Shown one piece after another: positions 1-64,000 of a stretch of 64,000 nucleotides of DNA (position 1 is the stretch's first letter; every line of letters begins with the position of its first letter). The translations under genes and the position numbers were made by a program. The notes under the pieces are model-generated. The model had not been told where the DNA came from. It searched no databases and worked only from the letters and a program-made list of their open reading frames with translations. Origin of the DNA: a virus; the IMG/VR virus record IMGVR_UViG_3300020446_001892, positions 19,698 through 83,697 of that record; one strand, given 5' to 3'.

Positions 1-1865
1 AATATTTCAGAATCATTTATTAAGTCACTGAATAATCTGCGTCTTTCTGGAGTTAGCATAGGAGCCATATGAATATTACTATATAATTTATTGTCTGGAT
101 CAGATAACGTTATAGTAAATTCTCTATCAATAGCACTATATCCAAATTGATCCCTAGCTGTCACAGTAAACTTATATGTTCTATCAAACCTTGTTGCATT
201 TTGATCTAAGGTAAAAGTTTGTGAATCGAATACAGTTAATCCTGGTTTACCAATAGATCCAAAGCTATTAACTTTACCAATTATTTCTCCTTCTAATGAC
301 AAAGATAAGCCAAAAGGTAAATTTCCTGATTTTATTGTGTAAAGCATTGTAGCGTTAGGAACAGTTGTATTTGCTTTTAATGCTAACGTGCTTATATAAT
401 TTGCACTGAATTCTCCAAGATTTGCAGGAGTTGTCCAAGCAATGGTACTGTCTACTTCTCCTAGCATTTTTACAACAAATGTTTTTTCGCTTTCTGCTAT
501 TTCTTCTTCAACTAATGCAATAGTACCTAAATCTAAACTTGTCTGACTAGGAATAGTATCAATTAATGGAGACGTAAGATTCACAACATCAAAGTCGTTA
601 CTAACATTTACTTGCACGTTAGACACAGTGTATGTTCTACCTAAGTAAGTAAATGTTCTTCCTGGCACTTTTCCAACATATGTAGGATCAAATTTATTCA
701 TTTTAATTTGTGTCAAGCCAGCATTAGTAGACTCATAGGCAAATTTTAAAAGTTGGACTCTATCTGTATCATAACCTATTCTTTTTGCTACAACAGTAAA
801 TTTATATTCAGTTGTAACTGCATTTTGATATGGTACACGCCCAGCTACTTCACCTGTGGTTGTATCCAAAGATAATCCTGGAGGAAGCAAGCTAGGACTA
901 CCGTCGTCGTTAGTACCTTTAAGATAATAAGATACTACACCACTAAGTGTATTTGCATCTATAATATCTAATATTAATGTAACATAATTATTTGCTCTCC
1001 GAAAGCCAAAATCTCTTGGGGTAATCCAGATAGGAACTCTAATATGTGAAATATCAGCAGTAAAAGTATTTGTCCCTACTTGCATAATAGTGTTATCAGA
1101 GCGTAAGAAGTCGTCACCGACAACGTATATTCTAAATTTTCTATTTGCTACTGTATCGCCGTCACTGACAGAAACTATAAATTCATAGTACCTATTTAAT
1201 TTTTTTGGTGATTGAGTAGGTGTGCTTAAATCATAAGTTGTTGTATCATAGTAAAAACTATCAAAACCATTATTATCAGGAATACTCCAGTCATAACCAG
1301 TTTTAAGATCTTCATCATATCCTACTTCATCATAATAACCACTAGCACTCCTTAGTTCTATGGCCCTTATAGGATCAACTATTCCAACTAACCTACCATC
1401 TGTAGTTAGTCTTATGCCTGGAGGTAATTCTCCGCCTAAACTACCTATAAAATATTCTAATTTTTGGCCAGCTTCGGTATCAGTGTCTATAACTTCTAGC
1501 TGAAAATCTATAGGAGCACTATCTAATATATAGTATACACCGTTGTTCCCTGCTGGTAATAAATCTTCAGGAGTTTGCCAAACAGGCAAATCTGCTCCTT
1601 GAACTATTATATTAAATGTTCTATCACTTATTTCGTTATTAAACGTTGCCCTTAAAACAAATCTAAAATTAGTTTCTCTCGGGACTTCTCTTGGTGTGCC
1701 TTTAAGTTGTATACCATCAAGATAAATTCCACCAGGTAACTTTCCGCTTATCAAACTGACTGTAGCATTTGTTTCTGATAGCGGCAAGGTATAAGGAGCA
1801 ATAGTTACTTGCTCGTCAAGTGTAAGAAGTGTTTTACCTGATATTTCTGTCCAATAATTTGCCAT
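1..1865 (-). CDS. Large Ig-like/cadherin-like virion protein (partial, C-terminus outside window)
   Basis: The reading frame starts at an ATG at 1865 (MANYWTEISGKTL) and stays open to the window edge, so at least 621 residues are seen and the end is missing. It contains several repeats of the putative-Ig (He_PIG) type, with the recurring pattern LPPGL.LD..TGE..G and strands such as PVWQTPEDL and TYKFTVTARD. Proteins of this kind are tail or baseplate-associated adhesins in T4-like marine phages. It lies first in a run of five tail/fibre genes on the same strand. A late-type promoter box lies 20 bases upstream of the ATG. The exact virion role is inferred. Confidence 0.75.
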   Translation of the reverse strand, partial: MANYWTEISGKTLLTLDEQVTIAPYTLPLSETNATVSLISGKLPGGIYLDGIQLKGTPREVPRETNFRFVLRATFNNEISDRTFNIIVQGADLPVWQTPEDLLPAGNNGVYYILDSAPIDFQLEVIDTDTEAGQKLEYFIGSLGGELPPGIRLTTDGRLVGIVDPIRAIELRSASGYYDEVGYDEDLKTGYDWSIPDNNGFDSFYYDTTTYDLSTPTQSPKKLNRYYEFIVSVSDGDTVANRKFRIYVVGDDFLRSDNTIMQVGTNTFTADISHIRVPIWITPRDFGFRRANNYVTLILDIIDANTLSGVVSYYLKGTNDDGSPSLLPPGLSLDTTTGEVAGRVPYQNAVTTEYKFTVVAKRIGYDTDRVQLLKFAYESTNAGLTQIKMNKFDPTYVGKVPGRTFTYLGRTYTVSNVQVNVSNDFDVVNLTSPLIDTIPSQTSLDLGTIALVEEEIAESEKTFVVKMLGEVDSTIAWTTPANLGEFSANYISTLALKANTTVPNATMLYTIKSGNLPFGLSLSLEGEIIGKVNSFGSIGKPGLTVFDSQTFTLDQNATRFDRTYKFTVTARDQFGYSAIDREFTITLSDPDNKLYSNIHMAPMLTPERRRLFSDLINDSEI

Positions 1866-1885
1866 ATACTAATCCCTATATAGCA

Positions 1886-1893
1886 TATTTATC
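1886..1893 (-). promoter_or_regulatory. Late-type promoter box GATAAATA
   Basis: GATAAATATG, a T4-late-like box upstream of the start at 1865. The same ten bases precede the giant fibre gene at 15.49 kb. Confidence 0.55.
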
Positions 1894-1895
1894 GT

Positions 1896-2594
1896 TTATA
1901 CTATAGAGCCAAAATCTGAAATTGTTGATGACGGAGTAATTATAGACCCATAATCAACTGTTGTATTTGCAACTACAAAATCTAGAGCAGAAGTGTAATT
2001 ATTTGTAACGTCACCAAAATCAAAACCTCTTACATTCCTCATGCTATTGTACATTGCTGTAACATTAATACCGTCAACTGTACCTGTAAGAGCACCATTC
2101 AACTCGGTAGCTGTAAGTGAATTGACATTGTTTATGTTATTGTTATTAGCATCTAAATTGCCACCTAAAGATGGATTTGTATCACTTTGCACTAATCCTG
2201 TTGCATCTATGTTTACTGTAATTGTGTTGCCTAGTGCTGTAGTGCTTACATTTGTGCCTCCTTGCACAATTAACGTCCTATTTGCACCTGTTACTGCACC
2301 TGTTCCGCTTGTTGCTTGTAAATTGATTGTTCCAGCATTGTTAATTGTTACTGTATTTTCATCGCTTGTAATTTCTATATTTGTACCAGCAACTAGACTT
2401 TTAAGTCCAATGACACCGTTTTCTTTGCTATAGAATATACCAGTACCAGACCCTAAATTAGTTGCAGTAGCTTGACCTTGCACTCTTAAGTCTAAATCGT
2501 CAAAATTATTGTTGACTTTTACAAAAGCCTGCCTTAGGTCATCTCCTGTACCATCATTTGCTAGTGTTCCTACATTAATTCTATCTATCGGCAT
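1896..2594 (-). CDS. Short tail-fibre-like structural protein
   Basis: This 232-residue protein opens with INVGTLANDGTGDDLRQAF followed by KVNNNFDDL. The motif also opens the 2964-residue fibre further on and is common in fibre proteins of marine T4-like phages. The rest is low-complexity, Thr/Asn/Gly-rich beta sequence (ATSGTGAVTGANRTLIVQGG, PSLGGNLDANNNNINNV), typical of trimeric fibre shafts. No enzymatic motif is seen. It sits between the Ig-like protein and a subtilisin-like protease on the same strand, and its own late-type box lies at 2611-2617. Confidence 0.75.
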   Translation of the reverse strand: MPIDRINVGTLANDGTGDDLRQAFVKVNNNFDDLDLRVQGQATATNLGSGTGIFYSKENGVIGLKSLVAGTNIEITSDENTVTINNAGTINLQATSGTGAVTGANRTLIVQGGTNVSTTALGNTITVNIDATGLVQSDTNPSLGGNLDANNNNINNVNSLTATELNGALTGTVDGINVTAMYNSMRNVRGFDFGDVTNNYTSALDFVVANTTVDYGSIITPSSTISDFGSIV

Positions 2595-2609
2595 ACTTGT
2601 CTCCTACTA

Positions 2610-4637
2610 TTATTTATTCTTCTTAATCCTTATGTTAGGATTACGTATTTGTATACCCTTACTTAAAACACGTCGAATGCCTTTTCTTGTTCTACGATCT
2701 ATATTACCTTGATATAAAACTTTAGCATCTCCTCCTTCAAGGCTGTTATAGTCAAACCAATTAGAATCATTAGTGCTTGTAGATTCAGTCCCTATATAAA
2801 AGTCTGACCCGTCTTGTACATCTAAACTTTGTATCCATTTTTTAACCTGTTTATAAGTCCAATCTCTATTGTGTTCTAATACAGTGGATATAAATCCTGC
2901 CGCCACAGGACAAGCCGCACTAGTCCCTCCGAAACCTGTATCTTCAGGGACACCTACACCAGATCCAGTGTTTGCAGTAAATCCTGGATATGTAGAAGGA
3001 TATCGTCCTTCAGATGCGTAATAAGTGTTTGCGGCGAGAGTACCGTCGGCAGGTAGATAACAGTCTATACCTTCACCTCTATCACTATAACCTACTTTGG
3101 CTTCTTTTGAACTTTTATATTCATCGTCTAAAGCACCTATGTTGATTGTTTTGTAATCTATTGCTCCATTACTTTTTACATGTTTACCACCTTGTTGTGG
3201 AAATCCTCTACGATTAGTTGTTCCGGTAACTTCTACACTAAATTCAAAAAATGTGCTTTCTTCTAATGTGTCTGAATTATTTTGGGCGATATAATTATCA
3301 AAATCTGGGTGTCCGTAGTTTACTTGTTTTTGATTACTGTTGCCTGCGGCACATACAAATATTACACCTGAATCAATTAATTCATCTAGAGCAGTTGTTA
3401 AAGAATTTGTTTTCATTTCTGATTTCCAACGCCCGGCGTCTCCTTGTGAGCCCATGTGGCTTAACCAAGCAATACCTGATTCGTTCGTATAAGAAGTTGC
3501 AGAACCACCTCTGTAGTGATAATAATATGTGCCGCCTGGCTGTTTATTAGCTCTATACCCCCAACTGTTTGAACTTAAGGTTGGATTTTTATTCCCGTAG
3601 TCTGGATTGATTGGCTTCATCTGATGAAAAAGTTTTTGTAAATCGAAACCTTGTTCAATACCTGATCCATAGGAACCATACAAATTCAGCACCCATTTAT
3701 TTGCATTGTAAGCCCAACCTTGGGTCCTACCGAAAGTTAATGCACAACAACATGTTGAATGCCTTGTTACAGAAAAAGGTGGAGGGCTTGTGTTATCTCC
3801 ATTACAGTTACTTCTAGTGTAGCTTGAACCTAAAGAACTTACAGTTCCAAATGATTGAAATTTTGTACTCCTGTTAGATGAATTTGTCCACCATCCTCTT
3901 GCAAAACTTTCTACAGGGACAGTGGTCCCGTCGAATCTCGTTGTTAGCCTATTTGCAGAATCTGCGTTAAAATAATCTGGATCCAAGTAGTAAGGAGCAT
4001 CTAAAACTAAGTCCAACAAGTCACATGTACCGTTTCCAGGTAATAAATTGCCTCCTACATAATCTGCAGGCGGAGGTGCACCTGTGCAGTTGTTTTGAAA
4101 CTCTGGATGTCCTATCCATCCTGCACCGTCGTCTGCTACTATGACATCAACATCTTTACCTGAGCCATATTGCTGTATATTGACATCTCCTACATAATTA
4201 TCTGCATAGCCATTTTCTACCCATGGATCTAATTTTTGCATACATCTCCATAATTGGTATCCTGTTCTATTGATGTCATCGTTATTTAAATTATTAGAAT
4301 TTTCAAACTCTCTATGGACTTTTACAGTAGTTTGATACCTATCTATTAATTCTGGACGAGTTGCATATATCTCATCTGGTGGTGGAGCATAAGTTTCAGG
4401 ATATTTCATGTAATCTATATTGATAAATTTTACTCTGGGATCTGCCTTTAAGGCTGTTGCCTCTTCGTCAGTCAATAAATAAGATCCTCTAGTAGGACTA
4501 TGTAATTTTTCATCTTCTACTGCAACTTGTCTACTAGGAACTGATTCATAGGTGTTGCCATCAGCTATTAATTCTGCATGTAATTCAGTCCATTGTTCTG
4601 TAGTGTGTGTTCCTAGCTGGTAGTACTTTTCACTCAT
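2610..4637 (-). CDS. Subtilisin-like (S8) serine protease, virion-associated
   Basis: This 675-residue protein has the complete S8 catalytic set. The Asp is in DVDVIVADDGAG (about residues 163-173), the His in TRHSTCC (His293), the oxyanion Asn in AAGN (Asn433) and the Ser in GGTSAACP (Ser573). The first 80 residues (LLTDEEATALKADPRVKFI) resemble an I9-type inhibitor propeptide, so the enzyme may mature itself. It has no clear signal peptide. Lying between fibre genes, it probably processes tail proteins or degrades surface material, as proposed for S8 proteases of other marine myophages. The role is inferred; the family is clear. Confidence 0.88.
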   Translation of the reverse strand: MSEKYYQLGTHTTEQWTELHAELIADGNTYESVPSRQVAVEDEKLHSPTRGSYLLTDEEATALKADPRVKFINIDYMKYPETYAPPPDEIYATRPELIDRYQTTVKVHREFENSNNLNNDDINRTGYQLWRCMQKLDPWVENGYADNYVGDVNIQQYGSGKDVDVIVADDGAGWIGHPEFQNNCTGAPPPADYVGGNLLPGNGTCDLLDLVLDAPYYLDPDYFNADSANRLTTRFDGTTVPVESFARGWWTNSSNRSTKFQSFGTVSSLGSSYTRSNCNGDNTSPPPFSVTRHSTCCCALTFGRTQGWAYNANKWVLNLYGSYGSGIEQGFDLQKLFHQMKPINPDYGNKNPTLSSNSWGYRANKQPGGTYYYHYRGGSATSYTNESGIAWLSHMGSQGDAGRWKSEMKTNSLTTALDELIDSGVIFVCAAGNSNQKQVNYGHPDFDNYIAQNNSDTLEESTFFEFSVEVTGTTNRRGFPQQGGKHVKSNGAIDYKTINIGALDDEYKSSKEAKVGYSDRGEGIDCYLPADGTLAANTYYASEGRYPSTYPGFTANTGSGVGVPEDTGFGGTSAACPVAAGFISTVLEHNRDWTYKQVKKWIQSLDVQDGSDFYIGTESTSTNDSNWFDYNSLEGGDAKVLYQGNIDRRTRKGIRRVLSKGIQIRNPNIRIKKNK
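2611..2617 (-). promoter_or_regulatory. Late-type promoter box ATAAATA
   Basis: AATAAATAATAG followed by GGAGA and the ATG at 2594. It overlaps the stop of the upstream protease gene. Confidence 0.5.
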
Positions 4638-4645
4638 AGTAACTC

Positions 4646-6529
4646 CTATACAATATTAATTGTGCCGTTCATATTTGTGTGAGATGTACATTGGTAATAC
4701 AGTGTTGCAGGAGCACTCATAGGCACCTTAAATGTAACCACACCAATTGTGCCGTTATTTGTTACACCATCGTTATATGGTGTGCCACTTGTACCAGTTG
4801 TTGATTGTATTCTAAAAGGATGGGCTCCTGAGGTATTATTAAAAACATATGTTTCACCTCTACGTAAATATAATGTAGGATCATTTTCTGATGAAGGAAA
4901 CCAAACATTCCCTGGGTCAGTAAACACATAATGATTGATGCCATCTGCACCTAAGTTAAATTGATACTGCACTGTTTTGCCATTTACATCTAAATTTCCA
5001 CCTAATTGTGGAGTCGTATCTTCCACTACATTAGCTATGCCTGCACTACCAGATAAGTTTACCCAAGAACCATTTGCACGACCTTGGAATACATTAGTAG
5101 ATGTGTTATATACTAAATCTGCATTTTCAGGACTAAGAGCATCTCGCTGTGAAGTTGTAACAGCAAGCATTTGAAATGGACCACTTGTTGCTTGTATCCT
5201 TGTTCCTGCATTTAATTCTATTTCATTATCTGAAAATATTTCTGGTGTTCCTGATCCAACTGTATTGAAAGATCCTGTAACATTTAAGTCGTTGTCTACT
5301 GTCAAATTATTTTGTACAATTAAGTCGCTTTCGAAAGTTACTGCTGGAGTAATTGTCATTGCACTACTATCAGATGTATCAATGTTTGATCCGCTTAATA
5401 CTACTGCACCGCCTGTCAAAGATGTTGTAGCATTTAAAGATAATATACCTGAAATATTATCAGCTAAACTTAATGATAAAGCAAAAGCGGCCGCTTCTAC
5501 ATTTATTTCATTTGTAGTGCCTAGAACTTGCATAGTTTCACTTGCAAGGTTTATACTTCCTGTACCTGTGTTTCCTGCTGTGTTAAGAGTGCCTGGCGAA
5601 CCATTAATAGTAATTTCACCTTCTGCATCACTTGAAGTAGTAATACCTGTGCCTCCACTTATTTTAAATGTCTCGCCTCTGTTTATAATTCTTGTTGTAC
5701 TATCGTCTGCCGCTACGGTAATGAATCCACCGCCGCCACCGCCTGACCCACTGCCAATAACTATGCCGTTCATTGTACTATTAGGCGGTAAATCTATTGG
5801 TACAGCATTAGAACCAAATTTTATTTCACCATTAATATACAAATCTTTAAATTGGTTACTTAAACTTCCTAAATCATATAAAGTATCTGCATGCGGTTTG
5901 ACATTACTTCTAATTGTTCCATCTAAATTAACCGCGGCCAATATGCTATCTATCATAACAGTGCTATCGTCTGCAAATACACTACCTACTAAATCTCCTG
6001 AATTGTTAACATCTACTGTAATTGATCCATCTGTAAGTTGCGTTAATGTAACAAATCCTGCATCATTTGTTAGAGTAGAAATATTATCTGCAGGCTGTAA
6101 AGCAGACTGTGCTAACGCTCCTTGTGCTTGTGTCGCCGCATCAGTAATACCATAACCGCCTAGTGTAGTAGGAAGACTAGTTATATCATTAAATGTTACT
6201 GATGTCAAATATCCAGCATCATTTGTTAACACAGAAACATTTTGTCCTTGGCTAACATACTGTGAATCATTTGCAAAAGTTGATACTTGTGTTGGGGTAC
6301 CAATTAAATCACCATAGTCGCCCGTTGTTGCAACCGTTGCAAGATTAAGACCGTTAATAGCAACACCATTTGTAATATTCAAATCATTTGCTGTAATAGT
6401 GCCAGTTGCAGTAATATTAATTGCTCCTGTAATATTATTACCAGTTAGATTTAAACTATCACCATTTGGAAGTTCTTTAATTTTATTACTGTCTGTTGTG
6501 TCTACAACTAAAGGATATCTATCAGCCAT
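4646..6529 (-). CDS. Tail fibre protein with C-terminal cupredoxin-like domain
   Basis: This protein has 627 residues. Residues 1-520 are fibre-like, with repeats of the type FANDSQYVSQG, LTNDAGYLTSV and LTNDAGFVTLT and a Gly run (SGSGGGGGG) near the middle. The last ~98 residues look like a cupredoxin. A His follows a Gly-Ala turn (GAHPFRIQ, about residue 570), and the end has YYQCTSHTNMNGTI with Cys614, His617 and Met620, matching the four ligand types of a type-1 copper site. The C-x2-H-x2-M spacing is tighter than in plastocyanin. Similar ends occur in other marine phage fibres. Copper binding is unproven; a receptor-binding tip is equally possible. Confidence 0.78.
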   Translation of the reverse strand: MADRYPLVVDTTDSNKIKELPNGDSLNLTGNNITGAINITATGTITANDLNITNGVAINGLNLATVATTGDYGDLIGTPTQVSTFANDSQYVSQGQNVSVLTNDAGYLTSVTFNDITSLPTTLGGYGITDAATQAQGALAQSALQPADNISTLTNDAGFVTLTQLTDGSITVDVNNSGDLVGSVFADDSTVMIDSILAAVNLDGTIRSNVKPHADTLYDLGSLSNQFKDLYINGEIKFGSNAVPIDLPPNSTMNGIVIGSGSGGGGGGFITVAADDSTTRIINRGETFKISGGTGITTSSDAEGEITINGSPGTLNTAGNTGTGSINLASETMQVLGTTNEINVEAAAFALSLSLADNISGILSLNATTSLTGGAVVLSGSNIDTSDSSAMTITPAVTFESDLIVQNNLTVDNDLNVTGSFNTVGSGTPEIFSDNEIELNAGTRIQATSGPFQMLAVTTSQRDALSPENADLVYNTSTNVFQGRANGSWVNLSGSAGIANVVEDTTPQLGGNLDVNGKTVQYQFNLGADGINHYVFTDPGNVWFPSSENDPTLYLRRGETYVFNNTSGAHPFRIQSTTGTSGTPYNDGVTNNGTIGVVTFKVPMSAPATLYYQCTSHTNMNGTINIV

Positions 6530-6546
6530 TTTGGTCCTCGCTACTA

Positions 6547-6553
6547 TATTTAT
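6547..6553 (-). promoter_or_regulatory. Late-type promoter box ATAAATA
   Basis: AATAAATATAG upstream of a GAGGA ribosome-binding site and the fibre start at 6529. Confidence 0.5.
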
Positions 6554-6559
6554 TTTTCA

Positions 6560-9500
6560 TTAAACTCTGCCTACCACAGCGTTTACAACACCTTTGTCCG
6601 CATCGTCTTTTGTATCTATTGCTTTTCCAATTACACTTCCAACTTTTGGATCGTTATCAGCTACTGCATATCCTGGTATTGCACTTGCAACAAGCATGTC
6701 GCCTTTTTGTATTTTGCCGATTACGTTTACAGGGACTTTACCTTGCAATGCAACCAATGTTTTAATACCTGGGCATTCTTGGTTCATTGTATATGCACTT
6801 TGATCACTGACAACTCCTGCTACTTTTGTAGATTTGTGTTCTGTGCTTTCAGTAACTTCTTTTTCTCCGCCAAATATTAATACAGTGCCTACTTCATATT
6901 CTTTATCGCCTTCATAGTATTCCGCCAAGTCAGCATATGTAGCTTCGAATCTAGAATTTGCTGTTAGGCTCCATCTACCTGTGACACTACCTGTGGTTGT
7001 TGCGGCACCTGTTGTTAATGTAGTTGCTTGAATAGTCCCTACAGTCAAACTATGTGTGTTTGGATTGTATGTAAAATGGGCGTCATCAGTATCTATGTAA
7101 GGACGTTGGAATGATGTTCCGTTAGCATCACTAAATAAAACTTGGTAGTTTACTGAATCATTTTTCTCATCAACATTGATATTATTTGCGTTTGTTGCAT
7201 TATCTGCGTTGTCAATAGTTCCTGTAATTTGTCCTGTAACAGTCATTGTATCGTTTACATAAACTGTTCCAGTACCATTAGCTTGAATATTAAGATTTGT
7301 ATCAGTTGTCATACTTCTTATGTCATCTGATTCAATACCTGTTGTAGTTACTTTTGCTTCAACGTTACCTCCTGTAACAAAGGTTACAATATCTGCACCA
7401 CCTTGTGAGAATCCTGTATTTTCTCCTATACCTATTCCAGTCCCTGTTCCATCTAATTCATCTGGAGCTTCTATGAAACTTGTATAAGTCCAACGTGTTC
7501 TTACAGCAGATACTTCCGTTGTGCCACCACCTGCTCCGCCTACAGAACCAAACGGTGAGTTTCTATGCAATACACTTTCTGTATATGCAGATATATCTCC
7601 AACTCTTATTACACCACCTGTGTTAATAGTAGGCTTACTTGATCCAACTGCATCAAGTATTTTTCCTTGTTCTGGTGTGCTAAAAGTAAGTGTATTTGAA
7701 CTTTCACTTAACACAACGTTTGTAGAATTTGCACCTACAATAAATGCAGTTGCGTGTAAGTTTCCGCTATCATCACGTTTTGCAATACTAACATTTTCGT
7801 TATCATATGCAACTTCACTTGTTGTATATACTCCTGTGCCTGTTGTTATAAGTGCTTTTCCAGGATCATTTACTGGATTGCCATATGGCTGTACCGCAGT
7901 AAAGTCTCCGTCTGCTATACCAAGACCTTTATCAACAACATTTGCATAGGTATCAATTTCTGGATCACCAACACCTGCTGTAGTTCTACCAATTATTTGA
8001 TATTGATCTAGTTCAGGTAAATCTGCTAAATCTACTTGATTTTCTTTAAGTGTAACCCAACCATCAGTAACAGTAAAGTCATCGTCATCAAAAGCCGCAA
8101 CACCTAATGATGCTTGTATTGTTTGTGCATCTCCTGTAGGAGCCGCCGCTATTGCTGAGGCAACATTCATATTCAGTTTGCTTTGTACAATAGCATCTGT
8201 AGTGAATTCTGTATTATCAATTGGAGCATGTACATCTGCATTGATTATGCTATCTGCTTCAATCTGTAAATCCCATTCTGTATTTGTTGCACCTCTTGTG
8301 ACAGTTAAATTAATATCACTTGCTGTACTTTCTACAGCTCTTACATATTCATCGATAGGTGCTTCTAATATTGCACTTGAAACACTTGGACTTGTTTGTT
8401 GGACAGATCCTAAATTTGTAAAATCAGTTGCGCCAGGAGTATATGTAAGAATAACAACATTAGCATTCTGTACTTTATCAAATCTTGCTTCCCTTGCTAT
8501 TAATGTACCTGTAGCTCCACCTGATCCTGTTATTTCTTTGTTTGCACTATTAGGGTCAAATAATGTACTTGATTCTGCCTCTACAACTATCTTTCTTACA
8601 CCTGTAGGAACAACTAGTTGTTTTGTTAAATTAGCAGGTGATACAGAATGATCAGTCCAGTTTCTTAAATCTGTAATTTCATCATATGCTGATACAGCCT
8701 CGTCCATAAACTCTTTTGTCACAGCATCTTTTAAATCTGTAGGATCTTGAAGGTTAGCAATTTTATTAGAGCTCATGTCTAATGTAGCTTCCATTCCAGT
8801 TGAACCATTAAGTGCTAAAAATCCTGGATCAAATCTATTTGAACCTGTTAATTGAGCTGTTCCATTATGACCTAATCTTCTGCTCACATAGTTTGCTATA
8901 GCTTTTTCTGTAGGAACTGCTGTATCACTATTATCTGTAAATAGTTCATCATTTGAAAATTCATCAATAGTCACACCTTCTTTAAATCCTAAAGAAGCAG
9001 CTCTACTAATTCCAACTTCACCTGCAAAAGTAATTGATCCTGTAGATTGGTCAACAACAAAATACTTACCTACTCTAAAGAATCCATCGTTATCAGAACT
9101 AATAAAGAAGACTCTTCCTTTTCTTCTTTCCCATACTTGCGAGCTTGTAGCATTATCAGCATCAGTATAAGGACCTGCTTTTGCTTCTAATCCTCCGACT
9201 GCACTACCTAATAAAACATTAGGATAGTTACTTGTGTTAAATCCACCTGTACCAATTTCAGTAAAGTCGTGTCCTGTTGCTCTAAGTAATGAAATTGCTA
9301 TTGTTATTTCAGCTGTTGTACCATTTATTAATCCAGCATAAACATTTCTTTGAACATCATTTACATAACCAATATTGTTGGCTGTACTACCTGTTACGTC
9401 ATTAGCAGTTAACGCTTGTACTTTTAGGAAGTATACACTTTCAGCATCGACCCATGTGCCGCTTGGACCTGTATATGCAGTAAATGTGCTTCCGTTTGTT

Positions 9501-12500
9501 TTTGATGTTAGTCCTGCATCTTCATACAATACAAAAGTGTTTAGCGTTACATCGCCAACAAATTTAGTTGTGCCATTTAATTGTGTAGTTCCTAATATAT
9601 CTGAAAATGTAACTTGATCACCATTTGATAAGCCGTGGGTATTATCTGTAATTGTAATTTCAAAATCACCAGATCCTGCTATCTGAATATCTGTAATTGT
9701 TCCTGTTGTTACAGCACCGTATTCTATGGCTTGCAAAATTCTTGAATTGTATGAAAATATCATACCACCTGTGTATCCTGCATCACCAGGATTTTTAATT
9801 GTTTGATTTACTGTATCAGTAGCATCTTGCAATATACGTATTGCGTCACCTGCGTTTAACGCTTTGACAGAAAGATATTGGTCAGTGTTGTTTGCACCCA
9901 TTTGACCTGTACCGCCTACCAATGATGCTTGTGTACTACGTCCTAAAGGATCTAGTTCAACTTCTACATAGTCAAAATCAGTATCAAATATTGCTTTAAT
10001 TTGTGTGCTAGGAAGATTAGCTCCTTGATCATCAGTAATTGTAAATGAAGTACTTCTATATGTCTTTGTATCACTTTCATCAAAGTTTACTGCTGTACTT
10101 GGACGCTCAGTAATATCTTGACTGTTCACACCATCAAATATTAATGTTTCAGAATGTCTATATTCAATTAAATCATCGTGTGCAATATTTTCTTGTATAT
10201 CTGGAAAGAAGTCTGTGTTAGATCCTGCTTCTTGGATTGTTAATCTATAAATTTCGTTACTGAATGTTCCAGCAGTGCCTTGGAATATTGCACCTACCTT
10301 AACTGTAAGATCGTTTGTAGGAGAAGCTCCTCCCATACTTGTACCTAACAAAGTAATTTCGTCAGCAATAGCATGTCCTTGACCGCTATTTCCTATAGTG
10401 ATACCACTTACAGTACCTGCTGATATACTAACTACAGCTTTAAAACCTGTGCCAGTTCCTGTAGTTGTATTTTGTGTAATTGTAAAGTTTCCGGTTGAGT
10501 TAGCTGGAGTGCCTGTGAAGCCTGCTCCACCTCCAAATGTGCTATCAAGCGAGTTTATACCTGTAACGACAGGAGCTCCATCTGCACCAATGTCACCATT
10601 ATTGTTAGGATCTGATAAATTTTGTATATTTGTAATTTTATAATTTAATGGTCCAACTGTAGAATGCGGAACATAAACAATAGCATTTTTGAGTGGATTA
10701 ACTTTATAATCATAAACTGTAATACTTGTATCACCTACAGCATTTGTAAATGATCCAAAAGTAAATGCCTTGATAGCTTGTGCTTGGTCTCTTGCCAATG
10801 TAACCTGATCTGGAATTTCGTTAGGATCAGCTCCTTCAGCAACTAATCCAAAATTACCATAACCATTAGAACCGTTAAGTGATCTAATCTCTGAACCGTT
10901 TGCCGCATAATATGCCGCATGCGTATAATATGTAAACATACTAACCATTTCAGAGAATGCACCATTATTTGTAACTAGACCATATGCTAAATCATTAATT
11001 TGCGTAAAGTCATTACCTAATATAGATCTATTACCTGCTGTTTGTAAGAATAAATCTTGAATAATATCATCGTCACCGTGACCTGGATCGCCTGGCGAAT
11101 CTCCACCAGCTTTATTATATCCGTTACTACTATTACTACCTGGATCTAAATATAAAACAGCTTTACCTGTTCCGCTATCATAATTTGATATAGCATTAAC
11201 TTGATAGCGTATTCCTTCAAAATAGAATGGAGCTGGTAATTGTGGCAGACGTAATTTAAGTCCTTGTGGTTGTCCTCCTACATCTAAACTTTCTACAGCA
11301 ATAGTAAAAGAATTTAATGTAACTGCACCTCCACTTACACCAACTGATGTAGAACTTCCACTATTTGCAAGGATACGCATAGGAATATTACCTGTATATG
11401 CATCAACATACATACCACCTCTAAATGCTTTTTTGTTTTCACTTTTGGAAAAACTAGATGCAGTTTGAATATACGGTGACTTTGTTAACACTTGTCCTTC
11501 TGGATCAAGCACACACATAAAGCCGCCGTGTCCTTGCACAGTTACATTTCTTACAATAGTTGCATCGTCCAACAAGAAAACATCCATTTGATCATTACGT
11601 AATGGCGGATTCCAAGTACTTGGATTTTCTAAAGGATATTGTACAATATCAATTAATTGTCCAACAAGTGTTACAACACTGGTTACTTCTACCCAAATAT
11701 CTGGATCTAAAATTATATTTGATGTGCCAGGGTCTACAACTTCATTTGCAGATGTAGATGTATGTTTCCTAAGAGCCCTATAATATCTTGCACCGCCTCC
11801 AGTGCCTCTGACTACAAAATCTCCTTGTGCATAAAGATTACCAGCTGACCAAACCGGTTGTACATCACCAGCAGATATATCTGGATCAAAATTAGTACCA
11901 GCATGTTTTGTAGGAGCAGTTCCAACAAGCAGTTGTCCTGCTAAGGTGCTTATGTGACCAATGGCCGCGGCTGTTTGTGATTCCTGTCCTGATACAGCAC
12001 CTGAATAATATTCTCCTTGATTTTCTAAGGCAAATTCTTTACCACCATTTAGCAAATCTCTTACAAGTCCGTCAACAATAATTCCTGTATCACGTCTACA
12101 TTTTTCTTCATTATAAGTGAAGGTGCCTTGAACACCTACATTGACAGTTATAGTGTTTGTACCTGTTGAATCAATATTGATAGCAGTATCATAAGCAGGG
12201 TCTCCTACTCTTGGATATGTATGATTAGTTGCATTATCATCTATATCACACGTAAATGTTAATGAATTTGTAGCAATTTTTATACTTGTTCCTGCAGAAA
12301 GTGTATGAGGACCAATGGTTAGTGTCATGTCTCCTGTAGCTGGATCATAAATTGCATTAGTTACATCATGATTTACGATAGGTGATGCGCCTACATTGAT
12401 AGTAAAAGTATTTGTGTCTGATGCAGTTATAGCAAGAGTTTGTCCAGATGCAGGATCAGTTGACCTTGGATATGTTTTGGTTGCTGTATTACCATCCATT

Positions 12501-15454
12501 GCACAAGTAAAGGATAATGCATTATCAGCAATAGTAATTGTATTTGCTGTTGTTAATCCATGTGTGGCAGAAGTTATAACCATGTTACCGTCAGCAGGAG
12601 TATATACAATATCAGTAATTGGATTAGGTAAATTACCAACATTACTTTGTACTGATCCTGATACAAATGTATGTGCATAAGCACCGCCAGATTGAACTGC
12701 GTTGCTTGCTGTACCACCTACATATGTGTGCGGACTTCCAGTTACAAAACTTGCGTTAACAAAATATATAACTTCATCTTGAATAAATTGTTTATTGCTT
12801 TTTATTACTTTTGCGGCTTGTTTGTAAAATCCTAAATTACTTACATCAGATCCCACTTGTATTGGTTTAGTGTTATCAGACAAGTAATGATTACCAAAAA
12901 ATCCTGTTTGTATACCTTCTTGATTAAAGAACGGCGTTCCTGTGGTATGTAGGGTTACACCATCAAATTCACTATCTCTATAAAAATATGTTCTTGCCCA
13001 TTTACTTTGTGAAACACGTTGTTTCGGACGTATTATTACTCGTCTAAATTCATCACCTTTGAGTGATGTATTATTAGGCAGTCTGATTGGATAGTCTTCT
13101 TCATATTGTCCTGTTTCTACTCTTATTGTAACTTGCTTTTTCTTAACAAAGTTACCCATTTCAAGTTCTTCGCCTGGTGATTGTGTAGCATTGTCCTGTG
13201 TTGCATCAAACTCTTTAGGCTCTAATAATTGCATGAAGAAAGTTGTTTCATTAGTTGTTTGAGAAAATGTAATAATTCTACCTAATGCACCTGATCTCTT
13301 ACCTCTGATAACTTTTCCTGGTAAAGCATCTGTGTTGTCTGGATTAGTTTGGTCAATAAATCCGCTAGAGTTGTTATCTACAGTTAAGAAGTATCTGCTT
13401 CCAAACACTATGTCTGCACCTGACTCAATACCGTTTTGAATAATATTATTGATTAATGCTACATTGTTTGTCACAGAACTTGCGGCATTAGGTTCTGCAC
13501 CGCCACCAATACCATCGCTTACTTGTGTGCCTGAAGTATCTTGTTGGAATTTAGTTTGATAACGTAATCCAATTTTTCCTACAGAAGTATAATTGCTAAA
13601 AGTGCTGTTGTCAAATGCAGTAGTTAAAGAAGCATCTGCAAATAATTCTGCTGTTGTTGCATCAATTACTTTTACAAAAGCAAATTTATCATTTATTTCA
13701 GTCATACCTCCAACACCGAAAAATTGTATAATATTTCCGTCGGATAATCCGTGATCTGTCTGTGTTATAATTCTTCCAGGATTTGCTCCATCAAATTTTG
13801 TTAAACCATTGTTATTTGCAAGCAAATCTTTTTCATTAAGTTTTTTATTTTGTAATATACTATCTGTTATTAAAGTGCCTAAGAAACTAAATGCATTTAC
13901 AGTTTGCTTTAATTGTGTTGTAATTGTAATTCTTCCGCTAACGCTAGAATAATATCTCTCAGCGGCAATCCTTGTCATACTGTTAGCAGTATCACCTCTA
14001 TTAGCGTCTATTCTTAAAGAATCAATTATTAATCCTAAGTCTCTTTCGCAAGTTGCTTTATTGTATGTAAAATTAGGAAATGTGTAGCTTATATACGCAC
14101 TAACTTCTGCTATAATATAATCTTTGTTTAATTTTAAAGTTGCATTAGTAATTGGTGAAGTTGGATTTTCAACTCCTTGCGTATCAGTAACACAGTCGGT
14201 TGTAGTACCACCAGTTGTATGTGCTAATGTTTGAAAATATGGTCCTGGCTCTTCCGGTGCTGTTTTTACTAATTCTTCTGCTCGTCTTGCCGCGGCATTT
14301 ATGGATCTAAAAGCATATGTAAATGATGTGCCTTCTTTTCCATTAGGTACACCTTGCATAGTATCGTCGCCGCTAGTACTAACATGCAACACCTCAGGTG
14401 AACTATATGCAGTGTTATCAACATAATATTTTGTTGCGGCTTGTAAGTCTTCTTCTCCGTTTGGAGTTCCGTCACCTGCTAAATCACCAGGATGATCTGA
14501 AAGGAATAATGTTCCTTCCATTGTGTCACCTTGCCTTCGAGTAATGCTCTTTCTAGGCATACCAACATCACTTAAGAAGTTGCCTGGAAGTGTCGCATCA
14601 TAACCAGCATCTGTAATTTTGTGTGTATCGTTAGCAGATATTGTTCCTGAAACATTAATTTTATTGGCCGCCGCCTCTGATGAAGATTCAGTTCTTGCTT
14701 CTTCTGCTGAATTAAATAATGATAGTTGATCTGTGGTAGCGAATCTAATATAATAGGTTTGGCCTGTAACTAGATTATTTGGATCTGTATCTTCCGCTGT
14801 GAAAATAAATGCTGTACCATTAGCACCACTATCATATCCGTGCCCTGCAATGAATAGGTTACCATCTACATAAGATGTTATAGTTTTAATAAATCCTGAG
14901 GTATCAGCTGGTTCTGGTGCAATTCTAATAGGCAGGCCACTTGTGATATATCTTCTATCTGCGTACCCTCTTGTGATAACAAGATCATCAATCGTGTAAC
15001 TTGTTGTTCTGCCAGGTTGGGAGTTTAAGGCAACTGCGGCAGATTCAGTAATTGCTACGCCGGCAATACCAAAATTTGCGGCGTTAAGATGTGATCCTAA
15101 TGTTGGAGCAGTATTATCATCTACAATAGCACTAAATGTTGTTGATAGGATAATTTTACCAGGTACTGATGCTGTATCAACTGATACACTATCATTATTA
15201 ATAGGATTTAAATCTGAATCACTACCAATTTCACTGTAAATAATGGCTGTACCAGATGCATTGGTTGTAATAATTTTTCCGCCTTCTATGGAATTTGGAG
15301 TATCTCCTAGTGTAGTAAATCCAATTTGTCCACCTTGTCCAAATACTGCATATAATTCTTGGAAGTTTTCATTTACTTTACGAAAGGATTCACGTATACT
15401 ATCGCCGGTGCCGTCATTACCCTCAACACCAATGTTTACATCTTGTTTTGCCAT
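6560..15454 (-). CDS. Giant tail fibre / adhesin (2964 residues)
   Basis: This is the largest gene in the window. Residues 1-38 carry the fibre-start motif (VNIGVEGNDGTGDSIRESF, then KVNENFQELY). Around residue 360 and again near 770 (VTIRVETGQYEEDYPIRLP, NTSLKGDE) the sequence looks like right-handed beta-helix (pectin-lyase-like) units. Much of the rest is long Thr/Asn/Gly-rich beta sequence. The last ~125 residues, from FEATYADLAEYYEGD (about 2840), form a domain widespread in phage fibres that resembles the self-cleaving intramolecular-chaperone/G2-type end. The C-terminus may therefore be removed after trimer folding. Role: long tail fibre for host attachment (inferred). Confidence 0.85.
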   Translation of the reverse strand: MAKQDVNIGVEGNDGTGDSIRESFRKVNENFQELYAVFGQGGQIGFTTLGDTPNSIEGGKIITTNASGTAIIYSEIGSDSDLNPINNDSVSVDTASVPGKIILSTTFSAIVDDNTAPTLGSHLNAANFGIAGVAITESAAVALNSQPGRTTSYTIDDLVITRGYADRRYITSGLPIRIAPEPADTSGFIKTITSYVDGNLFIAGHGYDSGANGTAFIFTAEDTDPNNLVTGQTYYIRFATTDQLSLFNSAEEARTESSSEAAANKINVSGTISANDTHKITDAGYDATLPGNFLSDVGMPRKSITRRQGDTMEGTLFLSDHPGDLAGDGTPNGEEDLQAATKYYVDNTAYSSPEVLHVSTSGDDTMQGVPNGKEGTSFTYAFRSINAAARRAEELVKTAPEEPGPYFQTLAHTTGGTTTDCVTDTQGVENPTSPITNATLKLNKDYIIAEVSAYISYTFPNFTYNKATCERDLGLIIDSLRIDANRGDTANSMTRIAAERYYSSVSGRITITTQLKQTVNAFSFLGTLITDSILQNKKLNEKDLLANNNGLTKFDGANPGRIITQTDHGLSDGNIIQFFGVGGMTEINDKFAFVKVIDATTAELFADASLTTAFDNSTFSNYTSVGKIGLRYQTKFQQDTSGTQVSDGIGGGAEPNAASSVTNNVALINNIIQNGIESGADIVFGSRYFLTVDNNSSGFIDQTNPDNTDALPGKVIRGKRSGALGRIITFSQTTNETTFFMQLLEPKEFDATQDNATQSPGEELEMGNFVKKKQVTIRVETGQYEEDYPIRLPNNTSLKGDEFRRVIIRPKQRVSQSKWARTYFYRDSEFDGVTLHTTGTPFFNQEGIQTGFFGNHYLSDNTKPIQVGSDVSNLGFYKQAAKVIKSNKQFIQDEVIYFVNASFVTGSPHTYVGGTASNAVQSGGAYAHTFVSGSVQSNVGNLPNPITDIVYTPADGNMVITSATHGLTTANTITIADNALSFTCAMDGNTATKTYPRSTDPASGQTLAITASDTNTFTINVGASPIVNHDVTNAIYDPATGDMTLTIGPHTLSAGTSIKIATNSLTFTCDIDDNATNHTYPRVGDPAYDTAINIDSTGTNTITVNVGVQGTFTYNEEKCRRDTGIIVDGLVRDLLNGGKEFALENQGEYYSGAVSGQESQTAAAIGHISTLAGQLLVGTAPTKHAGTNFDPDISAGDVQPVWSAGNLYAQGDFVVRGTGGGARYYRALRKHTSTSANEVVDPGTSNIILDPDIWVEVTSVVTLVGQLIDIVQYPLENPSTWNPPLRNDQMDVFLLDDATIVRNVTVQGHGGFMCVLDPEGQVLTKSPYIQTASSFSKSENKKAFRGGMYVDAYTGNIPMRILANSGSSTSVGVSGGAVTLNSFTIAVESLDVGGQPQGLKLRLPQLPAPFYFEGIRYQVNAISNYDSGTGKAVLYLDPGSNSSNGYNKAGGDSPGDPGHGDDDIIQDLFLQTAGNRSILGNDFTQINDLAYGLVTNNGAFSEMVSMFTYYTHAAYYAANGSEIRSLNGSNGYGNFGLVAEGADPNEIPDQVTLARDQAQAIKAFTFGSFTNAVGDTSITVYDYKVNPLKNAIVYVPHSTVGPLNYKITNIQNLSDPNNNGDIGADGAPVVTGINSLDSTFGGGAGFTGTPANSTGNFTITQNTTTGTGTGFKAVVSISAGTVSGITIGNSGQGHAIADEITLLGTSMGGASPTNDLTVKVGAIFQGTAGTFSNEIYRLTIQEAGSNTDFFPDIQENIAHDDLIEYRHSETLIFDGVNSQDITERPSTAVNFDESDTKTYRSTSFTITDDQGANLPSTQIKAIFDTDFDYVEVELDPLGRSTQASLVGGTGQMGANNTDQYLSVKALNAGDAIRILQDATDTVNQTIKNPGDAGYTGGMIFSYNSRILQAIEYGAVTTGTITDIQIAGSGDFEITITDNTHGLSNGDQVTFSDILGTTQLNGTTKFVGDVTLNTFVLYEDAGLTSKTNGSTFTAYTGPSGTWVDAESVYFLKVQALTANDVTGSTANNIGYVNDVQRNVYAGLINGTTAEITIAISLLRATGHDFTEIGTGGFNTSNYPNVLLGSAVGGLEAKAGPYTDADNATSSQVWERRKGRVFFISSDNDGFFRVGKYFVVDQSTGSITFAGEVGISRAASLGFKEGVTIDEFSNDELFTDNSDTAVPTEKAIANYVSRRLGHNGTAQLTGSNRFDPGFLALNGSTGMEATLDMSSNKIANLQDPTDLKDAVTKEFMDEAVSAYDEITDLRNWTDHSVSPANLTKQLVVPTGVRKIVVEAESSTLFDPNSANKEITGSGGATGTLIAREARFDKVQNANVVILTYTPGATDFTNLGSVQQTSPSVSSAILEAPIDEYVRAVESTASDINLTVTRGATNTEWDLQIEADSIINADVHAPIDNTEFTTDAIVQSKLNMNVASAIAAAPTGDAQTIQASLGVAAFDDDDFTVTDGWVTLKENQVDLADLPELDQYQIIGRTTAGVGDPEIDTYANVVDKGLGIADGDFTAVQPYGNPVNDPGKALITTGTGVYTTSEVAYDNENVSIAKRDDSGNLHATAFIVGANSTNVVLSESSNTLTFSTPEQGKILDAVGSSKPTINTGGVIRVGDISAYTESVLHRNSPFGSVGGAGGGTTEVSAVRTRWTYTSFIEAPDELDGTGTGIGIGENTGFSQGGADIVTFVTGGNVEAKVTTTGIESDDIRSMTTDTNLNIQANGTGTVYVNDTMTVTGQITGTIDNADNATNANNINVDEKNDSVNYQVLFSDANGTSFQRPYIDTDDAHFTYNPNTHSLTVGTIQATTLTTGAATTTGSVTGRWSLTANSRFEATYADLAEYYEGDKEYEVGTVLIFGGEKEVTESTEHKSTKVAGVVSDQSAYTMNQECPGIKTLVALQGKVPVNVIGKIQKGDMLVASAIPGYAVADNDPKVGSVIGKAIDTKDDADKGVVNAVVGRV

Positions 15455-15485
15455 TATATTTACTCCAGGTTAAACTGCTTAAACA

Positions 15486-15493
15486 TATTTATC
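15486..15493 (-). promoter_or_regulatory. Late-type promoter box GATAAATA
   Basis: GATAAATATG upstream of the giant fibre start, identical to the box before the gene starting at 1865. Confidence 0.55.
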
Positions 15494-15514
15494 GTTTGTT
15501 TTTATAATCTTAAT

Positions 15515-15522
15515 GTAAATAC
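15515..15522 (+). promoter_or_regulatory. Late-type promoter box GTAAATAC abutting an ATG
   Basis: GTAAATAC ends three bases before the ATG at 15526. No Shine-Dalgarno sequence fits between them, which suggests a leaderless mRNA. Confidence 0.45.
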
Positions 15523-15525
15523 TAT

Positions 15526-15813
15526 ATGTTCATTAAAGAATATAGTATTAAAACTAAACATACACGTAAAAGCAAGTTAGGTGCTGAACATACATATATG
15601 AGAAGCCAAACTATTGCTTTATTTAAGTGTGATAGTTGTGATGAGGAATTTAAACGGCTTAGAAGCAGTATGGATCCTAAGCGTCTAAGTAATAATTATT
15701 TTCATGTTTGTAAAAATTGTAATGCAAAAGTTTTTGCACAGAAAAAAGGCATAGAAAAGAAGCAAATGTGGGATTTGCCTGCAAGTTCTGATATCCCTAT
15801 TAGTAAACTTTAA
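15526..15813 (+). CDS. Small zinc-ribbon protein
   Basis: This 95-residue plus-strand gene is divergent from the giant fibre. It has two CxxC knuckles, FKCDSCDEEF (about 36-45) and HVCKNCNAKVF (about 64-74), the spacing of a four-Cys zinc ribbon. The flanks are basic (KTKHTRKSKLG, RLRSSMDPKRL). The fold suggests nucleic-acid binding, but no specific function can be named. It ends in a 4-bp convergent overlap with the Fe-S protein gene. Confidence 0.65.
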   Translation: MFIKEYSIKTKHTRKSKLGAEHTYMRSQTIALFKCDSCDEEFKRLRSSMDPKRLSNNYFHVCKNCNAKVFAQKKGIEKKQMWDLPASSDIPISKL

Positions 15814-16094
15814 ACAGCAAATGATTCACCACAACCGCAACTGGCTGTAGCATTAGGATTTACTACTTTTAGATAAGATCCGCCTAGCTCTTCTACATAG
15901 TCAACAGTGCAACCAAATACAAACATTTCTGCCATAGGATCTAACCATAGATTTCCTATTGTTGCTTCTTTGTCAGTTACACCCCATTCGTATTGAAAAC
16001 CAGAACATCCTCCACCTTTGACTGTTAGAGATACATTAGGCTTACCTACTTTTGCAAGATAAGCCTTTGCATTATCAGTCAATTGAAGTTTCAT
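15810..16094 (-). CDS. A-type iron-sulfur cluster carrier (IscA/ErpA/HesB-like)
   Basis: This 94-residue protein starts at MKLQLTDNAKAYL. That start is chosen because its ATG overlaps the upstream stop in an ATGA, giving translational coupling. It has the three family cysteines, one in GGGCSGFQYEW and two in the C-terminal SCGCGESF, which bind or transfer an Fe-S cluster. A-type carriers deliver clusters to apo-proteins. Phage copies could supply clusters during infection; here NrdB and heme enzymes also need iron. Family assignment is clear, the partner is unknown. Confidence 0.85.
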   Translation of the reverse strand: MKLQLTDNAKAYLAKVGKPNVSLTVKGGGCSGFQYEWGVTDKEATIGNLWLDPMAEMFVFGCTVDYVEELGGSYLKVVNPNATASCGCGESFAV

Positions 16095-16255
16095 TCGCTT
16101 TTCCAGATTGTCCATGCACCGTATGCAATAGCAATGCCTGCCGCAATTTTAGCTAACGGAGCAAGAAACAAAACCATTAAGCCTAGTATTACAAGCGCCG
16201 CACCATCCCAAGATGTGCGTTCCTTCATTCTTGAATCTAACCACTTTTTAATCAT
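16091..16255 (-). CDS. 54-residue single-span membrane protein
   Basis: Reads MIKKWLDSRMKERTSWDG followed by a hydrophobic stretch (AALVILGLMVLFLAPLAKIA, continuing into AGIAIAYGAW) and WKSE. The ribosome-binding site is GGGGAG ten bases before the ATG. Both ends overlap neighbours by ATGA, linking it to the Fe-S carrier and the gene upstream. A basic N-terminus followed by a long hydrophobic helix suggests an inner-membrane protein. No function is recognised. Confidence 0.65.
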   Translation of the reverse strand: MIKKWLDSRMKERTSWDGAALVILGLMVLFLAPLAKIAAGIAIAYGAWTIWKSE

Positions 16256-16437
16256 GCGTACTTCTCCCCTTTTGATGTAAAGGAACCGGTAGTTTTCATT
16301 CCTTTTACTTGTTTTTTAACTAAATTAGATTGTTTTACATTTAGTTGTGTTCGACTATTACCACCTGATCCTATTTTATCTGGTCTAGGACTAGTAATTT
16401 TGTCAACTTTTAAGTCTTTTCCACTATCAATATACAT
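16252..16437 (-). CDS. Small basic hypothetical protein (61 residues)
   Basis: Begins MYIDSGKDLKVDKITSPRP and is rich in Lys, Ser and Gly, without hydrophobic segments or known motifs. It is probably flexible. It overlaps the following membrane protein gene by four bases (ATGA) and abuts the coiled-coil gene upstream. No function recognised. Confidence 0.55.
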   Translation of the reverse strand: MYIDSGKDLKVDKITSPRPDKIGSGGNSRTQLNVKQSNLVKKQVKGMKTTGSFTSKGEKYA

Positions 16438-16730
16438 TACTTACTCCTTACGAAAGTATTTAAACTTTCAAGTGTTTTACTTTGTCTGGAGACAGTTCTT
16501 TCAAGAACGCTTATAGCCGCTCGTTGTTTACGTATTTGATCCTCTAAACTTTGCACATACCTAAAACTAGGTACTTGTTGTTCTGCACCGTCCTCACTAA
16601 CCATAACAATATGATCAACTCCTTGCCCTTTTAATCCTCCTGTGACTCTATTTGGATTTTTACCAGAGGGGAGCGAAGGTTGGTCGGTTTGAATCGGCTT
16701 TCTGCCGTACATTTTGTTTAGATAACTCAT
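16437..16730 (-). CDS. Small coiled-coil hypothetical protein
   Basis: A 97-residue protein starting at MSYLNKMYGRKP; this start has GGAGA six bases upstream. The C-terminal half (RYVQSLEDQIRKQRAAISVL, ERTVSRQSKTLESLNTFV) has heptad spacing typical of a coiled coil. The N-terminal half is Pro/Gly-rich. It overlaps the end of the UV endonuclease gene by about 70 bases in another frame. No function recognised. Confidence 0.6.
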   Translation of the reverse strand: MSYLNKMYGRKPIQTDQPSLPSGKNPNRVTGGLKGQGVDHIVMVSEDGAEQQVPSFRYVQSLEDQIRKQRAAISVLERTVSRQSKTLESLNTFVRSK

Positions 16731-17796
16731 TATTGTTCTCCGTATAGTATTTATGCAGTGCAACAGATGCTAGATTTTTTGCTTTGCTTTCTACCATAAT
16801 ATCTGCATGTGCCAAAAAACTAAGTGCCCAGTCATTTACAGCATTATTCCACATGTAATCTGAATGAGCTCTAAGTTTAGCTTTTTTGTATTCGCCTGAT
16901 AATAAAATATCCATATCAGGTTTGCTGTCAATAGGATGTTCTACAAGAATATCTTCGCGTGATACGCTGTAATGAATCACAGGACGTACACCACGCCACG
17001 AATCTATTATGCGAGCAAATCTATCGTCGGAGGGAGATATATATTCTCCTGAATTGACCCAGTGATGGTGTATGTCAAGTACAAGTGCGACATCTTCGCA
17101 TAGTTCGAGCGATGCTTCGATCCCCCATTTGTTCTCGTCATTTTCGATTGTAATTGTGTTTCTCGCCTCCGCAGATAATCTTGGGAGGACTGCTTTGATA
17201 CCGGCTGGACCTTGCCTGCCGGATATGTGGACGTTACATTTAAAGTCCTGGAACGATTTGCCATAGCCCATCCATCTGATGCAATCAACATGATATTCAA
17301 ACTCCTCTATAGATCTTTCAACAATGTCCGGGTTGTCGCTTGCAAGTACAGTAAATTGGCCTGGGTGCATCGATAATCTGACATCGAGGGCTCTTGCTGT
17401 TTCACCGACTGGCTTGAAGTGTTTCTCGCAGTAGTCACGAACATCTTGCTTACGCCAATAATAAGACCAAGTAGGCTCGGTATAAACAGGAAGCACATCG
17501 CTACCCAGTCTGACCATACGAAGTTCTGGAGGAAGGCTTCCCACATACTCAATTAACCTTTTGTATGACGCAATGTTGTGAACCATTATGTCCCACAAGC
17601 GTTCTTCAGCTACGTCACGTGTTTGTCTATTCAACCATGCGACAGTTGTGCTACGTGTATTTAGCGGACGTTGTATTTCTTCTAGTAATTTTTTCTTTTG
17701 TGTTTGATCAGGATGCAGATATTTGCAAGCAAACCCTATACGTTTTTGCTGGTTCTTCAAAAAGTCACCTGCTGATGTAAATATTAAATCATTCAT
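16660..17796 (-). CDS. uvsE: UV damage endonuclease (UvsE/UvdE family)
   Basis: This 378-residue TIM-barrel protein makes a nick 5' of UV photoproducts to start alternative excision repair. Family signatures are IGFACKYLHP near the N-terminus, RLGSDVLPVYTEPTW, SMHPGQFTVLAS (metal His), CNVHISGRQG, TIENDENKWG (metal Glu) and ALVLDIHHHWVN. Length fits the family, with a basic tail. The start overlaps the stop of the upstream pyrD-like gene by 8 bases. Repair of UV damage makes sense for a surface-ocean phage. An internal consensus sigma70 site at 18.04 kb could also serve it. Confidence 0.9.
   Translation of the reverse strand: MNDLIFTSAGDFLKNQQKRIGFACKYLHPDQTQKKKLLEEIQRPLNTRSTTVAWLNRQTRDVAEERLWDIMVHNIASYKRLIEYVGSLPPELRMVRLGSDVLPVYTEPTWSYYWRKQDVRDYCEKHFKPVGETARALDVRLSMHPGQFTVLASDNPDIVERSIEEFEYHVDCIRWMGYGKSFQDFKCNVHISGRQGPAGIKAVLPRLSAEARNTITIENDENKWGIEASLELCEDVALVLDIHHHWVNSGEYISPSDDRFARIIDSWRGVRPVIHYSVSREDILVEHPIDSKPDMDILLSGEYKKAKLRAHSDYMWNNAVNDWALSFLAHADIMVESKAKNLASVALHKYYTENNNELSKQNVRQKADSNRPTFAPLW
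16748..16754 (-). promoter_or_regulatory. Late-type promoter box CATAAATAC
   Basis: CATAAATACT inside the 3' end of the UV endonuclease gene, just before the ribosome-binding site of the coiled-coil gene at 16730. Confidence 0.5.
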
Positions 17797-18496
17797 TAAT
17801 TATGCCTTTAATTTTCCAGGGTGTAAAGCATACACTTCCTAGACTTATGTGGTCTGCTCCTGCATTGATATATGCTTGAGCATCTTGTTTTGTACTTACA
17901 CCGCCACCTGCAATTACTTGCACATGTGAATGCTTGTTTTTTATGTATTCAATTAGTTTCATAGTATATGGCATAATAATTTTGCCTGATAATCCACCCT
18001 TATCGCTTGGTATTGTATTACTTGCATGTATTTGATTATAGCCTATTTCGACTAATTTGTCAACCATATTATTATCAGCTATAGGAGGTATTTTTACAAT
18101 AGTAAATTCTCCACGCATATGTTCAGGAAACTTATCAAAACTAGGCCAATTCATAGTATCATTACATGCATCTAAATTAGGACAACTAATGTTAAGTTCT
18201 ATATTTCTTTCTGGACCTATGGCTAATAGTATTTTCTCCCAATCAGAAGGATCTAGAGCCGCTAAACTAAGCACCTGGCTGTAAGATGTTTTAAGCATGC
18301 CTGCGAATAGTCCAGGATTACGCAATCCCAATTGATTACGCCATCCCCATCCGGCTTCAGTCTTTACATAACGTAAAGTTTTTATTATCTGTTTAATACG
18401 GCCTGGTCTAGGGTTAACTGTAAATGTTCCTTTAACACTTATAGCATTTTTAAATTTTAAATAATTCCCAAATGGTGCACTTATAAAATATTTCAT
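17789..18496 (-). CDS. Dihydroorotate dehydrogenase-like flavoprotein
   Basis: A 235-residue protein starting at MKYFISAPFGNYL; this ATG overlaps the upstream stop by ATGA. It resembles the PyrD TIM barrel. Visible elements are ELNISCPNLD (substrate loop), IVKIPPIADN, NQIHASNTIPSDKGGLSG, HVQVIAGGGVSTKQDA and AGADHISLGSVCFT (FMN phosphate loop). At 235 residues it is shorter than the usual ~310-340, lacking much of the N-terminal part. It could make orotate for pyrimidine synthesis, but a reduced substrate range is possible. Confidence 0.72.
   Translation of the reverse strand: MKYFISAPFGNYLKFKNAISVKGTFTVNPRPGRIKQIIKTLRYVKTEAGWGWRNQLGLRNPGLFAGMLKTSYSQVLSLAALDPSDWEKILLAIGPERNIELNISCPNLDACNDTMNWPSFDKFPEHMRGEFTIVKIPPIADNNMVDKLVEIGYNQIHASNTIPSDKGGLSGKIIMPYTMKLIEYIKNKHSHVQVIAGGGVSTKQDAQAYINAGADHISLGSVCFTPWKIKGIINE
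18035..18063 (-). promoter_or_regulatory. Internal consensus sigma70-like site
   Basis: TTGACA, 17 bp, TATAAT inside the pyrD-like coding region, 240 bp before the UV endonuclease start. It is a perfect consensus but lies in codons for conserved residues, so it may be chance. Confidence 0.35.
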
Positions 18497-19311
18497 TTCC
18501 AATTCTCCAATACCCAAGGATCTTCACAATTAGCAGGATTTGGATCTCCGTGAAATACACATAAACAAGTTTCAGGTCTTGGTTCTACATGTTCTATTGT
18601 TGCAAGTTTCCTATTGCCTTTGACACCGCCAGGTGCAAACGATCTATCTGATCTAATTTCCCACTTCCAACTCATTATCCATTCATCTGGGAATAACCTT
18701 GCATTTTTTCCGTTACGGACTGATTCATCATACAAATAGTCTTGATCACCAAAAAATTGTTTTTGAATAGCTAATGGATCTCGCGAGTATTTGTCCCACA
18801 AAAATCCTAATTGTCCAGTTTGAAATCTAACTACACTACTATTGTATCGTTGCCATCCTGGTCTCATAACTCTTGTAAAATCTCTAACTGTACACCAGTA
18901 TCCCGGTTGAAAAACAAATAACCTATCTAAATTACCTGCAACCACAACGTCGAGATCCATATATAAAATAGTGCCTTTAATAGGCAAATCCGCAGAATAC
19001 ATATATGGTTTGCACCACCATCCTGCTAAATTACTTGGTAATGGAATAACTATAATATCTTCATGTAAGCCGTTGGAATCTTCAGTCATACATGCAAACT
19101 TGAAATCAATAGTTGTGTTACGTTTTACCATTCTAAATAAACGGTTTACATAGTCAGCAGAATACTTTGTTCCATGTTTCAAACATAAAACAAAATATTC
19201 ACTTTCCGTTGTTGGAATAGCTAATCTTTTAGACTCTTTTTCTCTACGTCTTAATTCACGTATCCGATGCCATTCTTTTTTAGTGTAAATTTCTTTTTCA
19301 ATCTTAGCCAT
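18493..19311 (-). CDS. Glycosyltransferase (GT-A fold, DxD)
   Basis: A 272-residue protein. After a basic N-terminal helix it shows KHGTKYSADYVNRLF, then TILYMDLDVVVAGNLD, where DLD is a DxD metal/sugar-nucleotide site. Later come QLGFLWDKY and a GDQDYLYD motif typical of this phage and GT8-like family, then VFHGDPNP. It probably transfers sugar to a surface glycan or modifies a phage component. It is translationally coupled to the pyrD-like gene. The substrate cannot be told from sequence. Confidence 0.75.
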   Translation of the reverse strand: MAKIEKEIYTKKEWHRIRELRRREKESKRLAIPTTESEYFVLCLKHGTKYSADYVNRLFRMVKRNTTIDFKFACMTEDSNGLHEDIIVIPLPSNLAGWWCKPYMYSADLPIKGTILYMDLDVVVAGNLDRLFVFQPGYWCTVRDFTRVMRPGWQRYNSSVVRFQTGQLGFLWDKYSRDPLAIQKQFFGDQDYLYDESVRNGKNARLFPDEWIMSWKWEIRSDRSFAPGGVKGNRKLATIEHVEPRPETCLCVFHGDPNPANCEDPWVLENWK

Positions 19312-19783
19312 CTATGTGTGATATCTTTTGCCATGTAAAGGGTGTATAGATAGCACTATTGGCACCATGCTCTGCACATTCTGCTGACTCGCACCATACT
19401 CTGCCACCTGTGTCATTCTTAACAAGTTCATTAGCAAAGTTCCAAGCATGATAAGCAAAACGCTCTGCACCTACACCATCAAGTTGTACAATCTGTGCAA
19501 GTCCTTTTGTCTCAAGCAATAGTAATTCGTCTTTCATTGGATCATTTTTATCAATCACAGTTTTGTGATCAAAAGTATCTTCTAGCCATTGCTTCAAAGG
19601 TTTCAATCCACCAAAGTCCTGTACCCAGTTCCTATGATCTAAATCACTAGAACCAAACGTAAACTTAAATTGTAAACTGTATCCATGTAAAAATCTACAG
19701 TGTGAATGATCTGCGTGTGGTTGACGGAACACCGCTGAAAGTCCGATGTTGTGTCCGTATGTTTTTGTACTGTAATAAGCCAT
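19304..19783 (-). CDS. queD: 6-pyruvoyl-tetrahydropterin/6-carboxytetrahydropterin synthase-like (QueD-like)
   Basis: This 159-residue protein belongs to the PTPS/QueD family (7-deazaguanine or pterin synthesis). It has the catalytic Cys and zinc His region HSHCRFLHGYS (Cys29, His33), then DLDHRNWVQDFGGLK and LEDTFDHKTVID, all family hallmarks. Position 35 is Tyr where classical QueD has the third zinc His (HGH), a variant seen in an alphaproteobacterial branch. Phage QueD homologues usually serve queuosine or modified-G DNA pathways, but no other such gene is in the window. An early-type promoter lies upstream. Confidence 0.82.
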   Translation of the reverse strand: MAYYSTKTYGHNIGLSAVFRQPHADHSHCRFLHGYSLQFKFTFGSSDLDHRNWVQDFGGLKPLKQWLEDTFDHKTVIDKNDPMKDELLLLETKGLAQIVQLDGVGAERFAYHAWNFANELVKNDTGGRVWCESAECAEHGANSAIYTPFTWQKISHIDG

Positions 19784-19808
19784 ATTTCTGTGTCCTTGTG
19801 TTTAGTAT

Positions 19809-19837
19809 ATAATACTATATATTTTCTATATTGTCAA
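19809..19837 (-). promoter_or_regulatory. Early-type sigma70 promoter for the QueD-like gene
   Basis: TTGACA, 17 bp, TATTAT, about 25 bp upstream of the gene starting at 19783. Confidence 0.65.
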
Positions 19838-20387
19838 GCGAAACATTTTCAAATAACCAATTTTTTGGACATGTCCAATCTATTTTATTATATATTTTAA
19901 AGTTAGTATTAGGATAATGTTTAAAAACCATTTCTATTTGATGCACCCAATATCGTGGGTCAACTGCATTTTTTGTACCAGCATCATAACCTAACGTATC
20001 TTTATAGATATTATTTACATTATTTGTGTTTGAATAAAGATCAAATCCAATCATCTTTATATCTTGTGACATTTGAGCACCTAATAACACTGCATAAGGA
20101 CCGCTCCCCCATTGAAAAGGTTCGTCCCAACGTTCATTGCCTTCATATGGCAAATTAGGCACTGTAGCAACATTTTTAAATTGATTTACCCAATCATGAC
20201 GTGTATAAATTTTTCCTTTAAATTGTGCAGACTGGGCTTGTTGCACCATGCGTCTATCTACGCATATAAGATGGTCAACATAAAAGTCTCTTTGAATAGC
20301 ATTGCAACCTATTTTTATGCTGTCTATATTGTTTATATCTAAGCCGGATCTACTTTCACCGTTTCCAATTATCAGAGTCATTTTCAA
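19815..20387 (-). CDS. Rossmann-like hypothetical protein (possible glycan-modifying enzyme)
   Basis: A 190-residue protein opening with MTLIIGNGESRSG, a nucleotide-binding-like start. Then follow IKIGCNAIQRDF, DHLICVDRRMVQQ and GSGPYAVLLGAQM. This resembles phage and bacterial proteins related to the GT42/DUF115 group, where the GNGxS loop binds a nucleotide donor. Activity is not proven. It sits in a small block with the DxD glycosyltransferase, suggesting a shared surface-glycan role. Confidence 0.6.
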   Translation of the reverse strand: MKMTLIIGNGESRSGLDINNIDSIKIGCNAIQRDFYVDHLICVDRRMVQQAQSAQFKGKIYTRHDWVNQFKNVATVPNLPYEGNERWDEPFQWGSGPYAVLLGAQMSQDIKMIGFDLYSNTNNVNNIYKDTLGYDAGTKNAVDPRYWVHQIEMVFKHYPNTNFKIYNKIDWTCPKNWLFENVSLDNIENI

Positions 20388-20664
20388 ACATCTTCTTTGT
20401 TTCTTTTATTTCTTTCAATACTTCTGCAAAGGTTAGTTCGTTTGCTTTTTGATAAGCAAAAATAATTTTTATTTTATCTACGCACCACCACCACCAAAAT
20501 ACACTAACACTTAAAAAAACTAATATTATTGTACAAATGACATTACGCCTATAATCTTCGAAGCCTATTAAGTCTGTCGTCATAAGAATAAAAACAGCCA
20601 AAAACGGTAATGTCCAGGCTGCATATTTCCAATATTTAACTTGCCTTTGTATTTTTTTCCACAT
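20356..20664 (-). CDS. Two-span membrane protein (102 residues)
   Basis: Start chosen at MWKKIQRQVKYWKY because AAGGAGG lies eight bases upstream. Two hydrophobic stretches follow (WTLPFLAVFILMTTDLIGF and ICTIILVFLSVSVFWWWWC) separated by a short charged loop. The cytoplasmic tail is Lys/Glu-rich (AEVLKEIKETKKMF). The three-prime end overlaps the next gene by about 30 bases. A small membrane protein with no recognised function; a holin-like role is possible but unsupported. Confidence 0.6.
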   Translation of the reverse strand: MWKKIQRQVKYWKYAAWTLPFLAVFILMTTDLIGFEDYRRNVICTIILVFLSVSVFWWWWCVDKIKIIFAYQKANELTFAEVLKEIKETKKMFENDSDNWKR

Positions 20665-20692
20665 ATTATTGCCTCCTTGCCTTTTAGCAAGA

Positions 20693-20700
20693 GTATTTAA
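20693..20700 (-). promoter_or_regulatory. Late-type promoter box TTAAATAC
   Basis: TTAAATACTC upstream of the AAGGAGG and ATG of the membrane protein starting at 20664. Confidence 0.4.
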
Positions 20701-20719
20701 TCTTTTTTTCATTGTTATT

Positions 20720-21829
20720 TTATGATGCTATTTGACCAAAAGGTTTCCAGTCTCCAGGTGAACCTTCTCTTATACATATCCATCCTACATAGCCTGTAGG
20801 TTTAGGATCGTTATTCCATACTATATCACCTAATCTAAAACTTCCTTCAACTGGTGATCCTTTACCAACTTGCATTTTTTTACCTTGGACTTTTAAAGGC
20901 CCTGCAATAGTTAGATCTGCGTCTTCACTAAAATTAGTAACATTAATACCCATTTTTCCTTGCACACTTACTTTATTATTAAGAGTAATTGCACCTGTAT
21001 CTTCTATGTGTATTCTACATTTATTATCAGTAATAATTTTTAGTTCACTTGTCGTCCACGTTCCTAAACTAAAAGTGCCAACATCGTTATGATCTACAAC
21101 AAATTCATGTTCAAGAGACCCTACACTTAATGCACCATTTGGTGATTCATGACCTATTCCTAAACGCATTGTTTCATCGTCATAGAATACAAAATTATCT
21201 AATGTTAGTTTACCATCTATGGACAAATTATGTAATGTGCCTACTGATGTTAAATTACTAGATGTAATATTTGCACCTAATGACTGTTCGCTAATAACAG
21301 GGGTGTTTCCTATTCTAAAATCTTTACCTCTAGGTAAATCTATGCTTTGACTACTAAAAAGTCTATCTTGTTGCATAGTAAGCTGTCTGGTGTTTCCTTC
21401 GCCAGACCAAATTAAGCCTTTGTTACTTACAGAATTATTTTCAGCTTTGAATTCTAAATTACTTGTAGTTTCGTTTCTTACGTCTGCTACAACTTCATCA
21501 ACATTTATCTTTTTTGCATTTATAACTCCGTCAACATTTAAATGTCCGTCGATATTAAGTTCATTTGGAATTTTTTTGATATGAGCAATGTCTACTGAAA
21601 TACCTTTATCTGTAACTTTTAATATATAGTCAGAAGCAGTATCTTTTATACCAGCACTACTAAACTGTGCAATTCTGCCGCCTTGTAATTTATTTCCAGA
21701 TATACTTCTATCTAATACACTAGATAAATCAGGTGCTTGTGGATTTTGTTTAGCAATGGCTTCTACTGCTTGTGATACAGCTTCAAATCCATTACGCATT
21801 TCGTTTAATTTTTGATTCATATTGCTCAT
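20720..21829 (-). CDS. Tail-fibre / receptor-binding-like protein
   Basis: A 369-residue protein with start at MSNMNQKLNEMRNGF, the first ATG after the late box. An N-terminal coiled coil (FEAVSQAVEAIAKQ) is followed by repeated beta motifs (NELNIDGHLNVDGVINAKK, LSIDGKLTLDN, DLTIAGPLKVQGKK) typical of trimeric fibres. It ends in TGYVGWICIREGSPGDWKPF, a C-terminal tip found in many marine phage fibre proteins. It lies apart from the main tail cluster, as host-range determinants often do. Probable attachment function (inferred). Confidence 0.75.
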   Translation of the reverse strand: MSNMNQKLNEMRNGFEAVSQAVEAIAKQNPQAPDLSSVLDRSISGNKLQGGRIAQFSSAGIKDTASDYILKVTDKGISVDIAHIKKIPNELNIDGHLNVDGVINAKKINVDEVVADVRNETTSNLEFKAENNSVSNKGLIWSGEGNTRQLTMQQDRLFSSQSIDLPRGKDFRIGNTPVISEQSLGANITSSNLTSVGTLHNLSIDGKLTLDNFVFYDDETMRLGIGHESPNGALSVGSLEHEFVVDHNDVGTFSLGTWTTSELKIITDNKCRIHIEDTGAITLNNKVSVQGKMGINVTNFSEDADLTIAGPLKVQGKKMQVGKGSPVEGSFRLGDIVWNNDPKPTGYVGWICIREGSPGDWKPFGQIAS

Positions 21830-21834
21830 GTAAG

Positions 21835-21842
21835 TATTTATC
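21835..21842 (-). promoter_or_regulatory. Late-type promoter box GATAAATAC abutting an ATG
   Basis: GATAAATAC ends five bases before the fibre ATG at 21829. With the usual T4-late start-site distance the transcript would begin at the ATG. Confidence 0.5.
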
Positions 21843-23133
21843 AAGAAACCTTGAGTATAACAGTTTCAGGGTTACATCTACCATTTAGTTTAGTATCGGT
21901 TGTTTTTATATCATCTAAAAATTTACGCAATTTTACTTTGCCTGAATCCTTAAACTCCTTAAGCTGTTCGACTGGTTTACGTAGAGTTTTCTGTATACTT
22001 AATGATTCGTCATAACCTTGTATTGTTGTGCCTTTTACACTCAATCCAGTGCCATCACGTTGCATGCCTTTAGGGTCAATATTGCTTGCAATATATTTGC
22101 CCAACTTACGTGTTTTTATGTTGAACACCCAAAGCTCATTTGCTCCTATTATCTGTGCAGGATCAATACTTGCTAATTTAAATTTTTCGTCAACTTTACA
22201 AAATTTTAATTTTGCAACAAGTTTATCTGCACTATACACTTTTGGCTTTCGCGGTTTACGTGTAGCTTTTGCACTATCAATTACAAAATCAAGTGCCGCA
22301 ATAAGTTCACCTATTGCAATACGATAATTTTTTATATCAGCTTTTTTAATATGCGAATAACCTTCTTTCAATTGTGCCCAAAGATCTTGATCTAATTCAC
22401 TCATTTTTTTAAGTTGACCTGCTGTAGGGAATCTTTCAAGCTGGTCAAAATCTACAAGAGCATCTACATAAAATGTTTTTAATTTACGTGCATGTGCTTG
22501 CGTTACATTCTTTTCCCTAAAGTGTGTTTTGAAATCAAACCCTTTAGGGTCGAACGACTTTGGGTCAACTAACCAACCTTCAAGCCAATCTTCTATTGCC
22601 TCGCTTTGTATATATGCTTGATCTCGGATACGTTCTTGTATACTAGGAATGTATACGTTTGCTTTCTGCTTTTCTTCTTCCTTTTTGGTTTTTATAGCCT
22701 TTGATCCTGCGCCTATAGCCCGTTCGATGCGTTCTTTCAAAAATTTAGAAGCAGGAGCAACTTTTCCGGTAGTACCAGGTAATGTATCCCAGTATTCGTC
22801 TTCTTTAGGATTGTAATCAGGCATGCCATCTAGTAGTTGTTTTGCAGTGATTGCCGCTGTGATACTAAGTTCATATGATGGAGCGGCTTTAGCATACTTT
22901 ATATCTTCTTTTGTATATCCGTTAGATTCCATCCATTTAAAAGTATGAGGAAATAAATCAGCTGGTTTGTAGTTTTGATAGTAAAACTCTCTACTTGCAC
23001 CTTTGAATCTATGAAACTTTTGGCCGTCCCATTCTTCCCAACCTTCCCATTTAGGTGCTGAAAGTTTATCACCTCTTCTAGTACGAGGTGCCGCACGGAC
23101 CGTTCTCTTTTTAGTTCTTTTCGGCAATGGCAT
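21841..23133 (-). CDS. Conserved phage hypothetical protein (430 residues)
   Basis: The N-terminus is very basic (PLPKRTKKRTVRAAPRTRRG), suggesting nucleic-acid contact. A helical charged middle follows (IDSAKATRKPRKPKVYSADK), then a C-terminal beta-rich part with ELWVFNIKTRKLGKYIAS. Proteins with this ending occur in marine T4-like phages without known function. An early-type promoter upstream points to early expression. No enzymatic motif is seen. Confidence 0.65.
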   Translation of the reverse strand: MPLPKRTKKRTVRAAPRTRRGDKLSAPKWEGWEEWDGQKFHRFKGASREFYYQNYKPADLFPHTFKWMESNGYTKEDIKYAKAAPSYELSITAAITAKQLLDGMPDYNPKEDEYWDTLPGTTGKVAPASKFLKERIERAIGAGSKAIKTKKEEEKQKANVYIPSIQERIRDQAYIQSEAIEDWLEGWLVDPKSFDPKGFDFKTHFREKNVTQAHARKLKTFYVDALVDFDQLERFPTAGQLKKMSELDQDLWAQLKEGYSHIKKADIKNYRIAIGELIAALDFVIDSAKATRKPRKPKVYSADKLVAKLKFCKVDEKFKLASIDPAQIIGANELWVFNIKTRKLGKYIASNIDPKGMQRDGTGLSVKGTTIQGYDESLSIQKTLRKPVEQLKEFKDSGKVKLRKFLDDIKTTDTKLNGRCNPETVILKVS

Positions 23134-23159
23134 GAAAAATCTCCTTAACTGTTTATAGC

Positions 23160-23188
23160 AGTATATAGCAAAGGTTGTATTATGTCAA
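23160..23188 (-). promoter_or_regulatory. Early-type sigma70 promoter
   Basis: TTGACA, 17 bp, TATACT between the heme gene and the basic 430-residue protein gene that it probably drives. Confidence 0.62.
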
Positions 23189-23198
23189 GAGAAAATGA

Positions 23199-24176
23199 TT
23201 ATCTAAAACGATTCCTTACCATATCTACAAAAATTTTAACATTAGTAGGCGGTGTTTCTTTTAGTATGCCATGGCCTAAACCACAGACCCAGCCAGTAGT
23301 ATCATTAATTGTATCAAGCCATTTATTAATTTCGTATCTTAAAATTGTTTCTGAATTTTGTAGTAACAAAGTTTCATCAAAGTTTCCCTGCACAAAACCT
23401 GAAGTCACTTTTTGTAATGTCTTGTTGAGATCGATAGTGCTATCTATTCCTATTCCAGTGAATCCTATATCAATTAATTTGTTTAAACTATTGTATGGCA
23501 GATTTTTTGAATAATATACAGTGTGTTCAACTTGTGCTAATTCTTTTAGAATCTTCAAATATTCTTTATCGAATACTCCTTTAGGCATATTGTGTAATCC
23601 ACTGTCAAAAATCATCACACAATCTGCACCAGCATCTGTCTGTTGTCTAATACTTGCTTTTAATAACGGAAGCAAATTATCATTAATAAATTTTATTTTA
23701 AAATTATTAGTTACTTTACTTTTTCCACAGGCATAATTCATAAGTGTCCAAGGCCCGCCTACAAACCCAACAAGATTTTTCTTATATGGTAATTTTTCTC
23801 TTGTAGTTTTTATTGCCCTTGCCTGAAAATCTAAGTGTTTCATCTTACTTTGTCTATATTGATGATTTTTATAATTTTCCTCGGTAAGGTCAAATTCAAA
23901 CTTTGGGCTAGGATTAAATTGTAAAGGTATTCCTAGAGCTTCTATATGGAATAATATATCGCTGAATAAAATTGCCACATCAAAATCATATTCATTTATA
24001 GGTAGCATAGCTACATCTGATGCAACTTGTGGCAGTTTACACATCTGCACAAAAGAAAATTTTTCTTTAAAAGCTCTATATGATGCTTGATATCTTCCTG
24101 CTTGTCTCATCATCCAAATTGGAGGACAAGATTGTTCTACCCTGTTACGGGCATTGTCGAATAATGTTTCGGTCAT
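23199..24176 (-). CDS. hemE: Uroporphyrinogen III decarboxylase
   Basis: A 325-residue protein (family usually ~340-355), start at MTETLFDNA. It converts uroporphyrinogen III to coproporphyrinogen III in heme synthesis. Visible signatures are PPIWMMRQAGRYQASYR (substrate Arg), ILFSDILFHIEALG (catalytic Asp), FVGGPWTLMNYACG and the C-terminal GLGHGILKETPP (conserved His). All key residues are kept, so it should be active. It is rare as a phage gene. The same genome carries heme oxygenase and a bilin reductase, which suggests tetrapyrrole rerouting. There is no strong Shine-Dalgarno. Confidence 0.9.
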   Translation of the reverse strand: MTETLFDNARNRVEQSCPPIWMMRQAGRYQASYRAFKEKFSFVQMCKLPQVASDVAMLPINEYDFDVAILFSDILFHIEALGIPLQFNPSPKFEFDLTEENYKNHQYRQSKMKHLDFQARAIKTTREKLPYKKNLVGFVGGPWTLMNYACGKSKVTNNFKIKFINDNLLPLLKASIRQQTDAGADCVMIFDSGLHNMPKGVFDKEYLKILKELAQVEHTVYYSKNLPYNSLNKLIDIGFTGIGIDSTIDLNKTLQKVTSGFVQGNFDETLLLQNSETILRYEINKWLDTINDTTGWVCGLGHGILKETPPTNVKIFVDMVRNRFR

Positions 24177-24217
24177 CACTTATTTAATGACAGGATAAAA
24201 ATTATTATATTGAGCTT

Positions 24218-24406
24218 TTATTTTTTGACACATTCTATATTGTCAATGTTGCTCTTTTTAAATTTGCCTTCAATATAGATATTAGGTGGGTTGCCATCTA
24301 TAAATTTTTGTTTTGCAATACTGCAACTAAAATAAGTACCCATTTTAATTTCCATGTCTATTTCTGGAACCCCAGAAATTGAAAGTACAAACACCAACCA
24401 ATACAT
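24218..24406 (-). CDS. Small hypothetical protein (62 residues)
   Basis: Begins with a short hydrophobic stretch (MYWLVFVLSISGVP), then MEIKMGTYFSCSIAKQ and a Lys-rich tail. The ATG shares one base with the upstream stop (TAATG), so the two are coupled. Possible secreted or membrane-attached small protein; function unknown. Confidence 0.5.
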   Translation of the reverse strand: MYWLVFVLSISGVPEIDMEIKMGTYFSCSIAKQKFIDGNPPNIYIEGKFKKSNIDNIECVKK

Positions 24407-24606
24407 TAAAAATCTCCGTCCATACCATTGATTGTATAAGTTTTACCTTTATATCCCGCATCCATTTTTTCTTTATCGGACATTTCTTCTGCATCTTTAC
24501 GTGTACGAGGGTTAAATTTTTTCTCCTGCTTCAAATCCTCTGAAGCATTTGAATCTTGGGAACCTGAGACTATACGTTTCAGAATCTTGCGACCTAGTCC
24601 TAGCAT
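24406..24606 (-). CDS. Small charged hypothetical protein (66 residues)
   Basis: Reads MLGLGRKILKRIVSGSQ then Lys/Glu/Asp-rich sequence with KKFNPRTRKDAEEM and MDAGYKGKTYTINGMDGDF. The first 95 bases overlap the end of the ligase gene in another frame. The acidic, ordered C-terminal pattern looks like a real phage protein, but a shorter start at MSDKEK is possible. No function known. Confidence 0.5.
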   Translation of the reverse strand: MLGLGRKILKRIVSGSQDSNASEDLKQEKKFNPRTRKDAEEMSDKEKMDAGYKGKTYTINGMDGDF

Positions 24607-25855
24607 CAGCTCTAATCTCTACTAAAGAACCAATGAGGTTATCACGGTTAGCCCAGAACTGATCACGCTGACTGTCAGTGAAACCACTTCCACAGTTAAG
24701 GTGATAATTGTATCCATCGTCTTCTCCTTCTACTATTACGGCACCTAGTCTTCCTTCGTTACGTCCTGTGCCTTCTTCAACTGCAATCACATTAAGTGAT
24801 ACTTCAATAAATGGCTTTGCTTTAAGCCAACTATGTGTTCTTTTGCATTCGTATGGTGCGTTAGGATCTTTGATCATAACCCCTTCATAACCACCGTCTA
24901 CAGCCGCTTTATTAAGCTCTACAAAGCGGTCTTGTCCTTGTTGGGTATCTAAGTCCACATCTTCCCAATCAAGTGTTTGTACGTGTTTTAAGACGTCTGT
25001 ATTTTCATTTACCCAAGCCTTAACTGCTTGGCTTCTAAAAGACTGAGGTTTATCCCACAAACCTTTTTTGAATTCAGATAGTGGGCACATGTCAAACAAA
25101 TGTAAAACTGCATCCTCTGATTGTTTACCATCTTTACGATGTACCTGTTTCATAAGGTCTTGAAAGTTTGCACTCATAACTTCACCATCTAACACTAGAT
25201 CATATGGTGGTTGTTTGTCTTTAACTACTGTTTCTATTTCTGATATAATATGACCAAAGTTATGAAACTGTTTGCCGTTTCTACTAAACATTTCTACTTT
25301 ACATGCTTGCTGATGGCTTGTATCACCTCTAATAATCGTAATCACTCTTACACCATCTAGCTTAACTTCAACTTGCTTTTTTCCAACCATTTTCTTTTCA
25401 TGATTAGCACTATCATGTGCAAGAGGACAAGTAAAAATTGGAATACTATATTGAGGGAATTCTTTTGCAATCTTGTTTACAGTTTTTTCTGATACTCCAC
25501 AACGTAAATCCTTAATTAAGATACGTCTGTAGAAAGTATTCCATTGTTCTGTAGTAGCTACACCCATTGCAAGTTCTATTGCATCACGTGCCGCATGTCC
25601 TGTAAGTTCTCTGTTAATAAGTTGTTCTGCAAGTGTTTTAAAATTTGTCCACGATAATCCTTGACCAGTAAGTACATCATTTCTTTCTGGTACTTGTTTT
25701 ACACCGAAAGTTACAAGTGGATCAAGTGCCATTTTGACACCTTCAAAAAATTCATCTAGCCCTTGTTGCATTGCTACTTTTAGTATTGCTTCTTTAGCTA
25801 GTCTTGAATTATTCTCTTCTAATTGATCAATTATTTCTTGTGGTTGTGTTCTCAT
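24512..25855 (-). CDS. ATP-dependent DNA ligase (T4 gp30-like)
   Basis: A 447-residue nucleotidyltransferase that seals nicks during replication and repair. The adenylated Lys is in VEVKLDGVRV (Lys165). Other motifs are MFSRNGKQFHNF (motif III area), LDGEVMS, YEGVMIKDPNAPYE (motif IV) and HSWLKAKPF (motif V). The helical N-terminal domain and the OB-fold end (GSLVEIRADARTRS) match the T4 type. An early-type promoter sits directly upstream. Clear family assignment. Confidence 0.93.
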   Translation of the reverse strand: MRTQPQEIIDQLEENNSRLAKEAILKVAMQQGLDEFFEGVKMALDPLVTFGVKQVPERNDVLTGQGLSWTNFKTLAEQLINRELTGHAARDAIELAMGVATTEQWNTFYRRILIKDLRCGVSEKTVNKIAKEFPQYSIPIFTCPLAHDSANHEKKMVGKKQVEVKLDGVRVITIIRGDTSHQQACKVEMFSRNGKQFHNFGHIISEIETVVKDKQPPYDLVLDGEVMSANFQDLMKQVHRKDGKQSEDAVLHLFDMCPLSEFKKGLWDKPQSFRSQAVKAWVNENTDVLKHVQTLDWEDVDLDTQQGQDRFVELNKAAVDGGYEGVMIKDPNAPYECKRTHSWLKAKPFIEVSLNVIAVEEGTGRNEGRLGAVIVEGEDDGYNYHLNCGSGFTDSQRDQFWANRDNLIGSLVEIRADARTRSQDSETYSLRFPRFKCFRGFEAGEKI

Positions 25856-25883
25856 TGGTGCCTCTCTAATTAATTATGTCTAT

Positions 25884-25912
25884 ATAATAGCACCAACAAA
25901 TGCATTTGTCAA
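25884..25912 (-). promoter_or_regulatory. Early-type sigma70 promoter for DNA ligase
   Basis: TTGACA, 17 bp, TATTAT between tRNA-Cys and the ligase ATG at 25855. Confidence 0.68.
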
Positions 25913-25919
25913 CCTAAAT

Positions 25920-25993
25920 TGGACACCTAGGCCGGACTCGAACCGGCATACACGGAGTTGCAGTCCGTTGCATAACCATTCTGCCACTAGGTG
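25920..25993 (-). tRNA. tRNA-Cys (GCA)
   Basis: Cloverleaf on the minus strand: acceptor CACCTAG/CTAGGTG, anticodon stem ACGGA/TCCGT with loop CTGCAAC (anticodon GCA), T-arm GCCGG-TTCGAGT-CCGGC, discriminator T as usual for Cys, and an encoded CCA. Its first base lies one base after the CCA of tRNA-Trp. Confidence 0.95.
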
Positions 25994-25994
25994 T

Positions 25995-26069
25995 TGGCAT
26001 AGGTGGAAGGAATCGAACCCTCTCTTTCAGGTTTGGAATCTGACGTGCAACCATTGACACTTCACCTAC
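25995..26069 (-). tRNA. tRNA-Trp (CCA)
   Basis: Acceptor GTAGGTG/CACCTAT (first pair G-U), anticodon loop TTCCAAA (anticodon CCA), T-arm GAGGG-TTCGATT-CCTTC, discriminator G as in bacterial tRNA-Trp, encoded CCA. The anticodon stem has one A-C mismatch. The 5' end directly follows the U-run of the hairpin at 26076-26104. Confidence 0.9.
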
Positions 26070-26105
26070 AAAAAAAGCCCCTAAACAATTTCTTGCTAGG
26101 GGCTT
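26070..26105 (-). terminator. Rho-independent terminator directly before tRNA-Trp (possible attenuator)
   Basis: Stem AGCCCCTA/TAGGGGCT (8 bp, 9 with the closing A-T) with a 13-nt loop, followed on the minus strand by seven T. It lies between a short leader ORF and the tRNA-Trp/tRNA-Cys pair, so it must be read through or cleaved for expression from the upstream promoter. Confidence 0.8.
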
Positions 26106-26131
26106 CTAAATAACTTTTTTAAAAAGTCACG

Positions 26132-26191
26132 TCAAGACATACCCCTGGGCGTAGGAGAACACCAAAATTGTAATGTATTAGTCTTGATCAT
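26132..26191 (-). CDS. Putative leader peptide MIKTNTLQFWCSPTPRGMS
   Basis: A 19-codon ORF with GAAGGA upstream of its ATG, lying between an early-type promoter and the terminator before tRNA-Trp and tRNA-Cys. It contains adjacent Trp and Cys codons (TGG TGT). The run AGGGG five to six codons later can pair with CCCCT in the terminator's 5' arm. This is the layout of transcription attenuation; translation of the ORF is inferred. Confidence 0.5.
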   Translation of the reverse strand: MIKTNTLQFWCSPTPRGMS

Positions 26192-26214
26192 GTATCTATT
26201 CCTTCTTTATTATC

Positions 26215-26222
26215 TATTTATA
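26215..26222 (-). promoter_or_regulatory. Late-type promoter box TATAAATA
   Basis: Exact T4 late consensus TATAAATA overlapping the -10 box of the early-type promoter before the leader ORF and tRNA pair. Confidence 0.55.
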
Positions 26223-26248
26223 ATAGCACCTTCAATTGACTTTGTCAA
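26220..26248 (-). promoter_or_regulatory. Early-type sigma70 promoter for the leader/tRNA unit
   Basis: TTGACA, 17 bp, TATTAT. The -35 lies at the end of the upstream zinc-ribbon gene; the expected start near 26213 leaves about 20 nt before the leader ATG. Confidence 0.68.
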
Positions 26249-26402
26249 CATCTTTTTTATCAATATTTCCTTTATGTCCACAATGTGGACAAAAGAACGT
26301 AAATCTTTCTATGCATAACTTGTCTTCCATAGTTGCATATGTAAACCAATTATTGCATTTATTGCAGGTCAAATGCCAAATTATTTCTTTGACTGCATTG
26401 AA
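26232..26402 (-). CDS. Small zinc-ribbon protein (56 residues)
   Basis: Start taken at MFNAVKEIIWHL, just after a TATAAATA box. Two knuckles, LTCNKCNNW and FFCPHCGHKG, form a four-Cys zinc site. A longer frame would run into tRNA-Gly and is rejected. The ATG lies seven bases from the late box, so the mRNA may be leaderless. Function unknown; DNA/RNA or protein contact is likely. Confidence 0.6.
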   Translation of the reverse strand, partial: FNAVKEIIWHLTCNKCNNWFTYATMEDKLCIERFTFFCPHCGHKGNIDKKDVDKVN

Positions 26403-26409
26403 CATAAAG

Positions 26410-26417
26410 TATTTATA
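26410..26417 (-). promoter_or_regulatory. Late-type promoter box TATAAATA near an ATG
   Basis: Exact TATAAATA seven bases before the ATG at 26402 and a few bases beyond the 3' end of tRNA-Gly. Confidence 0.55.
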
Positions 26418-26420
26418 AAC

Positions 26421-26494
26421 TGGAGCGGTATACCGGATTCGAACCGGTGACAAGAGCTTGGAAGGCTCGCATGTTACCACTACACCAATACCGC
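26421..26494 (-). tRNA. tRNA-Gly (TCC)
   Basis: Acceptor GCGGTAT/ATACCGC, anticodon stem CGAGC/GCTCT (last pair weak) with loop CTTCCAA (anticodon TCC), T-arm ACCGG-TTCGAAT-CCGGT, discriminator T, encoded CCA. Confidence 0.94.
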
Positions 26495-26503
26495 AGTTTA
26501 TAT

Positions 26504-26863
26504 CTATTCGTGTTCGCCACCTGGATCATTAGGATCTAATTTTACTTTTTTTCCATTGATCCACATGTTCTGTCTTGTGCGGCTTTGTGTGTGATATCCG
26601 TCTTTTAAAAAGAAAGTAGGTTTTTTATTTGCAACTTCAAACGTACCTACGGTAACTGCAATAGCACCTAATAGCATGACGTGAGCTATAGCACTTACCC
26701 CAAACACAAAAAAACTACCTACGTAAAAACTGAATACAATACACCACATCCAAGCTAGTACTTGTAAAACCATGTGTCTTGCATGTAGGTCTGGAATGTG
26801 TCGTAACGGATTTTTTTCTGCATTCATTACAGAATTCCAACTGTCATATACAAATTCTCTCAT
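26504..26863 (-). CDS. Conserved phage membrane protein (119 residues)
   Basis: Start at MREFVYDSWNSV, preceded by GGAG at six bases. Residues about 33-80 hold two hydrophobic spans (LAWMWCIVFSFYVGSFFVFG and AIAHVMLLGAIAVTVGTF). The polar C-terminus has RQNMWINGKKVKLDPNDPGG. It lies between tRNA-Gly and tRNA-Thr. Similar proteins occur in marine T4-like phages without assigned function. Confidence 0.65.
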   Translation of the reverse strand: MREFVYDSWNSVMNAEKNPLRHIPDLHARHMVLQVLAWMWCIVFSFYVGSFFVFGVSAIAHVMLLGAIAVTVGTFEVANKKPTFFLKDGYHTQSRTRQNMWINGKKVKLDPNDPGGEHE

Positions 26864-26885
26864 TTTATTCTCCAAAAAGTTTCAA

Positions 26886-26961
26886 TGGTGCTGGCACACG
26901 GACTCGAACCGCGGACCTACTGATTACAAATCAGTTGCTCTACCAACTGAGCTATGCCAGC
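26886..26961 (-). tRNA. tRNA-Thr (TGT)
   Basis: Acceptor GCTGGCA/TGCCAGC, D-arm GCTCAGTTGGTAGAGC, anticodon stem ACTGA/TCAGT with loop TTTGTAA (anticodon TGT), T-arm CGCGG-TTCGAGT-CCGTG, discriminator A, encoded CCA. Confidence 0.96.
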
Positions 26962-26981
26962 TTTCTATACTTATCCTAAGA

Positions 26982-27422
26982 TTATTTTTTAAATCTTAAA
27001 GTATATTGCTTACCGTCACTATAAAAAGTGACTGTTGAATGACTATAAACTTCTTCAGATACTTCGTTATATCTTGTGAAATCTTGACACTTTCTTTCTT
27101 GTCTGTAGCCAATAATAGTTTGCTTATTTTTTTTCTTATCAGCGGCAATCATTCCACCAATAACTGCACCAGCGGCTGCTCCGTTGTCTTTTTTCGTAAC
27201 ACCTTTGCCAATTAGTCCGCCAATGATCATTCCGCCAAGCACATCTCCTGCACTTGCGCCACCCCCTGTATCGCCATAAATTGGAACATCTACCCAATTA
27301 CAAACTTGTTCACTATAAGGGATTCTTTTGATTACCTGTTTATAATGATCTTGTACAGTTTCCGCTATGGCAGGAGAACATCCTGCTAAACTTATTAAAC
27401 ATGCAACTAGAAATTTTTTCAC
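26982..27422 (-). CDS. Glycine-zipper lipoprotein
   Basis: A 146-residue protein with a lipoprotein signal (MKKFLVACLISLAGCSPA; lipobox LAGC, Cys15). The middle has a glycine-zipper region (GDVLGGMIIGGLIGKG, NGAAAGAVIGGMIAADKKK) like the 17-kDa antigen/SlyB-type outer membrane lipoproteins. The C-terminus (HSTVTFYSDGKQYTLRFKK) is a small beta unit. It is expected at the outer membrane inner face. Why a phage carries it is unknown; superinfection effects or envelope stability are possible. Confidence 0.78.
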   Translation of the reverse strand: MKKFLVACLISLAGCSPAIAETVQDHYKQVIKRIPYSEQVCNWVDVPIYGDTGGGASAGDVLGGMIIGGLIGKGVTKKDNGAAAGAVIGGMIAADKKKNKQTIIGYRQERKCQDFTRYNEVSEEVYSHSTVTFYSDGKQYTLRFKK

Positions 27423-27713
27423 CTATTCCTCCTTTAAAATTTTAATTGCTTTGAGTCTATCATATCTAAAACTTCTAAATCCTTTAGACTCGATTGCCCA
27501 TACCGCAACTACATTATCATGCTTTTGTGTACTTTCTTTCTTAGGATCTGGAAAATACTTTGCCTGTAGTGTGCAAGGCATCACTCTTTCATCACCATCT
27601 AATTTAGTAAAGGTGACTTCTACTACTTCATTATGAAGTAATTCAATTAGTTCATCTCGTGTTGGTAGCCCTTTTTCTTCTGCTACAAATTTTTCAATTG
27701 GTCCTGTTACCAT
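27423..27713 (-). CDS. DUF2693-like small beta-barrel protein
   Basis: Start at MVTGPIEKFVAEEKG because GGAG lies eight bases upstream. The core VVEVTFTKLDGDERVMPCTL matches the phage DUF2693/WYL_2-like SH3-type fold, followed by FRSFRYDRLKAIKIL. The family is widespread in T4-like phages; its function is not known. It ends directly before the glycine-zipper lipoprotein. Confidence 0.65.
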   Translation of the reverse strand: MVTGPIEKFVAEEKGLPTRDELIELLHNEVVEVTFTKLDGDERVMPCTLQAKYFPDPKKESTQKHDNVVAVWAIESKGFRSFRYDRLKAIKILKEE

Positions 27714-27724
27714 AAACGCACTCC

Positions 27725-27886
27725 TCATAATTCTTCTAATATTCCTAAGCCTTCTGCGGCAATCAAAAAGAAGCCAGCTAAGACAATGTTACCCATTACA
27801 AGCATTACGCCTGCAATAATCCTTACAGCACTTTTTACAAGACTTATATAAAAATGCTTTTTTGAAACGTCAACTGGTTCAGCCAT
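27725..27886 (-). CDS. 53-residue membrane protein coupled to clpP
   Basis: Reads [20 protein letters not shown] then a hydrophobic span (IIAGVMLVMGNIVLAGFFLI) and a short acidic tail. Its ATG shares a base with the clpP stop (TAATG), and its own stop runs into the next ribosome-binding site. Probably an inner-membrane protein; function unknown. Confidence 0.6.
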   Translation of the reverse strand: MAEPVDVSKKHFYISLVKSAVRIIAGVMLVMGNIVLAGFFLIAAEGLGILEEL

Positions 27887-28473
27887 TATCTTTTCTCCAC
27901 AACTTTATCAGCTAACCCATAATCCACTGCTTCTTGTGCAGACATAAATGTGTCACGATCCATATCTCGTTCAAGCTCTTCATATGTCTTGCCTGCCGTA
28001 TTGTGTTTTACATAAAGCTCAGTCAGCATAGTTTTCATTTTTGTTATTTCTTTATATTGAATCTCAATATCGCTTTGTTTACCTCCTGCACCACCACTTG
28101 GTTGGTGAATCATTGTTCTACTGTACGGAAGTACTACACGTTTTCCTTTCGTTCCTGCTTGAGCTAAGAAACTACCCATCGAACATGCCTGTCCAAGCAC
28201 AATCGTTCTTACATCTGGTTTAATATATTGCATAGTATCATATATAGCCATTCCAGCAGTTATAATTCCACCAGGTGAATTAATATACAAATTTATATCC
28301 TTTTCAGGATTTTCGCTTTCAAGGAAAAGCATTTGTGCAACAATTAAGTTTGCAGTAACGTCTTCAACAGGACCGTTCAACATAACAATTCTATCCTTAA
28401 GCAAACGGCTATAGATGTCATAGCTACGTTCTCCTCTAGATTCTTGTTCAACAACCATAGGCACTAAAGGCAT
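27886..28473 (-). CDS. clpP: ATP-dependent Clp protease proteolytic subunit
   Basis: A 195-residue serine peptidase of the ClpP family. The triad is intact: Ser98 in GQACSMGSF, His123 in [10 protein letters not shown], Asp172 in [10 protein letters not shown]. The oxyanion loop INSPGG and the N-terminal processing region are normal. It needs a ClpX or ClpA partner, presumably from the host, since no Clp ATPase is in the window. The genome also has the ClpS adaptor and a tmRNA, so it may keep tagged-protein degradation active in infected cells (inference). Confidence 0.95.
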
Positions 28474-28664
28474 TATTTTACCTCCACTAATGGTTCAGAA
28501 GTACTAGTATCATGCCAGTCGCCGTTTTCCATAAATCTGCGTGTTGTAGTTTCTTTAACAAACATTCCATCACGTTTTCTATATGTAATAAATTCTTGCT
28601 TAACTACTCCTTTAGTATCAGCTTCAAAAGCACTTACTAAAGGTCCTTCTAATTTACTATTCAT
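28473..28664 (-). CDS. Small conserved hypothetical protein (63 residues)
   Basis: Contains [20 protein letters not shown] and [20 protein letters not shown], an ordered beta pattern seen in marine phage proteins of unknown function. It abuts clpP (one-base overlap) and overlaps the upstream gene by four bases, so it is in the same translation-coupled run. Confidence 0.6.
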
Positions 28665-28888
28665 TTTCTTCCTTCCTTTAGAACAAAACTATCAGGTCCT
28701 GGCGTTGTGAATTCCATTCCAAACGCATCGCCTACATAAACTCTGCCATTATATTTCATGAATATTTTATTTGTAGCCATATAAACATTCATAGATTCTT
28801 TTACTTTAAAATTGTCTACCTCTGCTTCAACAACTTTATCATTATTTGTGCATGTTACCATACATTTATTATCAAATACTTCTTTCAT
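28661..28888 (-). CDS. Small conserved hypothetical protein (75 residues)
   Basis: Compact beta-rich sequence with KVKESMNVYMATNKIFMKYN and RVYVGDAFGMEF. No membrane segment or metal motif. Coupled by ATGA to the next gene and to the one upstream. No function recognised. An internal early-type site lies 45 bp before it. Confidence 0.58.
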   Translation of the reverse strand: MKEVFDNKCMVTCTNNDKVVEAEVDNFKVKESMNVYMATNKIFMKYNGRVYVGDAFGMEFTTPGPDSFVLKEGRK

Positions 28889-29115
28889 TTTCTCCCTAAC
28901 AGTTTTAAATTTAAAACAAAGTTCTCTACCATTAGTTTAACACATGTAGCTTTCAAAGTCAACACATTATCTTCCAATTCTGCCATATGCATAGCCATAA
29001 GATTAAATGCCTCTTCTTCAGAAATATTCAGTTGACCCCAATCTATAGGATCAACTGAATCACATTCTTTTGCAAGTTCAGCAATTAGTCGCCAGTTTTT
29101 AGTGTACTGGACCAA
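28885..29115 (-). CDS. Small helical hypothetical protein, probable TTG start
   Basis: A TTG at 29115 with GGAG exactly seven bases upstream gives 76 residues beginning VQYTKNWRLIAELAKE. An ATG at 29139 lacks a ribosome-binding site. The protein is helical and acidic (LNISEEEAFNLMAMHMAELE) with a hydrophobic end. The start overlaps the upstream gene's 3' end. Function unknown. Confidence 0.55.
   Translation of the reverse strand: MVQYTKNWRLIAELAKECDSVDPIDWGQLNISEEEAFNLMAMHMAELEDNVLTLKATCVKLMVENFVLNLKLLGRK
28934..28962 (-). promoter_or_regulatory. Possible internal early-type promoter
   Basis: TTGACT, 17 bp, TAAACT inside the 76-residue gene, 45 bp before the gene starting at 28888. Confidence 0.4.
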
Positions 29116-29341
29116 TTGGCTTCTCCTGCCCGTTTGCATACTGCCAATGAGTGACATCACCAGTAAGCCAATATCGCTTACATTCACTTAGAAAAATATG
29201 CATGCCTTTCCAAGTCTTTCCGTCTTCATCCATATACAAACCTTCAAAAGTACCCTTCCAAACTCCACACGGTTCAAAATAGTACCATAGAGGACGCTCT
29301 GCATCAGGCAAACCATCCTCTATATTATTCCATTCACTCAT
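29099..29341 (-). CDS. DUF551-like small Trp-rich protein
   Basis: An 80-residue protein with MSEWNNIEDGLPDAERPL at the start and GDVTHWQYANGQEKPIGP at the end, the pattern of phage DUF551 proteins (W.sv.d.LP ... VTHW.p). Function unknown. It overlaps the phosphoesterase gene by four bases (ATGA). Confidence 0.65.
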   Translation of the reverse strand: MSEWNNIEDGLPDAERPLWYYFEPCGVWKGTFEGLYMDEDGKTWKGMHIFLSECKRYWLTGDVTHWQYANGQEKPIGPVH

Positions 29342-29847
29342 ATAATCTCCTTTACATTAATTGGTGTATAGTTAATTTGTTCTACACTTACACACTTGTA
29401 TGGTCCTTCTGGAGAAGGATTACTATGTATGTGTCCATGTACATTTGTTAAATTATCTTTCCACCTATGTGTTTCTTGTAAAGTTGTTATATGCAATGGC
29501 GTATGACTAAGCACAAGTCCAGGTAATTCTTTCCATAAACTAATGCTTTTGAAGAACGGTGCAAGAAATTTAGGATTATCATGATTTCCTAAAATTAAAT
29601 GTTTGGTACCATTTAATTTTACAAAATTTTCCTGCATCCACTCTACTTTGTTATGACCAAAAAGCACATCTCCTAAATGGTAAACAATATCGTTAGGTTT
29701 GACAACACTATTCCAATTGTCTATCATTGTAGAATTCATCACTTCAACATTAGGAAATTGCCTACAAGGCTTACCTGAGTAATCGTTAAACCTTAATATT
29801 GCTTCGTGATTAAAATGCGTATCACTTATTACCCATGTGTCTTTCAT
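29338..29847 (-). CDS. Calcineurin-like metallophosphoesterase
   Basis: A 169-residue protein, start MKDTWVISDTHFNH (GAGG six bases upstream). All metal motifs are present: SDTHFNH, YHLGDVLFG, LILGNHDNP, LSHTPLH and VHGHIHSNP. It hydrolyses a phosphoester, but nucleotide, cyclic nucleotide or polynucleotide substrates cannot be separated by sequence. Because the same genome encodes an adenylate cyclase, cyclic-nucleotide breakdown is one idea to consider. An early-type promoter lies directly upstream. Confidence 0.85.
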   Translation of the reverse strand: MKDTWVISDTHFNHEAILRFNDYSGKPCRQFPNVEVMNSTMIDNWNSVVKPNDIVYHLGDVLFGHNKVEWMQENFVKLNGTKHLILGNHDNPKFLAPFFKSISLWKELPGLVLSHTPLHITTLQETHRWKDNLTNVHGHIHSNPSPEGPYKCVSVEQINYTPINVKEII

Positions 29848-29876
29848 GATGTGCCTCATACCTTAACTGTAAATAC

Positions 29877-29905
29877 AGTATAAGACAAAGTTACACTAAA
29901 GTCAA
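29877..29905 (-). promoter_or_regulatory. Early-type sigma70 promoter for the phosphoesterase
   Basis: TTGACT, 17 bp, TATACT about 30 bp before the ATG at 29847. Confidence 0.65.
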
Positions 29906-29923
29906 CCGTTATTGGTAAATTAA

Positions 29924-30115
29924 TTAATGAATAGTTTCCTCTGCGGTCACATCAACCCCAAAATGTGTTTTACATAAACTTACAATAACCTCAGGAACCA
30001 AATCTTCTTCTTTGCCTTCTGGTATAAAGAGTCCTTTAAGTTCTCCCTTATTAGAAATAATTAGACCCCAATCGTCGTCTTCTAGGCTTTCTTCAAATGT
30101 TATCATCTCGCTCAT
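29924..30115 (-). CDS. Small acidic conserved hypothetical protein
   Basis: Start MSEMITFEESLEDDDWG with AGGAG nine bases upstream; 63 residues. GLIISNKGELKGLFIPEGK resembles a conserved marine phage family of unknown function. Strongly acidic, so a host-protein-binding role is conceivable. Confidence 0.55.
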   Translation of the reverse strand: MSEMITFEESLEDDDWGLIISNKGELKGLFIPEGKEEDLVPEVIVSLCKTHFGVDVTAEETIH

Positions 30116-30140
30116 TGTAGACTTTCTCCTCTTGGATATA

Positions 30141-30740
30141 TTATTTTTCATCTTCACTTACTTTTTTACTTATCATTTTGTGGATGCCTGGATTGATTTC
30201 TAATGCATGAGGCATAAAATGATGTCTAATATAATTTCTCCTAAACCCAGTGTCATCATTACTAGGATCAACAAGATAAGGAACATTATGCATATGAGCC
30301 CAAAGTTCAAAATCACGTTTTCTTGTTTTTCTAAAAGGCCTAACAATATGATTTCTACGATACGGAATAATCTTCCCCTCACCATGTAATGAACTAAACA
30401 ACCAAGTTTCTACACAATCATCTAAATGATGACACGTAATGATAGGATAATCATTATGTCTTTCTAAAAAATTGTATCTTTTTTCTCTCCAATAATCCTC
30501 TCTACTTCTGCCTGGAGGTATAGTGCCTTTTGTATAATCATGAAAAAACTCTAGGTCATTATCTCTACAATATTTTGTTACAAATGCATGAGCATCTTCA
30601 GCATGTGCAGTACCATGATGAAAATGATACACAGTAATTTCATGATTTCTTTTCAAAAAATCTAATGCGGACATGCTATCAACTCCGCCACTTACAGCCA
30701 CACCGATCTTACGTGGCAATTTTCCTTGCAATTTGATCAT
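30141..30740 (-). CDS. tRNA(Ile)-lysidine synthase-like PP-loop ATPase
   Basis: A 199-residue protein with the PP-loop VAVSGGVDSMSALD, followed by HHGTAHAEDA, CHHLDDCVETWLF and the TilS-type signature VDPSNDDTGFRRNYIRHHFMP. TilS changes C34 of tRNA-Ile(CAU) to lysidine so it reads AUA. At 199 residues this is a core-domain version without the C-terminal tRNA-binding domains. AUA codons are frequent in this AT-rich phage, which could explain its use. It overlaps the next upstream gene by one base. Confidence 0.82.
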   Translation of the reverse strand: MIKLQGKLPRKIGVAVSGGVDSMSALDFLKRNHEITVYHFHHGTAHAEDAHAFVTKYCRDNDLEFFHDYTKGTIPPGRSREDYWREKRYNFLERHNDYPIITCHHLDDCVETWLFSSLHGEGKIIPYRRNHIVRPFRKTRKRDFELWAHMHNVPYLVDPSNDDTGFRRNYIRHHFMPHALEINPGIHKMISKKVSEDEK

Positions 30741-31447
30741 TATACTTTATATAATTTTACGTAATTTAGACGTGTTTCATTTGCACTGAATAATTTATTT
30801 TGTGTTTGACTTTTAACTTTTGCTTTAACACGTTTCATTGTGCCTACTTCATGTTCAAATTTATTCATAAATGAAACTAGATTACCGTCCATGACAGCCA
30901 CATAGTTATATGACTCCCATTGTGAACTATATCTTTTATCTAGAATTTTAATAACACCTTCAACATCATCTTTTGCCTTACCGAGGTATTGACTGTCTCG
31001 ATATTCGACCCTAATTTCTTTTTTTAATCCTGTTTCATGTTTATCACGTATTACAAATTCAGGAAGAAATGCTACACGGCCTAGGTTGTTAAATGCCACA
31101 GTATCAGTTGATACACTTTCAATCATGTCTCGTTTGAATTCATCTAGATCACCCAACCCAAGCATTACATATCTTTTCATCCATTTTTTAATTTCAGCGG
31201 CATGTTCATAATCTTGTTCAATGGGCTTGAACATAACAAAATCTGGATCAACGTATTGATTTGCTTTATTAGCAAAATAAAATTTAACCATTTCTTTGTT
31301 ACCATGTTCTGTAGGCTTGTCTTCAGAAAAGCGTTGTGTATGCTTTTGATAACCACTTCTGATTCTATGTGCCGCACAAGCCACTGCAAGTGCATCTTGT
31401 GTTAAAACAGTTTTTAGTGGTACTGAATCTTTTGTAATAAATGTCAT
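30740..31447 (-). CDS. Conserved phage hypothetical protein (235 residues)
   Basis: Start MTFITKDSVPLKTVL. Notable parts are DALAVACAAHRIRSGYQKH, MKRYVMLGLGDLDEFK, VEGVIKILDKRYSSQWE and a basic end (MKRVKAKVKSQTQNKLF). No known enzyme motif. An early-type promoter lies just upstream, and it is followed by the TilS-like gene, so an early nucleic-acid-related role is plausible but unproven. Confidence 0.6.
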   Translation of the reverse strand: MTFITKDSVPLKTVLTQDALAVACAAHRIRSGYQKHTQRFSEDKPTEHGNKEMVKFYFANKANQYVDPDFVMFKPIEQDYEHAAEIKKWMKRYVMLGLGDLDEFKRDMIESVSTDTVAFNNLGRVAFLPEFVIRDKHETGLKKEIRVEYRDSQYLGKAKDDVEGVIKILDKRYSSQWESYNYVAVMDGNLVSFMNKFEHEVGTMKRVKAKVKSQTQNKLFSANETRLNYVKLYKV

Positions 31448-31482
31448 CATCGTGTTGCCTTTCTTTGCCTCATTGTTTACTT

Positions 31483-31511
31483 AATATAGCATCAACTATA
31501 ATAAATGTCAA
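31483..31511 (-). promoter_or_regulatory. Early-type sigma70 promoter
   Basis: TTGACA, 17 bp, TATATT at the 3' end of the HNH-like gene, about 35 bp before the ATG at 31447. Confidence 0.6.
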
Positions 31512-31953
31512 TCATTCCTTTATAGAAAGTATCCAATTCTTCTTTTGATCCCATATCGCTTTTAAATTGATTTGCTTTTCTGCACACTATTACATAATTG
31601 CTAATAACATCTTTCCCACCTAGTGATCTTGCAACTTTATGATCAACAGTAGGTTGAAAAAATCCATCATAATTATCTATATTAGGGTTAGTGACTTTGT
31701 TGCGGCCGCGGCCATAATCTAACGGAGTGCCAAAAATAGGACATACGTCTGGTGCAATTTTAGCAAGTGAAAACGGATCACCTTCCCATTTTACAGTGTG
31801 TGCCCAGATTAATTTTAAAAATTGATCTTGTTTTGTAGATTTCTTAAACATTTCAAAAAATGTGCCGTATGTGCTTGCATCATCTTGTGGATGAAATCTA
31901 CGTGAGGAGAGAGCTCGTAAGCCCTCTTCTCTAATTTTGACTAAGTCTGCCAT
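31492..31953 (-). CDS. HNH-like nuclease-family protein
   Basis: A 153-residue protein whose C-terminal part reads VCPIFGTPLDYG, then PTVDHKVARSLGGKDV and NYVIVCRKANQFKSD. This is the HNH layout (Asp-His at the first strand, Asn, and a later basic/Asn site), although the zinc-knuckle Cys pairs are reduced. Phages use such proteins as homing or packaging nucleases. It abuts the 484-residue gene directly, suggesting they are expressed together. Confidence 0.65.
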   Translation of the reverse strand: MADLVKIREEGLRALSSRRFHPQDDASTYGTFFEMFKKSTKQDQFLKLIWAHTVKWEGDPFSLAKIAPDVCPIFGTPLDYGRGRNKVTNPNIDNYDGFFQPTVDHKVARSLGGKDVISNYVIVCRKANQFKSDMGSKEELDTFYKGMIDIYYS

Positions 31954-33408
31954 TTACATAAACTCCGCAAACTTATCTTCTTGATGTTTTTGTGCTTTAT
32001 TATTGAATGTGTTCACGTCAATAATACTTGTGTACTCAGCAACTTTGCCATTTGTATCTGTGTAAACATAAGGCATATCTATAGTAAAATCTAAGCCGCC
32101 TTTTTCGACAACAGGCAACAAGATATCATAACCTTTTTGTTTGCCCGGCTGTGCTTGAATGTGAGCTTCTCGATTATCTACAAGCGACTTGATTGCTGCC
32201 GCAATCATTAGTCCTCGATTACCGCCTGAAGTAAAGCGATGATCCTTCCATTCCGTGTATTTGCCTGATTTTGTTTTTTCAGGATATTGAGCTCTAATGC
32301 CTTTTAAAACATCTGACCATACCTTACTGCTCGAACTCCAACGTTCGCTCATAACTTGGCCAATCTTAATAAGTAAGTCATCAGTTACAGACTTTTTAGG
32401 CATTTGGGAAAACAATTCTGTCAAGCCCCATACAGGTGCATGATCGATTGCACTGAAGTGCCAAGCATTCCGTACACATTTTAAAGCCATTTCAAATGCA
32501 AATCTATTAGAATAATTGTCTTTACAAAACTCTTTGAAATGTTTTTGCATATGAGCAGTGTGTTTTGTTTCACCTGCACCTGGTGTTGCACTTTCTGGTA
32601 CAGGAGTAATATTTACATTGTCAAATACTCGCATAAGATTGTATGCAGGTTGATCTTCTAACTTTACATCAAGTCCTGCTTGAAGCATTGCTCTTGCACG
32701 ATTGTTACGAACTTTTACAAAGTCGTAATCTGTAATTGGCACAACATCTGCATTACACGCCAAGAACTGATTAAAATCAATGTAAGGCATGTCCTTCATA
32801 CTAAAACCTACAATAAGTGTTTTCACTCCGTGTAGTGCTAGTGCCATAGAACCTTGCATACCGTCATTTAAAAACACACGTTCTTCGTCTGATGCATAAC
32901 GTCCTTTTGCACCAAAAACAAGACTGCTATCAAAGTTCATTGCAATTTCAAACATACGCCACAAGTAAATGACTCGTTGTGCTTTCATATTCATAGCGAC
33001 AAGTGTTTGATCCACAGCCAAACCATTCATCACTGCTTCATCTAAATTATATGATTGAAGTTGCACACCGTATAGTACAGGCTTACCTGTTTCAGGATCA
33101 ATGATAGCATGGAGAGCATCTAGTGCCATTTTAAATGCAGTTACAAAGTCTACAGTGCCCATTGACTCTAAATTAAGGGCACCTTTGCTAACATTTAGAT
33201 TCGGTACATTTGCACGTTTAATTAACGATAGCTTTCTTTGATAATCTTCAGGTTCAAGAAATTTAATAGGTGTCCGTTGTTCTTCCGGACCAAAGAAGAT
33301 TGAAAGATCTTCTCCATAGGCGGATTTGATGCTGTCAGCATATCCAAAGTTAATTGATTGTTTCCAGTTGTCTACATAATTGAATAGACTTACATAAGGT
33401 TCACGCAT
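31954..33408 (-). CDS. Unrecognised 484-residue phage protein
   Basis: No known domain is recognised. Features: IKFLEPEDYQRKLSLIKRA near the N-terminus, a long alpha-helical middle, SERWSSSSKVWSDVLKGIRA, and an ordered C-terminus. There is no signal peptide or membrane segment. It is driven by an early-type promoter 100 bp upstream and is followed without gap by the HNH-like gene. It could be a host-takeover or DNA-associated protein. Confidence 0.6.
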   Translation of the reverse strand: MREPYVSLFNYVDNWKQSINFGYADSIKSAYGEDLSIFFGPEEQRTPIKFLEPEDYQRKLSLIKRANVPNLNVSKGALNLESMGTVDFVTAFKMALDALHAIIDPETGKPVLYGVQLQSYNLDEAVMNGLAVDQTLVAMNMKAQRVIYLWRMFEIAMNFDSSLVFGAKGRYASDEERVFLNDGMQGSMALALHGVKTLIVGFSMKDMPYIDFNQFLACNADVVPITDYDFVKVRNNRARAMLQAGLDVKLEDQPAYNLMRVFDNVNITPVPESATPGAGETKHTAHMQKHFKEFCKDNYSNRFAFEMALKCVRNAWHFSAIDHAPVWGLTELFSQMPKKSVTDDLLIKIGQVMSERWSSSSKVWSDVLKGIRAQYPEKTKSGKYTEWKDHRFTSGGNRGLMIAAAIKSLVDNREAHIQAQPGKQKGYDILLPVVEKGGLDFTIDMPYVYTDTNGKVAEYTSIIDVNTFNNKAQKHQEDKFAEFM

Positions 33409-33504
33409 TGTTTTCTCCTTTTAGCGTTTCAAATTATAGGAACGTTTCTATGTTCCATATACAACAGGCTCATCGCAATTGAATTTTTGCCTCATTGTTT
33501 ATTA

Positions 33505-33533
33505 ATAATAACATTATATTTTATTTTTGTCAA
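33505..33533 (-). promoter_or_regulatory. Early-type sigma70 promoter
   Basis: TTGACA, 17 bp, TATTAT. A 100-nt leader to the ATG at 33408 contains an imperfect inverted repeat (GGAAC, 8 nt, GTTCC) near 33439-33456. Confidence 0.65.
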
Positions 33534-34576
33534 CTAAAAAGTTGCCCGAAGGTATTATCCGCTTGTGCCATTGCACCATAATCAGTTGCTTCATGTACTT
33601 CTTTTGGCACAAATAAACGGTCCATATACTTCTTAATTTGTCTATGTTTCATTCCTATGTCTTGTCCGAAAAACATGCCTCTTTGATCTGCGTTTGCAGG
33701 ACGTCTTACAGCACTTACGCATACATAATCATATTTTGCCATGTAATCATATAAGTCTTGTGGATCATACCCAAACAATTGGCATTGCTTAGGAACTATT
33801 TCAACTTGTACACTAGGACGACATCGTTCAATTGTGTCTTTTGCACCTTGCATAACTAATAGTTCACTTCCTTCTACATCAATTTTAATTGCATTTACGT
33901 CTTGAAAATTGTAACTGTCAATAGTTCTTGCAGGGACAGGAACTAAATTTTGACTTTCGCGAAGTTTAAGTTTGTCACTGTTTAATACAACATGATTGTG
34001 TCCACCGTGATCTGTATGATCCAAAATATCAATTGTGCCTTCATTTCGATTAGTTGCGGCAACTTCATGTACAGTAATATTAGCAACAACATCCATAGGT
34101 TGATGTACACCTTTGTAAGTATACCAACCTGATGTTGCTAATTCGTCACGATATAGATCACCTTCTTGATCTGTGCCTTTCCAATACACGCCTTTCAGTT
34201 TTTGTTGCTTTGCTATTGCAATATTTGCCTTCAACATTTTAAGTGTAGTTGGCGTAGGCTCAAAAGATTCAACATTTTCTGCCCATTCACTATAGGCGAT
34301 AGTGTTATTACCTACATTTGCACCAACATCTACAATGCGTTTTGCATTAGGATATATAGTCCGTATCAGCCTTGAATTATTTCCTTGATAGTATACATTG
34401 TTGCCACTGAAACGTGGACCTTGTAGATTATCGTGTGCAAGTAACCAATAACAACGGCCAAACTTGTTTACAACGAGCCTAAACATTGGATCATTGTATA
34501 ATCCACTTGCTTCGGCAAAATTAAAATTTTCTTTGAATTGTTTTGCTGAGATTTCAGCTGTAATTTTTTGCGGCAT
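33530..34576 (-). CDS. FkbM-family SAM-dependent methyltransferase
   Basis: A 348-residue protein. The SAM-binding loop is RIVDVGANVGNNTIAYSE, followed by the acidic strand end VESFEPTP. FkbM features are VNAIKIDVEGSELLVMQGA and SVQVEIVPKQ. The family methylates hydroxyl groups on sugars or similar molecules. In phages it often goes with glycan modification. No partner glycosyltransferase is adjacent here, so the target is unknown. Confidence 0.82.
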   Translation of the reverse strand: MPQKITAEISAKQFKENFNFAEASGLYNDPMFRLVVNKFGRCYWLLAHDNLQGPRFSGNNVYYQGNNSRLIRTIYPNAKRIVDVGANVGNNTIAYSEWAENVESFEPTPTTLKMLKANIAIAKQQKLKGVYWKGTDQEGDLYRDELATSGWYTYKGVHQPMDVVANITVHEVAATNRNEGTIDILDHTDHGGHNHVVLNSDKLKLRESQNLVPVPARTIDSYNFQDVNAIKIDVEGSELLVMQGAKDTIERCRPSVQVEIVPKQCQLFGYDPQDLYDYMAKYDYVCVSAVRRPANADQRGMFFGQDIGMKHRQIKKYMDRLFVPKEVHEATDYGAMAQADNTFGQLFS

Positions 34577-34610
34577 GTTAATTCTCCCTTAACCAATTTT
34601 CGCTTTTGTA

Positions 34611-35078
34611 TTACTTATCGTGTGTCCACTTAAGGTGTCCTAATTTATGATGCTCAGCCCATTGGATGAACAATCCACATTCTCTACCATGTGCTTCTAT
34701 TTCCCAAGGTTGATCCCAGTAGCCTGGTTCTTTAGTAAGCCACTTGCCTTGCCATCTGTGTTTGTTGGTCCGCGAACTTTCATATAGTTCACCACGAGCA
34801 AATTGTTTTGCATGCACCATTTCATGTGCAACAGTTTCTAGCATCCTACGAAGTTTTGCTTGATTGTTTATTTCAATATCAAACTCTCTAGGACGATGAC
34901 TATCTGCATAGTCTGTAGGAATACAATATCCCCAACTGTCGTCTTTCCCAAAAGGCTTGATACCTATATTAAATTCTAAATTCTGCATACGTGGCATCAT
35001 TTTTGAAACACAAAATTCAACCATACTTTTGACGTATTTTTTTTGTGATCTACTTCCACCGCGAACTGAAATAAGCAT
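34611..35078 (-). CDS. SprT-like zinc metallopeptidase domain protein
   Basis: A 155-residue protein with the zinc site ETVAHEMVHAKQFARGEL (HEMVH, residues about 86-90) and a later Glu/His segment PWEIEAHGRECG. It resembles the SprT/phage minigluzincin group, which acts on DNA-bound or DNA-crosslinked proteins in eukaryotes. The phage role is not known. An early-type promoter and a GTAAATAC box are both found upstream. Confidence 0.72.
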   Translation of the reverse strand: MLISVRGGSRSQKKYVKSMVEFCVSKMMPRMQNLEFNIGIKPFGKDDSWGYCIPTDYADSHRPREFDIEINNQAKLRRMLETVAHEMVHAKQFARGELYESSRTNKHRWQGKWLTKEPGYWDQPWEIEAHGRECGLFIQWAEHHKLGHLKWTHDK

Positions 35079-35092
35079 ACAATTACTCCTAA

Positions 35093-35100
35093 GTATTTAC
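35093..35100 (-). promoter_or_regulatory. Late-type promoter box GTAAATAC
   Basis: GTAAATACTT upstream of GGAG and the ATG at 35078, downstream of an early-type promoter. Confidence 0.4.
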
Positions 35101-35106
35101 TCATTT

Positions 35107-35135
35107 AGTATAACAAAAGTTGTACTGTATGTCAA
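35107..35135 (-). promoter_or_regulatory. Early-type sigma70 promoter for the SprT-like gene
   Basis: TTGACA, 17 bp, TATACT upstream of the start at 35078. Confidence 0.65.
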
Positions 35136-35145
35136 GTAATTTGGC

Positions 35146-35361
35146 TTACAAACGGTAGGAAATACGCCCTTTTTGTAAATCGTAGGGTGTCATTTCTACC
35201 AAAACCTTGTCTCCAGCTACTAATCTTATGCGATTTTGACGCATTTTGCCCCCTGTATAGCAGGTAATTGTATGTCCATTTTCTAGTTGTACTTTAAAAG
35301 TTTGACTTGGCAAAACATCAGTAATTTCGCCTTTTATTTCTATTATACCCTCTTTACTCAT
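35146..35361 (-). CDS. infA: Translation initiation factor IF-1
   Basis: A 71-residue OB-fold protein matching the full length of bacterial IF-1: [40 protein letters not shown] and [20 protein letters not shown], then [10 protein letters not shown]-1 binds the 30S A-site and helps initiation. It is coupled by an 8-base overlap to the AbrB-like gene. Presence in a phage with its own S21, tRNAs and tmRNA points to direct manipulation of host initiation (inference). Confidence 0.93.
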
Positions 35362-35542
35362 TATCCTTCATTTCTTCAATGATAATGGTACCTTGATCGC
35401 CCCATTTCACTTTAATTTTTGTTCCTTCAGTCCAACCCTGTTTTTTCATTATTGGTTCAGGTATTGTCATTATAACTTTTTTTTCGTCGCCCGGAACATC
35501 TTTAAATATTTCATCGGCTTTAAATTCTAACATATTAGTCAT
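35354..35542 (-). CDS. AbrB/SpoVT/MazE-like DNA-binding domain protein
   Basis: A 62-residue protein with [20 protein letters not shown] and [16 protein letters not shown], the swapped-hairpin pattern of AbrB-type transcription regulators and antitoxins. It lies in front of infA and divergent from the gene at 35564, a good place to act on the shared intergenic region. Target unknown. Confidence 0.75.
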
Positions 35543-35551
35543 TACTCCTTG

Positions 35552-35559
35552 CTAAATAT
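35552..35559 (+). promoter_or_regulatory. Late-type promoter box CTAAATAT abutting an ATG
   Basis: CTAAATAT ends four bases before the ATG at 35564; no ribosome-binding site fits, which suggests leaderless translation. Confidence 0.45.
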
Positions 35560-35563
35560 TTAT

Positions 35564-35968
35564 ATGAAGGACGCTTATACCAATGCCTTTTACGGTATAA
35601 TACGCGAAACTCAAGATACACATGGTTATGAATTACCACAACATCTTGAGGCCTATATCGTTATGCTTCTTGCACAACATACAGACCGTCCTAACTTTGA
35701 ACCTACAAAAAGTTTTGCAGAACAATACCTACAATTAAGTTCTAGAATGGATGCAAAAACATTAGGAGATACCTGTCTTTTTGTTACTGGTGTGTTTCCT
35801 AATTATAGAAAGATGAAGAGATCATATTATCAAAATATCGGAATAGGTTCATATTCAAGTATGCATGGAGAACTGTTTGAACAACTTGCCAAACATTTTA
35901 ATTTTTTAGGAGATTTTATTAGTTTAAGTGTTAGGACTATTAAATTTCCATATCGGCCGCTACAATAA
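35564..35968 (+). CDS. Conserved hypothetical protein (134 residues)
   Basis: Begins MKDAYTNAFYGIIRETQ; mostly alpha-helical (HLEAYIVMLLAQHTDR, MHGELFEQLAKHFNF) with LGDTCLFVTGVFPNY and KRSYYQNIGIGSYSS in the middle. No motif is recognised. A longer TTG-initiated frame is unlikely. It converges with, and overlaps by 29 bases, the oxygenase-like gene on the other strand. Confidence 0.6.
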   Translation: MKDAYTNAFYGIIRETQDTHGYELPQHLEAYIVMLLAQHTDRPNFEPTKSFAEQYLQLSSRMDAKTLGDTCLFVTGVFPNYRKMKRSYYQNIGIGSYSSMHGELFEQLAKHFNFLGDFISLSVRTIKFPYRPLQ

Positions 35969-36482
35969 ATCTACTATTTTTTGATGATAATATTCCTGGT
36001 CTATGCCAAGTTTTACCAGGAAATATAATCCAACTACCAATACGCATTTCTGCAAAATATTTTCCAGCACCTTCTACGCCACTAGGAGCAAATTCTGTGC
36101 CTGATGTGCTTATATCTATACTATCGTCTGGTTGATTCAAATAAAACACACCACTGACAACTAAATTTTGATCCCTTACATGTTGATGCCAATAAATGTC
36201 CCTGTCTTCTTGTGTATCTAAGTTAGTCATGTATCCCCAACTTTTGATACTTTTAATTTGTGCTTCTTTACTCATGAAAGCAAAGCAAGACCAGATAAAG
36301 CTCATTTTTAAATTGATCCAATGATCTGAATTCAATCCAAATATATTAATATTAGTTTGGTAAGGAGGACTGTTATGCCAGAACTTGCCTGCTTTTATTG
36401 TATTTTCTATATCTCTCATCATACATTGACGTGAGTGTTCAGATATTAGATTATTCCAATCGTAGTATTCATGTATTTGCAT
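35940..36482 (-). CDS. Putative 2-oxoglutarate/Fe(II) oxygenase
   Basis: A 180-residue protein with YWHQHVRDQNLVVSGVFYLN and later IIFPGKTWHRPGIL followed by SRFIVAAD. The HxH, distal His and Arg fit the 2OG-Fe(II) facial triad and co-substrate site. Related small oxygenases occur in cyanophages and pelagiphages. Substrate unknown. Starts where the peroxiredoxin gene stops. Confidence 0.65.
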   Translation of the reverse strand: MQIHEYYDWNNLISEHSRQCMMRDIENTIKAGKFWHNSPPYQTNINIFGLNSDHWINLKMSFIWSCFAFMSKEAQIKSIKSWGYMTNLDTQEDRDIYWHQHVRDQNLVVSGVFYLNQPDDSIDISTSGTEFAPSGVEGAGKYFAEMRIGSWIIFPGKTWHRPGILSSKNSRFIVAADMEI

Positions 36483-37015
36483 TATTCACCAGTTAAATAA
36501 GACATACAATTTTCTGGTGTCGTCTGCTCGTATGGATCGCTATCATCACCGTCATTGTTTATTCCTGGTTCCTGCCACCATTTTTCAACTACACCATCTT
36601 TCAGCACACACATATAGCGCCAGCTTCTCATGCCAAAACCTAAATGATTTTTACCTATTAACATGCCCATGTAACGAGTGAAGTTTCCTGATCCATCTGG
36701 AATTACTTTTACATGTTGTAGTTTTTGATCCCTTGCCCAAGCATTCATTACAAATGCATCATTAACACTTATGCAGTATATTTCATCGATATCATGGTTT
36801 CTAATATCATCATAATGTTTTTCAAAACCAGGTAGCTGGTATGTTGAACAAGTTGGAGTAAATGCTCCTGGTAAACTAAACAATACTACACGTTTACCGC
36901 CGAACAATTCATCACTATTAACATCTTGCCAACGAAAAGGATTAGATCCTTCAATATTTTCATCTCTTACCCTTGTGCGAAATGTAACGCAGGGAGGCCG
37001 AAAACCTTCAATCAT
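36482..37015 (-). CDS. Peroxiredoxin (Prx5-like)
   Basis: A 177-residue protein with the peroxidatic site PGAFTPTCSTYQLPGF (Cys56 in FTPTC) and VNDAFVMNAWARDQ typical of the Prx5 group, plus the conserved Arg later (GMRSWRYMCVLKDG). It reduces peroxides using thiol donors; the glutaredoxin at 62.1 kb could regenerate it. Likely protects infected cells or phage enzymes from oxidative stress. An early-type promoter lies upstream. Confidence 0.9.
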   Translation of the reverse strand: MIEGFRPPCVTFRTRVRDENIEGSNPFRWQDVNSDELFGGKRVVLFSLPGAFTPTCSTYQLPGFEKHYDDIRNHDIDEIYCISVNDAFVMNAWARDQKLQHVKVIPDGSGNFTRYMGMLIGKNHLGFGMRSWRYMCVLKDGVVEKWWQEPGINNDGDDSDPYEQTTPENCMSYLTGE

Positions 37016-37042
37016 AAATTATCTCCTTATAGATATAGCTGT

Positions 37043-37071
37043 ATTGTAACAAATTACCTAGTAATTGTCAA
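37043..37071 (-). promoter_or_regulatory. Early-type sigma70 promoter for the peroxiredoxin gene
   Basis: TTGACA, 17 bp, TACAAT; followed by AAGGAG before the ATG at 37015. Confidence 0.66.
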
Positions 37072-37127
37072 CCTCTAAATGATATATTGTATTTACTATT
37101 ATAGCCAGTATTATTAGCATATTATGA

Positions 37128-37135
37128 CTAAATAC
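37128..37135 (+). promoter_or_regulatory. Late-type promoter box CTAAATAC
   Basis: CTAAATACTATT upstream of the plus-strand run that begins at 37166. Confidence 0.45.
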
Positions 37136-37165
37136 TATTAGCAGAGCGTGAGGGCGTTTTTGTAT

Positions 37166-37444
37166 ATGGAATTTTTATCATTTATAGGCGAGGTTGGGTT
37201 TCCGATTGCAGGTGCAATAGCGGCTGGTTTCTTTGTATTCACAACCTTAAAATTTATCCTTAGTAGTGTGACTGGGTCTGTCAACGGCCTAAAAAATATT
37301 GTATCAGCACTAGATAATAGAGTGCAAACAATGAACAATGATTTAGTAAAAATTGATGCATTACTTAGTTATGTTCTTAATGTAAGGCCTAATATAGATA
37401 GGCTGGCTGCCAACGAAGGCAAAGAGGATGCAAGACGTGACTAG
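37166..37444 (+). CDS. Small membrane/coiled-coil protein, paralogue 1
   Basis: A 92-residue protein, start MEFLSFIGEVGFPIAG. A single span (AGAIAAGFFVFTTLKFIL) is followed by a heptad-rich tail (ALDNRVQTMNNDLVKIDALL, SYVLNVRP). It aligns along its length with the next gene (GFPI start, same spacing, LDN...VL.VR). The layout (one N-terminal anchor plus a cytoplasmic coiled coil) would suit a spanin- or holin-accessory-like role, but that is a guess. Confidence 0.62.
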   Translation: MEFLSFIGEVGFPIAGAIAAGFFVFTTLKFILSSVTGSVNGLKNIVSALDNRVQTMNNDLVKIDALLSYVLNVRPNIDRLAANEGKEDARRD

Positions 37445-37769
37445 TGAATTAGCAACAGCGATCAAAGATTTTGGTTTTCCTATTGTAGCCGCGTGTGGTT
37501 TAGCATATTTTGTATATTACGTGTGGAAATGGGTAACTACAGAAATAAATCCTGTAGTAGGCGAAGCAAGTAAAACTTTGATAAAACTTGTTGATAAAGT
37601 TAGAATGCTTGATAACGACATGATAAGATTAAACACCAAATTATCTATGGTGTTAGAATATAGATCAAAACTTAATCCTAAGCGCCAAGACGAACTACAA
37701 AGATTAGTAGATGAATATAAATCTGCTAATGAAAAGTTTGATAGTACAGGAGAGAAAAATGCAAAATAA
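37428..37769 (+). CDS. Small membrane/coiled-coil protein, paralogue 2
   Basis: A 113-residue protein: ATAIKDFGFPIVAACGLAYF then a span (VYYVWKWV) and a coiled-coil tail (LVDKVRMLDNDMIRLNTKLS, MVLEYRSK, LQRLVDEYKSANEKF). It overlaps paralogue 1 by 17 bases and is clearly a tandem duplication of it. The two may form a hetero-oligomer. Function unknown. Confidence 0.65.
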   Translation: MQDVTSELATAIKDFGFPIVAACGLAYFVYYVWKWVTTEINPVVGEASKTLIKLVDKVRMLDNDMIRLNTKLSMVLEYRSKLNPKRQDELQRLVDEYKSANEKFDSTGEKNAK

Positions 37770-37938
37770 AAACTTTGTTAAATCCTATGCTGGCATCATT
37801 AAGGATCCAAAAGGGCAAAAAATATTAGAAAGAAACTTTCATTTTTTTAAATTAAAATCTTCTCAGGAAAAAATGCGTGTAATCAAACGTAATTTTGGCG
37901 TCAACGTCTACATTCCGGACAATGAAGATGCAAGGTGA
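37759..37938 (+). CDS. Small basic hypothetical protein (59 residues)
   Basis: Start MQNKNFVKSYAGIIKDPKG with AGGAGAG upstream. Contains KILERNFHFFKLKSSQEKMR and ends VYIPDNEDAR. Basic and probably helical. It overlaps both neighbours in the plus-strand run. Function unknown. Confidence 0.55.
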   Translation: MQNKNFVKSYAGIIKDPKGQKILERNFHFFKLKSSQEKMRVIKRNFGVNVYIPDNEDAR

Positions 37939-38053
37939 AGAAAGAAAGTGTAAAAAGTGTGGCCACAGTTGCCATTGTTACCAACCAACCTGTGAAGATT
38001 GTGTGAATGACGTCTGCACAGGATGTGACTGCGAGGAGAAATATCATGAGTAA
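37928..38053 (+). CDS. Cys-rich 41-residue mini-protein (metallothionein-like)
   Basis: Reads MQGEERKCKKCGHSCHCYQP, then TCEDCVNDVCTGCDCEEKYH and a final Glu: nine cysteines and three histidines in 41 residues, in CxxC and CxC pairs (8/11, 15/17, 22/25, 30/33/35). It overlaps the upstream gene by 11 bases and its stop overlaps the next start (ATGAGTAA). The composition strongly suggests Zn or Cu(I) binding, either as a small structural cluster or a metal buffer. Confidence 0.6.
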   Translation: MQGEERKCKKCGHSCHCYQPTCEDCVNDVCTGCDCEEKYHE

Positions 38054-38198
38054 ATGGGATGATTGGTATCATAATCAAAATGATGCGACCCAGGCATGGT
38101 TCGACGAACAATCAAAAAAAGATAACAATCTTATCTTAATGAGTATAGGTGTTGGATTCTTTTTTGGTTTTATTGTCGGCGCATTAGTTTTGCTTTGA
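38046..38198 (+). CDS. 50-residue membrane protein
   Basis: Start MSKWDDWYHNQNDATQAWFD (GAGGAG upstream), then a hydrophobic C-terminal span (LILMSIGVGFFFGFIVGALV). A tail-anchored, cytoplasm-facing small protein. Converges with the minus-strand gene at 38170 with a 29-base overlap. Function unknown. Confidence 0.58.
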   Translation: MSKWDDWYHNQNDATQAWFDEQSKKDNNLILMSIGVGFFFGFIVGALVLL

Positions 38199-38391
38199 TA
38201 TTATTAAGTTCAGATTCTCTACTAGATTGATTGATATCAAGTTTTGGTTCTTTGCGGCCATCTGCATATTTTCCTAAGCCCATAGCCATTTGTGCATCGG
38301 CTATTCTTCTTTTAAGTATTCGCACCCTGTCTTCAAGATCCATTTCATATTGGTCTATTTCTGTATTAACTTTTTTGAATAATCCAAACAT
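38170..38391 (-). CDS. Small coiled-coil hypothetical protein (73 residues)
   Basis: Start MFGLFKKVNTEIDQYEMDLE, sharing a base with the cyclase stop (TAATG). LEDRVRILKRRIADAQMAMG is heptad-like. Lies directly downstream of the CHASE2 cyclase and is probably co-translated. No function recognised; a regulator of its neighbour is possible. Confidence 0.55.
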   Translation of the reverse strand: MFGLFKKVNTEIDQYEMDLEDRVRILKRRIADAQMAMGLGKYADGRKEPKLDINQSSRESELNNIKAKLMRRQ

Positions 38392-40445
38392 TATTTTGTT
38401 GTAGCGATAAAAACGCCATTCCAATCTTTAGGTAAATCTTGTGTCTTCATATATTCACACCTTTCAATCCACATGTCATAGTATCCTTGCATTTTTCCAT
38501 CAAAGTGATTGTGTATTTTATTACATATCTCAATAGCTTTATCAAACTGTTGAGCCTTATATGCTACATGCATGTCCTGATGGTAACGTCTTGTAGTATT
38601 CCAAGCAGGTTTAGAATTATCCAAGACAGTCCATATTCCTATACCTACAGTTTTTCCTTTAACTGCTAGGTCATCTATTTTTAAGTAAAAGAAGTCGTCT
38701 TTGGTTTGTTGATAAGTTGCATCACCAACAAGTAGTACACAACCATACTCTTTACATTTACTTTCTATACGTGCGGCTGTGCTAACACTATCGCCTAGTA
38801 CATCGTATGAGTGTCGTTGCGTGGATCCCATCTCTCCAAGATATCCAAGTCCAGTATTGATACCAGCACCCATACCAACGGGAGGTCTTCCTTCAGAAGT
38901 GATTTTATCATTAAATTTCTCCACTGCATGTAACATATTAAGTCCGCATTGAACTGCTGTTTTAGGATGTTCTGGATCATCTATAGGTGCATTGTGTACA
39001 TGCATACTTGCATCACCTATATACTTTATAACCATACCATCACTATCTAATATAGGTTGTGTGATTGCATCCATGTATCCATTCATTATTTTTGTAAGTC
39101 CTTTTACATCATCACCAAATGATTCACCAAGAGGTGTAAAACCTCTTAGATCAGAAAAGCAAATACTTACTTCTTTTTTCATACCATCTTTGATTAACGA
39201 AGGATTTTCTTGTAGCATACGCACAACAGTTGGTGAAGCATATCCAGCAAATTGTTTTTTAATTTTTTGCTTTTCAAAAAACTCTAATACAAATCTATTA
39301 AAGATAGCATGTAATCCTACAATTAATACTGTCAACACAGGCATAGTAGCGTCAAGAAGATATAGATAATTTATCCAAGCATAATATACACCATATACTA
39401 AACCACCTGTAAATGCTACTATAGACAACCCCGAAAACCAGTAAGGAGTAAATCTTGCAATCAGCACAAGGGCTATGCCCACGACTGCCGTTGTCAATAA
39501 CTCTACGAGTAAAGCCCAAAAAGGCCTTGTTATTTGGTCTCCGTCTATTACTGTCTGTAATGTTACGGCGGCTGGTATGTAATTATATTGTGGGCCGTTG
39601 GGACTTGCAATCAAACCACCTATACCTTCTGCTGTGACTCCTATAATGACAGTTTTGCCTTGAAAATTACTAAACATATCTGGATTAGATGCACTTATTG
39701 TTTCAAATTTTTTATTCCATCGTAACCAAATTTGTCCGTTAGGGTCAGTTTTAATTATAGGGTAACCAGGAACACGCACAGCTTCAATTCCACCTTCATT
39801 AGCTTTTATTTGATAACTAGGGTTTCCTGTAGCTGTCCGTATTACTTCAACTGCTAAAGCAGGATACGTATCTTCCCCGATACGCATAAGGAGAGGCACT
39901 CTACGCACTACGCCATCAATTTCGGGGTTAGTGTTCAGTACACCAACACCGTCAGCATTGTCTCCTAGCAGTTTTATTGGTCCTAACATACCTTGCCATT
40001 CAAAAAGATATGGCAATGGATTTCCAATTTTCGCAACACCTCTTGGGACCGCGTTACGATTCATACCAGTAATAGTACCTGTTTGTGCAATTACTATTCC
40101 GTTATCTACAAGTGCTTGAGCCAAATCAATATCTCCACCAAGTCTATCTGGTTCTGACATAATGATTGGAAGTACTATAATACCTGCACCTGCTTCGCGA
40201 AGTTTCCAGATTATATCTGCAAGGACATCACGCTTCCAGGGCCATTGTCCATACTTTTCAATGGCGGCTTCGTCGATAGTAACAATGCCAACATCCTGGG
40301 AAACTACTTGCTCGCTCGTGTTTTGTAATAGATCAAACTGCTTGAGCCTTGCTGTTTGAACAACAGTACTATCCCCGTAGTGAATAATTAACATCACTAT
40401 AGCCGTAATAAAAGCTATTGTCCAATGTGTGATCCATTTCTTCAT
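38391..40445 (-). CDS. CHASE2-sensor class III adenylate cyclase
   Basis: A 684-residue protein. It has an N-terminal anchor (TIAFITAIVMLIIHYG), an extracytoplasmic CHASE2 sensor (about 30-310; GIVTIDEAAIEKYGQWPW, DGVVRRVPLLMRIG), three C-terminal membrane helices (about 312-385) and a cytoplasmic class III cyclase (about 424-605). Metal-binding Asp432 (CFSDLRGFT) and Asp478 (KYIGDAS) are present, as are the adenine-specifying Lys474 and Asp548 (SYDVLGD). The transition-state Asn is Ser555 (VSTAAR) while Arg559 is kept, so activity may be altered. cAMP production is inferred. Such a sensor cyclase is very unusual on a phage. Confidence 0.88.
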   Translation of the reverse strand: MKKWITHWTIAFITAIVMLIIHYGDSTVVQTARLKQFDLLQNTSEQVVSQDVGIVTIDEAAIEKYGQWPWKRDVLADIIWKLREAGAGIIVLPIIMSEPDRLGGDIDLAQALVDNGIVIAQTGTITGMNRNAVPRGVAKIGNPLPYLFEWQGMLGPIKLLGDNADGVGVLNTNPEIDGVVRRVPLLMRIGEDTYPALAVEVIRTATGNPSYQIKANEGGIEAVRVPGYPIIKTDPNGQIWLRWNKKFETISASNPDMFSNFQGKTVIIGVTAEGIGGLIASPNGPQYNYIPAAVTLQTVIDGDQITRPFWALLVELLTTAVVGIALVLIARFTPYWFSGLSIVAFTGGLVYGVYYAWINYLYLLDATMPVLTVLIVGLHAIFNRFVLEFFEKQKIKKQFAGYASPTVVRMLQENPSLIKDGMKKEVSICFSDLRGFTPLGESFGDDVKGLTKIMNGYMDAITQPILDSDGMVIKYIGDASMHVHNAPIDDPEHPKTAVQCGLNMLHAVEKFNDKITSEGRPPVGMGAGINTGLGYLGEMGSTQRHSYDVLGDSVSTAARIESKCKEYGCVLLVGDATYQQTKDDFFYLKIDDLAVKGKTVGIGIWTVLDNSKPAWNTTRRYHQDMHVAYKAQQFDKAIEICNKIHNHFDGKMQGYYDMWIERCEYMKTQDLPKDWNGVFIATTK

Positions 40446-40449
40446 ACAA

Positions 40450-40456
40450 TATTTAT
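40450..40456 (-). promoter_or_regulatory. Late-type promoter box ATAAATA abutting an ATG
   Basis: AATAAATATTGT with the cyclase ATG (40445) four bases beyond; no ribosome-binding site between. Confidence 0.45.
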
Positions 40457-40698
40457 TCTTTAATGATTTTGTCTATGTCAGCATCGGTCCACTTATTTTT
40501 TTTGTGATCTCTATCTTTGAATAATAATGCCGCTCTGTCTGCATACAATGTCTTAGGACAGCGATAATTCTTAAGTGTGCTTGCAAATTCTCTTGAGGAA
40601 TCTTGGCATTGGTAAAAACAATACAAATCTTCACGTTTTATTCGCTGTGTTACTAATGTACATTGTAACATTCCTGCCATTGCTAATTCAATGATCAT
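40453..40698 (-). CDS. Small Cys-containing hypothetical protein (81 residues)
   Basis: Start MIIELAMAGMLQCTLVTQRI, within an 11-base overlap of the upstream gene. Hydrophobic N-terminus, then EDLYCFYQCQDSSREF and NYRCPKTLYADRAA. The three or four cysteines and the hydrophobic start suggest an exported, disulfide-bonded protein. It ends just before the cyclase gene. Function unknown. Confidence 0.55.
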   Translation of the reverse strand: MIIELAMAGMLQCTLVTQRIKREDLYCFYQCQDSSREFASTLKNYRCPKTLYADRAALLFKDRDHKKNKWTDADIDKIIKE

Positions 40699-40918
40699 AA
40701 ATGTAATCTCCATCTTTCACATATACTGGTTTACAGTATGCAGTTATCCTATGTTCGGCAGGCACTAAATCTTTATATCTATAATTACCGTACTGTTTGG
40801 GAATACGTTTTGCATAATAATGACATACATCTATGCTCCGAAAATACATAGGATTTGGTTGTTGTTTTGCAGTTTCACCTGATCCTAAAATTACTATTAG
40901 TAAAAAAGCATGTATCAA
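40688..40918 (-). CDS. Small exported hypothetical protein (76 residues)
   Basis: Starts with a signal-like stretch (MIHAFLLIVILGSGETAKQQ), followed by SIDVCHYYAKRIPKQYGNYR and TAYCKPVYV (two Cys). It resembles the following gene in layout, so these may be two related periplasmic proteins. Coupled by ATGA to the upstream gene. Function unknown. Confidence 0.55.
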   Translation of the reverse strand: MIHAFLLIVILGSGETAKQQPNPMYFRSIDVCHYYAKRIPKQYGNYRYKDLVPAEHRITAYCKPVYVKDGDYIYDH

Positions 40919-41214
40919 CGCACAAGCCTCCTATCGTTACGTCTTGAATTTGTTTTCTTTTTAGGCTCTTCTTCCTTTTCCCAGTCTAACTTAGGCTCTC
41001 TTGTTTTTTTTACTTCTGCTTTTAATTTATATTCTTCTCTAGTGTCAAGTTGCGTTTGAAACATTGCTCTTACTTCAGGAGCATTTTTTGTTGCTGATAA
41101 AAAGAATAGTATGCCTGACCATCCATTTCCTTTAAATATTAAATGGTCACCTTTATAAAGTTTGCCCGTACCGTAATCATAATCGTAGACAAAGTCCTTA
41201 TAAACATAACGCAC
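40915..41214 (-). CDS. Hypothetical protein with basic tail (99 residues)
   Basis: N-terminal half is Tyr-rich beta (MRYVYKDFVYDYDYGTGKLY, KGDHLIFKGNGWSGILFFL); C-terminal half is strongly charged (KLKAEVKKTREPKLDWEKEE, PKKKTNSRRNDRR). Abuts the next membrane protein gene by one base. Function unknown. Confidence 0.55.
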   Translation of the reverse strand: MRYVYKDFVYDYDYGTGKLYKGDHLIFKGNGWSGILFFLSATKNAPEVRAMFQTQLDTREEYKLKAEVKKTREPKLDWEKEEEPKKKTNSRRNDRRLVR

Positions 41215-41696
41215 TAGAACAATCCTTTGGCCTTCCCTATAAAAATAAACATGCCGCCTACAAATACAACTAATACTAAAAGTAAAAATGCTATTGCAAC
41301 ACCATCTAATAGTGCTTTTCTACGTTGCATTTGTTTATAAACTGTTTCCTCTCTTTGCTTACGAATTTTTCTTCTCATATCTTTGAGTTCTTCCATTGTG
41401 CCATAACCAAATCTTAAATTTAGTAAAGCACCTAATTCTTTTTCTTGCTCCATTAATTTTTTTTCGTGTATTAAAAGTGCAAGAGCTTCTTCTTCTACAG
41501 AACCTGCTGCAAAAAGTTTTTTAAATATAGGGGGTTTCTTTTGAGCTTGTTGAGCATGACGGAAGTCACTTGCGGCAGTATACCATTTTCCAAGCTGACT
41601 TGCTACTTGCTCAAATTCTTGACCAGCGTTAACAAATTTTTTTACTGTGCCAAATGCCGCGGTTGCCGCACTTATGGCAGTGATAGGATCTATCAT
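41214..41696 (-). CDS. Conserved phage membrane protein (160 residues)
   Basis: Begins MIDPITAISAATAAFGTVKK, helical through VEEEALALLIHEKKLMEQEK and MRRKIRKQREETVYKQMQRR, and ends with one membrane span (VAIAFLLLVLVVFVGGMFIF). Similar proteins are found in marine T4-like phages. The start codon is in a small hairpin that also holds its ribosome-binding site in the loop (41694-41712). Function unknown. Confidence 0.62.
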   Translation of the reverse strand: MIDPITAISAATAAFGTVKKFVNAGQEFEQVASQLGKWYTAASDFRHAQQAQKKPPIFKKLFAAGSVEEEALALLIHEKKLMEQEKELGALLNLRFGYGTMEELKDMRRKIRKQREETVYKQMQRRKALLDGVAIAFLLLVLVVFVGGMFIFIGKAKGLF

Positions 41697-41712
41697 TGGG
41701 AACCCTCCAATG
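41694..41712 (-). promoter_or_regulatory. Hairpin covering ribosome-binding site and start codon
   Basis: On the minus strand CATTGG-AGGGTTC-CCAATG: a 6-bp stem with the GGAGGG Shine-Dalgarno spanning the stem-loop junction and the AUG in the 3' arm. It could limit initiation of the gene at 41696. Confidence 0.4.
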
Positions 41713-41720
41713 GTATTTAA
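41713..41720 (-). promoter_or_regulatory. Late-type promoter box TTAAATAC
   Basis: TTAAATACC directly before the hairpin that contains the start at 41696. Confidence 0.4.
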
Positions 41721-41745
41721 CTACTAATATATCTCAATTAAGTGT

Positions 41746-42168
41746 TTAGTTAATATTGCACCAATACTGTTCTGCACCTGGCTGGAGAGACTCACAACCT
41801 CGTATTAGTAATTCTAGCATTACAGGAAGATCCTGTGCTATGCCTGTAATTATTGCAAGTATAATAAACAAGAAAAATAATATGAAAGGGCTTAGTAACA
41901 TCAACCACCAATAGGTTCTAAATATTCCGTGTCCGTGTGCTTTACGATATTCACGTTTACGAGCAAACCAATGTACTATTGCTCTTGCTAAACGCTTGAG
42001 TCCGCCTACAAACCAGTCACCTATAAAATGTCTAATAATTCTAACTATTATAAGAACAGGACTTGCAATTACTTCCCAAATCAAAAGTAATGCATCTACT
42101 ACAAGGTCAACAACATGATCGATTGTCCACCATTCTTTAAATCTTTGCCAGCGGCTTTTCTGTGCCAT
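41746..42168 (-). CDS. Membrane protein with basic loop (140 residues)
   Basis: An N-terminal amphipathic and hydrophobic region (VVDLVVDALLLIWEVIASPV, LIIVRIIRHF), a basic loop (KRLARAIVHWFARKREYRKA) and a second strong span (LLSPFILFFLFIILAIITGI). It sits between the second curlin-repeat gene and the small exported proteins, so it may belong to the surface module. A late-type box abuts its ATG. Function unknown. Confidence 0.6.
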   Translation of the reverse strand: MAQKSRWQRFKEWWTIDHVVDLVVDALLLIWEVIASPVLIIVRIIRHFIGDWFVGGLKRLARAIVHWFARKREYRKAHGHGIFRTYWWLMLLSPFILFFLFIILAIITGIAQDLPVMLELLIRGCESLQPGAEQYWCNIN

Positions 42169-42171
42169 GCT

Positions 42172-42179
42172 GTATTTAG
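42172..42179 (-). promoter_or_regulatory. Late-type promoter box CTAAATAC abutting an ATG
   Basis: CTAAATAC with the ATG at 42168 only three bases beyond; it overlaps the end of the curlin-repeat gene. Confidence 0.45.
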
Positions 42180-43207
42180 TTTTGTGTTATTGTTATACCA
42201 CAACCGTTTGCATTGGTACATGTACCGGTTAGGTTGTATGTTTTGTTTGAATTGGCTGTTTGATCTAGGTCTAGGTTGTAACCTCCGCCTGCATTTGTTA
42301 GGTCAATGTTTGTGGTGTGATTTCCATAACGTTGAAAAATATCCACTGTATGTCCATCGTCTAATACTACGTCTGCAAACTGTGTATCAGTATTGCCACG
42401 TTGAAGTAAAGTAACATCATTGTTATCGCCGTTAATTTCTACAAATCCTTCATGTTCGCCACTACCACGTTGTGTATGATGAACAGTATTGCTATCACCT
42501 GTTATATAGTTTGCTATATGTAACCCACCTTTATTGTTATCATCTGTTTGATAACTTTCAAGAGTATTGTTGCTACCACTTACTATCCAGTATACGTCAT
42601 TATCGCCTGTTTCGTTAGCATCTACTGTTCCGTCTTCATGCTTGCCTTGCCAGGCCTTAACGGTATTATTGCTTCCATTCACTGTGACTGTGTTAATGTT
42701 GTTACTTTGTTCATGTATTTGTATATCAATACTATTTGTACTACCATCTAATACTTCTGTATACACTGTGTTAGTGTCACCTTCGTCTATAGTGACTGTA
42801 ATTGTATTATTTACATCACCGCCATTTCCTATTTCTGTATGAGTAACATTACTATCTCCGTCAATAGTTACAGACATATCATTATTGTTACCGTGATTAT
42901 CCATAGCACTAATATTAGAATTACCTTGCTGTGTCAAAGTCATTTGTTGATTACCGCCGTGTGTCCATAGCCCTGCACGATTGTTGTTACCTTGTTGTGT
43001 TAATGTAAAGGTTTTGTTATTGCCACCTAGATAAGCATCACCACTTGTAGTGTTAAGACTACGAACTTTGTTATCTTGGCCGTCTTGAGTTATAGTGGCA
43101 GTGAAATGATCACCTACCTGGTTTATATAAAGATCGTTAGCCCAACTAATTGTTGGACTGTTGAATATTAATACTATTAGTGCCTTCTGAACCCAACCTG
43201 TAGTCAT
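42176..43207 (-). CDS. Curlin-repeat amyloid-like secreted protein 2
   Basis: A 343-residue protein, start MTTGWVQKALIVLIFNSPTI (AAGGAG upstream), signal peptide ending at WAND. It has many curlin-type repeats: QVGDHFTATITQDGQDN, LTQQGNNNRAG, LTQQGNSN, HTQRGSGEHE, LLQRGNTD. The regular Q-x-G-x-x-N ladder is the mark of CsgA/CsgB subunits, which are exported through CsgG and polymerise into amyloid fibres. Longer than E. coli CsgA (~150 residues). The first repeat matches curlin protein 1. It follows the FecR gene with a 62-base overlap. Confidence 0.82.
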   Translation of the reverse strand: MTTGWVQKALIVLIFNSPTISWANDLYINQVGDHFTATITQDGQDNKVRSLNTTSGDAYLGGNNKTFTLTQQGNNNRAGLWTHGGNQQMTLTQQGNSNISAMDNHGNNNDMSVTIDGDSNVTHTEIGNGGDVNNTITVTIDEGDTNTVYTEVLDGSTNSIDIQIHEQSNNINTVTVNGSNNTVKAWQGKHEDGTVDANETGDNDVYWIVSGSNNTLESYQTDDNNKGGLHIANYITGDSNTVHHTQRGSGEHEGFVEINGDNNDVTLLQRGNTDTQFADVVLDDGHTVDIFQRYGNHTTNIDLTNAGGGYNLDLDQTANSNKTYNLTGTCTNANGCGITITQN

Positions 43208-44300
43208 AGATTTCAAAGTCTCCTTGTTTAACATCAATTGTATAATCATACTGTCTATTTAATCTCATACGGATAAAACCACCTTGTTCAAAATCTTCAC
43301 GTTGCCATACCCAATATGGTTCTATTATGTCTAGTCTTATTTGAGTTTTAGGATCAAATCCAACTTGTGGTACGTTACTCAACAGCCTTTCGTTTTGTAA
43401 AGCCAACTCGTCTTTAAACAATGCGGCAAGAGCTTCATTTAATTTGTCTAACATATCATGAAGCATATCAGCTAACATAAAAGCAGTTTCATCTAGTGCT
43501 GTGACCCATATACCTTCGATACTATCAGTTAGAGCATCACCTTCTAAAAAGTCAACTTCTAAAAAATCAATACCAAGGAAGTCTGCTAATTTTCTCTTCT
43601 TTAGTTGTTCTTCTTCGTTGTAATCTTCAATTGGTGAACGTTTACGAAGTATAAGTAAATTGTTTATCATATCTTCTGAAATCTTGAGGATAACTGGCGG
43701 CGTAGGTTTTCTCATGTTATGTGTAGTTTGCGTTGATTGGAATGCCTGATTCATCATCACTATACCAGCATCAGTTTCAACTGTTATTTCTCCTACAAAA
43801 CATGCACCTGCTACATCGCAACTTGGAAGTAATGTAATCATACTGCCACCAAATTCATCAACTACCATAATAAAGTCTGTTCCTCTTACTCCTATAGTAG
43901 CACTAGGTGTTCTAATTTTTACATTTTGTTTGTATCTTTTTGCTATTTGTCCAGATGCATATCTTACAGTGCCAAGACTCGCTTTTAATGATAGTGTACC
44001 TAGATCTCTACTAGGATCATACACAAATTCGTCTATTACTAATCTTGACTGTTCTGTAAGTTCTACTCTTGTTTGATCTATGAAATTAATTTTCATAGTG
44101 CCTTTTGCAGTTACAGCAGTGTCCATGCTTTCAACACCCACGCCTGCTTTACCCTCTATGATTACGGTAGATCCGCGTTCAATAACTCCAGAACCCTTAA
44201 CTTGTCCGATCTCTCCAACATTTGGATATGCAGGAGTAACCAATAAAGCAAATAAAACTAGTAAGCCTAACATCAACCATGTAAATTTGTTAGGCGCCAT
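43146..44300 (-). CDS. FecR-domain exported protein
   Basis: A 384-residue protein starting at ATG 44300 (an earlier GTG is possible). Signal/anchor WLMLGLLVLFALLVTPAYPN, then a FecR domain: VIEGKAGVGVESMD, MKINFIDQTRVELTEQSRLV, TLSLKASLGTVRYASG, VKIRTPSATIGVRGTDF. The helical C-terminal half has LADMLHDMLDKLNEALAALF and ends NSINIQQSNN, which resembles a curlin repeat. FecR-like proteins sense or organise envelope signals. Between two curlin genes it may nucleate or regulate fibre assembly (inference). Confidence 0.8.
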   Translation of the reverse strand: MAPNKFTWLMLGLLVLFALLVTPAYPNVGEIGQVKGSGVIERGSTVIIEGKAGVGVESMDTAVTAKGTMKINFIDQTRVELTEQSRLVIDEFVYDPSRDLGTLSLKASLGTVRYASGQIAKRYKQNVKIRTPSATIGVRGTDFIMVVDEFGGSMITLLPSCDVAGACFVGEITVETDAGIVMMNQAFQSTQTTHNMRKPTPPVILKISEDMINNLLILRKRSPIEDYNEEEQLKKRKLADFLGIDFLEVDFLEGDALTDSIEGIWVTALDETAFMLADMLHDMLDKLNEALAALFKDELALQNERLLSNVPQVGFDPKTQIRLDIIEPYWVWQREDFEQGGFIRMRLNRQYDYTIDVKQGDFEIYDYRLGSEGTNSINIQQSNN

Positions 44301-44301
44301 A

Positions 44302-45036
44302 CTAGTCACTTTGTGTTATATCTACGTCTTGATTATCACCATCGAAATCAGCGTTGACTGTGTTATCGTAAATGCCGCTTTGATCTACAGTGTATGAGCT
44401 CCCGCCTCCAGTTACATCTAATGTTACTGTATGGCCTGAACTATCACCATCACCGTCAATATCAATATCAACTACATTACCTGAACCACTTGAAGATAGA
44501 GTACCGCTTGTAGCTCCACCAGTTGCTAGACTTGCACTATTGTTCACAACTACAGTTAATGCAACACTTTCACCGTCAATGTCAGTTTTAATTACGTTGT
44601 CATCTCCTGTAACAGTAAACGAAACAGTCGCTCCGTCTGCATCTGCTGTATCACCAATGTTAAAGTCATATGTGTTATCGTCACCTGTTGTAGTAATATT
44701 TAAAGTAACGTTTTCACAGTTTGTACCACTAGTGCTATCGCAACTTAGATCGACTTCGTTTGAATCACCAGTGAATGCCCAAGTACCTGTATAAGAAGAA
44801 CCTTGGATATCAGCTACTATAGTGTTAAGATCACCTGTTTGTGTTATGGAGAATGTCATTGAATCTCCATCTAGATTTACATCAGTAGTACTAGTACCAA
44901 TTACGTTGTTTTGTCCATCTTGTGTTATGTCTAAATCAAGCGTGTCCCCCACTTGTTCAATATAGATATCGTTTGCTAAGGCAGGAGTTACGGCGATTAA
45001 ACAAAACAATATCAACCCTCTAATTGTTTTTATCAT
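44302..45036 (-). CDS. Curlin-repeat amyloid-like secreted protein 1
   Basis: A 244-residue protein with signal peptide (MIKTIRGLILFCLIAVTPAL then AND). Mature repeats include QVGDTLDLDITQDGQNN, ITQTGDLNTI, TTGDDNTYDF, VTGDDNVIKTD and a final VDITQSD, with regular Thr/Asn/Asp/Gly beta-strand periodicity. One Cys pair (LSCDSTSGTNCENV) may cross-link. It starts within the end of csgG and is followed one base later by the FecR gene. Expected to be exported by CsgG and to form extracellular amyloid-like fibres. Confidence 0.82.
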   Translation of the reverse strand: MIKTIRGLILFCLIAVTPALANDIYIEQVGDTLDLDITQDGQNNVIGTSTTDVNLDGDSMTFSITQTGDLNTIVADIQGSSYTGTWAFTGDSNEVDLSCDSTSGTNCENVTLNITTTGDDNTYDFNIGDTADADGATVSFTVTGDDNVIKTDIDGESVALTVVVNNSASLATGGATSGTLSSSGSGNVVDIDIDGDGDSSGHTVTLDVTGGGSSYTVDQSGIYDNTVNADFDGDNQDVDITQSD

Positions 45037-45979
45037 TGTTTCCTTTCTGGCTTTGTTCCTCTATTGGCCAACATAAATCCGACTTATCACAATACAACCT
45101 AGCATTTGGCCATTTATCTAAAGCGTCAGCTAAAGGCAACGGCCTTGATCGTGGTAAAGCACCTTTATATGTTTTGTCTTTGAATTTCCAAAGCCCTTTC
45201 GTTTCACCTTCATATACCAGTTGGACTACACCTGCTTCAATAGCCGCCCTCACAGCGTAATTTACTGGTTCGTTAACGGAATACCCCGTCTCCGATTCTA
45301 TCAATTTAGTTCCCATATCAAGGAACTTAAATATGTCCGCTCCGGACCTTGAGCTTGCGATTGTTTTCTCTGTCGCTATGCTCAGTAGCACTTTTCCACT
45401 GCTTACACTTACAACTCGCATAACAACAGTGACGGTATCTACTCTATACTCAGTCTGTGCACCTAGTCCTAGATACCTAGCGCCTACACCGCCTACAGCA
45501 ACATTAGAGTCATAACCTATAATGCCACCTTCAAGTATAAGCCCTGCAAACACCATCGGCTTAAGTGCTCTAGGACCATTAGGTAAATTCTTTTCATAAA
45601 CTTCTCGTGTATTCCGGATCAGCTGTCTCTCTTTGATCAGATTGTCCATTCCTACACGTTCTACTACTTCAAACCAAGTTTCATTGCCTACTTCTGATAA
45701 AGCCTTAATAACCCATACTTCAGATCCTTGCGTAACTGCACTAGATAGGTTTGCAATGTTATCAGCTGGTTTACGTTGTCCGGTTTTATCCATAAAACTA
45801 TAAACAGCTATAGTCATTTTTTTACCATCTAGTTCGGGTACCTGCATCATTCGCTCTGCTAAAGGTGCTGGCTGTATTCTAGGAGGCCCTGCCTCGTTGA
45901 ATGTGTCCAAGCTCTTTTGCATTGTACCACTGCAACCTGTAAGTATCAATGTGCCTAGTAAAATTAAGATTCGAATCAA
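45020..45979 (-). CDS. csgG: Curli secretion channel CsgG
   Basis: A 319-residue lipoprotein (MIRILILLGTLILTGCSG; lipobox LTGC) starting at a TTG that overlaps the csgF stop and has GGGGAG eight bases upstream. CsgG signatures include MTIAVYSFMDKTGQRKP, ALSEVGNETWFEVVERVGMD, NLIKERQLIRNTREVY, AGLILEGGIIGYDSN and GGVGARYLGLGAQTEYRVDT (transmembrane hairpins), then VSVSSGKVLLSIATEKTI. CsgG forms the nonameric outer-membrane pore for curlin export (type VIII secretion). Confidence 0.93.
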   Translation of the reverse strand: MIRILILLGTLILTGCSGTMQKSLDTFNEAGPPRIQPAPLAERMMQVPELDGKKMTIAVYSFMDKTGQRKPADNIANLSSAVTQGSEVWVIKALSEVGNETWFEVVERVGMDNLIKERQLIRNTREVYEKNLPNGPRALKPMVFAGLILEGGIIGYDSNVAVGGVGARYLGLGAQTEYRVDTVTVVMRVVSVSSGKVLLSIATEKTIASSRSGADIFKFLDMGTKLIESETGYSVNEPVNYAVRAAIEAGVVQLVYEGETKGLWKFKDKTYKGALPRSRPLPLADALDKWPNARLYCDKSDLCWPIEEQSQKGNNDKNN

Positions 45980-46452
45980 AAGTTAAACTCCCCTGCACCA
46001 GGTATTGTAATTGTAGTTGTGCTTCCATCTTCTTCAATAACAGTAAGAGTAATTTCTCCTGTTGTTGCGTCTTTAGCCCAAGTTATTTGTGAGCCTTCGA
46101 TTTCTGCGGTGCCACTTGTTGCACAAGTTGTTGTCGTTGCGTCACAGTCAGCAAACATACTATCTACCATTTGCTTACTAAGAGTAGCGTATATTCTACT
46201 TTCTACGTTCTTAATAAACTTGTTCAGGGTTGTGTTTTCTAATTCTCTTTCTAGCTCCCTCTGTACTCTTGCCTGTTCATCTTTCATATCTTGCTTTCTA
46301 TTATGTTGTAGTTGTTCAACACTTAATACGTGTGATGAATAACCATTGCCATGATGGAAAGCAGGCGATTTAAAGCCCCAAGTCAGTTCACTAGCGAAAG
46401 CAGTATTGGATACCGCCCATACGATTAATGTAGATAGTACTTTGAATTTCAT
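45976..46452 (-). CDS. csgF: Curli assembly factor CsgF
   Basis: A 158-residue protein, start MKFKVLSTLIVWAVSNTAFA (signal peptide; AGGAG upstream). The mature N-terminus SELTWGFKSPAFHHGNGYSS matches the CsgF region that inserts into the CsgG pore, followed by VLSVEQLQHNRKQD and a long charged helix. The C-terminal beta part ends TTTITIPGAGEFNF. CsgF narrows the CsgG pore and couples export to fibre nucleation. It is first in the curli operon, behind two late-type boxes. Confidence 0.85.
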   Translation of the reverse strand: MKFKVLSTLIVWAVSNTAFASELTWGFKSPAFHHGNGYSSHVLSVEQLQHNRKQDMKDEQARVQRELERELENTTLNKFIKNVESRIYATLSKQMVDSMFADCDATTTTCATSGTAEIEGSQITWAKDATTGEITLTVIEEDGSTTTITIPGAGEFNF

Positions 46453-46470
46453 TAGACACTCCTGCATTTG

Positions 46471-46478
46471 TATTTATC
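46471..46478 (-). promoter_or_regulatory. Late-type promoter box GATAAATAC for the curli operon
   Basis: GATAAATACAAATGCAGGAG: box, then the ribosome-binding site of csgF. Confidence 0.55.
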
Positions 46479-46512
46479 GTGATCGCTTTTTCCCCTCTCT
46501 TTGGACTCCTAG

Positions 46513-46519
46513 TATTTAT
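46513..46519 (-). promoter_or_regulatory. Second late-type promoter box CATAAATAC for the curli operon
   Basis: CATAAATACTAGGAG, about 40 bp upstream of the first box and next to the palindrome at 46525-46542. Confidence 0.5.
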
Positions 46520-46524
46520 GCAAA

Positions 46525-46542
46525 GTGTAAAAATTTTTACAC
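46525..46542. promoter_or_regulatory. Perfect 18-bp palindrome between csgF and the Fis-type gene
   Basis: GTGTAAAAATTTTTACAC, fully self-complementary, in the divergent intergenic region between the curli operon and the Fis-type regulator, 6 bp from one late box and 15 bp from the other. A candidate operator for both directions. Confidence 0.55.
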
Positions 46543-46556
46543 CTACGCACTTCAAA

Positions 46557-46564
46557 CTAAATAT
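46557..46564 (+). promoter_or_regulatory. Late-type promoter box CTAAATAT abutting an ATG
   Basis: CTAAATATTATT with the ATG at 46569 four bases beyond the box; no ribosome-binding site. Confidence 0.45.
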
Positions 46565-46568
46565 TATT

Positions 46569-46808
46569 ATGATTGATCCTAAAACAGAACAAGACATGTT
46601 GTGGGAAGCATTAAGTATTTTTGATAATTACCAAACAAGTCCTACAACATTGCCAAATGAAATTGAAACTATAGAGATAGATAGAATTAAGTCAGCACTG
46701 TCTGCTTTTGAAGGCAACAAAACAAGAGCGGCAAAGTCTCTCGGAATAGGTAGAACGAATTTAATTGCTAAGATTAAAAAGTATGACTTAAGGCATTTTG
46801 AAAGCTAG
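46569..46808 (+). CDS. Fis-family helix-turn-helix regulator
   Basis: A 79-residue protein. The C-terminal half IKSALSAFEGNKTRAAKSLG and IGRTNLIAKIKKYDL is the Fis/NtrC-type DNA-binding domain, as found at the end of sigma54 activators and in Fis itself. The acidic N-terminus (DPKTEQDMLWEALSIFD) may dimerise. It is divergent from the curli operon with a palindrome between, so control of that operon is the natural hypothesis. Confidence 0.82.
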   Translation: MIDPKTEQDMLWEALSIFDNYQTSPTTLPNEIETIEIDRIKSALSAFEGNKTRAAKSLGIGRTNLIAKIKKYDLRHFES

Positions 46809-48167
46809 TTTTCCAAATATCTTTGTACTAGCATAATTTTTTCCACCGTTGACTAAAACAACACCGTCAAACTTTGGAGGATAAACACTTCTAAATTCTG
46901 TCACCAATACATCATCAGCAGATCTGGCAATCTGTGTATAAACTTGAACAATACTTGCTTGTTTCATAAATGCCATTAACCCTTGACCAAAACTTGGCAT
47001 TGAATTTAATTCTTTTGCAACAAGTTTTGCAACATTGGTAGTCATATGAAAATATATATTGTAATTTTGATGTTGTAGTTTTGCACCAAATGATTGGTAT
47101 ACTTTCAAAAGTTCTTGGTTATTTGATTGTTGAATATCTTCTAATGTCATCGGCGTTTTTGCCATACTACGTATAAAAGCAGTTGTCTCAGGTTTAAGTA
47201 TTTTAATTTCTTCTGCAACTGATAACGGTCCTTCTAGAGCAGATAGATCATCTATCATTTTAACAATTTTTACAACTTGCTCGTGACTCTTAAGTAACCC
47301 TGGAGAGACTTCTTCGGCTTTTATAATTGCATCTTGTACATTTTTCATGCTTGCGTCTGCACCAGTCTTACCTTTCGAACTGATACCAATTTCTAGTCCA
47401 TCGTCTCTAAGGAATACACTGTCTATCAAATTATGGTTTTTTCCAGCAGGCCAATATAAATCAAGGTCACTCCATTCTTGATTAGGAATCAAATCTTGTT
47501 TCGCGGCTACAATCCCTTGTCCCATATTGACACCTGCCATAATACCAATTGGTTGTAAAATTTCTCCTGCGTAATCTCTAATTGCAGGAGCTATTTCTGT
47601 TTGATTAGGAAAAGTTGCTGGTAGTTTGCCTTGTGCCATTTCTTCAAAACCAGATAATACTTCTGGTTTATCTGCAAGACTAGTTCTAAGTGCCGCCATT
47701 AATGAATCTAATCCCTTATAGCGTTTTTCTTCTATACCTAAAACATCTTGTGGCGTCAATCCTGCTTGCATTTTTGCACCAGCACCTGTTTGAAGTTTAT
47801 AACCTGCGAAATGTTTTGTTATATTCCAATTTGCAGGTAGTCCAACCTGTTTCATTTGGGCAAAATATCTGCCAAATACATGCGTAGCATTTTCTTCGCC
47901 TGGCTCTTTTAGATAAGCAATACCAAATGCTAGTAATCCAGCTGTAGGTTGGTTAGTCCATTCTATAGGAATATCAAGACTGCTTTCAAGTTGTTTTACT
48001 GCGGCATCCCTGTCACTTGCATCTTTAAATTGAGGTGCATCGCTAGGATATGCAATAATTTTTACAAATTCTAATTCGTGATCTGTTTCTGGATGATGAA
48101 ACATTTGTCCTGCTTGTCTGTTAAACAAACCTGATGCTTCAACCATTTTAAAATCTTTGAAACGCAT
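46788..48167 (-). CDS. Conserved phage hypothetical protein (459 residues)
   Basis: No function is recognised. Notable are DLDLYWPAGKNHNLIDSVFL and GLEIGISSKGKTGADAS, where the acidic-then-ExSSK pattern is reminiscent of PD-(D/E)xK nucleases (speculative), and a helical C-terminal half (NIYFHMTTNVAKLVAKELNS). Related proteins occur in other marine T4-like phages. It converges with the Fis-type gene with a 21-base overlap and has its own late-type box. Confidence 0.6.
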   Translation of the reverse strand: MRFKDFKMVEASGLFNRQAGQMFHHPETDHELEFVKIIAYPSDAPQFKDASDRDAAVKQLESSLDIPIEWTNQPTAGLLAFGIAYLKEPGEENATHVFGRYFAQMKQVGLPANWNITKHFAGYKLQTGAGAKMQAGLTPQDVLGIEEKRYKGLDSLMAALRTSLADKPEVLSGFEEMAQGKLPATFPNQTEIAPAIRDYAGEILQPIGIMAGVNMGQGIVAAKQDLIPNQEWSDLDLYWPAGKNHNLIDSVFLRDDGLEIGISSKGKTGADASMKNVQDAIIKAEEVSPGLLKSHEQVVKIVKMIDDLSALEGPLSVAEEIKILKPETTAFIRSMAKTPMTLEDIQQSNNQELLKVYQSFGAKLQHQNYNIYFHMTTNVAKLVAKELNSMPSFGQGLMAFMKQASIVQVYTQIARSADDVLVTEFRSVYPPKFDGVVLVNGGKNYASTKIFGKLAFKMP

Positions 48168-48186
48168 GATAACTTCCTATTTTATG

Positions 48187-48193
48187 TATTTAT
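48187..48193 (-). promoter_or_regulatory. Late-type promoter box CATAAATAC
   Basis: CATAAATACATAAAATAGG upstream of the ATG at 48167. Confidence 0.5.
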
Positions 48194-48882
48194 GCAAGTT
48201 TAGGAAACAACATATCTGTGCAGAAACGATCTACATCTTCTTCTGGTAGGCCTAGACTTTTCATTACATTGGCCGTATGTGGATTTTGTTGCTGGTTTTC
48301 ACAGTAATAGTTTTGACAGGCCGCTACAAGATCAGGAGCACCTTCGCCTTTTGTTTCGCCTACCTCTTCAAAATAAGCATGTAAATTGCTTAATGCTATT
48401 TGAATTATTTCTGTCGCTTCTTCATCTGTTTTTACATTACCAGCGGCAAGCATTTTACCTGTGAAAATATTTCTAGCCCATTCTGGTAGTTCACGTTGCT
48501 TCTCAGGCACAAAGTGTTCTACACTTTCAAAGTAACCTTGTATCATAGGATGATCTGGGTCAGCACTAGGTGAAAAATCATGGAAAGCTCCAGTCATTTT
48601 ATTCTTACCTGCTATTACATCAAAGCCGTATATAGGTGCTGGATTGTCTAGTGTCGGAAAAATGCATACATGCATCATCCAAAGACCTTTTGTTGTTCTT
48701 GCATCAACTACGTCGATATGGGCACGGCGTACATAATCATTAGCCCAAACACGATTAATCCAACCATTGTCTGGACGATTGAAATAGTCCAACCCATCTT
48801 CTTGTATTTCTGTCGCTTGTTCATCAAAAATTTTAATTATATCATCTTTGCAATCAATCAACTTGTTCCAAATAATGCTCAA
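48190..48882 (-). CDS. pcyX: Ferredoxin-dependent bilin reductase (PcyX/PcyA-like)
   Basis: A 230-residue protein of the FDBR family, with a TTG start supported by GGAG seven bases upstream. Family core: NDYVRRAHIDVVDARTTK, GLWMMHVCIFPTLDNPAPIY, GFDVIAGKNKMTGAFHDFSP. The PcyA-type catalytic His (His71) and Asp (Asp88) are both present. FDBRs reduce biliverdin, made by heme oxygenase, using reduced ferredoxin. The gene overlaps the heme oxygenase gene, so the pair forms a bilin pathway. From memory, PcyX-type enzymes were described from marine viral contigs and make phycoerythrobilin; product here not proven. Confidence 0.85.
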   Translation of the reverse strand: MSIIWNKLIDCKDDIIKIFDEQATEIQEDGLDYFNRPDNGWINRVWANDYVRRAHIDVVDARTTKGLWMMHVCIFPTLDNPAPIYGFDVIAGKNKMTGAFHDFSPSADPDHPMIQGYFESVEHFVPEKQRELPEWARNIFTGKMLAAGNVKTDEEATEIIQIALSNLHAYFEEVGETKGEGAPDLVAACQNYYCENQQQNPHTANVMKSLGLPEEDVDRFCTDMLFPKLA

Positions 48883-49420
48883 TATTTAACTCCATTAATT
48901 CTTTAAATAAATTCGTAGATGCAGTAAAACAATATTTGGCTTCTTCTGCCATTGCATCATTTGTTTTTGCACGGATTGCTTCTTTTAATTTTTTCTTGTC
49001 TGCATCAAATTGATACATTCTACCTTCACCAGGTACTTTACGTGCAATCATTTGTCCGCCACTTAAATCGCCCATATGTAAGGTATAGATATGTGCCATT
49101 ATTGCATCCTTATCAGCAATAATTTCTTTCATATGTTTAATGTAATGTTGTGTGCTGTTTGTAACTATAGGTGGACTATCTGATTTCCACAATTCTAAAA
49201 AATCTTGTTCTATTTTTAGTTTTCTTCTTATATCAGGTAAATCATCAAGTAACCCTAGTGCTCCTGCAATAGCTTCAAGTAAATCGTATTTCTTGTGTTG
49301 ATTCCAAAGATAGGTTGCATATAATTCTGGATTAATTTTGCCACTTAACATTACTTTGACAAATGATTGTCTTTCTGCATCTTTATGATGCTCCCAGGTT
49401 AAATCTTTTAAATTACTCAT
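48854..49420 (-). CDS. ho1: Heme oxygenase
   Basis: A 188-residue protein. Proximal His12 in TWEHHKDAERQSF and the distal-helix motif MGDLSGGQMIARK (Gly117-Gly122) are intact. It opens heme to biliverdin with release of iron and CO, supplying the bilin reductase whose start overlaps its end. It is coupled to clpS by ATGA. At 188 residues it is shorter than the ~230 of cyanobacterial HO1. The phage use could be pigment formation, iron release or CO signalling. Confidence 0.9.
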   Translation of the reverse strand: MSNLKDLTWEHHKDAERQSFVKVMLSGKINPELYATYLWNQHKKYDLLEAIAGALGLLDDLPDIRRKLKIEQDFLELWKSDSPPIVTNSTQHYIKHMKEIIADKDAIMAHIYTLHMGDLSGGQMIARKVPGEGRMYQFDADKKKLKEAIRAKTNDAMAEEAKYCFTASTNLFKELMELNIEHYLEQVD

Positions 49421-49731
49421 TCTTGCTCCAAACGTAGTTGTAATGGAAAGCCGTTGTCTCTAGAAAGTGTAGTAGCTTCTAGAGCCTTTTGTTCGGCGAT
49501 TTCATATGTATATATTCCAACTACGGCAGAACCTTCCTCATGAATGGTTAACATTATTTTTTTAGCAGTTTCTTCTGTATGTTTAAAAATTAATGTAAGA
49601 ATAGAAATAACAAACTCCATAGGAGTTGTATCATCATTTAACATAATGACTTTATAATTTTTTGGAATTTCTAGCTTTTGAGATATTTTTTCATCAATTT
49701 TTACGTCTTCGACAAATTCAGTACTCATCAT
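49417..49731 (-). CDS. clpS: ClpS adaptor (N-end rule)
   Basis: A 104-residue protein. The substrate-binding core NYKVIMLNDDTTPMEFVISI and TLIFKHTEETAKKIMLTIHE, then GSAVVGIYTYEIAEQKALEA, match ClpS. It hands proteins with bulky N-terminal residues to ClpAP. With a phage-encoded ClpP in the same genome, substrate choice of the protease can be shifted. It is transcribed behind hsp20 with a strong hairpin in the gap. Confidence 0.92.
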   Translation of the reverse strand: MMSTEFVEDVKIDEKISQKLEIPKNYKVIMLNDDTTPMEFVISILTLIFKHTEETAKKIMLTIHEEGSAVVGIYTYEIAEQKALEATTLSRDNGFPLQLRLEQE

Positions 49732-49745
49732 AATTACTCCTTAGG

Positions 49746-49771
49746 TTTGGGGGAGATATTTCACTCCCCCT
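49746..49771 (-). other. Strong hairpin between hsp20 and clpS
   Basis: GGGGGAG, 8 nt, CTCCCCC (7 GC-rich bp). No U-run follows on the minus strand, so it looks like an mRNA stabiliser, processing site or partial terminator rather than a full terminator. Confidence 0.55.
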
Positions 49772-49778
49772 AGACTGT

Positions 49779-50240
49779 TTACTTTTCTGATACAGTTCCT
49801 TCAATAGTTGAGCCTACGTTGATCTCAATCTTCTTAGGCTGTAACTCTTCTGGTACTTCACGTTTTAGATGTATGTTTAACATACCATTCTTTAGTTCAG
49901 CATTGTGAACGTCTACGTGTTCAGCAAGAGTAAATTCTCTACGGAAGCTTCGACCACCGATGCCTCTGTGTAGGTAATTTACATCATCGTCTCCCTTAGG
50001 AGCGGTACCTTCAATTTTAAGTGTATTCTTATCTTTCTCAATTGAAAGATTTTCCATACCAAAGCCAGCAACAGCTAACGAGATCATATACTCGTTTTCG
50101 TTGATTTGTGCAATGTTGTATGGTGGATACCCTTGACTCTTAGAATTTTCAAACAATCTGTCCATTTCGCTGAACATATTGTCAAATCCTACAAAGTGTC
50201 TATGTATTGAGGGTAAGTCTAGAGTTGTTAGTCTTGTCAT
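49779..50240 (-). CDS. hsp20: Small heat-shock protein (Hsp20/IbpA family)
   Basis: A 153-residue alpha-crystallin protein: an N-terminal aromatic segment with FDNMFSEMDRLFENSK, a beta-sandwich core (YNIAQINENEYMISLAVAGF, GGRSFRREFTLAEHV, LKNGMLNIHLKREVPE) and a final KKIEINVG. It binds unfolding proteins without ATP and is common in marine T4-like phages. Its 5' leader has two hairpins behind a late-type box. Confidence 0.93.
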   Translation of the reverse strand: MTRLTTLDLPSIHRHFVGFDNMFSEMDRLFENSKSQGYPPYNIAQINENEYMISLAVAGFGMENLSIEKDKNTLKIEGTAPKGDDDVNYLHRGIGGRSFRREFTLAEHVDVHNAELKNGMLNIHLKREVPEELQPKKIEINVGSTIEGTVSEK

Positions 50241-50272
50241 TGTTTTCTCCTTTATTAAGCAAGATTAATTTT

Positions 50273-50317
50273 AGGATCCTTTCGGCATCCTAGTACAAAG
50301 TAACTCTTACTCTGTAC
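50273..50317 (-). promoter_or_regulatory. Two-hairpin 5' leader of hsp20
   Basis: Hairpin A (50293-50317): GTACAGAGTAA/TTACTTTGTAC, 11 pairs with one G-U and a 3-nt loop. Hairpin B (50273-50291): AGGAT-CC/GG-ATCCT with one bulged G and a GAAA loop. Both lie between the box at 50323 and the AAGGAG before the ATG. Possibly RNA stability or temperature control. Confidence 0.5.
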
Positions 50318-50322
50318 ACTTT

Positions 50323-50330
50323 TATTTATC
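50323..50330 (-). promoter_or_regulatory. Late-type promoter box GATAAATA for hsp20
   Basis: GATAAATAAAAG upstream of the two-hairpin leader. Confidence 0.5.
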
Positions 50331-50360
50331 ATTAAAAAACTCCATAATGATAAAATCCGA

Positions 50361-51413
50361 TCAATTTTTATTAAATTGATTGAATACATTATTGACTTGG
50401 TTATTTACACGTACAAATGTGGTACATTTAGCCATATCCTTAAGCCTTTTTGCACCAATATAAGTACAAGCACTTCTAACGCCGCCTAAAATTTCAGTTA
50501 CAGTATCTTGGACAGGTCCTCTATATGGCAGAGTGACTACTTTACCTTCTGCACCACGATAACCGTCTTTTCTACGTCCGTGTCTAGCCATTGCTTCATC
50601 TGAACTCATACCATAGAATGTAACTTTTCCTTCGATTATTTCACCTTCAGACTCGTCATGTCCTGCTAACATTCCACCTAGCATAACAAAATGTGCTCCG
50701 GCACCAAATGCCTTTGCAACATCTCCTGGATACACACAACCACCATCTGCAATTACATGTCCGCCAATACCATTTGCGGCATCGGCACATTCTATGACAC
50801 CTGATAATTGTGGCACACCTACACCTGTCTGTAAACGTGTTGTACAGACTGATCCTGGACCAATACCAACTTTCACTATGTCTGCACCCCGAATGATTAA
50901 TTCTTCTGTCATTTCTGCTGTAACAACATTTCCTGCTATAATCGTTTTATCTGGATAAGTTTCTCTAAGCCTTTCGATGAAGTCTCCAAAATTTTCATGG
51001 TATGCATTTGCAACATCAACACAAATAAATTTAATGTCTGGATATGATTCCAATACTTGTACCATTGTGTTATAGTCCGCGGCTTCTTTATCCCAAATAT
51101 AACCTGTGCCTGTGCAAACACTTATATACTTCAATTTAATACCGTTGCCTACTGCTTCTTTCCAATCTTCTACAGTGTTATGCTTACCTATTACGGTTAG
51201 CATTTTATGATTTTGTAATTCTTTAGCCATTGAGAAAGTACCAACACCATCCATGTTACTTGCAAGAATAGGTATTCCGGTCCACTCTTGTCCACTGTTA
51301 TGGAATTTGAATGTTCTAAGTAAATCTACATCTCTGCGACTTTCTAGTTTACTTCTTTTAGGCTTGAACAATACATCACTGTAGTCTAACTTTATGTCAT
51401 TCTCAATTCTCAT
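50361..51413 (-). CDS. guaC: GMP reductase (GuaC)
   Basis: A 350-residue TIM-barrel enzyme. It matches GMP reductase rather than IMP dehydrogenase: [50 protein letters not shown] (catalytic Cys190), [19 protein letters not shown] and [10 protein letters not shown]. No CBS domains. It turns GMP into IMP with NADPH, letting guanine nucleotides be used for adenine nucleotides. In an AT-rich phage, this could help fit the nucleotide pool to the genome (inference). Confidence 0.9.
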
Positions 51414-52000
51414 TATGCTTCTCCATAATTAAAAGATATGCTTATTCTATCTTTATTGCTGTTATTAAGTCCAACCTTGTGTTTTAACCAACCTGGAAAA
51501 ACAAATAGGCCGCCTGTCTTACTTGCATAATTACTCTGTTGGGCTGTGTAATATGTCACTTTTTCAATCATTGCAGGAGGTATATGATATTCTGCATTAT
51601 CGTTACGTTCAAATGTAATATTGCCTTGGTCTATGTTTGGGTCACTATCTACATAGTAAACACCGCTAAAGATTGCACCAATATGATGATGTAAATTATT
51701 AGATGAGCCTGGATAGTTTACGTTTATCCAAATATTATATAGCTTAGGCATCTTCAAACCAACCTGCCTGCTTATTTCTGCTATCTCTTTATCTAATGTT
51801 TGCACAAATCTATCTATTTCAATATTTTCTTTTGGTCTAAGATCCACACTTTGATAGCCTTTATTATTGCTTATAACTCTACCTTTGTCATCTTCTTTTA
51901 TTTTATCGTAAGCAAATTTCTTTAGTGCAACATTATCAACATTGTTAACAACACTACTCCAAATGACACTAGGGAACCATAACTCGTTGTGCATTGCCAT
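51413..52000 (-). CDS. 2OG-Fe(II) oxygenase family protein
   Basis: A 195-residue protein of a type common in cyanophages and pelagiphages. It has [20 protein letters not shown] (HxH part of the iron site), [16 protein letters not shown] (distal His) and [12 protein letters not shown] (Arg for 2-oxoglutarate). Substrate unknown; nucleic acid, amino acid or lipid hydroxylation are all possible. One-base overlap with guaC. Confidence 0.75.
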
Positions 52001-52003
52001 TTT

Positions 52004-52267
52004 TTATTGTCCAAATTCAGCTTTTAATTTTTGTTGTTTTTTGAGCCACCTTGCTCTACCTGCCGCTTTAGCTTTTGCACGTTTTGTGCTAGGTTTAACA
52101 TATTCTTTTCTTTCTCTGACTTCTTGTATAATTCCTGCTTCTTGAACTTTTTTCTTAAACCTTCTTAGTGCGGCGTTGAAGTCACCGTTTCGCACTTCTA
52201 CTTTTAATCCAGGTTTACTCCAGTCTGGATTTTCATTATTATTTCTATATCTATTGTTTCTTCTCAA
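52004..52267 (-). CDS. rpsU: Ribosomal protein bS21
   Basis: An 87-residue protein starting at TTG with AGGAGG five bases upstream. S21 core: LKVEVRNGDFNAALRRFKKK, VQEAGIIQEVRERKEYVKPS, TKRAKAKAAGRARWLKK. bS21 sits near the anti-Shine-Dalgarno region of the 30S subunit and can exchange on ribosomes, so a phage copy can bias initiation. S21 genes are known from pelagiphages and large phages. An early-type promoter (18-bp spacer) lies upstream inside the preceding gene. Confidence 0.93.
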   Translation of the reverse strand: MRRNNRYRNNNENPDWSKPGLKVEVRNGDFNAALRRFKKKVQEAGIIQEVRERKEYVKPSTKRAKAKAAGRARWLKKQQKLKAEFGQ

Positions 52268-52643
52268 AATTACCTCCTGTTGTTATAAAGTCGAGATTAT
52301 AAACACGTTTATTACTAAGCATATTATAATACATATTCTCCCCTTTTGTCAACCAATAAGTTTGAGGTTTTGCAATAATATATGCTAAAATATCACCAAT
52401 TTGTGGTAAACTGTTATCAACATCTAAAATAATAGTATCTGCTATGTTGATAGTAGAAAGAAGCCATTTTGGATCATGTTCTTTTGCATTTGGTTCATAC
52501 AAGTATACATTGAAATATTCGTCTTTAGTAGCTATAATTGAATTGAATTGTTCTTTTGTTTCTTTACTTGGATAGATAAGTAAAAAATTATATGCTTCAC
52601 TAAAGATATGATCAGGTGGAGTAATTAATGTAATGTCGCTCAT
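52251..52643 (-). CDS. Conserved hypothetical protein (130 residues)
   Basis: Contains TLITPPDHIFSEAYNFLLIY, then STINIADTIILDVDNSLPQI and AKPQTYWLTKGENMYYNML. An alternating alpha/beta pattern suggests a small Rossmann-like fold without a clear active site. Its end overlaps the S21 start by 17 bases. Similar proteins are known from T4-like marine phages. Function unknown. Confidence 0.58.
   Translation of the reverse strand: MSDITLITPPDHIFSEAYNFLLIYPSKETKEQFNSIIATKDEYFNVYLYEPNAKEHDPKWLLSTINIADTIILDVDNSLPQIGDILAYIIAKPQTYWLTKGENMYYNMLSNKRVYNLDFITTGGNFEKKQ
52323..52352 (-). promoter_or_regulatory. Early-type sigma70 promoter for rpsU
   Basis: TTGACA, 18 bp, TATAAT inside the 130-residue gene, about 60 bp before the TTG start of S21. 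Confidence 0.55.
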
Positions 52644-52647
52644 TTAA

Positions 52648-54816
52648 TCAATCATCTTTATTTTGAATTCTATTCCAAATAGAACTATTGTTTTGTTCTT
52701 CGTTTTGTATATAGCCCTCAGATGATTGTTTATTTTCCGTATTGGATTTAACATATGTTTCCCACGGTAACTTGCTTATTATTCCTTTTACATACATATT
52801 TTTATAATTTTTAATTTTATCATTAGGATGATCTTTTTTCCAAGACTGCTTTGCCTCTCTCCAACCAGGATCCTCATCCTGTTCAGCTAACTCTTGTTCT
52901 CTTAAAAGTTCATCTGATGATTTTTCCGAGACGTCCGACGATTCTACTTTTTTTTTTGAATCTACAGTTTTTGCTTCTTCTGATTCTAATGCTTCTTGAA
53001 CTGTTACAGGTTCGTCATCAACATTAATACTTTTTTCGTATTCGCTTATTTGAGGTGTAGGAATCTGTTCTGTAGTTTCCTCCACTGTCTCCCCTGATGG
53101 AATACTTGGCTCATCGATATCTTCCCTATTTCGTTCATCGTCTGCCACATTAATGTCTTGTAGATCATTTCGTTCTTCGTCCCCATCATCTTGTCTATCA
53201 TCTGTAGGTTCTGGAACTGCATCGTCAGTAGTTGGTGTATCATTATTAGGTCCTTCGTTAGCCATTATCATTGCCGCACGTTTTTGTTCGTATTCTCTCC
53301 AGCTTTCATCTTTAGGCTTCCTTATAAAATCAAATGTATATTGTGAAGCTATTAATAATAAAACTGCTAACGGGTCAAAAACAAATATAATTACAATAAT
53401 TACCCAACGAACTGCTTCCTCAAGTAAGTTTTTATCTGCCTTTTCACCGTAAACAAACTCGGCTATGTATTTAATTGGACCTACTTCTGCTTCAAGTTTT
53501 CTATATTCTGCTTCTAAAGAATATTTTTCTTCTGTCAACAAATCAATTTCGTTATTAGCATTTTTAATACGTAGGTTTTGTTCATCAACAGCCGCATCAA
53601 TTTCTTCAACTTTATCAGTCTGTGCAAGTTGTCCTCTAAGTCTTTCTATTAATTGTTGACTGTTTTTAACTTGATCTTCTGCACTCTTACGTAATCTTTG
53701 TATTTCATCTCTTGCCGTTTGTATGACTGGAGATTCTGTTTTACGCACATCATCTATTTTACCTAGCATTACCAGTTCGCGATCTTTTAATGCAGGAATT
53801 TGCTTTTCTCTTATATTTTTGACTACGCCTGCTAATCTTTCACGTTCTTTTGCTACAGTAGAAGAGGCATCCTTACGTAATTGGGAAACTTCGCCTTGAA
53901 TTTGTGATATACGTTCTTGTTGTGCCGCCACCCATTTTGCAAGAGCTTCTCTAGTATTGTTTCCAAACAATCCATCACTGGATACACCTATAATTGCTTG
54001 CCCTGCTCTAATTTGTGCTTTTTCTGTGCTTTGTAATTGATTGGTGACTCTAATTATTTCTTCTTCAATTTTTTTAATTTGTTGTAGTAATGGATCTACT
54101 GCACCTTGATTTGCTTTTAGGTTAGCAATTTTATCTTCATATTCTCTAGCAGTAGATTCTAAACGTGTAATTTCATTTTGAATGTTTGTAAGCTGATCTT
54201 CATAGGGCTTAGTTCTATTTGCATCACCTGCTCTTGCGTCTTCAATAATTTTATTCTGTTGATCTATTGCAGGCTGAATGCGTTCAAATGCTTTATCAAT
54301 ACGATCTTGTTCTTTATCAATTTGTGCCTGCAGGTTTGCATCTGCACCAGTACCACTAGACTCTAGTTGTTTAATTTTTTGTTCTGCTCTAACTATTATT
54401 CCATCTAGACGTCCCAGTTCTTTATTGATCTGTTCTACCTTAGCTACACTCTCTTCACTTGCACTTGTTTGTTCTATATGAGCTTTAGATAAGAATCCAA
54501 ATATTCCCATACTTGTAATGATCATTAGCACTACAACAGCAATACTTAAATATGTTTTTAGCCACCAGGTTGCCTTCTGCCAATATCTATGCAACCAGAC
54601 TGCGGTGACAAGTTTTGCAACTTCAAGTGTGCCACCCATTATCATAATTGGAACTGCGGCCGCGGCAAATATTGCCACTAAACCTGCAACTGAATAATAT
54701 ATAGCAACCGCACTAATTGTTAATGCGGTTATCATTGTTAATATAGCTAAGAACATCGTGTAGTATTTACCCGGTTCTTGATACGAAGATATAGTATTGT
54801 TTATTGGAATCTCCAT
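52648..54816 (-). CDS. Large coiled-coil membrane protein (722 residues)
   Basis: Four N-terminal membrane helices (about 20-115: FLAILTMITALTISAVAIYY, LVAIFAAAAVPIMIMGG, TYLSIAVVVLMIITSMGIFG) are followed by a ~330-residue coiled coil (INKELGRLDGIIVRAEQKIK, LLQQIKKIEEEIIRVTNQLQ). A short insert, SSDGLFGNNTREALAKW, looks like a peptidoglycan-binding domain core. A second membrane pair follows (WVIIVIIFVFDPLAVLLLIA), then a long acidic, disordered tail. Similar proteins occur in marine T4-like phages. It could link membrane and cell wall or act in lysis or superinfection exclusion; unproven. Confidence 0.7.
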   Translation of the reverse strand: MEIPINNTISSYQEPGKYYTMFLAILTMITALTISAVAIYYSVAGLVAIFAAAAVPIMIMGGTLEVAKLVTAVWLHRYWQKATWWLKTYLSIAVVVLMIITSMGIFGFLSKAHIEQTSASEESVAKVEQINKELGRLDGIIVRAEQKIKQLESSGTGADANLQAQIDKEQDRIDKAFERIQPAIDQQNKIIEDARAGDANRTKPYEDQLTNIQNEITRLESTAREYEDKIANLKANQGAVDPLLQQIKKIEEEIIRVTNQLQSTEKAQIRAGQAIIGVSSDGLFGNNTREALAKWVAAQQERISQIQGEVSQLRKDASSTVAKERERLAGVVKNIREKQIPALKDRELVMLGKIDDVRKTESPVIQTARDEIQRLRKSAEDQVKNSQQLIERLRGQLAQTDKVEEIDAAVDEQNLRIKNANNEIDLLTEEKYSLEAEYRKLEAEVGPIKYIAEFVYGEKADKNLLEEAVRWVIIVIIFVFDPLAVLLLIASQYTFDFIRKPKDESWREYEQKRAAMIMANEGPNNDTPTTDDAVPEPTDDRQDDGDEERNDLQDINVADDERNREDIDEPSIPSGETVEETTEQIPTPQISEYEKSINVDDEPVTVQEALESEEAKTVDSKKKVESSDVSEKSSDELLREQELAEQDEDPGWREAKQSWKKDHPNDKIKNYKNMYVKGIISKLPWETYVKSNTENKQSSEGYIQNEEQNNSSIWNRIQNKDD

Positions 54817-55193
54817 TTTTTGTATGTTGCACTATAACAAGCAGTTTCCTGCCAATGCTTTTGTTTGTTTTTGTACAACATTGTGTTAAAAAGATAATGA
54901 CATCCTGTAGCATCAATCTGTACAAGTTTGACTATCCCTGCACTAACTCCTGGTACATGCCACTTGCATTCTTCGCCTACTTGCATTTCTCTAAGAGCAA
55001 ACGAAACACATCGATGATATTCATTTTGTGCAATTTTCGGTACAGTATAATAAACTTTCTTAAAATGATTGACGCCTAAAGAATAGGCACTAGTATTTGG
55101 TTGATATTGTGTAGCAACACTAAAGTTTGTAGACTGCGAAGTTCCACAGCCTACAAGTAAACTAGTTAAAGCTAGGATAAGCAAATGCTTCAT
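54801..55193 (-). CDS. Lipoprotein A of a three-lipoprotein cluster
   Basis: A 130-residue protein with lipobox LVGC (MKHLLILALTSLLVGCGTSQ). The mature part has cysteines in HRCVSFALREMQVGEECKWH and TGCHYLFN, then ACYSATYKKWRF; these probably form disulfides in the periplasm. It overlaps the large membrane protein gene by 16 bases. Together with the next two genes it forms a compact lipoprotein set. Confidence 0.68.
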   Translation of the reverse strand: MKHLLILALTSLLVGCGTSQSTNFSVATQYQPNTSAYSLGVNHFKKVYYTVPKIAQNEYHRCVSFALREMQVGEECKWHVPGVSAGIVKLVQIDATGCHYLFNTMLYKNKQKHWQETACYSATYKKWRFQ

Positions 55194-55521
55194 TTACTGG
55201 CCTCCAAATAGTATTGCCTCGTGTGTCTGTAAATTTACAAAGTAATGTTTGTCCCATTTTTGGATCACTGCGATTAGAATTAATTGGTCGGCTTAATCTG
55301 CAATCGCTTGCTACACCTGAATCTTTAACCACATGTTCTAGCCTAGGTTTATCTGTACACTCTGTCAAACCTTCAGAACTAACATTATCGCCCTTTGTAT
55401 AAATTTTTGTAGTTTGATAACAATATTGGTCGTCAGTATTATAGACATATTGGGGCTTGCTAGAGCAAGCCGCCAAACTAGTTATTGCTAATACGAGACT
55501 GATTAGACGCAACGTGTGCAT
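55162..55521 (-). CDS. Lipoprotein B of a three-lipoprotein cluster
   Basis: Start MHTLRLISLVLAITSLAACS with AGGAGG seven bases upstream; lipobox LAAC; 119 residues. Four Cys in the mature part (DQYCYQTTKIYT, LTECTDKP, ASDCRLSR, TLLCKFTDTRGNTIWRPV). The end overlaps lipoprotein A, the start overlaps lipoprotein C. Function unknown; YcfL- or LpoB-like envelope helpers are comparable in layout only. Confidence 0.66.
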   Translation of the reverse strand: MHTLRLISLVLAITSLAACSSKPQYVYNTDDQYCYQTTKIYTKGDNVSSEGLTECTDKPRLEHVVKDSGVASDCRLSRPINSNRSDPKMGQTLLCKFTDTRGNTIWRPVNEAFAYPSFN

Positions 55522-55993
55522 TCTTTGCCTCCTGCAATAGCATGTCAAAAACTTCCTTGTTCATTTTTAGTTTTACGAACGTGTAGTATTCACCTTGATA
55601 CTTGAACTTCATACGTTCGTGTGCGATATGCTCTCTAATTGCCACATTATCAACTTTATAACTAATTATTGATCGTGTAGTTCTATTGTTATCTACAATA
55701 TCAATTGTTGTCTCAGAATTAATTACACCGTTAATACGTTTTGCAAATTGATTCATTGCTATAGCATACATCTGTTCTTCAGCACCTTGGAAAAATTTGC
55801 TTTGTCCGCCTCCACAAGCAAAAGCATATTCTTCTTTCCACCAAAAGAATCCTTCTGTACCGCTTTCAGCACAATTAGCATACCATTTAGGTTCTGCATA
55901 ATTTTCTCGTTCAGCAACTTCGGTCATTGTCGAACATGCACCAAGCATGCCAAGAATACCAATCATTGCCGCAGTTTTAAATAAGCCTTTCAT
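55478..55993 (-). CDS. Lipoprotein C of a three-lipoprotein cluster (LPP20-like)
   Basis: Start MKGLFKTAAMIGILGMLGAC (GGAGG upstream), lipobox LGAC; 171 residues. The mature part has WYANCAESGTEGFFWWKEEY, AFACGGGQSKFFQGAEEQMY (two Cys), then MNQFAKRINGVINSETTIDI and a conserved beta end. The layout resembles LPP20-type outer-membrane lipoproteins. An early-type promoter lies upstream, so host envelope change may begin early. Confidence 0.68.
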   Translation of the reverse strand: MKGLFKTAAMIGILGMLGACSTMTEVAERENYAEPKWYANCAESGTEGFFWWKEEYAFACGGGQSKFFQGAEEQMYAIAMNQFAKRINGVINSETTIDIVDNNRTTRSIISYKVDNVAIREHIAHERMKFKYQGEYYTFVKLKMNKEVFDMLLQEAKNAHVASNQSRISNN

Positions 55994-56028
55994 TCTAGCC
56001 TCCATAGCCTTAGGTTCATATTATCTTT

Positions 56029-56057
56029 ATATTACTATACTTTTGTTGGGAAGTCAA
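56029..56057 (-). promoter_or_regulatory. Early-type sigma70 promoter for the lipoprotein cluster
   Basis: TTGACT, 17 bp, TAATAT, about 35 bp before the ATG at 55993. Confidence 0.6.
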
Positions 56058-56070
56058 GTATTTTGGTAAA

Positions 56071-56640
56071 TTACTTAGACCATCTATAAAAGATGTGTGT
56101 GCCTATCCTACCTACAAGTGTTAATTCCCTTGCCCATTTAGGACTTACATAGGTTGCATGGTAGTGTGTTGCACCTTCGGTAATACCGCGAAACTTTTTC
56201 TCGTGTGCAATTCTATAAGCAATTTCTTGTGCTAATCTCCAAGCATCATTATCTCTTGTAGAATCTTTTTTACCATCACAATACCAACTAAATTGACATT
56301 TATGTCTAACAGGGTAGTATTGTCTTTCTTCGTCTGTAAGATTAGGATCTTTACGTGTCTTCCAGCTTTCACGAACTGGTCCTTGAAGAACGACTTCGCA
56401 TATCGTATTAGGATATCTTGTATCAAACATTCTATTAATTACCACATCAGCAACTGCATACTGTCCTGCAATTGGTTCGCTTTTTGCTTCATGATAAATG
56501 TTCATAGCAAGACAATATAATTCTGGTTGGTTGTCTTCGTTGTAAAGTTCACCTGGTATTGGATCTTGGAATGTTGAAGCGGATGCCCAGGCAGTAGTGG
56601 ATATTGTAACTGCAAAGATCCATAAGATTAATGTTCTCAT
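56071..56640 (-). CDS. Cell-wall hydrolase of the SleB/CwlJ (Hydrolase_2) family, likely endolysin
   Basis: A 189-residue protein, start MRTLILWIFAVTISTTAWAS (GAGG upstream), with a signal or SAR-type hydrophobic N-terminus. Domain: YCLAMNIYHEAKSEPIAGQY (catalytic Glu in NIYHEAK), AVADVVINRM, TICEVVLQG and KCQFSWYCDGK. The family cleaves peptidoglycan glycan strands. With its own export signal it could lyse the cell without a classical large-hole holin. A late-like TTAAATAT box lies upstream. Confidence 0.85.
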   Translation of the reverse strand: MRTLILWIFAVTISTTAWASASTFQDPIPGELYNEDNQPELYCLAMNIYHEAKSEPIAGQYAVADVVINRMFDTRYPNTICEVVLQGPVRESWKTRKDPNLTDEERQYYPVRHKCQFSWYCDGKKDSTRDNDAWRLAQEIAYRIAHEKKFRGITEGATHYHATYVSPKWARELTLVGRIGTHIFYRWSK

Positions 56641-56655
56641 TGGAAACCTCATAAT

Positions 56656-56663
56656 ATATTTAA
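56656..56663 (-). promoter_or_regulatory. Weak late-type promoter box TTAAATAT
   Basis: TTAAATATAT upstream of the hydrolase ATG at 56640. Confidence 0.35.
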
Positions 56664-56693
56664 GTTAAAGTGTTAATCATTTTTATGCGTAGA

Positions 56694-57074
56694 TTAGTTT
56701 CTACGCATTCTTGCAATTTCTTTTGCGTCCTCACTGTCGAAGACAGGAACTAAATTGCTCTTATGCATTATCGCGACGCCCAATAATCTTCTTTCGCCTG
56801 AGTATACTTGTCTCTCGGCTGGGGCTGTTGATCCTCCAGGAATAACATCACTAGTAGGGATAGTATTACGGTTACTGCTATAATCAGGGATACTACGAAT
56901 AGGAACGTTAGCATTTTTCTCCTTGTTAGCGGCTATCTGCTCTGGGTGAGCATTCATCTTGCGTAACCACTTATCGTGCTTGGCATTCGCCTCTAATTGT
57001 TTTTTACTCTTGTTCTTAGTTTTTCTTTTTTTAAAGTTAAGTGTGGTCATACCACGTACTAAATGCATTGTCAT
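56694..57074 (-). CDS. Basic hypothetical protein (up to 126 residues)
   Basis: Basic N-terminus (TLNFKKRKTKNKSKKQLEAN, KHDKWLRKMNAHPEQ) followed by PIRSIPDYSSNRNTIPTSDV and IARMRRN. Alternative starts at the second (57068) or third (57050) Met are possible. Proteins with the FKKRKTKNKSKKQ block are seen in other phages; function unknown. Expressed from an early-type promoter. Confidence 0.58.
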   Translation of the reverse strand: MTMHLVRGMTTLNFKKRKTKNKSKKQLEANAKHDKWLRKMNAHPEQIAANKEKNANVPIRSIPDYSSNRNTIPTSDVIPGGSTAPAERQVYSGERRLLGVAIMHKSNLVPVFDSEDAKEIARMRRN

Positions 57075-57105
57075 GTTGTGCCTGCCTTTCGCCTATTACA
57101 TGTAT

Positions 57106-57134
57106 AATATACTATAGACAGGCACAAAAGTCAA
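57106..57134 (-). promoter_or_regulatory. Early-type sigma70 promoter
   Basis: TTGACT, 17 bp, TATATT before the basic protein gene starting at 57074. Confidence 0.6.
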
Positions 57135-57149
57135 CCTGTTTTGGTAAAA

Positions 57150-57413
57150 TTATGCAAATGCTCTTCTTTTCATAATTTTATATGTAGCAACTGGTCTTCC
57201 AGGTGCATCGTTAGATGTTGAATCTACAACTCTTACGTCAAATCCTGCTTCTCTTAACTCTGTAAGTCTAGCACCTGGTGACATAATTTCTAAGTCATCA
57301 GTCAAATCTTCTGTAGTAAACGATTTGCCGTTACCCCAGTAGTTTTGTAGGATTAGTTGGTTTTGTGTTCCTGCCTTGAAGAACTTTGTACCTTTAAGTT
57401 TAGTTGTCATCAT
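57150..57413 (-). CDS. Small winged-helix-like protein (87 residues)
   Basis: Start MMTTKLKGTKFFKAGTQNQL with AAGGAG upstream; 87 residues. FTTEDLTDDLEIMSPGARLT and ELREAGFDVRVVDS match a phage helix-turn-helix domain family (ARxxELR.xGF). A small DNA-binding regulator is likely. An early-type promoter is about 45 bp upstream. Confidence 0.66.
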   Translation of the reverse strand: MMTTKLKGTKFFKAGTQNQLILQNYWGNGKSFTTEDLTDDLEIMSPGARLTELREAGFDVRVVDSTSNDAPGRPVATYKIMKRRAFA

Positions 57414-57456
57414 GTTACTCCTTATTATTGTTATTATTTTCGTTAACATAAACAAT

Positions 57457-57485
57457 AATATACAATAATTAAACGCAAAAGTCAA
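57457..57485 (-). promoter_or_regulatory. Early-type sigma70 promoter
   Basis: TTGACT, 17 bp, TATATT before the winged-helix-like gene. Confidence 0.62.
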
Positions 57486-57495
57486 CTATTATTTT

Positions 57496-57933
57496 CTATT
57501 TTGGTAAAACTACTACTCCTTCTCGTAGTAATTTCTCGCGATTTGCCATATGTTTCATCTGGATTTCTTCTTTTGAACCACCAAAATATGCTACTGCATG
57601 GCCGGATTCTATCATATTGTCTGTTAGACGCTTATCATCTATAAGGAAATCTCCTAATATACGTCCAAACTTCCCTTTTTTATCCTCACCACTCTTATCA
57701 ATTTCAGTTTTCAATACTTGCATACTACCGACTGGCATAGCATCTTTAACATATTGTTTAGCGGCTAATCCAAACAATTTTTCAGTTTTATCTCTAGTTC
57801 TTGATTCCGGTGTGTCTATGCCCATCATTCGAACACGTTCTTTCTTTAACCAAACGCCAAATCCGAGATCTATATCTACATCCACAGTATCACCGTCAAC
57901 TACTCTTAATATTTTACATTTATATTCATACAT
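57496..57933 (-). CDS. Thermonuclease-like (SNase domain) nuclease
   Basis: A 145-residue protein: CKILRVVDGDTVDVDIDLGF (Ca site Asp), RVRMMGIDTPESRT (catalytic Arg and Glu) and KGKFGRILGDF (second Arg), then LTDNMIESGHAVAYFGG. The full SNase OB-fold is present, with no signal peptide. A cytoplasmic role in host nucleic acid breakdown is likely. Abuts the gene upstream closely. Confidence 0.88.
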   Translation of the reverse strand: MYEYKCKILRVVDGDTVDVDIDLGFGVWLKKERVRMMGIDTPESRTRDKTEKLFGLAAKQYVKDAMPVGSMQVLKTEIDKSGEDKKGKFGRILGDFLIDDKRLTDNMIESGHAVAYFGGSKEEIQMKHMANREKLLREGVVVLPK

Positions 57934-57934
57934 T

Positions 57935-58177
57935 TTATTCCCCTTCTATATCAACTTCCTTCGAAATTCCCTCCGTCGGATCCTTCATCGTCGACTCGTC
58001 TTTCATCTCTGTGTCGTTTTTTTTTGAAAATAAATCTTCAAAACTTAAGGCAGTTACAAAGATGGTTGCGGCTGCCAACATTGGCATTGTGTAGACCATT
58101 TTTTCTGTTATTATTGCAACAGTATAAGTTGGCAATAAAACAGCGCCTGCTTTTATTGTGGCCAACTTCCAATTCAT
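57935..58177 (-). CDS. Small membrane protein with acidic tail (80 residues)
   Basis: Two close hydrophobic stretches (IKAGAVLLPTYTVAIITEKM, YTMPMLAAATIFVTALSF) followed by an acidic cytoplasmic tail (KKNDTEMKDESTMKDPTEG). It lies in a run of three small membrane genes that overlap or abut one another. Function unknown; such sets sometimes include holins. Confidence 0.55.
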   Translation of the reverse strand: MNWKLATIKAGAVLLPTYTVAIITEKMVYTMPMLAAATIFVTALSFEDLFSKKNDTEMKDESTMKDPTEGISKEVDIEGE

Positions 58178-58374
58178 TAGTCACCAAACATTGCTATAAG
58201 CTCTGGTCCAAAAGCACTTGCCGCCCAACCTAAAGCACAAATTGTAACTACTCCTAATACAAGCCATTTCATTTTAAAATCATCAACTTCCATTTTCAGT
58301 GCCACTAATTCGTTTCCAAGTATCCTTACAGCAATTTCTAATTTACCTTTATCGTCAGTCTTGTATTCTGCCAT
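58177..58374 (-). CDS. Small single-span membrane protein (65 residues)
   Basis: A short helix (KLEIAVRILGNELVALKMEV) precedes a membrane span (WLVLGVVTICALGWAASAF). The cytosolic helix may pair with a partner. Shares a base with the next gene's start and overlaps the DUF6356-like gene by 20 bases. Function unknown. Confidence 0.55.
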   Translation of the reverse strand: MAEYKTDDKGKLEIAVRILGNELVALKMEVDDFKMKWLVLGVVTICALGWAASAFGPELIAMFGD

Positions 58375-58555
58375 ATAAAATTTCCTTTATTGTGTTAGTT
58401 GCAGTTTTAGTGAAAAACCGTGGAGCAAATGCATGAATGACGAGGGCAGGCACTAAAAGTTGTAATTTGACTGCTACCTTTAGTGCTTTAATACAATGTT
58501 GAAATCCTGTTTCACCGACTTCCTCTAAATGTAATTTACATTTTTTACTAAGCAT
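58355..58555 (-). CDS. DUF6356-like small protein (66 residues)
   Basis: Reads KCKLHLEEVGETGFQHCIKA and VIHAFAPRFFTKTATNTIKE, the pattern H..E.GE(T/S)..H......L...liHa..P..F..Ta of DUF6356 in marine bacteria and phages. A central hydrophobic part suggests membrane contact. Function unknown. It begins at the stop of the basic mini-protein (TAATG). Confidence 0.65.
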   Translation of the reverse strand: MLSKKCKLHLEEVGETGFQHCIKALKVAVKLQLLVPALVIHAFAPRFFTKTATNTIKEILYGRIQD

Positions 58556-58701
58556 TATTTGCCTTGACCGCGATATTTCTTAAATCCGCGTCTCTTATGC
58601 TTATTCATTGTCGATGTAATAGGTTTTCTTCCTTGTGATGTTCCTTTACTAGTAGGTTCGAATATTGATGAAAATAATCCTACATTTTTGCGACCAGCCA
58701 T
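58555..58701 (-). CDS. Basic 48-residue phage protein
   Basis: Starts MAGRKNVGLFSSIFEPTSKG (AGGAGG upstream) and ends MNKHKRRGFKKYRGQGK. Highly basic, no hydrophobic segment, so RNA, DNA or ribosome contact is likely. Driven by a late-type box. Short, but the ribosome-binding site and the coupled downstream start support it. Confidence 0.58.
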   Translation of the reverse strand: MAGRKNVGLFSSIFEPTSKGTSQGRKPITSTMNKHKRRGFKKYRGQGK

Positions 58702-58725
58702 AGCTTGCCTCCTTTATTATCTATG

Positions 58726-58732
58726 TATTTAT
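58726..58732 (-). promoter_or_regulatory. Late-type promoter box ATAAATA
   Basis: AATAAATACATAG upstream of AGGAGG and the ATG at 58701. Confidence 0.5.
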
Positions 58733-58745
58733 TTCAACTGGTCAT

Positions 58746-58772
58746 AAAAAAAGGGCGACATAAAGCCGCCCT
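58746..58772 (-). terminator. Rho-independent terminator of the outer membrane protein gene
   Basis: AGGGCGGC-TTTAT-GTCGCCCT (8 pairs, one G-U) followed by seven T on the minus strand, about 20 bp after the stop at 58795. Confidence 0.85.
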
Positions 58773-58794
58773 AGTAAAAAACATTTACATTAAT

Positions 58795-59202
58795 TTAGAA
58801 TGTAAATGAAACACCTACTTCTATTTCTCCACGGTTATTGTCTCCGTTAAAATCGTAGGTTGTTTCTGCATATGCTTTAGAACCTTCATTCAAAGCATAA
58901 TCTAAACCTAATTCTAGCACTGGATAATTTCCATCGTCTAGTAAATTTACTACAGCAAAATTATCTCCTGAGCTGTGATTAGTTTCGTATATTGTAATTG
59001 GCGTTTCGGCCCATAATGATAATGGCCCTTCTGCTGGTGTAAAACGTATTTCTGGTTCAATAGTAATATGATTTGTTTCAGCATCAACTTTGTGAAATGC
59101 TTTCATTTCAGTGTTAAGTGTAAGTCCTGATACCGGTAAGTCGGCAGCATAGACAGTATTTGCGGCAAACAGAGTTGCCAGTGCGATTAAAGTTTTACGC
59201 AT
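58795..59202 (-). CDS. Small beta-barrel-like outer membrane protein
   Basis: A 135-residue protein with signal peptide (MRKTLIALATLFAANTVYAA). The mature part alternates polar and hydrophobic residues in strands (LTLNTEMKAFHKVDAE, HITIEPEIRFTPAEG, YPVLELGLDYALNEG, KAYAETTYDFNGD) and ends GEIEVGVSFTF, with the C-terminal Phe typical of outer membrane barrels. It could form a small 8-strand barrel. Own terminator, so expressed as a single gene. It may mask or modify the host surface; unproven. Confidence 0.68.
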   Translation of the reverse strand: MRKTLIALATLFAANTVYAADLPVSGLTLNTEMKAFHKVDAETNHITIEPEIRFTPAEGPLSLWAETPITIYETNHSSGDNFAVVNLLDDGNYPVLELGLDYALNEGSKAYAETTYDFNGDNNRGEIEVGVSFTF

Positions 59203-59298
59203 AATTATTCCTTTATATTTTTCTTAATCTATGTTTGGCGGGGTGATCCTTGATGTCACATTGTACTTATCTAAAATAATAAAAATACTCCCGATATT

Positions 59299-59330
59299 GA
59301 AAGAGAGTGTTGCAATAATACAACACTCTC
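59299..59330 (-). terminator. Putative terminator after the tmRNA coding piece
   Basis: GAGAGTGTTG, 8-nt loop, CAACACTCTC (10 perfect pairs), followed on the minus strand by TTTC. The U-run is short, but the place fits the end of the tmRNA unit. Confidence 0.6.
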
Positions 59331-59334
59331 TATG

Positions 59335-59502
59335 ATTATTCTGTTGCTAGGTAATCAACCCCGGAAAGCCTAATTAGGCCGCCATTGCCATTTCTGGCGC
59401 ATAATTGTCATTTGCAATTATAAAGTTTCTTCGCGTTAACCGAGCTTAGATCCGGATAACTCCACTCATCTATTAACTACCAGTCGATCCTAGTTCGGCC
59501 CC
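59335..59502 (-). ncRNA. ssrA: tmRNA, coding (tag) piece of a permuted two-piece tmRNA
   Basis: The 5' end GGGGCCGAACTAGGATCGAC (59502 downward) is the canonical tmRNA start with its D-loop. The tag frame, from the resume codon at 59415, encodes ANDNYAPEMAMAA and a TAA at 59374-59376, with the small hydrophobic end that ClpXP recognises. There is no usable T-arm/CCA downstream. The matching acceptor strand is instead upstream at 59839-59845, giving GGGGCCG/CGGCTCC with the G3-U70 pair for alanine. The 3' boundary is estimated. Confidence 0.85.
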
Positions 59503-59604
59503 ATCATAAACACACCAATAGTACTTAACAAAATATTCTTTCCATCGATCTCCATATACCTTAATATATGCTTCTCTTATGAAATCAAATTCTGCTTTAC
59601 TCAC
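59473..59604 (-). CDS. Possible 43-residue ORF overlapping the tmRNA 5' end
   Basis: A GTG at 59604 with AAGGA six bases upstream opens a frame reading SKAEFDFIREAYIKVYGDRW and KEYFVKYYWCVYDGAELGST, ending in TAA at 59473. It looks protein-like, overlaps the previous ORF's stop, and its last ten codons coincide with the tmRNA 5' end. RNase P cleavage of the tmRNA would cut this message. Confidence 0.35.
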   Translation of the reverse strand: MSKAEFDFIREAYIKVYGDRWKEYFVKYYWCVYDGAELGSTGS

Positions 59605-59815
59605 AAGTTTCCTTACCACTACATTCTGCAGGGAAACAATGACCTTTCATATGATAGTAACTATTCTCATAACTATGATTCCACATTTTCTGATCTATCA
59701 TATATTCACATTGCGGTTTAGACATAGGTTGTTGTAAAGCAATTTGACCAATGTAATGATCATTGCCGTACATGTCTGCACCCCACATTGTAATTACTAA
59801 TATAAATTCCTTCAT
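59597..59815 (-). CDS. 72-residue protein encoded between the two tmRNA pieces
   Basis: Start MKEFILVITMWGADMYGNDH with GGAG six bases upstream. The N-terminus is mildly hydrophobic; the rest has QPMSKPQCEYMIDQKMWNHS and GHCFPAECSGKETCE with four Cys, so it may be an exported disulfide-bonded protein. It begins 20 bases after the CCA of the acceptor piece and so lies in the segment that is cut out of the tmRNA precursor. Function unknown. Confidence 0.6.
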   Translation of the reverse strand: MKEFILVITMWGADMYGNDHYIGQIALQQPMSKPQCEYMIDQKMWNHSYENSYYHMKGHCFPAECSGKETCE

Positions 59816-59834
59816 GCTCTTCTCCGTGTGTTTA

Positions 59835-59895
59835 TGGTGGAGCCGCCGGGTACCGCCCCCGGGTCCTGTATAGCGTTTGAATTGCTTCAACGTTA
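59835..59895 (-). ncRNA. ssrA: tmRNA, acceptor piece of a permuted two-piece tmRNA
   Basis: The minus strand shows T-arm CCGGG-GGCGGTA-CCCGG, acceptor strand CGGCTCC, A and CCA (59835-59837). The GGCGGTA loop and CCGGC(G)..CTCCACCA ending are typical of alphaproteobacterial permuted tmRNA. It pairs with the GGGGCCG at 59496-59502. It lies upstream of the coding piece, as expected for circular permutation. The 5' edge is estimated from the promoter. Confidence 0.82.
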
Positions 59896-59900
59896 CATTG

Positions 59901-59908
59901 TATTTATA
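59901..59908 (-). promoter_or_regulatory. Late-type promoter box TATAAATA
   Basis: Exact TATAAATA overlapping the -10 of the early-type promoter before the tmRNA acceptor piece. Confidence 0.5.
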
Positions 59909-59931
59909 ACACTATATATTATAAATGTCAA
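59903..59931 (-). promoter_or_regulatory. Early-type sigma70 promoter for the tmRNA
   Basis: TTGACA, 17 bp, TATAAA; the expected start near 59893 is just before the acceptor piece. Confidence 0.65.
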
Positions 59932-60122
59932 GACTTTTTATCATAATGTGATTTGATTTTGTCTGCAAATATTCCTATAAGACCAAATATAAAAATAAAA
60001 ATTAACCAGGCGATTGCTATATATGCACCTACTCCCCATTCATAGTCTACATACATCGGTGCAACCACAGCACTGACTATTCCTGCTATGATGCAGATTG
60101 TCCAATAAATTTTTTTAGCCAT
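59928..60122 (-). CDS. Two-span membrane protein (64 residues)
   Basis: Reads KKIYWTICIIAGIVSAVVAP, a short loop (MYVDYEWGVG), then a second span (AYIAIAWLIFIFIFGLIGIF) and a basic tail. Its stop codon lies within the -35 box of the tmRNA promoter. Small two-span phage proteins can be holins; no evidence beyond topology. Confidence 0.58.
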   Translation of the reverse strand: MAKKIYWTICIIAGIVSAVVAPMYVDYEWGVGAYIAIAWLIFIFIFGLIGIFADKIKSHYDKKS

Positions 60123-60145
60123 TTTTAACCTTCTCTATTTTATAG

Positions 60146-60174
60146 AGTGTAACAGGTTTATTTTTGTAAGTCAA
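60146..60174 (-). promoter_or_regulatory. Early-type sigma70 promoter
   Basis: TTGACT, 17 bp, TACACT before the two-span membrane protein gene starting at 60122. Confidence 0.58.
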
Positions 60175-60391
60175 GCTCTTTTTCTTTGTTATACTTCATT
60201 AATAAAGTATTAACTTCATCTGTCTTTACTAACCAACCGTGTTCATTTACAACAAAAACATCGCCAGGTTTATAAAGATAATGTTCTTTTCGGGATCCGT
60301 CTTTGCACACACCCATTACTTCTCCTGGCCAATCTCCTCTAACTGTAAAATTTTCTCCTGCTTGTTCTACTGTGTAATCTACCCACATCAT
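60158..60391 (-). CDS. Small hypothetical protein (77 residues)
   Basis: Reads MMWVDYTVEQAGENFTVRGD, YLYKPGDVFVVNEHGWLVKT and a helical Lys-rich end. The GDVFVV-N-H-GW section looks like a small SH3-like beta barrel. Function unknown. Preceded by AGGAGG and a CTAAATAC box. Confidence 0.55.
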   Translation of the reverse strand: MMWVDYTVEQAGENFTVRGDWPGEVMGVCKDGSRKEHYLYKPGDVFVVNEHGWLVKTDEVNTLLMKYNKEKELDLQK

Positions 60392-60410
60392 AATTTAAGC
60401 CCTCCTATAT

Positions 60411-60418
60411 GTATTTAG
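60411..60418 (-). promoter_or_regulatory. Late-type promoter box CTAAATAC
   Basis: CTAAATACATATAGGAGG, directly before the gene starting at 60391. Confidence 0.5.
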
Positions 60419-60431
60419 TTATATAGGAGTA

Positions 60432-61595
60432 TTATAATTTCTGTTGTATTTGTTCTACAATATCTTTAGCGGTATATGCACTGAGAGTCCAGCCTAGATG
60501 TCCATGTCCAGTGTTGTAAAAAACTCTTCTTGTATTTGTGCTCTGTCTAACGATGGGCATCATATTAGGTGTCATAGGTCTTAGTCCAGCCCACGGAGTA
60601 ATATTTTCTGTATTAATACCTGGAAATATTTTTTCACTCCAATCGATTAACGGCTTTATTCTTTTTTGTATAATATCGGTATTATATCCATTAAATTCTG
60701 CTGTGCCAGCGACACGTAACCTATCTTCTCCTAATCTTGCTGTAACTATTTTTGCTTCATCATCTAACATACTGGTCCATGGTGCAACATCTGGTTTGTT
60801 GATGGTTATAGAATATCCTTTGACAGGATAAATGTCTAATCTATCACCAATTGTTTTTGCAAGATTCCTTGAACCTATACCTGCACATATAACTACAGGC
60901 CCTCTAAAATGATTTAAATCTTTTATATTTTGTATATTCCTTTGTGCATATTTCACTTTGTATTTGTCTTGTAAAACCTTTGTAAGTTGCACACAAAATT
61001 TATGAATATCTCCTGTGAAGTCTGTAGTATTATACATTCCGCCAAGTATTTTAGGCGAATGCACAAGGGCTGGTTCAATTTGTCTACATTCTTCTGCTGA
61101 TACTGCCCATCTATTCAAACCTGCTTTTTTATAAATTTCATTTACTCTTTTTGCATTTTCAAATTCTTTTGGGTTTGTATAGATATGCAAAATTCCTTTT
61201 TCTACTTTATCAAATTTAATATCTTCAAAAAAAGCAATTTCTTTTAAAAGTTTATGTGCTTGTAATGCCATTACGCAAGTATCAAATGTGCATTTATCTC
61301 CATTAGGTATGGCTTTGATAAATTTTATCAACCAACTATATTTTTCTATATTGAAAGATGGATTTATTTTTAGTGGAGCATCTGCTGTTGCTAACCATTT
61401 TACAGCTTTTAAAATACTTCTAAAGCTGTTCCACACTTCTGCGTTAGACGCACTGAGTTGACCTCCGTTAGCATAGGAGGTTGCCATTGCAGGGTATCGA
61501 CGTTGGTCGAAAATAGTAACATCGTACCCTGACTTGGCTAAGTTGTAAGCAGTTGTTATACCGGTGATGCCGGCACCTATTACTGCCGCTTGCAT
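60432..61595 (-). CDS. FAD-dependent D-amino acid dehydrogenase-like (DadA)
   Basis: A 387-residue flavoprotein: MQAAVIGAGITGITTAYNLA (FAD-binding GxGxxG), VTIFDQRRYPAMATSYANGG with the DadA-type QLSASNAEVW, then LDIYPVKGYSITI, RVAGTAEFNGYN and the C-terminal GLRPMTPNMMPIVRQ, FYNTGHGHLGWTLSA. It would oxidise D-amino acids, such as D-alanine from peptidoglycan, to keto acids and pass electrons to quinone. Full length (family ~410-430). Rarely seen in phages; it may recycle wall-derived D-Ala during infection (inference). Confidence 0.85.
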   Translation of the reverse strand: MQAAVIGAGITGITTAYNLAKSGYDVTIFDQRRYPAMATSYANGGQLSASNAEVWNSFRSILKAVKWLATADAPLKINPSFNIEKYSWLIKFIKAIPNGDKCTFDTCVMALQAHKLLKEIAFFEDIKFDKVEKGILHIYTNPKEFENAKRVNEIYKKAGLNRWAVSAEECRQIEPALVHSPKILGGMYNTTDFTGDIHKFCVQLTKVLQDKYKVKYAQRNIQNIKDLNHFRGPVVICAGIGSRNLAKTIGDRLDIYPVKGYSITINKPDVAPWTSMLDDEAKIVTARLGEDRLRVAGTAEFNGYNTDIIQKRIKPLIDWSEKIFPGINTENITPWAGLRPMTPNMMPIVRQSTNTRRVFYNTGHGHLGWTLSAYTAKDIVEQIQQKL

Positions 61596-61781
61596 TTACA
61601 TTGTGTTCTTTTTTTCTTGGATTTCTGCTCTACGTGACTTTGTAAGTTTTCCAAGATCGCCTAATGCTTTTCTTGCTCTTGCCGCCGCGGCCTTTACGCC
61701 TTTATCTTCAAAAGTTTCTGACTCGGCAAGGTAATTGTTAAATGCCTGAACAATCTGTTCATGTTGTGATAATTCACTCAT
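61596..61781 (-). CDS. Small helical basic protein (histone-like phage family)
   Basis: A 61-residue protein with GVKAAAARARKALGDLGKLT and KSRRAEIQEKKNTM, an Ala/Lys/Arg-rich helix seen in small cyanophage proteins often called histone-like. DNA binding is likely but not shown. It stops just before the DadA-like start and has a perfect-consensus early promoter. Confidence 0.65.
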   Translation of the reverse strand: MSELSQHEQIVQAFNNYLAESETFEDKGVKAAAARARKALGDLGKLTKSRRAEIQEKKNTM

Positions 61782-61804
61782 TTTATTCTCCTTGTAATAT
61801 TTTG

Positions 61805-61833
61805 ATTATACTATAATTTCAAAGACTTGTCAA
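61805..61833 (-). promoter_or_regulatory. Early-type sigma70 promoter, perfect consensus
   Basis: TTGACA, 17 bp, TATAAT before AAGGAG and the ATG at 61781. Probably also drives the DadA-like gene. Confidence 0.72.
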
Positions 61834-61836
61834 CCA

Positions 61837-62136
61837 TTAATCGCCATCTGCATAAACATCTGTGCTTCCAGTCTGGGCACTATTTGCTACCCAGGAACCG
61901 TGTCCTTTTGTAGCATCGCCTTTTCTATGAACTTTAATGTTGTTGGCATAGACTGTGCCACTACCAGCGGCCGCAGGATCACCACAAGATGTTTTGTCAT
62001 TTATTCTAACAACTTTTTCGTCGTTAGCAAAAACATCTCCTGAGCCTTCAACATACTTTGTTTGATGAAAAGGGTTAGGTGTCGGACTAGCATGTCCTAC
62101 ATGTTTATCCTTATTAGTTCTCACTACACCTGGCAT
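61837..62136 (-). CDS. PAAR-domain spike-tip protein
   Basis: A 99-residue protein with PAAR layout: KDKHVGHASPTPNPFHQTKY, GSGDVFANDEKVVRINDKTS, CGDPAAAGSGTVYANNIKVH and RKGDATKGHG. Regular turns with His and Cys residues fit the zinc-binding cone that caps the T4 gp5/VgrG spike (gp5.4-like). It sharpens the tail tip for membrane penetration. Joined by one base to the glutaredoxin gene. Confidence 0.85.
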   Translation of the reverse strand: MPGVVRTNKDKHVGHASPTPNPFHQTKYVEGSGDVFANDEKVVRINDKTSCGDPAAAGSGTVYANNIKVHRKGDATKGHGSWVANSAQTGSTDVYADGD

Positions 62137-62390
62137 TAACTTAAACTATGTCCTGTACCATTATAATTAGTTGCATCAATATAACTTAGTAGTTGTTCAT
62201 AACCACCAACTTTGTTATTGTTTACAATTATTTGTGGGAACGTTCTTGCTTCTGGAAACATTTCCATTACAGTTTCTCTATCAAAGTCTTTACCAAGTTC
62301 TAGATATTTGTACGGGTAGTTACGTGATTCACAAAGCTGTTTTGCTTTTGTGCATGACGGACATAAACTTTTTCCGTAAATAGTTATCAT
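62136..62390 (-). CDS. Glutaredoxin
   Basis: An 84-residue thioredoxin-fold protein: MITIYGKSLCPSCTKAKQLC (active site CPSC), TFPQIIVNNNKVGGYEQL (cis-Pro and GSH-binding GGY). It likely supplies electrons to ribonucleotide reductase, whose NrdB gene overlaps it, as in T4 NrdC, and possibly to the peroxiredoxin. Confidence 0.92.
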   Translation of the reverse strand: MITIYGKSLCPSCTKAKQLCESRNYPYKYLELGKDFDRETVMEMFPEARTFPQIIVNNNKVGGYEQLLSYIDATNYNGTGHSLS

Positions 62391-63490
62391 AAACTAAATC
62401 CTTTCAAGGAATCCTTGTCTACATCTTGTTTGATGCCGCCAATAATATATGACTCAACTTCTGTTTCTTGCGGGGCAACTTGTAGTCCGGAACTACTTAA
62501 CCAATGTTGTGTCCAAGGAAGTGGGTTTGTATTTACAGGTTGATCAAATATTGCTTTTAGGTTTAGAGCCTTCAACCTTCTGTTAGCAATATATTCTACA
62601 TATTGATGAAGTAATGCACTATTCAATCCGATCATACTACCATCTTTAAACAAATAGTTTGCCCAATCTTTTTCTTCGGCAACGCATTCTCTCCACAATT
62701 CATAAACATCCTCTTCACACTCTTTGGCAATTTTTGCCATTTCAGGATCGTCTTTACCTTGAGCCCAAAGTTTCAAAACATGTGTGCTAAGTGCTAGATG
62801 TTGTGCTTCGTCTCTAGCTATAAGAGAAATAATTTTTGCAGAACCTTCCATAAGTTTAAGTTCTCCAAATCCAAATGTACATGCAAAAGAAACATAAAAA
62901 CGCAAGCCTTCAAGAATATTTACTGTCATCATTGCAAGGTACAGTTTCTTTTTAACTTCATAAAGATTACCTTGATCTTTATGCATGAAGTTATCAGCCG
63001 CTTCATTAAATGCATCATAGTGCTTTGTTACACTTGTAGCTCTATCTATAATTTTTTTGTCATCAAGAATTGTATCAAACACCTCGCTAGGATCAGGATA
63101 TACATTCTTCATTATGTGTGTGTATGAGCGACTGTGGATTGTTTCAAAAAAGTCCCACGTTACAATACATCCTTCCAGTTCAGGAAGTGATACGTGTGGT
63201 AGGAAAGCTAGACAAGGTCCTCGACCTTGTACACTATCAAGTAAAGTTTGGTATTTTAAATTTGCTGTAAAGATATGTTTTTGTTCTGGTCTAAAATTAG
63301 CATAGTCAGCTCTATCTTTTTGCAGACTAACTTCTTCTGGTCTCCAAAAATAACCTAACATAGTTTGATTTAATTTATCAAACACAGGAAATTTGAACAC
63401 ATCGTATCTTTGAGTATTTTGATCAGCACCAAAAAACATATTTTGTTTTGTGAAATCAACCTTTTCTTTATTGAACACAGTTTTTGCCAT
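62387..63490 (-). CDS. nrdB: Ribonucleotide reductase class Ia, beta subunit
   Basis: A 367-residue protein, start MAKTVFNKEKVDFTKQNMFF (AGGA upstream). Ferritin-like four-helix core with ligand segments EGCIVTWDFFETIHSRSYTH, SLIARDEAQHLALSTHVLKL and an ordered C-terminal tail for NrdA docking. It houses the di-iron/tyrosyl radical that starts reduction of NDPs to dNDPs. Adjacent nrdA and glutaredoxin complete the system. An early-type promoter lies between nrdA and nrdB. Confidence 0.95.
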   Translation of the reverse strand: MAKTVFNKEKVDFTKQNMFFGADQNTQRYDVFKFPVFDKLNQTMLGYFWRPEEVSLQKDRADYANFRPEQKHIFTANLKYQTLLDSVQGRGPCLAFLPHVSLPELEGCIVTWDFFETIHSRSYTHIMKNVYPDPSEVFDTILDDKKIIDRATSVTKHYDAFNEAADNFMHKDQGNLYEVKKKLYLAMMTVNILEGLRFYVSFACTFGFGELKLMEGSAKIISLIARDEAQHLALSTHVLKLWAQGKDDPEMAKIAKECEEDVYELWRECVAEEKDWANYLFKDGSMIGLNSALLHQYVEYIANRRLKALNLKAIFDQPVNTNPLPWTQHWLSSSGLQVAPQETEVESYIIGGIKQDVDKDSLKGFSL

Positions 63491-63528
63491 TTTTTTATTC
63501 CTAACTTTCTTTCTCATAATGTTTTTGT

Positions 63529-63557
63529 ATTTTACTACAAGTTTGTCAGCTTGTCAA
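63529..63557 (-). promoter_or_regulatory. Early-type sigma70 promoter for nrdB
   Basis: TTGACA, 17 bp, TAAAAT between the nrdA stop and the nrdB start. Confidence 0.65.
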
Positions 63558-63559
63558 CA

Positions 63560-64000
63560 TTAAATTGCACAAGCATCACACATTTCATCCTCTTCGTTTG
63601 CCAAAGTCACCGGTTCATGCTCTGGTTGATTATCATGCCAACCTAAATTATGTTGCGGTTCGTCCATTGCTTCACTTGGATCAGTTTTGTAATCATAAGT
63701 GTTTTGATAATAAGATGTCTTCCATCCCATTTTGTAAGTTGTTAGAAGATCCTGTATCATAACACTCATAGGAACTTCGTTATTTTCAAAATGAGTTGGA
63801 TTGTAACTCCAATTACCACTGATAGCTTGGTCGAAAAACTTTTGCATCACAGCCACTGTATTTATATATCCTGTATTGTTTGGCATCTCCCATAACAAGG
63901 TATAGTGGTTTTTTAATGCTTGGTACTGCGGAACAATCTGCTTAAGAGGCCCTTTTTTGCTTTTCTTAACGGACAAGTATCCTCTAGGTGGCTCGATTCC
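63560..64000 (-). CDS. nrdA: Ribonucleotide reductase class Ia, alpha subunit (C-terminal part only)
   Basis: The last ~146 residues, open at the window edge. GIEPPRGYLSVKKSKKGPLK, GYINTVAVMQKFFDQAISGN, MSVMIQDLLTTYKMGWKTSY and YQNTYDY match the NrdA C-terminal half. The protein ends EDEMCDACAI, with the mobile redox Cys pair that glutaredoxin reduces. The start lies beyond the window. Confidence 0.92.
   Translation of the reverse strand, partial: GIEPPRGYLSVKKSKKGPLKQIVPQYQALKNHYTLLWEMPNNTGYINTVAVMQKFFDQAISGNWSYNPTHFENNEVPMSVMIQDLLTTYKMGWKTSYYQNTYDYKTDPSEAMDEPQHNLGWHDNQPEHEPVTLANEEDEMCDACAI

Follow-up and report, generated by a model that had tools for sequence, protein, structure and literature searches.

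The tRNA genes of the phage studied here appear to be governed by a ribosome-mediated transcription attenuator that reads the supply of the very tRNAs encoded by the operon it controls, a reading to which we would assign a probability of roughly 85%. The window, i.e. the whole stretch of 64,000 nucleotides that was analyzed, belongs to an 83.7-kb virus record (IMG/VR record IMGVR_UViG_3300020446_001892), and the unit consisting of the leader and two tRNA genes lies on its minus strand, as do all features of this unit described below. A first-pass annotation had already suggested a tRNA-sensing attenuator testing Trp and Cys codons. This idea is supported by our analysis, and it can be extended to Ile(ATA), Ser, Tyr and Gly codons and, in single leaders, to Arg and Glu codons.

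The anatomy of the unit is directly observed, and all the parts that had been proposed (a promoter, a 19-codon ORF with TGG TGT, a G run, a terminator and both tRNAs) are present in their places. The sigma70-type promoter TTGACA-17-TATTAT (26220..26248; 11/12 consensus matches) has an extended -10 TG, with the -35 TTGACA at 26248-26243 and the -10 TATTAT at 26225-26220. It is followed by a Shine-Dalgarno-like GAAGGAA (26199..26205), with an ATG 7 nt further on, and a purine-rich stretch occupies the same place in alignments A1 and A2 of related leaders. The leader ORF (26132..26191), which reads MIKTNTLQFWCSPTPRGMS, consists of 19 codons and a TGA stop, and contains TGG (26164-26162) followed directly by TGT (26161-26159). 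Region 1, CATG-A-TCAAGAC (26181..26192), covers the start codon and codons 2-4 and pairs with region 2 (26128..26145), the latter being composed of GGGG (26145-26142), which serves the antiterminator, and of GTCTTGACGTG (26138-26128), which is the partner of region 1. This helix of the start codon region with GTCTTGACGTG was not among the parts named in the first-pass annotation. The G run had been proposed to pair with an arm of the terminator; it does so as GGGG:CCCC within a longer hairpin, namely the antiterminator (26097..26145, predicted fold) with an inner TGACTTT:AAAGTTA stem. The intrinsic terminator, AAGCCCCTA...TAGGGGCTT plus a U tract (26070..26105), is supported by both sequence and fold, with arms at 26105-26097 and 26083-26075 and seven T ending at 26070. 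Only 1 base past the U tract begins tRNA-Trp(CCA) (25995..26069; Rfam 45.4 bits, gathering score 29), which was missed by ARAGORN at default but found by Rfam and by ARAGORN with relaxed scores, and it is followed by tRNA-Cys(GCA) (25920..25993; ARAGORN default and Rfam). The extended -10 recurs as GGTGCTATTATA in a second promoter at 25884-25912 (minus strand), directly behind tRNA-Cys and before the ligase gene.

Pattern scans of this kind are weak evidence when taken alone: 15 promoter-like sequences were found against 12.8 expected, and the terminator of this leader was not among the matches of the terminator scan. It is rather the recurrence of the arrangement in 52 distinct leaders, together with an antiterminator which folds better than its shuffles in 50/50 leaders tested, that leads us to conclude that the leader is not a product of chance.

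These relatives were collected in several ways. The neighbouring ligase gene, used as a query, led to at least 80 loci, some of which show the same leader, and the viral collection was scanned for short conserved stretches chosen blind to the tested codons and tRNAs; together, both sources gave 43 distinct complete leaders. A covariance model built from 38 leaders, along with two more scans, added nine (L063, L018, L043, L075, L022, L191, L193, L195 and L200), five of which sat in loci already collected and were recognized only through the model. The resulting 52 distinct complete leaders, that of the window included, all come from uncultured phage contigs. Cut-off leaders (L119, identical to L114, as well as L149, L051 and L172) were left outside the counts, and chance matches were dropped by eye (L107, L108, L111, L124, L131, L138-L141, L143-L148, L150-L152 and, further, L161, L163, L168-L171, L176, L178, L180, L184, L186, L189, L194, L196-L199).

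Conservation among these leaders is observed to be high. An in-frame TGG is present at codon 10 to 13 of the ORF in 52/52 leaders, tRNA-Trp is the first tRNA in all 52 as well, and 51/52 have TTGAC within the 85 nt that precede the start codon. It needs to be mentioned that in this recount the ORF was chosen as the one holding Trp, a condition not used in the earlier count. Relatives that keep the terminator and the tRNAs but lose the ORF or its Trp-Cys codons had been named in the first-pass annotation as a refutation of the idea. For the Trp codon, no such relatives were seen among the 52. The Cys codon is kept in 21/21 leaders with an operon tRNA-Cys, and it is absent from the tested stretch in 8/43 leaders, in all 8 of which the operon lacks this tRNA.

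Among 66 distinct tRNA-Trp contexts in the loci then collected, the leader core is present in 48. Of the remaining 18, three are truncated and 15 have no perfect hairpin plus T6 upstream; as the loci were partly collected by leader patterns, 48/66 should not be taken for a natural frequency. In the same loci, no perfect hairpin plus T6 was found upstream of a non-Trp first tRNA, i.e. this element precedes a first tRNA only together with this leader or its cut-off fragments. Whole-record searches of 21 records revealed one copy of the leader in 18, none in three, and two in none; the record of the window has one. By eye, 13 contigs matching 24 bases of the window's tRNA-Trp gene show no such leader before the tRNA, which means that this type of tRNA-Trp also exists without the switch. 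In bacterial genomes, queried with one exact core pattern only, there were 7 matches, which on visual inspection all lacked leader, terminator and tRNA and were taken as chance. Among named phages, with the leaders of the window and of L100 as queries, no whole leader was present among the best 15 of 806 and of 333 records, respectively, and the listed matches to the window's leader were tRNA-Trp genes or short other stretches.

The strongest support for the proposed attenuator comes from the observed correspondence between the codons of the leader ORF and the tRNAs of the operon behind it. We assigned neighbouring tRNAs to one operon when no more than 200 nt separated each from the next, and counted a cognate codon only when it was in frame and located between codon 7 and GGGG. 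In 43 leaders, 62/68 non-Trp operon tRNAs have their cognate codon, compared to 41.6 when operons are reshuffled among leaders (p=0.00005, the floor of 20000 shuffles). The nine later leaders, which were outside the set on which the rule was formed and whose tRNAs were all found by ARAGORN at default, gave 21/22 against a shuffled mean of 15.2 (p=0.0003), and the pooled 52 leaders gave 83/90 against a mean of 56.2 (p=0.00005). Omission of tRNA X(CAU) changes the count for the 43 leaders to 56/62, and reading it as Met to 56/68, with p unchanged. The 7/90 tRNAs without a codon are Arg(GCG) in L031-L033 and L018, Ser in L099, Ala in L105 and Arg(ACG) in L183.

Individual tRNA classes differ in how much they tell. 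The numbers of leaders, out of 43, with both codon and tRNA, tRNA only, codon only and neither are 21, 0, 14 and 8 for Cys (Fisher 0.0022), 10, 0, 1 and 32 for ATA ATA versus tRNA-Ile(UAU) or X(CAU) (Fisher 5.7e-9), and 5, 1, 2 and 35 for TCA/TCG versus tRNA-Ser(UGA). They are 2, 0, 8 and 33 for Gly (Fisher 0.05) and 3, 0, 17 and 23 for Tyr (Fisher 0.09), the latter becoming 3, 0, 3 and 37 if the Tyr codon is required to be doubled or to stand directly before Trp. Mere presence is uninformative for Pro CCN (18, 0, 23 and 2; Fisher 0.33), and no association was found for Arg (1, 4, 7 and 31; Fisher 0.66). Codons also occur without their tRNA in the operon, as is the case for Cys in 14/43 leaders and for Pro in 23/43; in the eight leaders where tRNA-Trp stands alone (L040, L046, L050, L074, L078, L079, L101 and L181), a Cys codon is present in 7/8 and Pro codons in 8/8.

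Single leaders illustrate how closely codons may follow tRNAs. ATA ATA is present in 10/10 leaders with tRNA-Ile(UAU) or X(CAU) versus 1/33 without (the exception being L160), and where either of these tRNAs is present, ATA takes the place of ATT ACN; L195, which has tRNA-Ile(GAU), carries ATT and no ATA. Two near-twins have swapped GGT with tRNA-Gly (L097) for TGT with tRNA-Cys (L133), and L142 bears CGC CGC with tRNA-Arg(ACG), tRNA-Pro being absent. The most telling of the nine later leaders are L043 and L200. The former reads CGT TGG TGC CCG GAA in front of an operon with tRNAs Trp, Pro, Cys, Glu and Arg, of which Glu and Arg sit behind a possible further promoter, and the latter contains ATA, TAT, TGG, TGC and CCA with tRNAs Trp, Tyr, Pro, Cys and Ile. 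As a side observation, the CAU tRNAs found alongside ATA codons of the leader (L031-L033, L097, L112, L164 and L193) may be tRNA-Ile2, with lysidine, and not tRNA-Met.

One may ask whether the same attenuator senses amino-acid starvation instead, like the trp and his leaders, the tRNA genes being a general translation module. On one hand, stalling alone cannot separate low charging from a low level of tRNA, and Trp is present in every leader. On the other hand, it is the isoacceptor rather than the amino acid that the codons track (ATA with Ile(UAU) or X(CAU), ATT in L195), TCA or TCG accompanies tRNA-Ser(UGA) in 5/6 leaders, and an extra tRNA would not relieve starvation. We thus find this explanation unlikely, although it is the best of those that compete with the proposed attenuator, and it is because of the isoacceptor specificity (ATA, not ATT) that we consider tRNA supply, rather than the amino acid, to be the quantity measured.

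Some of the correlation between codons and tRNAs has to be expected from descent, because the leader and the operon are inherited together. It could then be argued that the unit from promoter to terminator serves to produce an independent small RNA or peptide, that the tRNAs are expressed by leaky read-through or from another promoter, and that the codon match merely reflects common ancestry. A strong terminator does split the leader from the tRNAs, and after thinning to 4 very coarse clusters of similar leaders the correlation is no longer clearly significant (p 0.04-0.15). Yet the match survives thinning to 35, 27 or 9 clusters with p 0.0005 or less, and it holds in the later-recognized leaders. 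It is also confined to one reading frame, with 61/67 tRNAs matched in frame in 42 leaders, as opposed to 11 in the +1 and 5 in the +2 frame, both of which are below their own shuffles. Moreover, most of the variation of the ORF falls on its central part, which contains the tested codons, and parallel swaps are seen in nearest pairs. In 22 disjoint pairs (44 leaders), 17 tRNA differences are accompanied by a codon change in the same direction, 2 by an opposite one and 10 by none (one-sided sign test for 17 versus 2, worked by hand, about 0.0004); in L098, one of the two opposite cases, a tRNA-Cys is located about 340 nt further on. The pairs also contain 16 differences in codon presence without a difference in tRNA (25 with a looser codon stretch). 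Taken together, an independent small RNA or peptide seems quite improbable to us.

A nascent-peptide arrest switch, sensing free tryptophan or another ligand, is still harder to accept. In TnaC-type systems, a short leader peptide with Trp controls transcription, and free tryptophan is sensed through the nascent chain. The leaders described here share the short Trp peptide (52/52 leaders), with Pro after Trp in 42 and Cys before Trp in 37, but the position ahead of Trp is occupied by C, Y, R, F, N, G, L or I and the one behind it by P, C or R, and both vary with the tRNA list. In T-box riboswitches, a codon-like triplet serves to sense the charging of tRNA, and a terminator is controlled with no ribosome or ORF. 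Such direct binding of tRNA to the RNA is hardly conceivable here since, even though codon-like triplets do match tRNA anticodons in front of a terminator, several of them belong to a single uninterrupted frame that has a Shine-Dalgarno, a start codon and a stop codon, and no T-box was present among 16 Rfam matches up to E 5 for the window's leader.

Returning to the attenuator reading the supply of its own tRNAs, we examined the RNA structures it would need. The protector helix, formed by region 1 (consensus CATG-N-TCAAGAC) with GTCTTGACGTG behind the G run, has 93.3% of cells paired in 38 leaders; no covariation beyond shuffles was found in this set, the sequence being too conserved. In 44 leaders, divergent ones included, 91.7% of cells are paired and there are 8 double-change cells versus 1.0 in shuffles (0/500 as high), slid versions of the helix giving 0 to 6. 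In the leaders starting with GTG, the partner of region 1 is changed to GTCTTAACACG. These double-change cells count sequences and not events, and as they come mostly from four GTG-start leaders, they may represent few events. The antiterminator has a mean of -18.7 kcal/mol and a mean z of -4.8 against dinucleotide shuffles, with z below -2 in 50/50 leaders (window: -15.2 kcal/mol, z -3.0); its pairs are 95-98% paired, without covariation among the leaders tested. For the terminator, the mean is -18.5 kcal/mol in 41 leaders, with 95.9% of cells paired in 38. The pairings 1:2, 2:3 and 3:4 are predicted to be mutually exclusive. The leader thereby has the features of an attenuator that can be judged from sequence and predicted fold: a promoter, a ribosome-binding site and a short ORF precede the controlled genes, an intrinsic terminator (sequence and fold) separates the leader from the tRNAs, an antiterminator excludes the terminator (by predicted pairing, without covariation), a protector helix excludes the antiterminator (with covariation once GTG-start leaders are included), and regulatory codons that correspond to what the operon encodes stand at a stalling distance that frees region 2.

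We propose the following course of events, in which translation of the ORF, stalling, the kinetic choice of the antiterminator, the polarity and the response of read-through are inferred, as there are no expression data. RNA polymerase would start at the promoter, with a ribosome translating the leader ORF behind it. With every tested tRNA charged and in good supply, the ribosome would reach the stop codon and cover GGGGTATGTCTTGACGTG, so that the terminator forms and no tRNAs are made. Scarcity of any tested tRNA would stall the ribosome at the respective codon, about 10-13 nt or more before GGGG, allowing the GGGG:CCCC antiterminator to replace the terminator and the tRNA operon to be transcribed. 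Should translation fail to initiate, the start codon region is predicted to pair with GTCTTGACGTG, and the terminator would form again.

The observed geometry can be compared with this scheme. We folded the pre-terminator RNA of 41 leaders, letting the ribosome cover 12 or 15 nt beyond the first base in the P site. The antiterminator stays when the stall is at least 13 nt before GGGG (mean P 0.95-1), it depends on the footprint at 10 nt (P 1.0 or 0.12), and it is blocked at 7 nt or less (0.12 or lower) as well as by a ribosome at the stop codon. In 42 leaders, the conserved Trp codon lies 13-19 nt from GGGG, the main Cys codons 16-28 nt and ATA 19-31 nt. A first Pro codon at least 12 nt away occurs in 14/18 leaders with tRNA-Pro versus 1/24 without (Fisher 7.5e-7), and a Gly codon at least 10 nt away in 2/2 leaders with tRNA-Gly versus 0/40 without. 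The folding of alternative structures had been named as a check in the first-pass annotation; the predicted fold of the pre-terminator RNA switches with the stall position, but equilibrium folding does not show the switch. With a ribosome stalled at Trp, the terminator wins at equilibrium in 40/41 leaders, only L098 being flipped, and equilibrium folding was rejected as a model of the switch. It follows that the switch has to operate kinetically. When no ribosome is present, folding favours the antiterminator for as long as the terminator is unfinished (mean P 0.87 in 41 leaders), and the no-translation OFF state therefore needs kinetics, too. Kinetic control is the accepted view for the trp leader.

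Leader-peptide attenuators are known for the amino-acid operons trp, his, phe, thr, leu and ilv, and those of ilv and thr test several amino acids within one leader. The leaders described here have the same short ORF with regulatory codons, protector helix, antiterminator and terminator; the difference is that the controlled genes are phage tRNA genes and that the codons match, and change with, the isoacceptors of the operon. In an Rfam search run with the window's leader only, no family reached its gathering score, the best leader match being Phe_leader (23.4/55 bits), followed by His_leader (20.3/49) and Thr_leader (15.5/55). Nor was leader-peptide attenuation of tRNA genes reported among the matches listed in the open-licence full-text literature, as far as their titles and the openings of their abstracts disclose. 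Because no Rfam leader family reaches its threshold for the window's leader and no report was among the literature matches listed, we regard this as a new variant: the anatomy of the attenuator is known, and such control over tRNA genes appears to be new.

The benefit to the phage can only be inferred, and it might lie in replacing tRNAs depleted by host shut-off, decay, demand or tRNA-cutting defences. That phage tRNAs rescue phages from tRNA-cutting defences is known (PMC11555353, PMC10264068). In the first of these reports, strongly promoted tRNA genes of T5-like phages are reported to counter the tRNA-cutting defence retron-Eco7 (PMC11555353). In both cases, phage-encoded tRNAs would make up for host losses, but there a strong promoter drives the tRNA, whereas the leader described here can make expression of the operon depend on the supply of tRNA. 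A broader idea, which we consider slightly less likely than not, is that the leader is a modular sensor of the tRNA inventory. It would act as an OR gate for the isoacceptors encoded in the phage's own tRNA operon, its codons would come and go with the tRNA genes, and it would turn the operon on when host tRNAs are depleted, for instance by tRNA-cutting anti-phage defences.

The presence of tRNA genes in phages has long called for an explanation, and the usual ones are codon usage and evasion of defence. Codons that name the controlled tRNAs would mean that these phages treat tRNA supply as a measured variable, codon by codon, during infection. This would be attenuation acting on tRNA genes themselves, and hence a closed feedback loop. 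The tRNAs that become scarce in the host could then be predicted from nothing but the sequence of such a leader, and the gain and loss of codons alongside tRNA genes might offer an unusual opportunity to see how a regulatory code evolves together with the genes it controls.

Several other features were noted near the leaders and in the window. In L105, L106, L112, L121, L126, L135, L137 and L164, the terminator and tRNA-Trp are separated by a conserved element of about 90 nt whose ends (ACTACACTACGCC...GATAGTGTAGT) are complementary, and a different one occupies this place in L116 and L043; no Rfam match was obtained in the two loci searched, L105 and L116. Upstream of tRNA-Arg(GCG) in L018 and L031 there is a separate promoter-like sequence, then about 100 nt with complementary ends and then the tRNA, without a terminator; Rfam gave no match in L018. 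A marine source and a proteobacterial host, not identified, are inferred for the phage of the window. Its ribonucleotide reductase beta subunit has about 64-66% identity to those of Pelagibacter phage Mosig and T4-like cyanophages, the best among the named-phage matches listed. Also on the minus strand of the window are ORFs that, judged by eye, we take to contain curlin-like repeats and a CsgG-like lipoprotein (42176-46467), and ORFs which presumably resemble uroporphyrinogen decarboxylase (23199-24179) and heme oxygenase (48854-49420), again by eye. A permuted tmRNA of the alphaproteobacterial type is located at 59331-59950 of the same strand.
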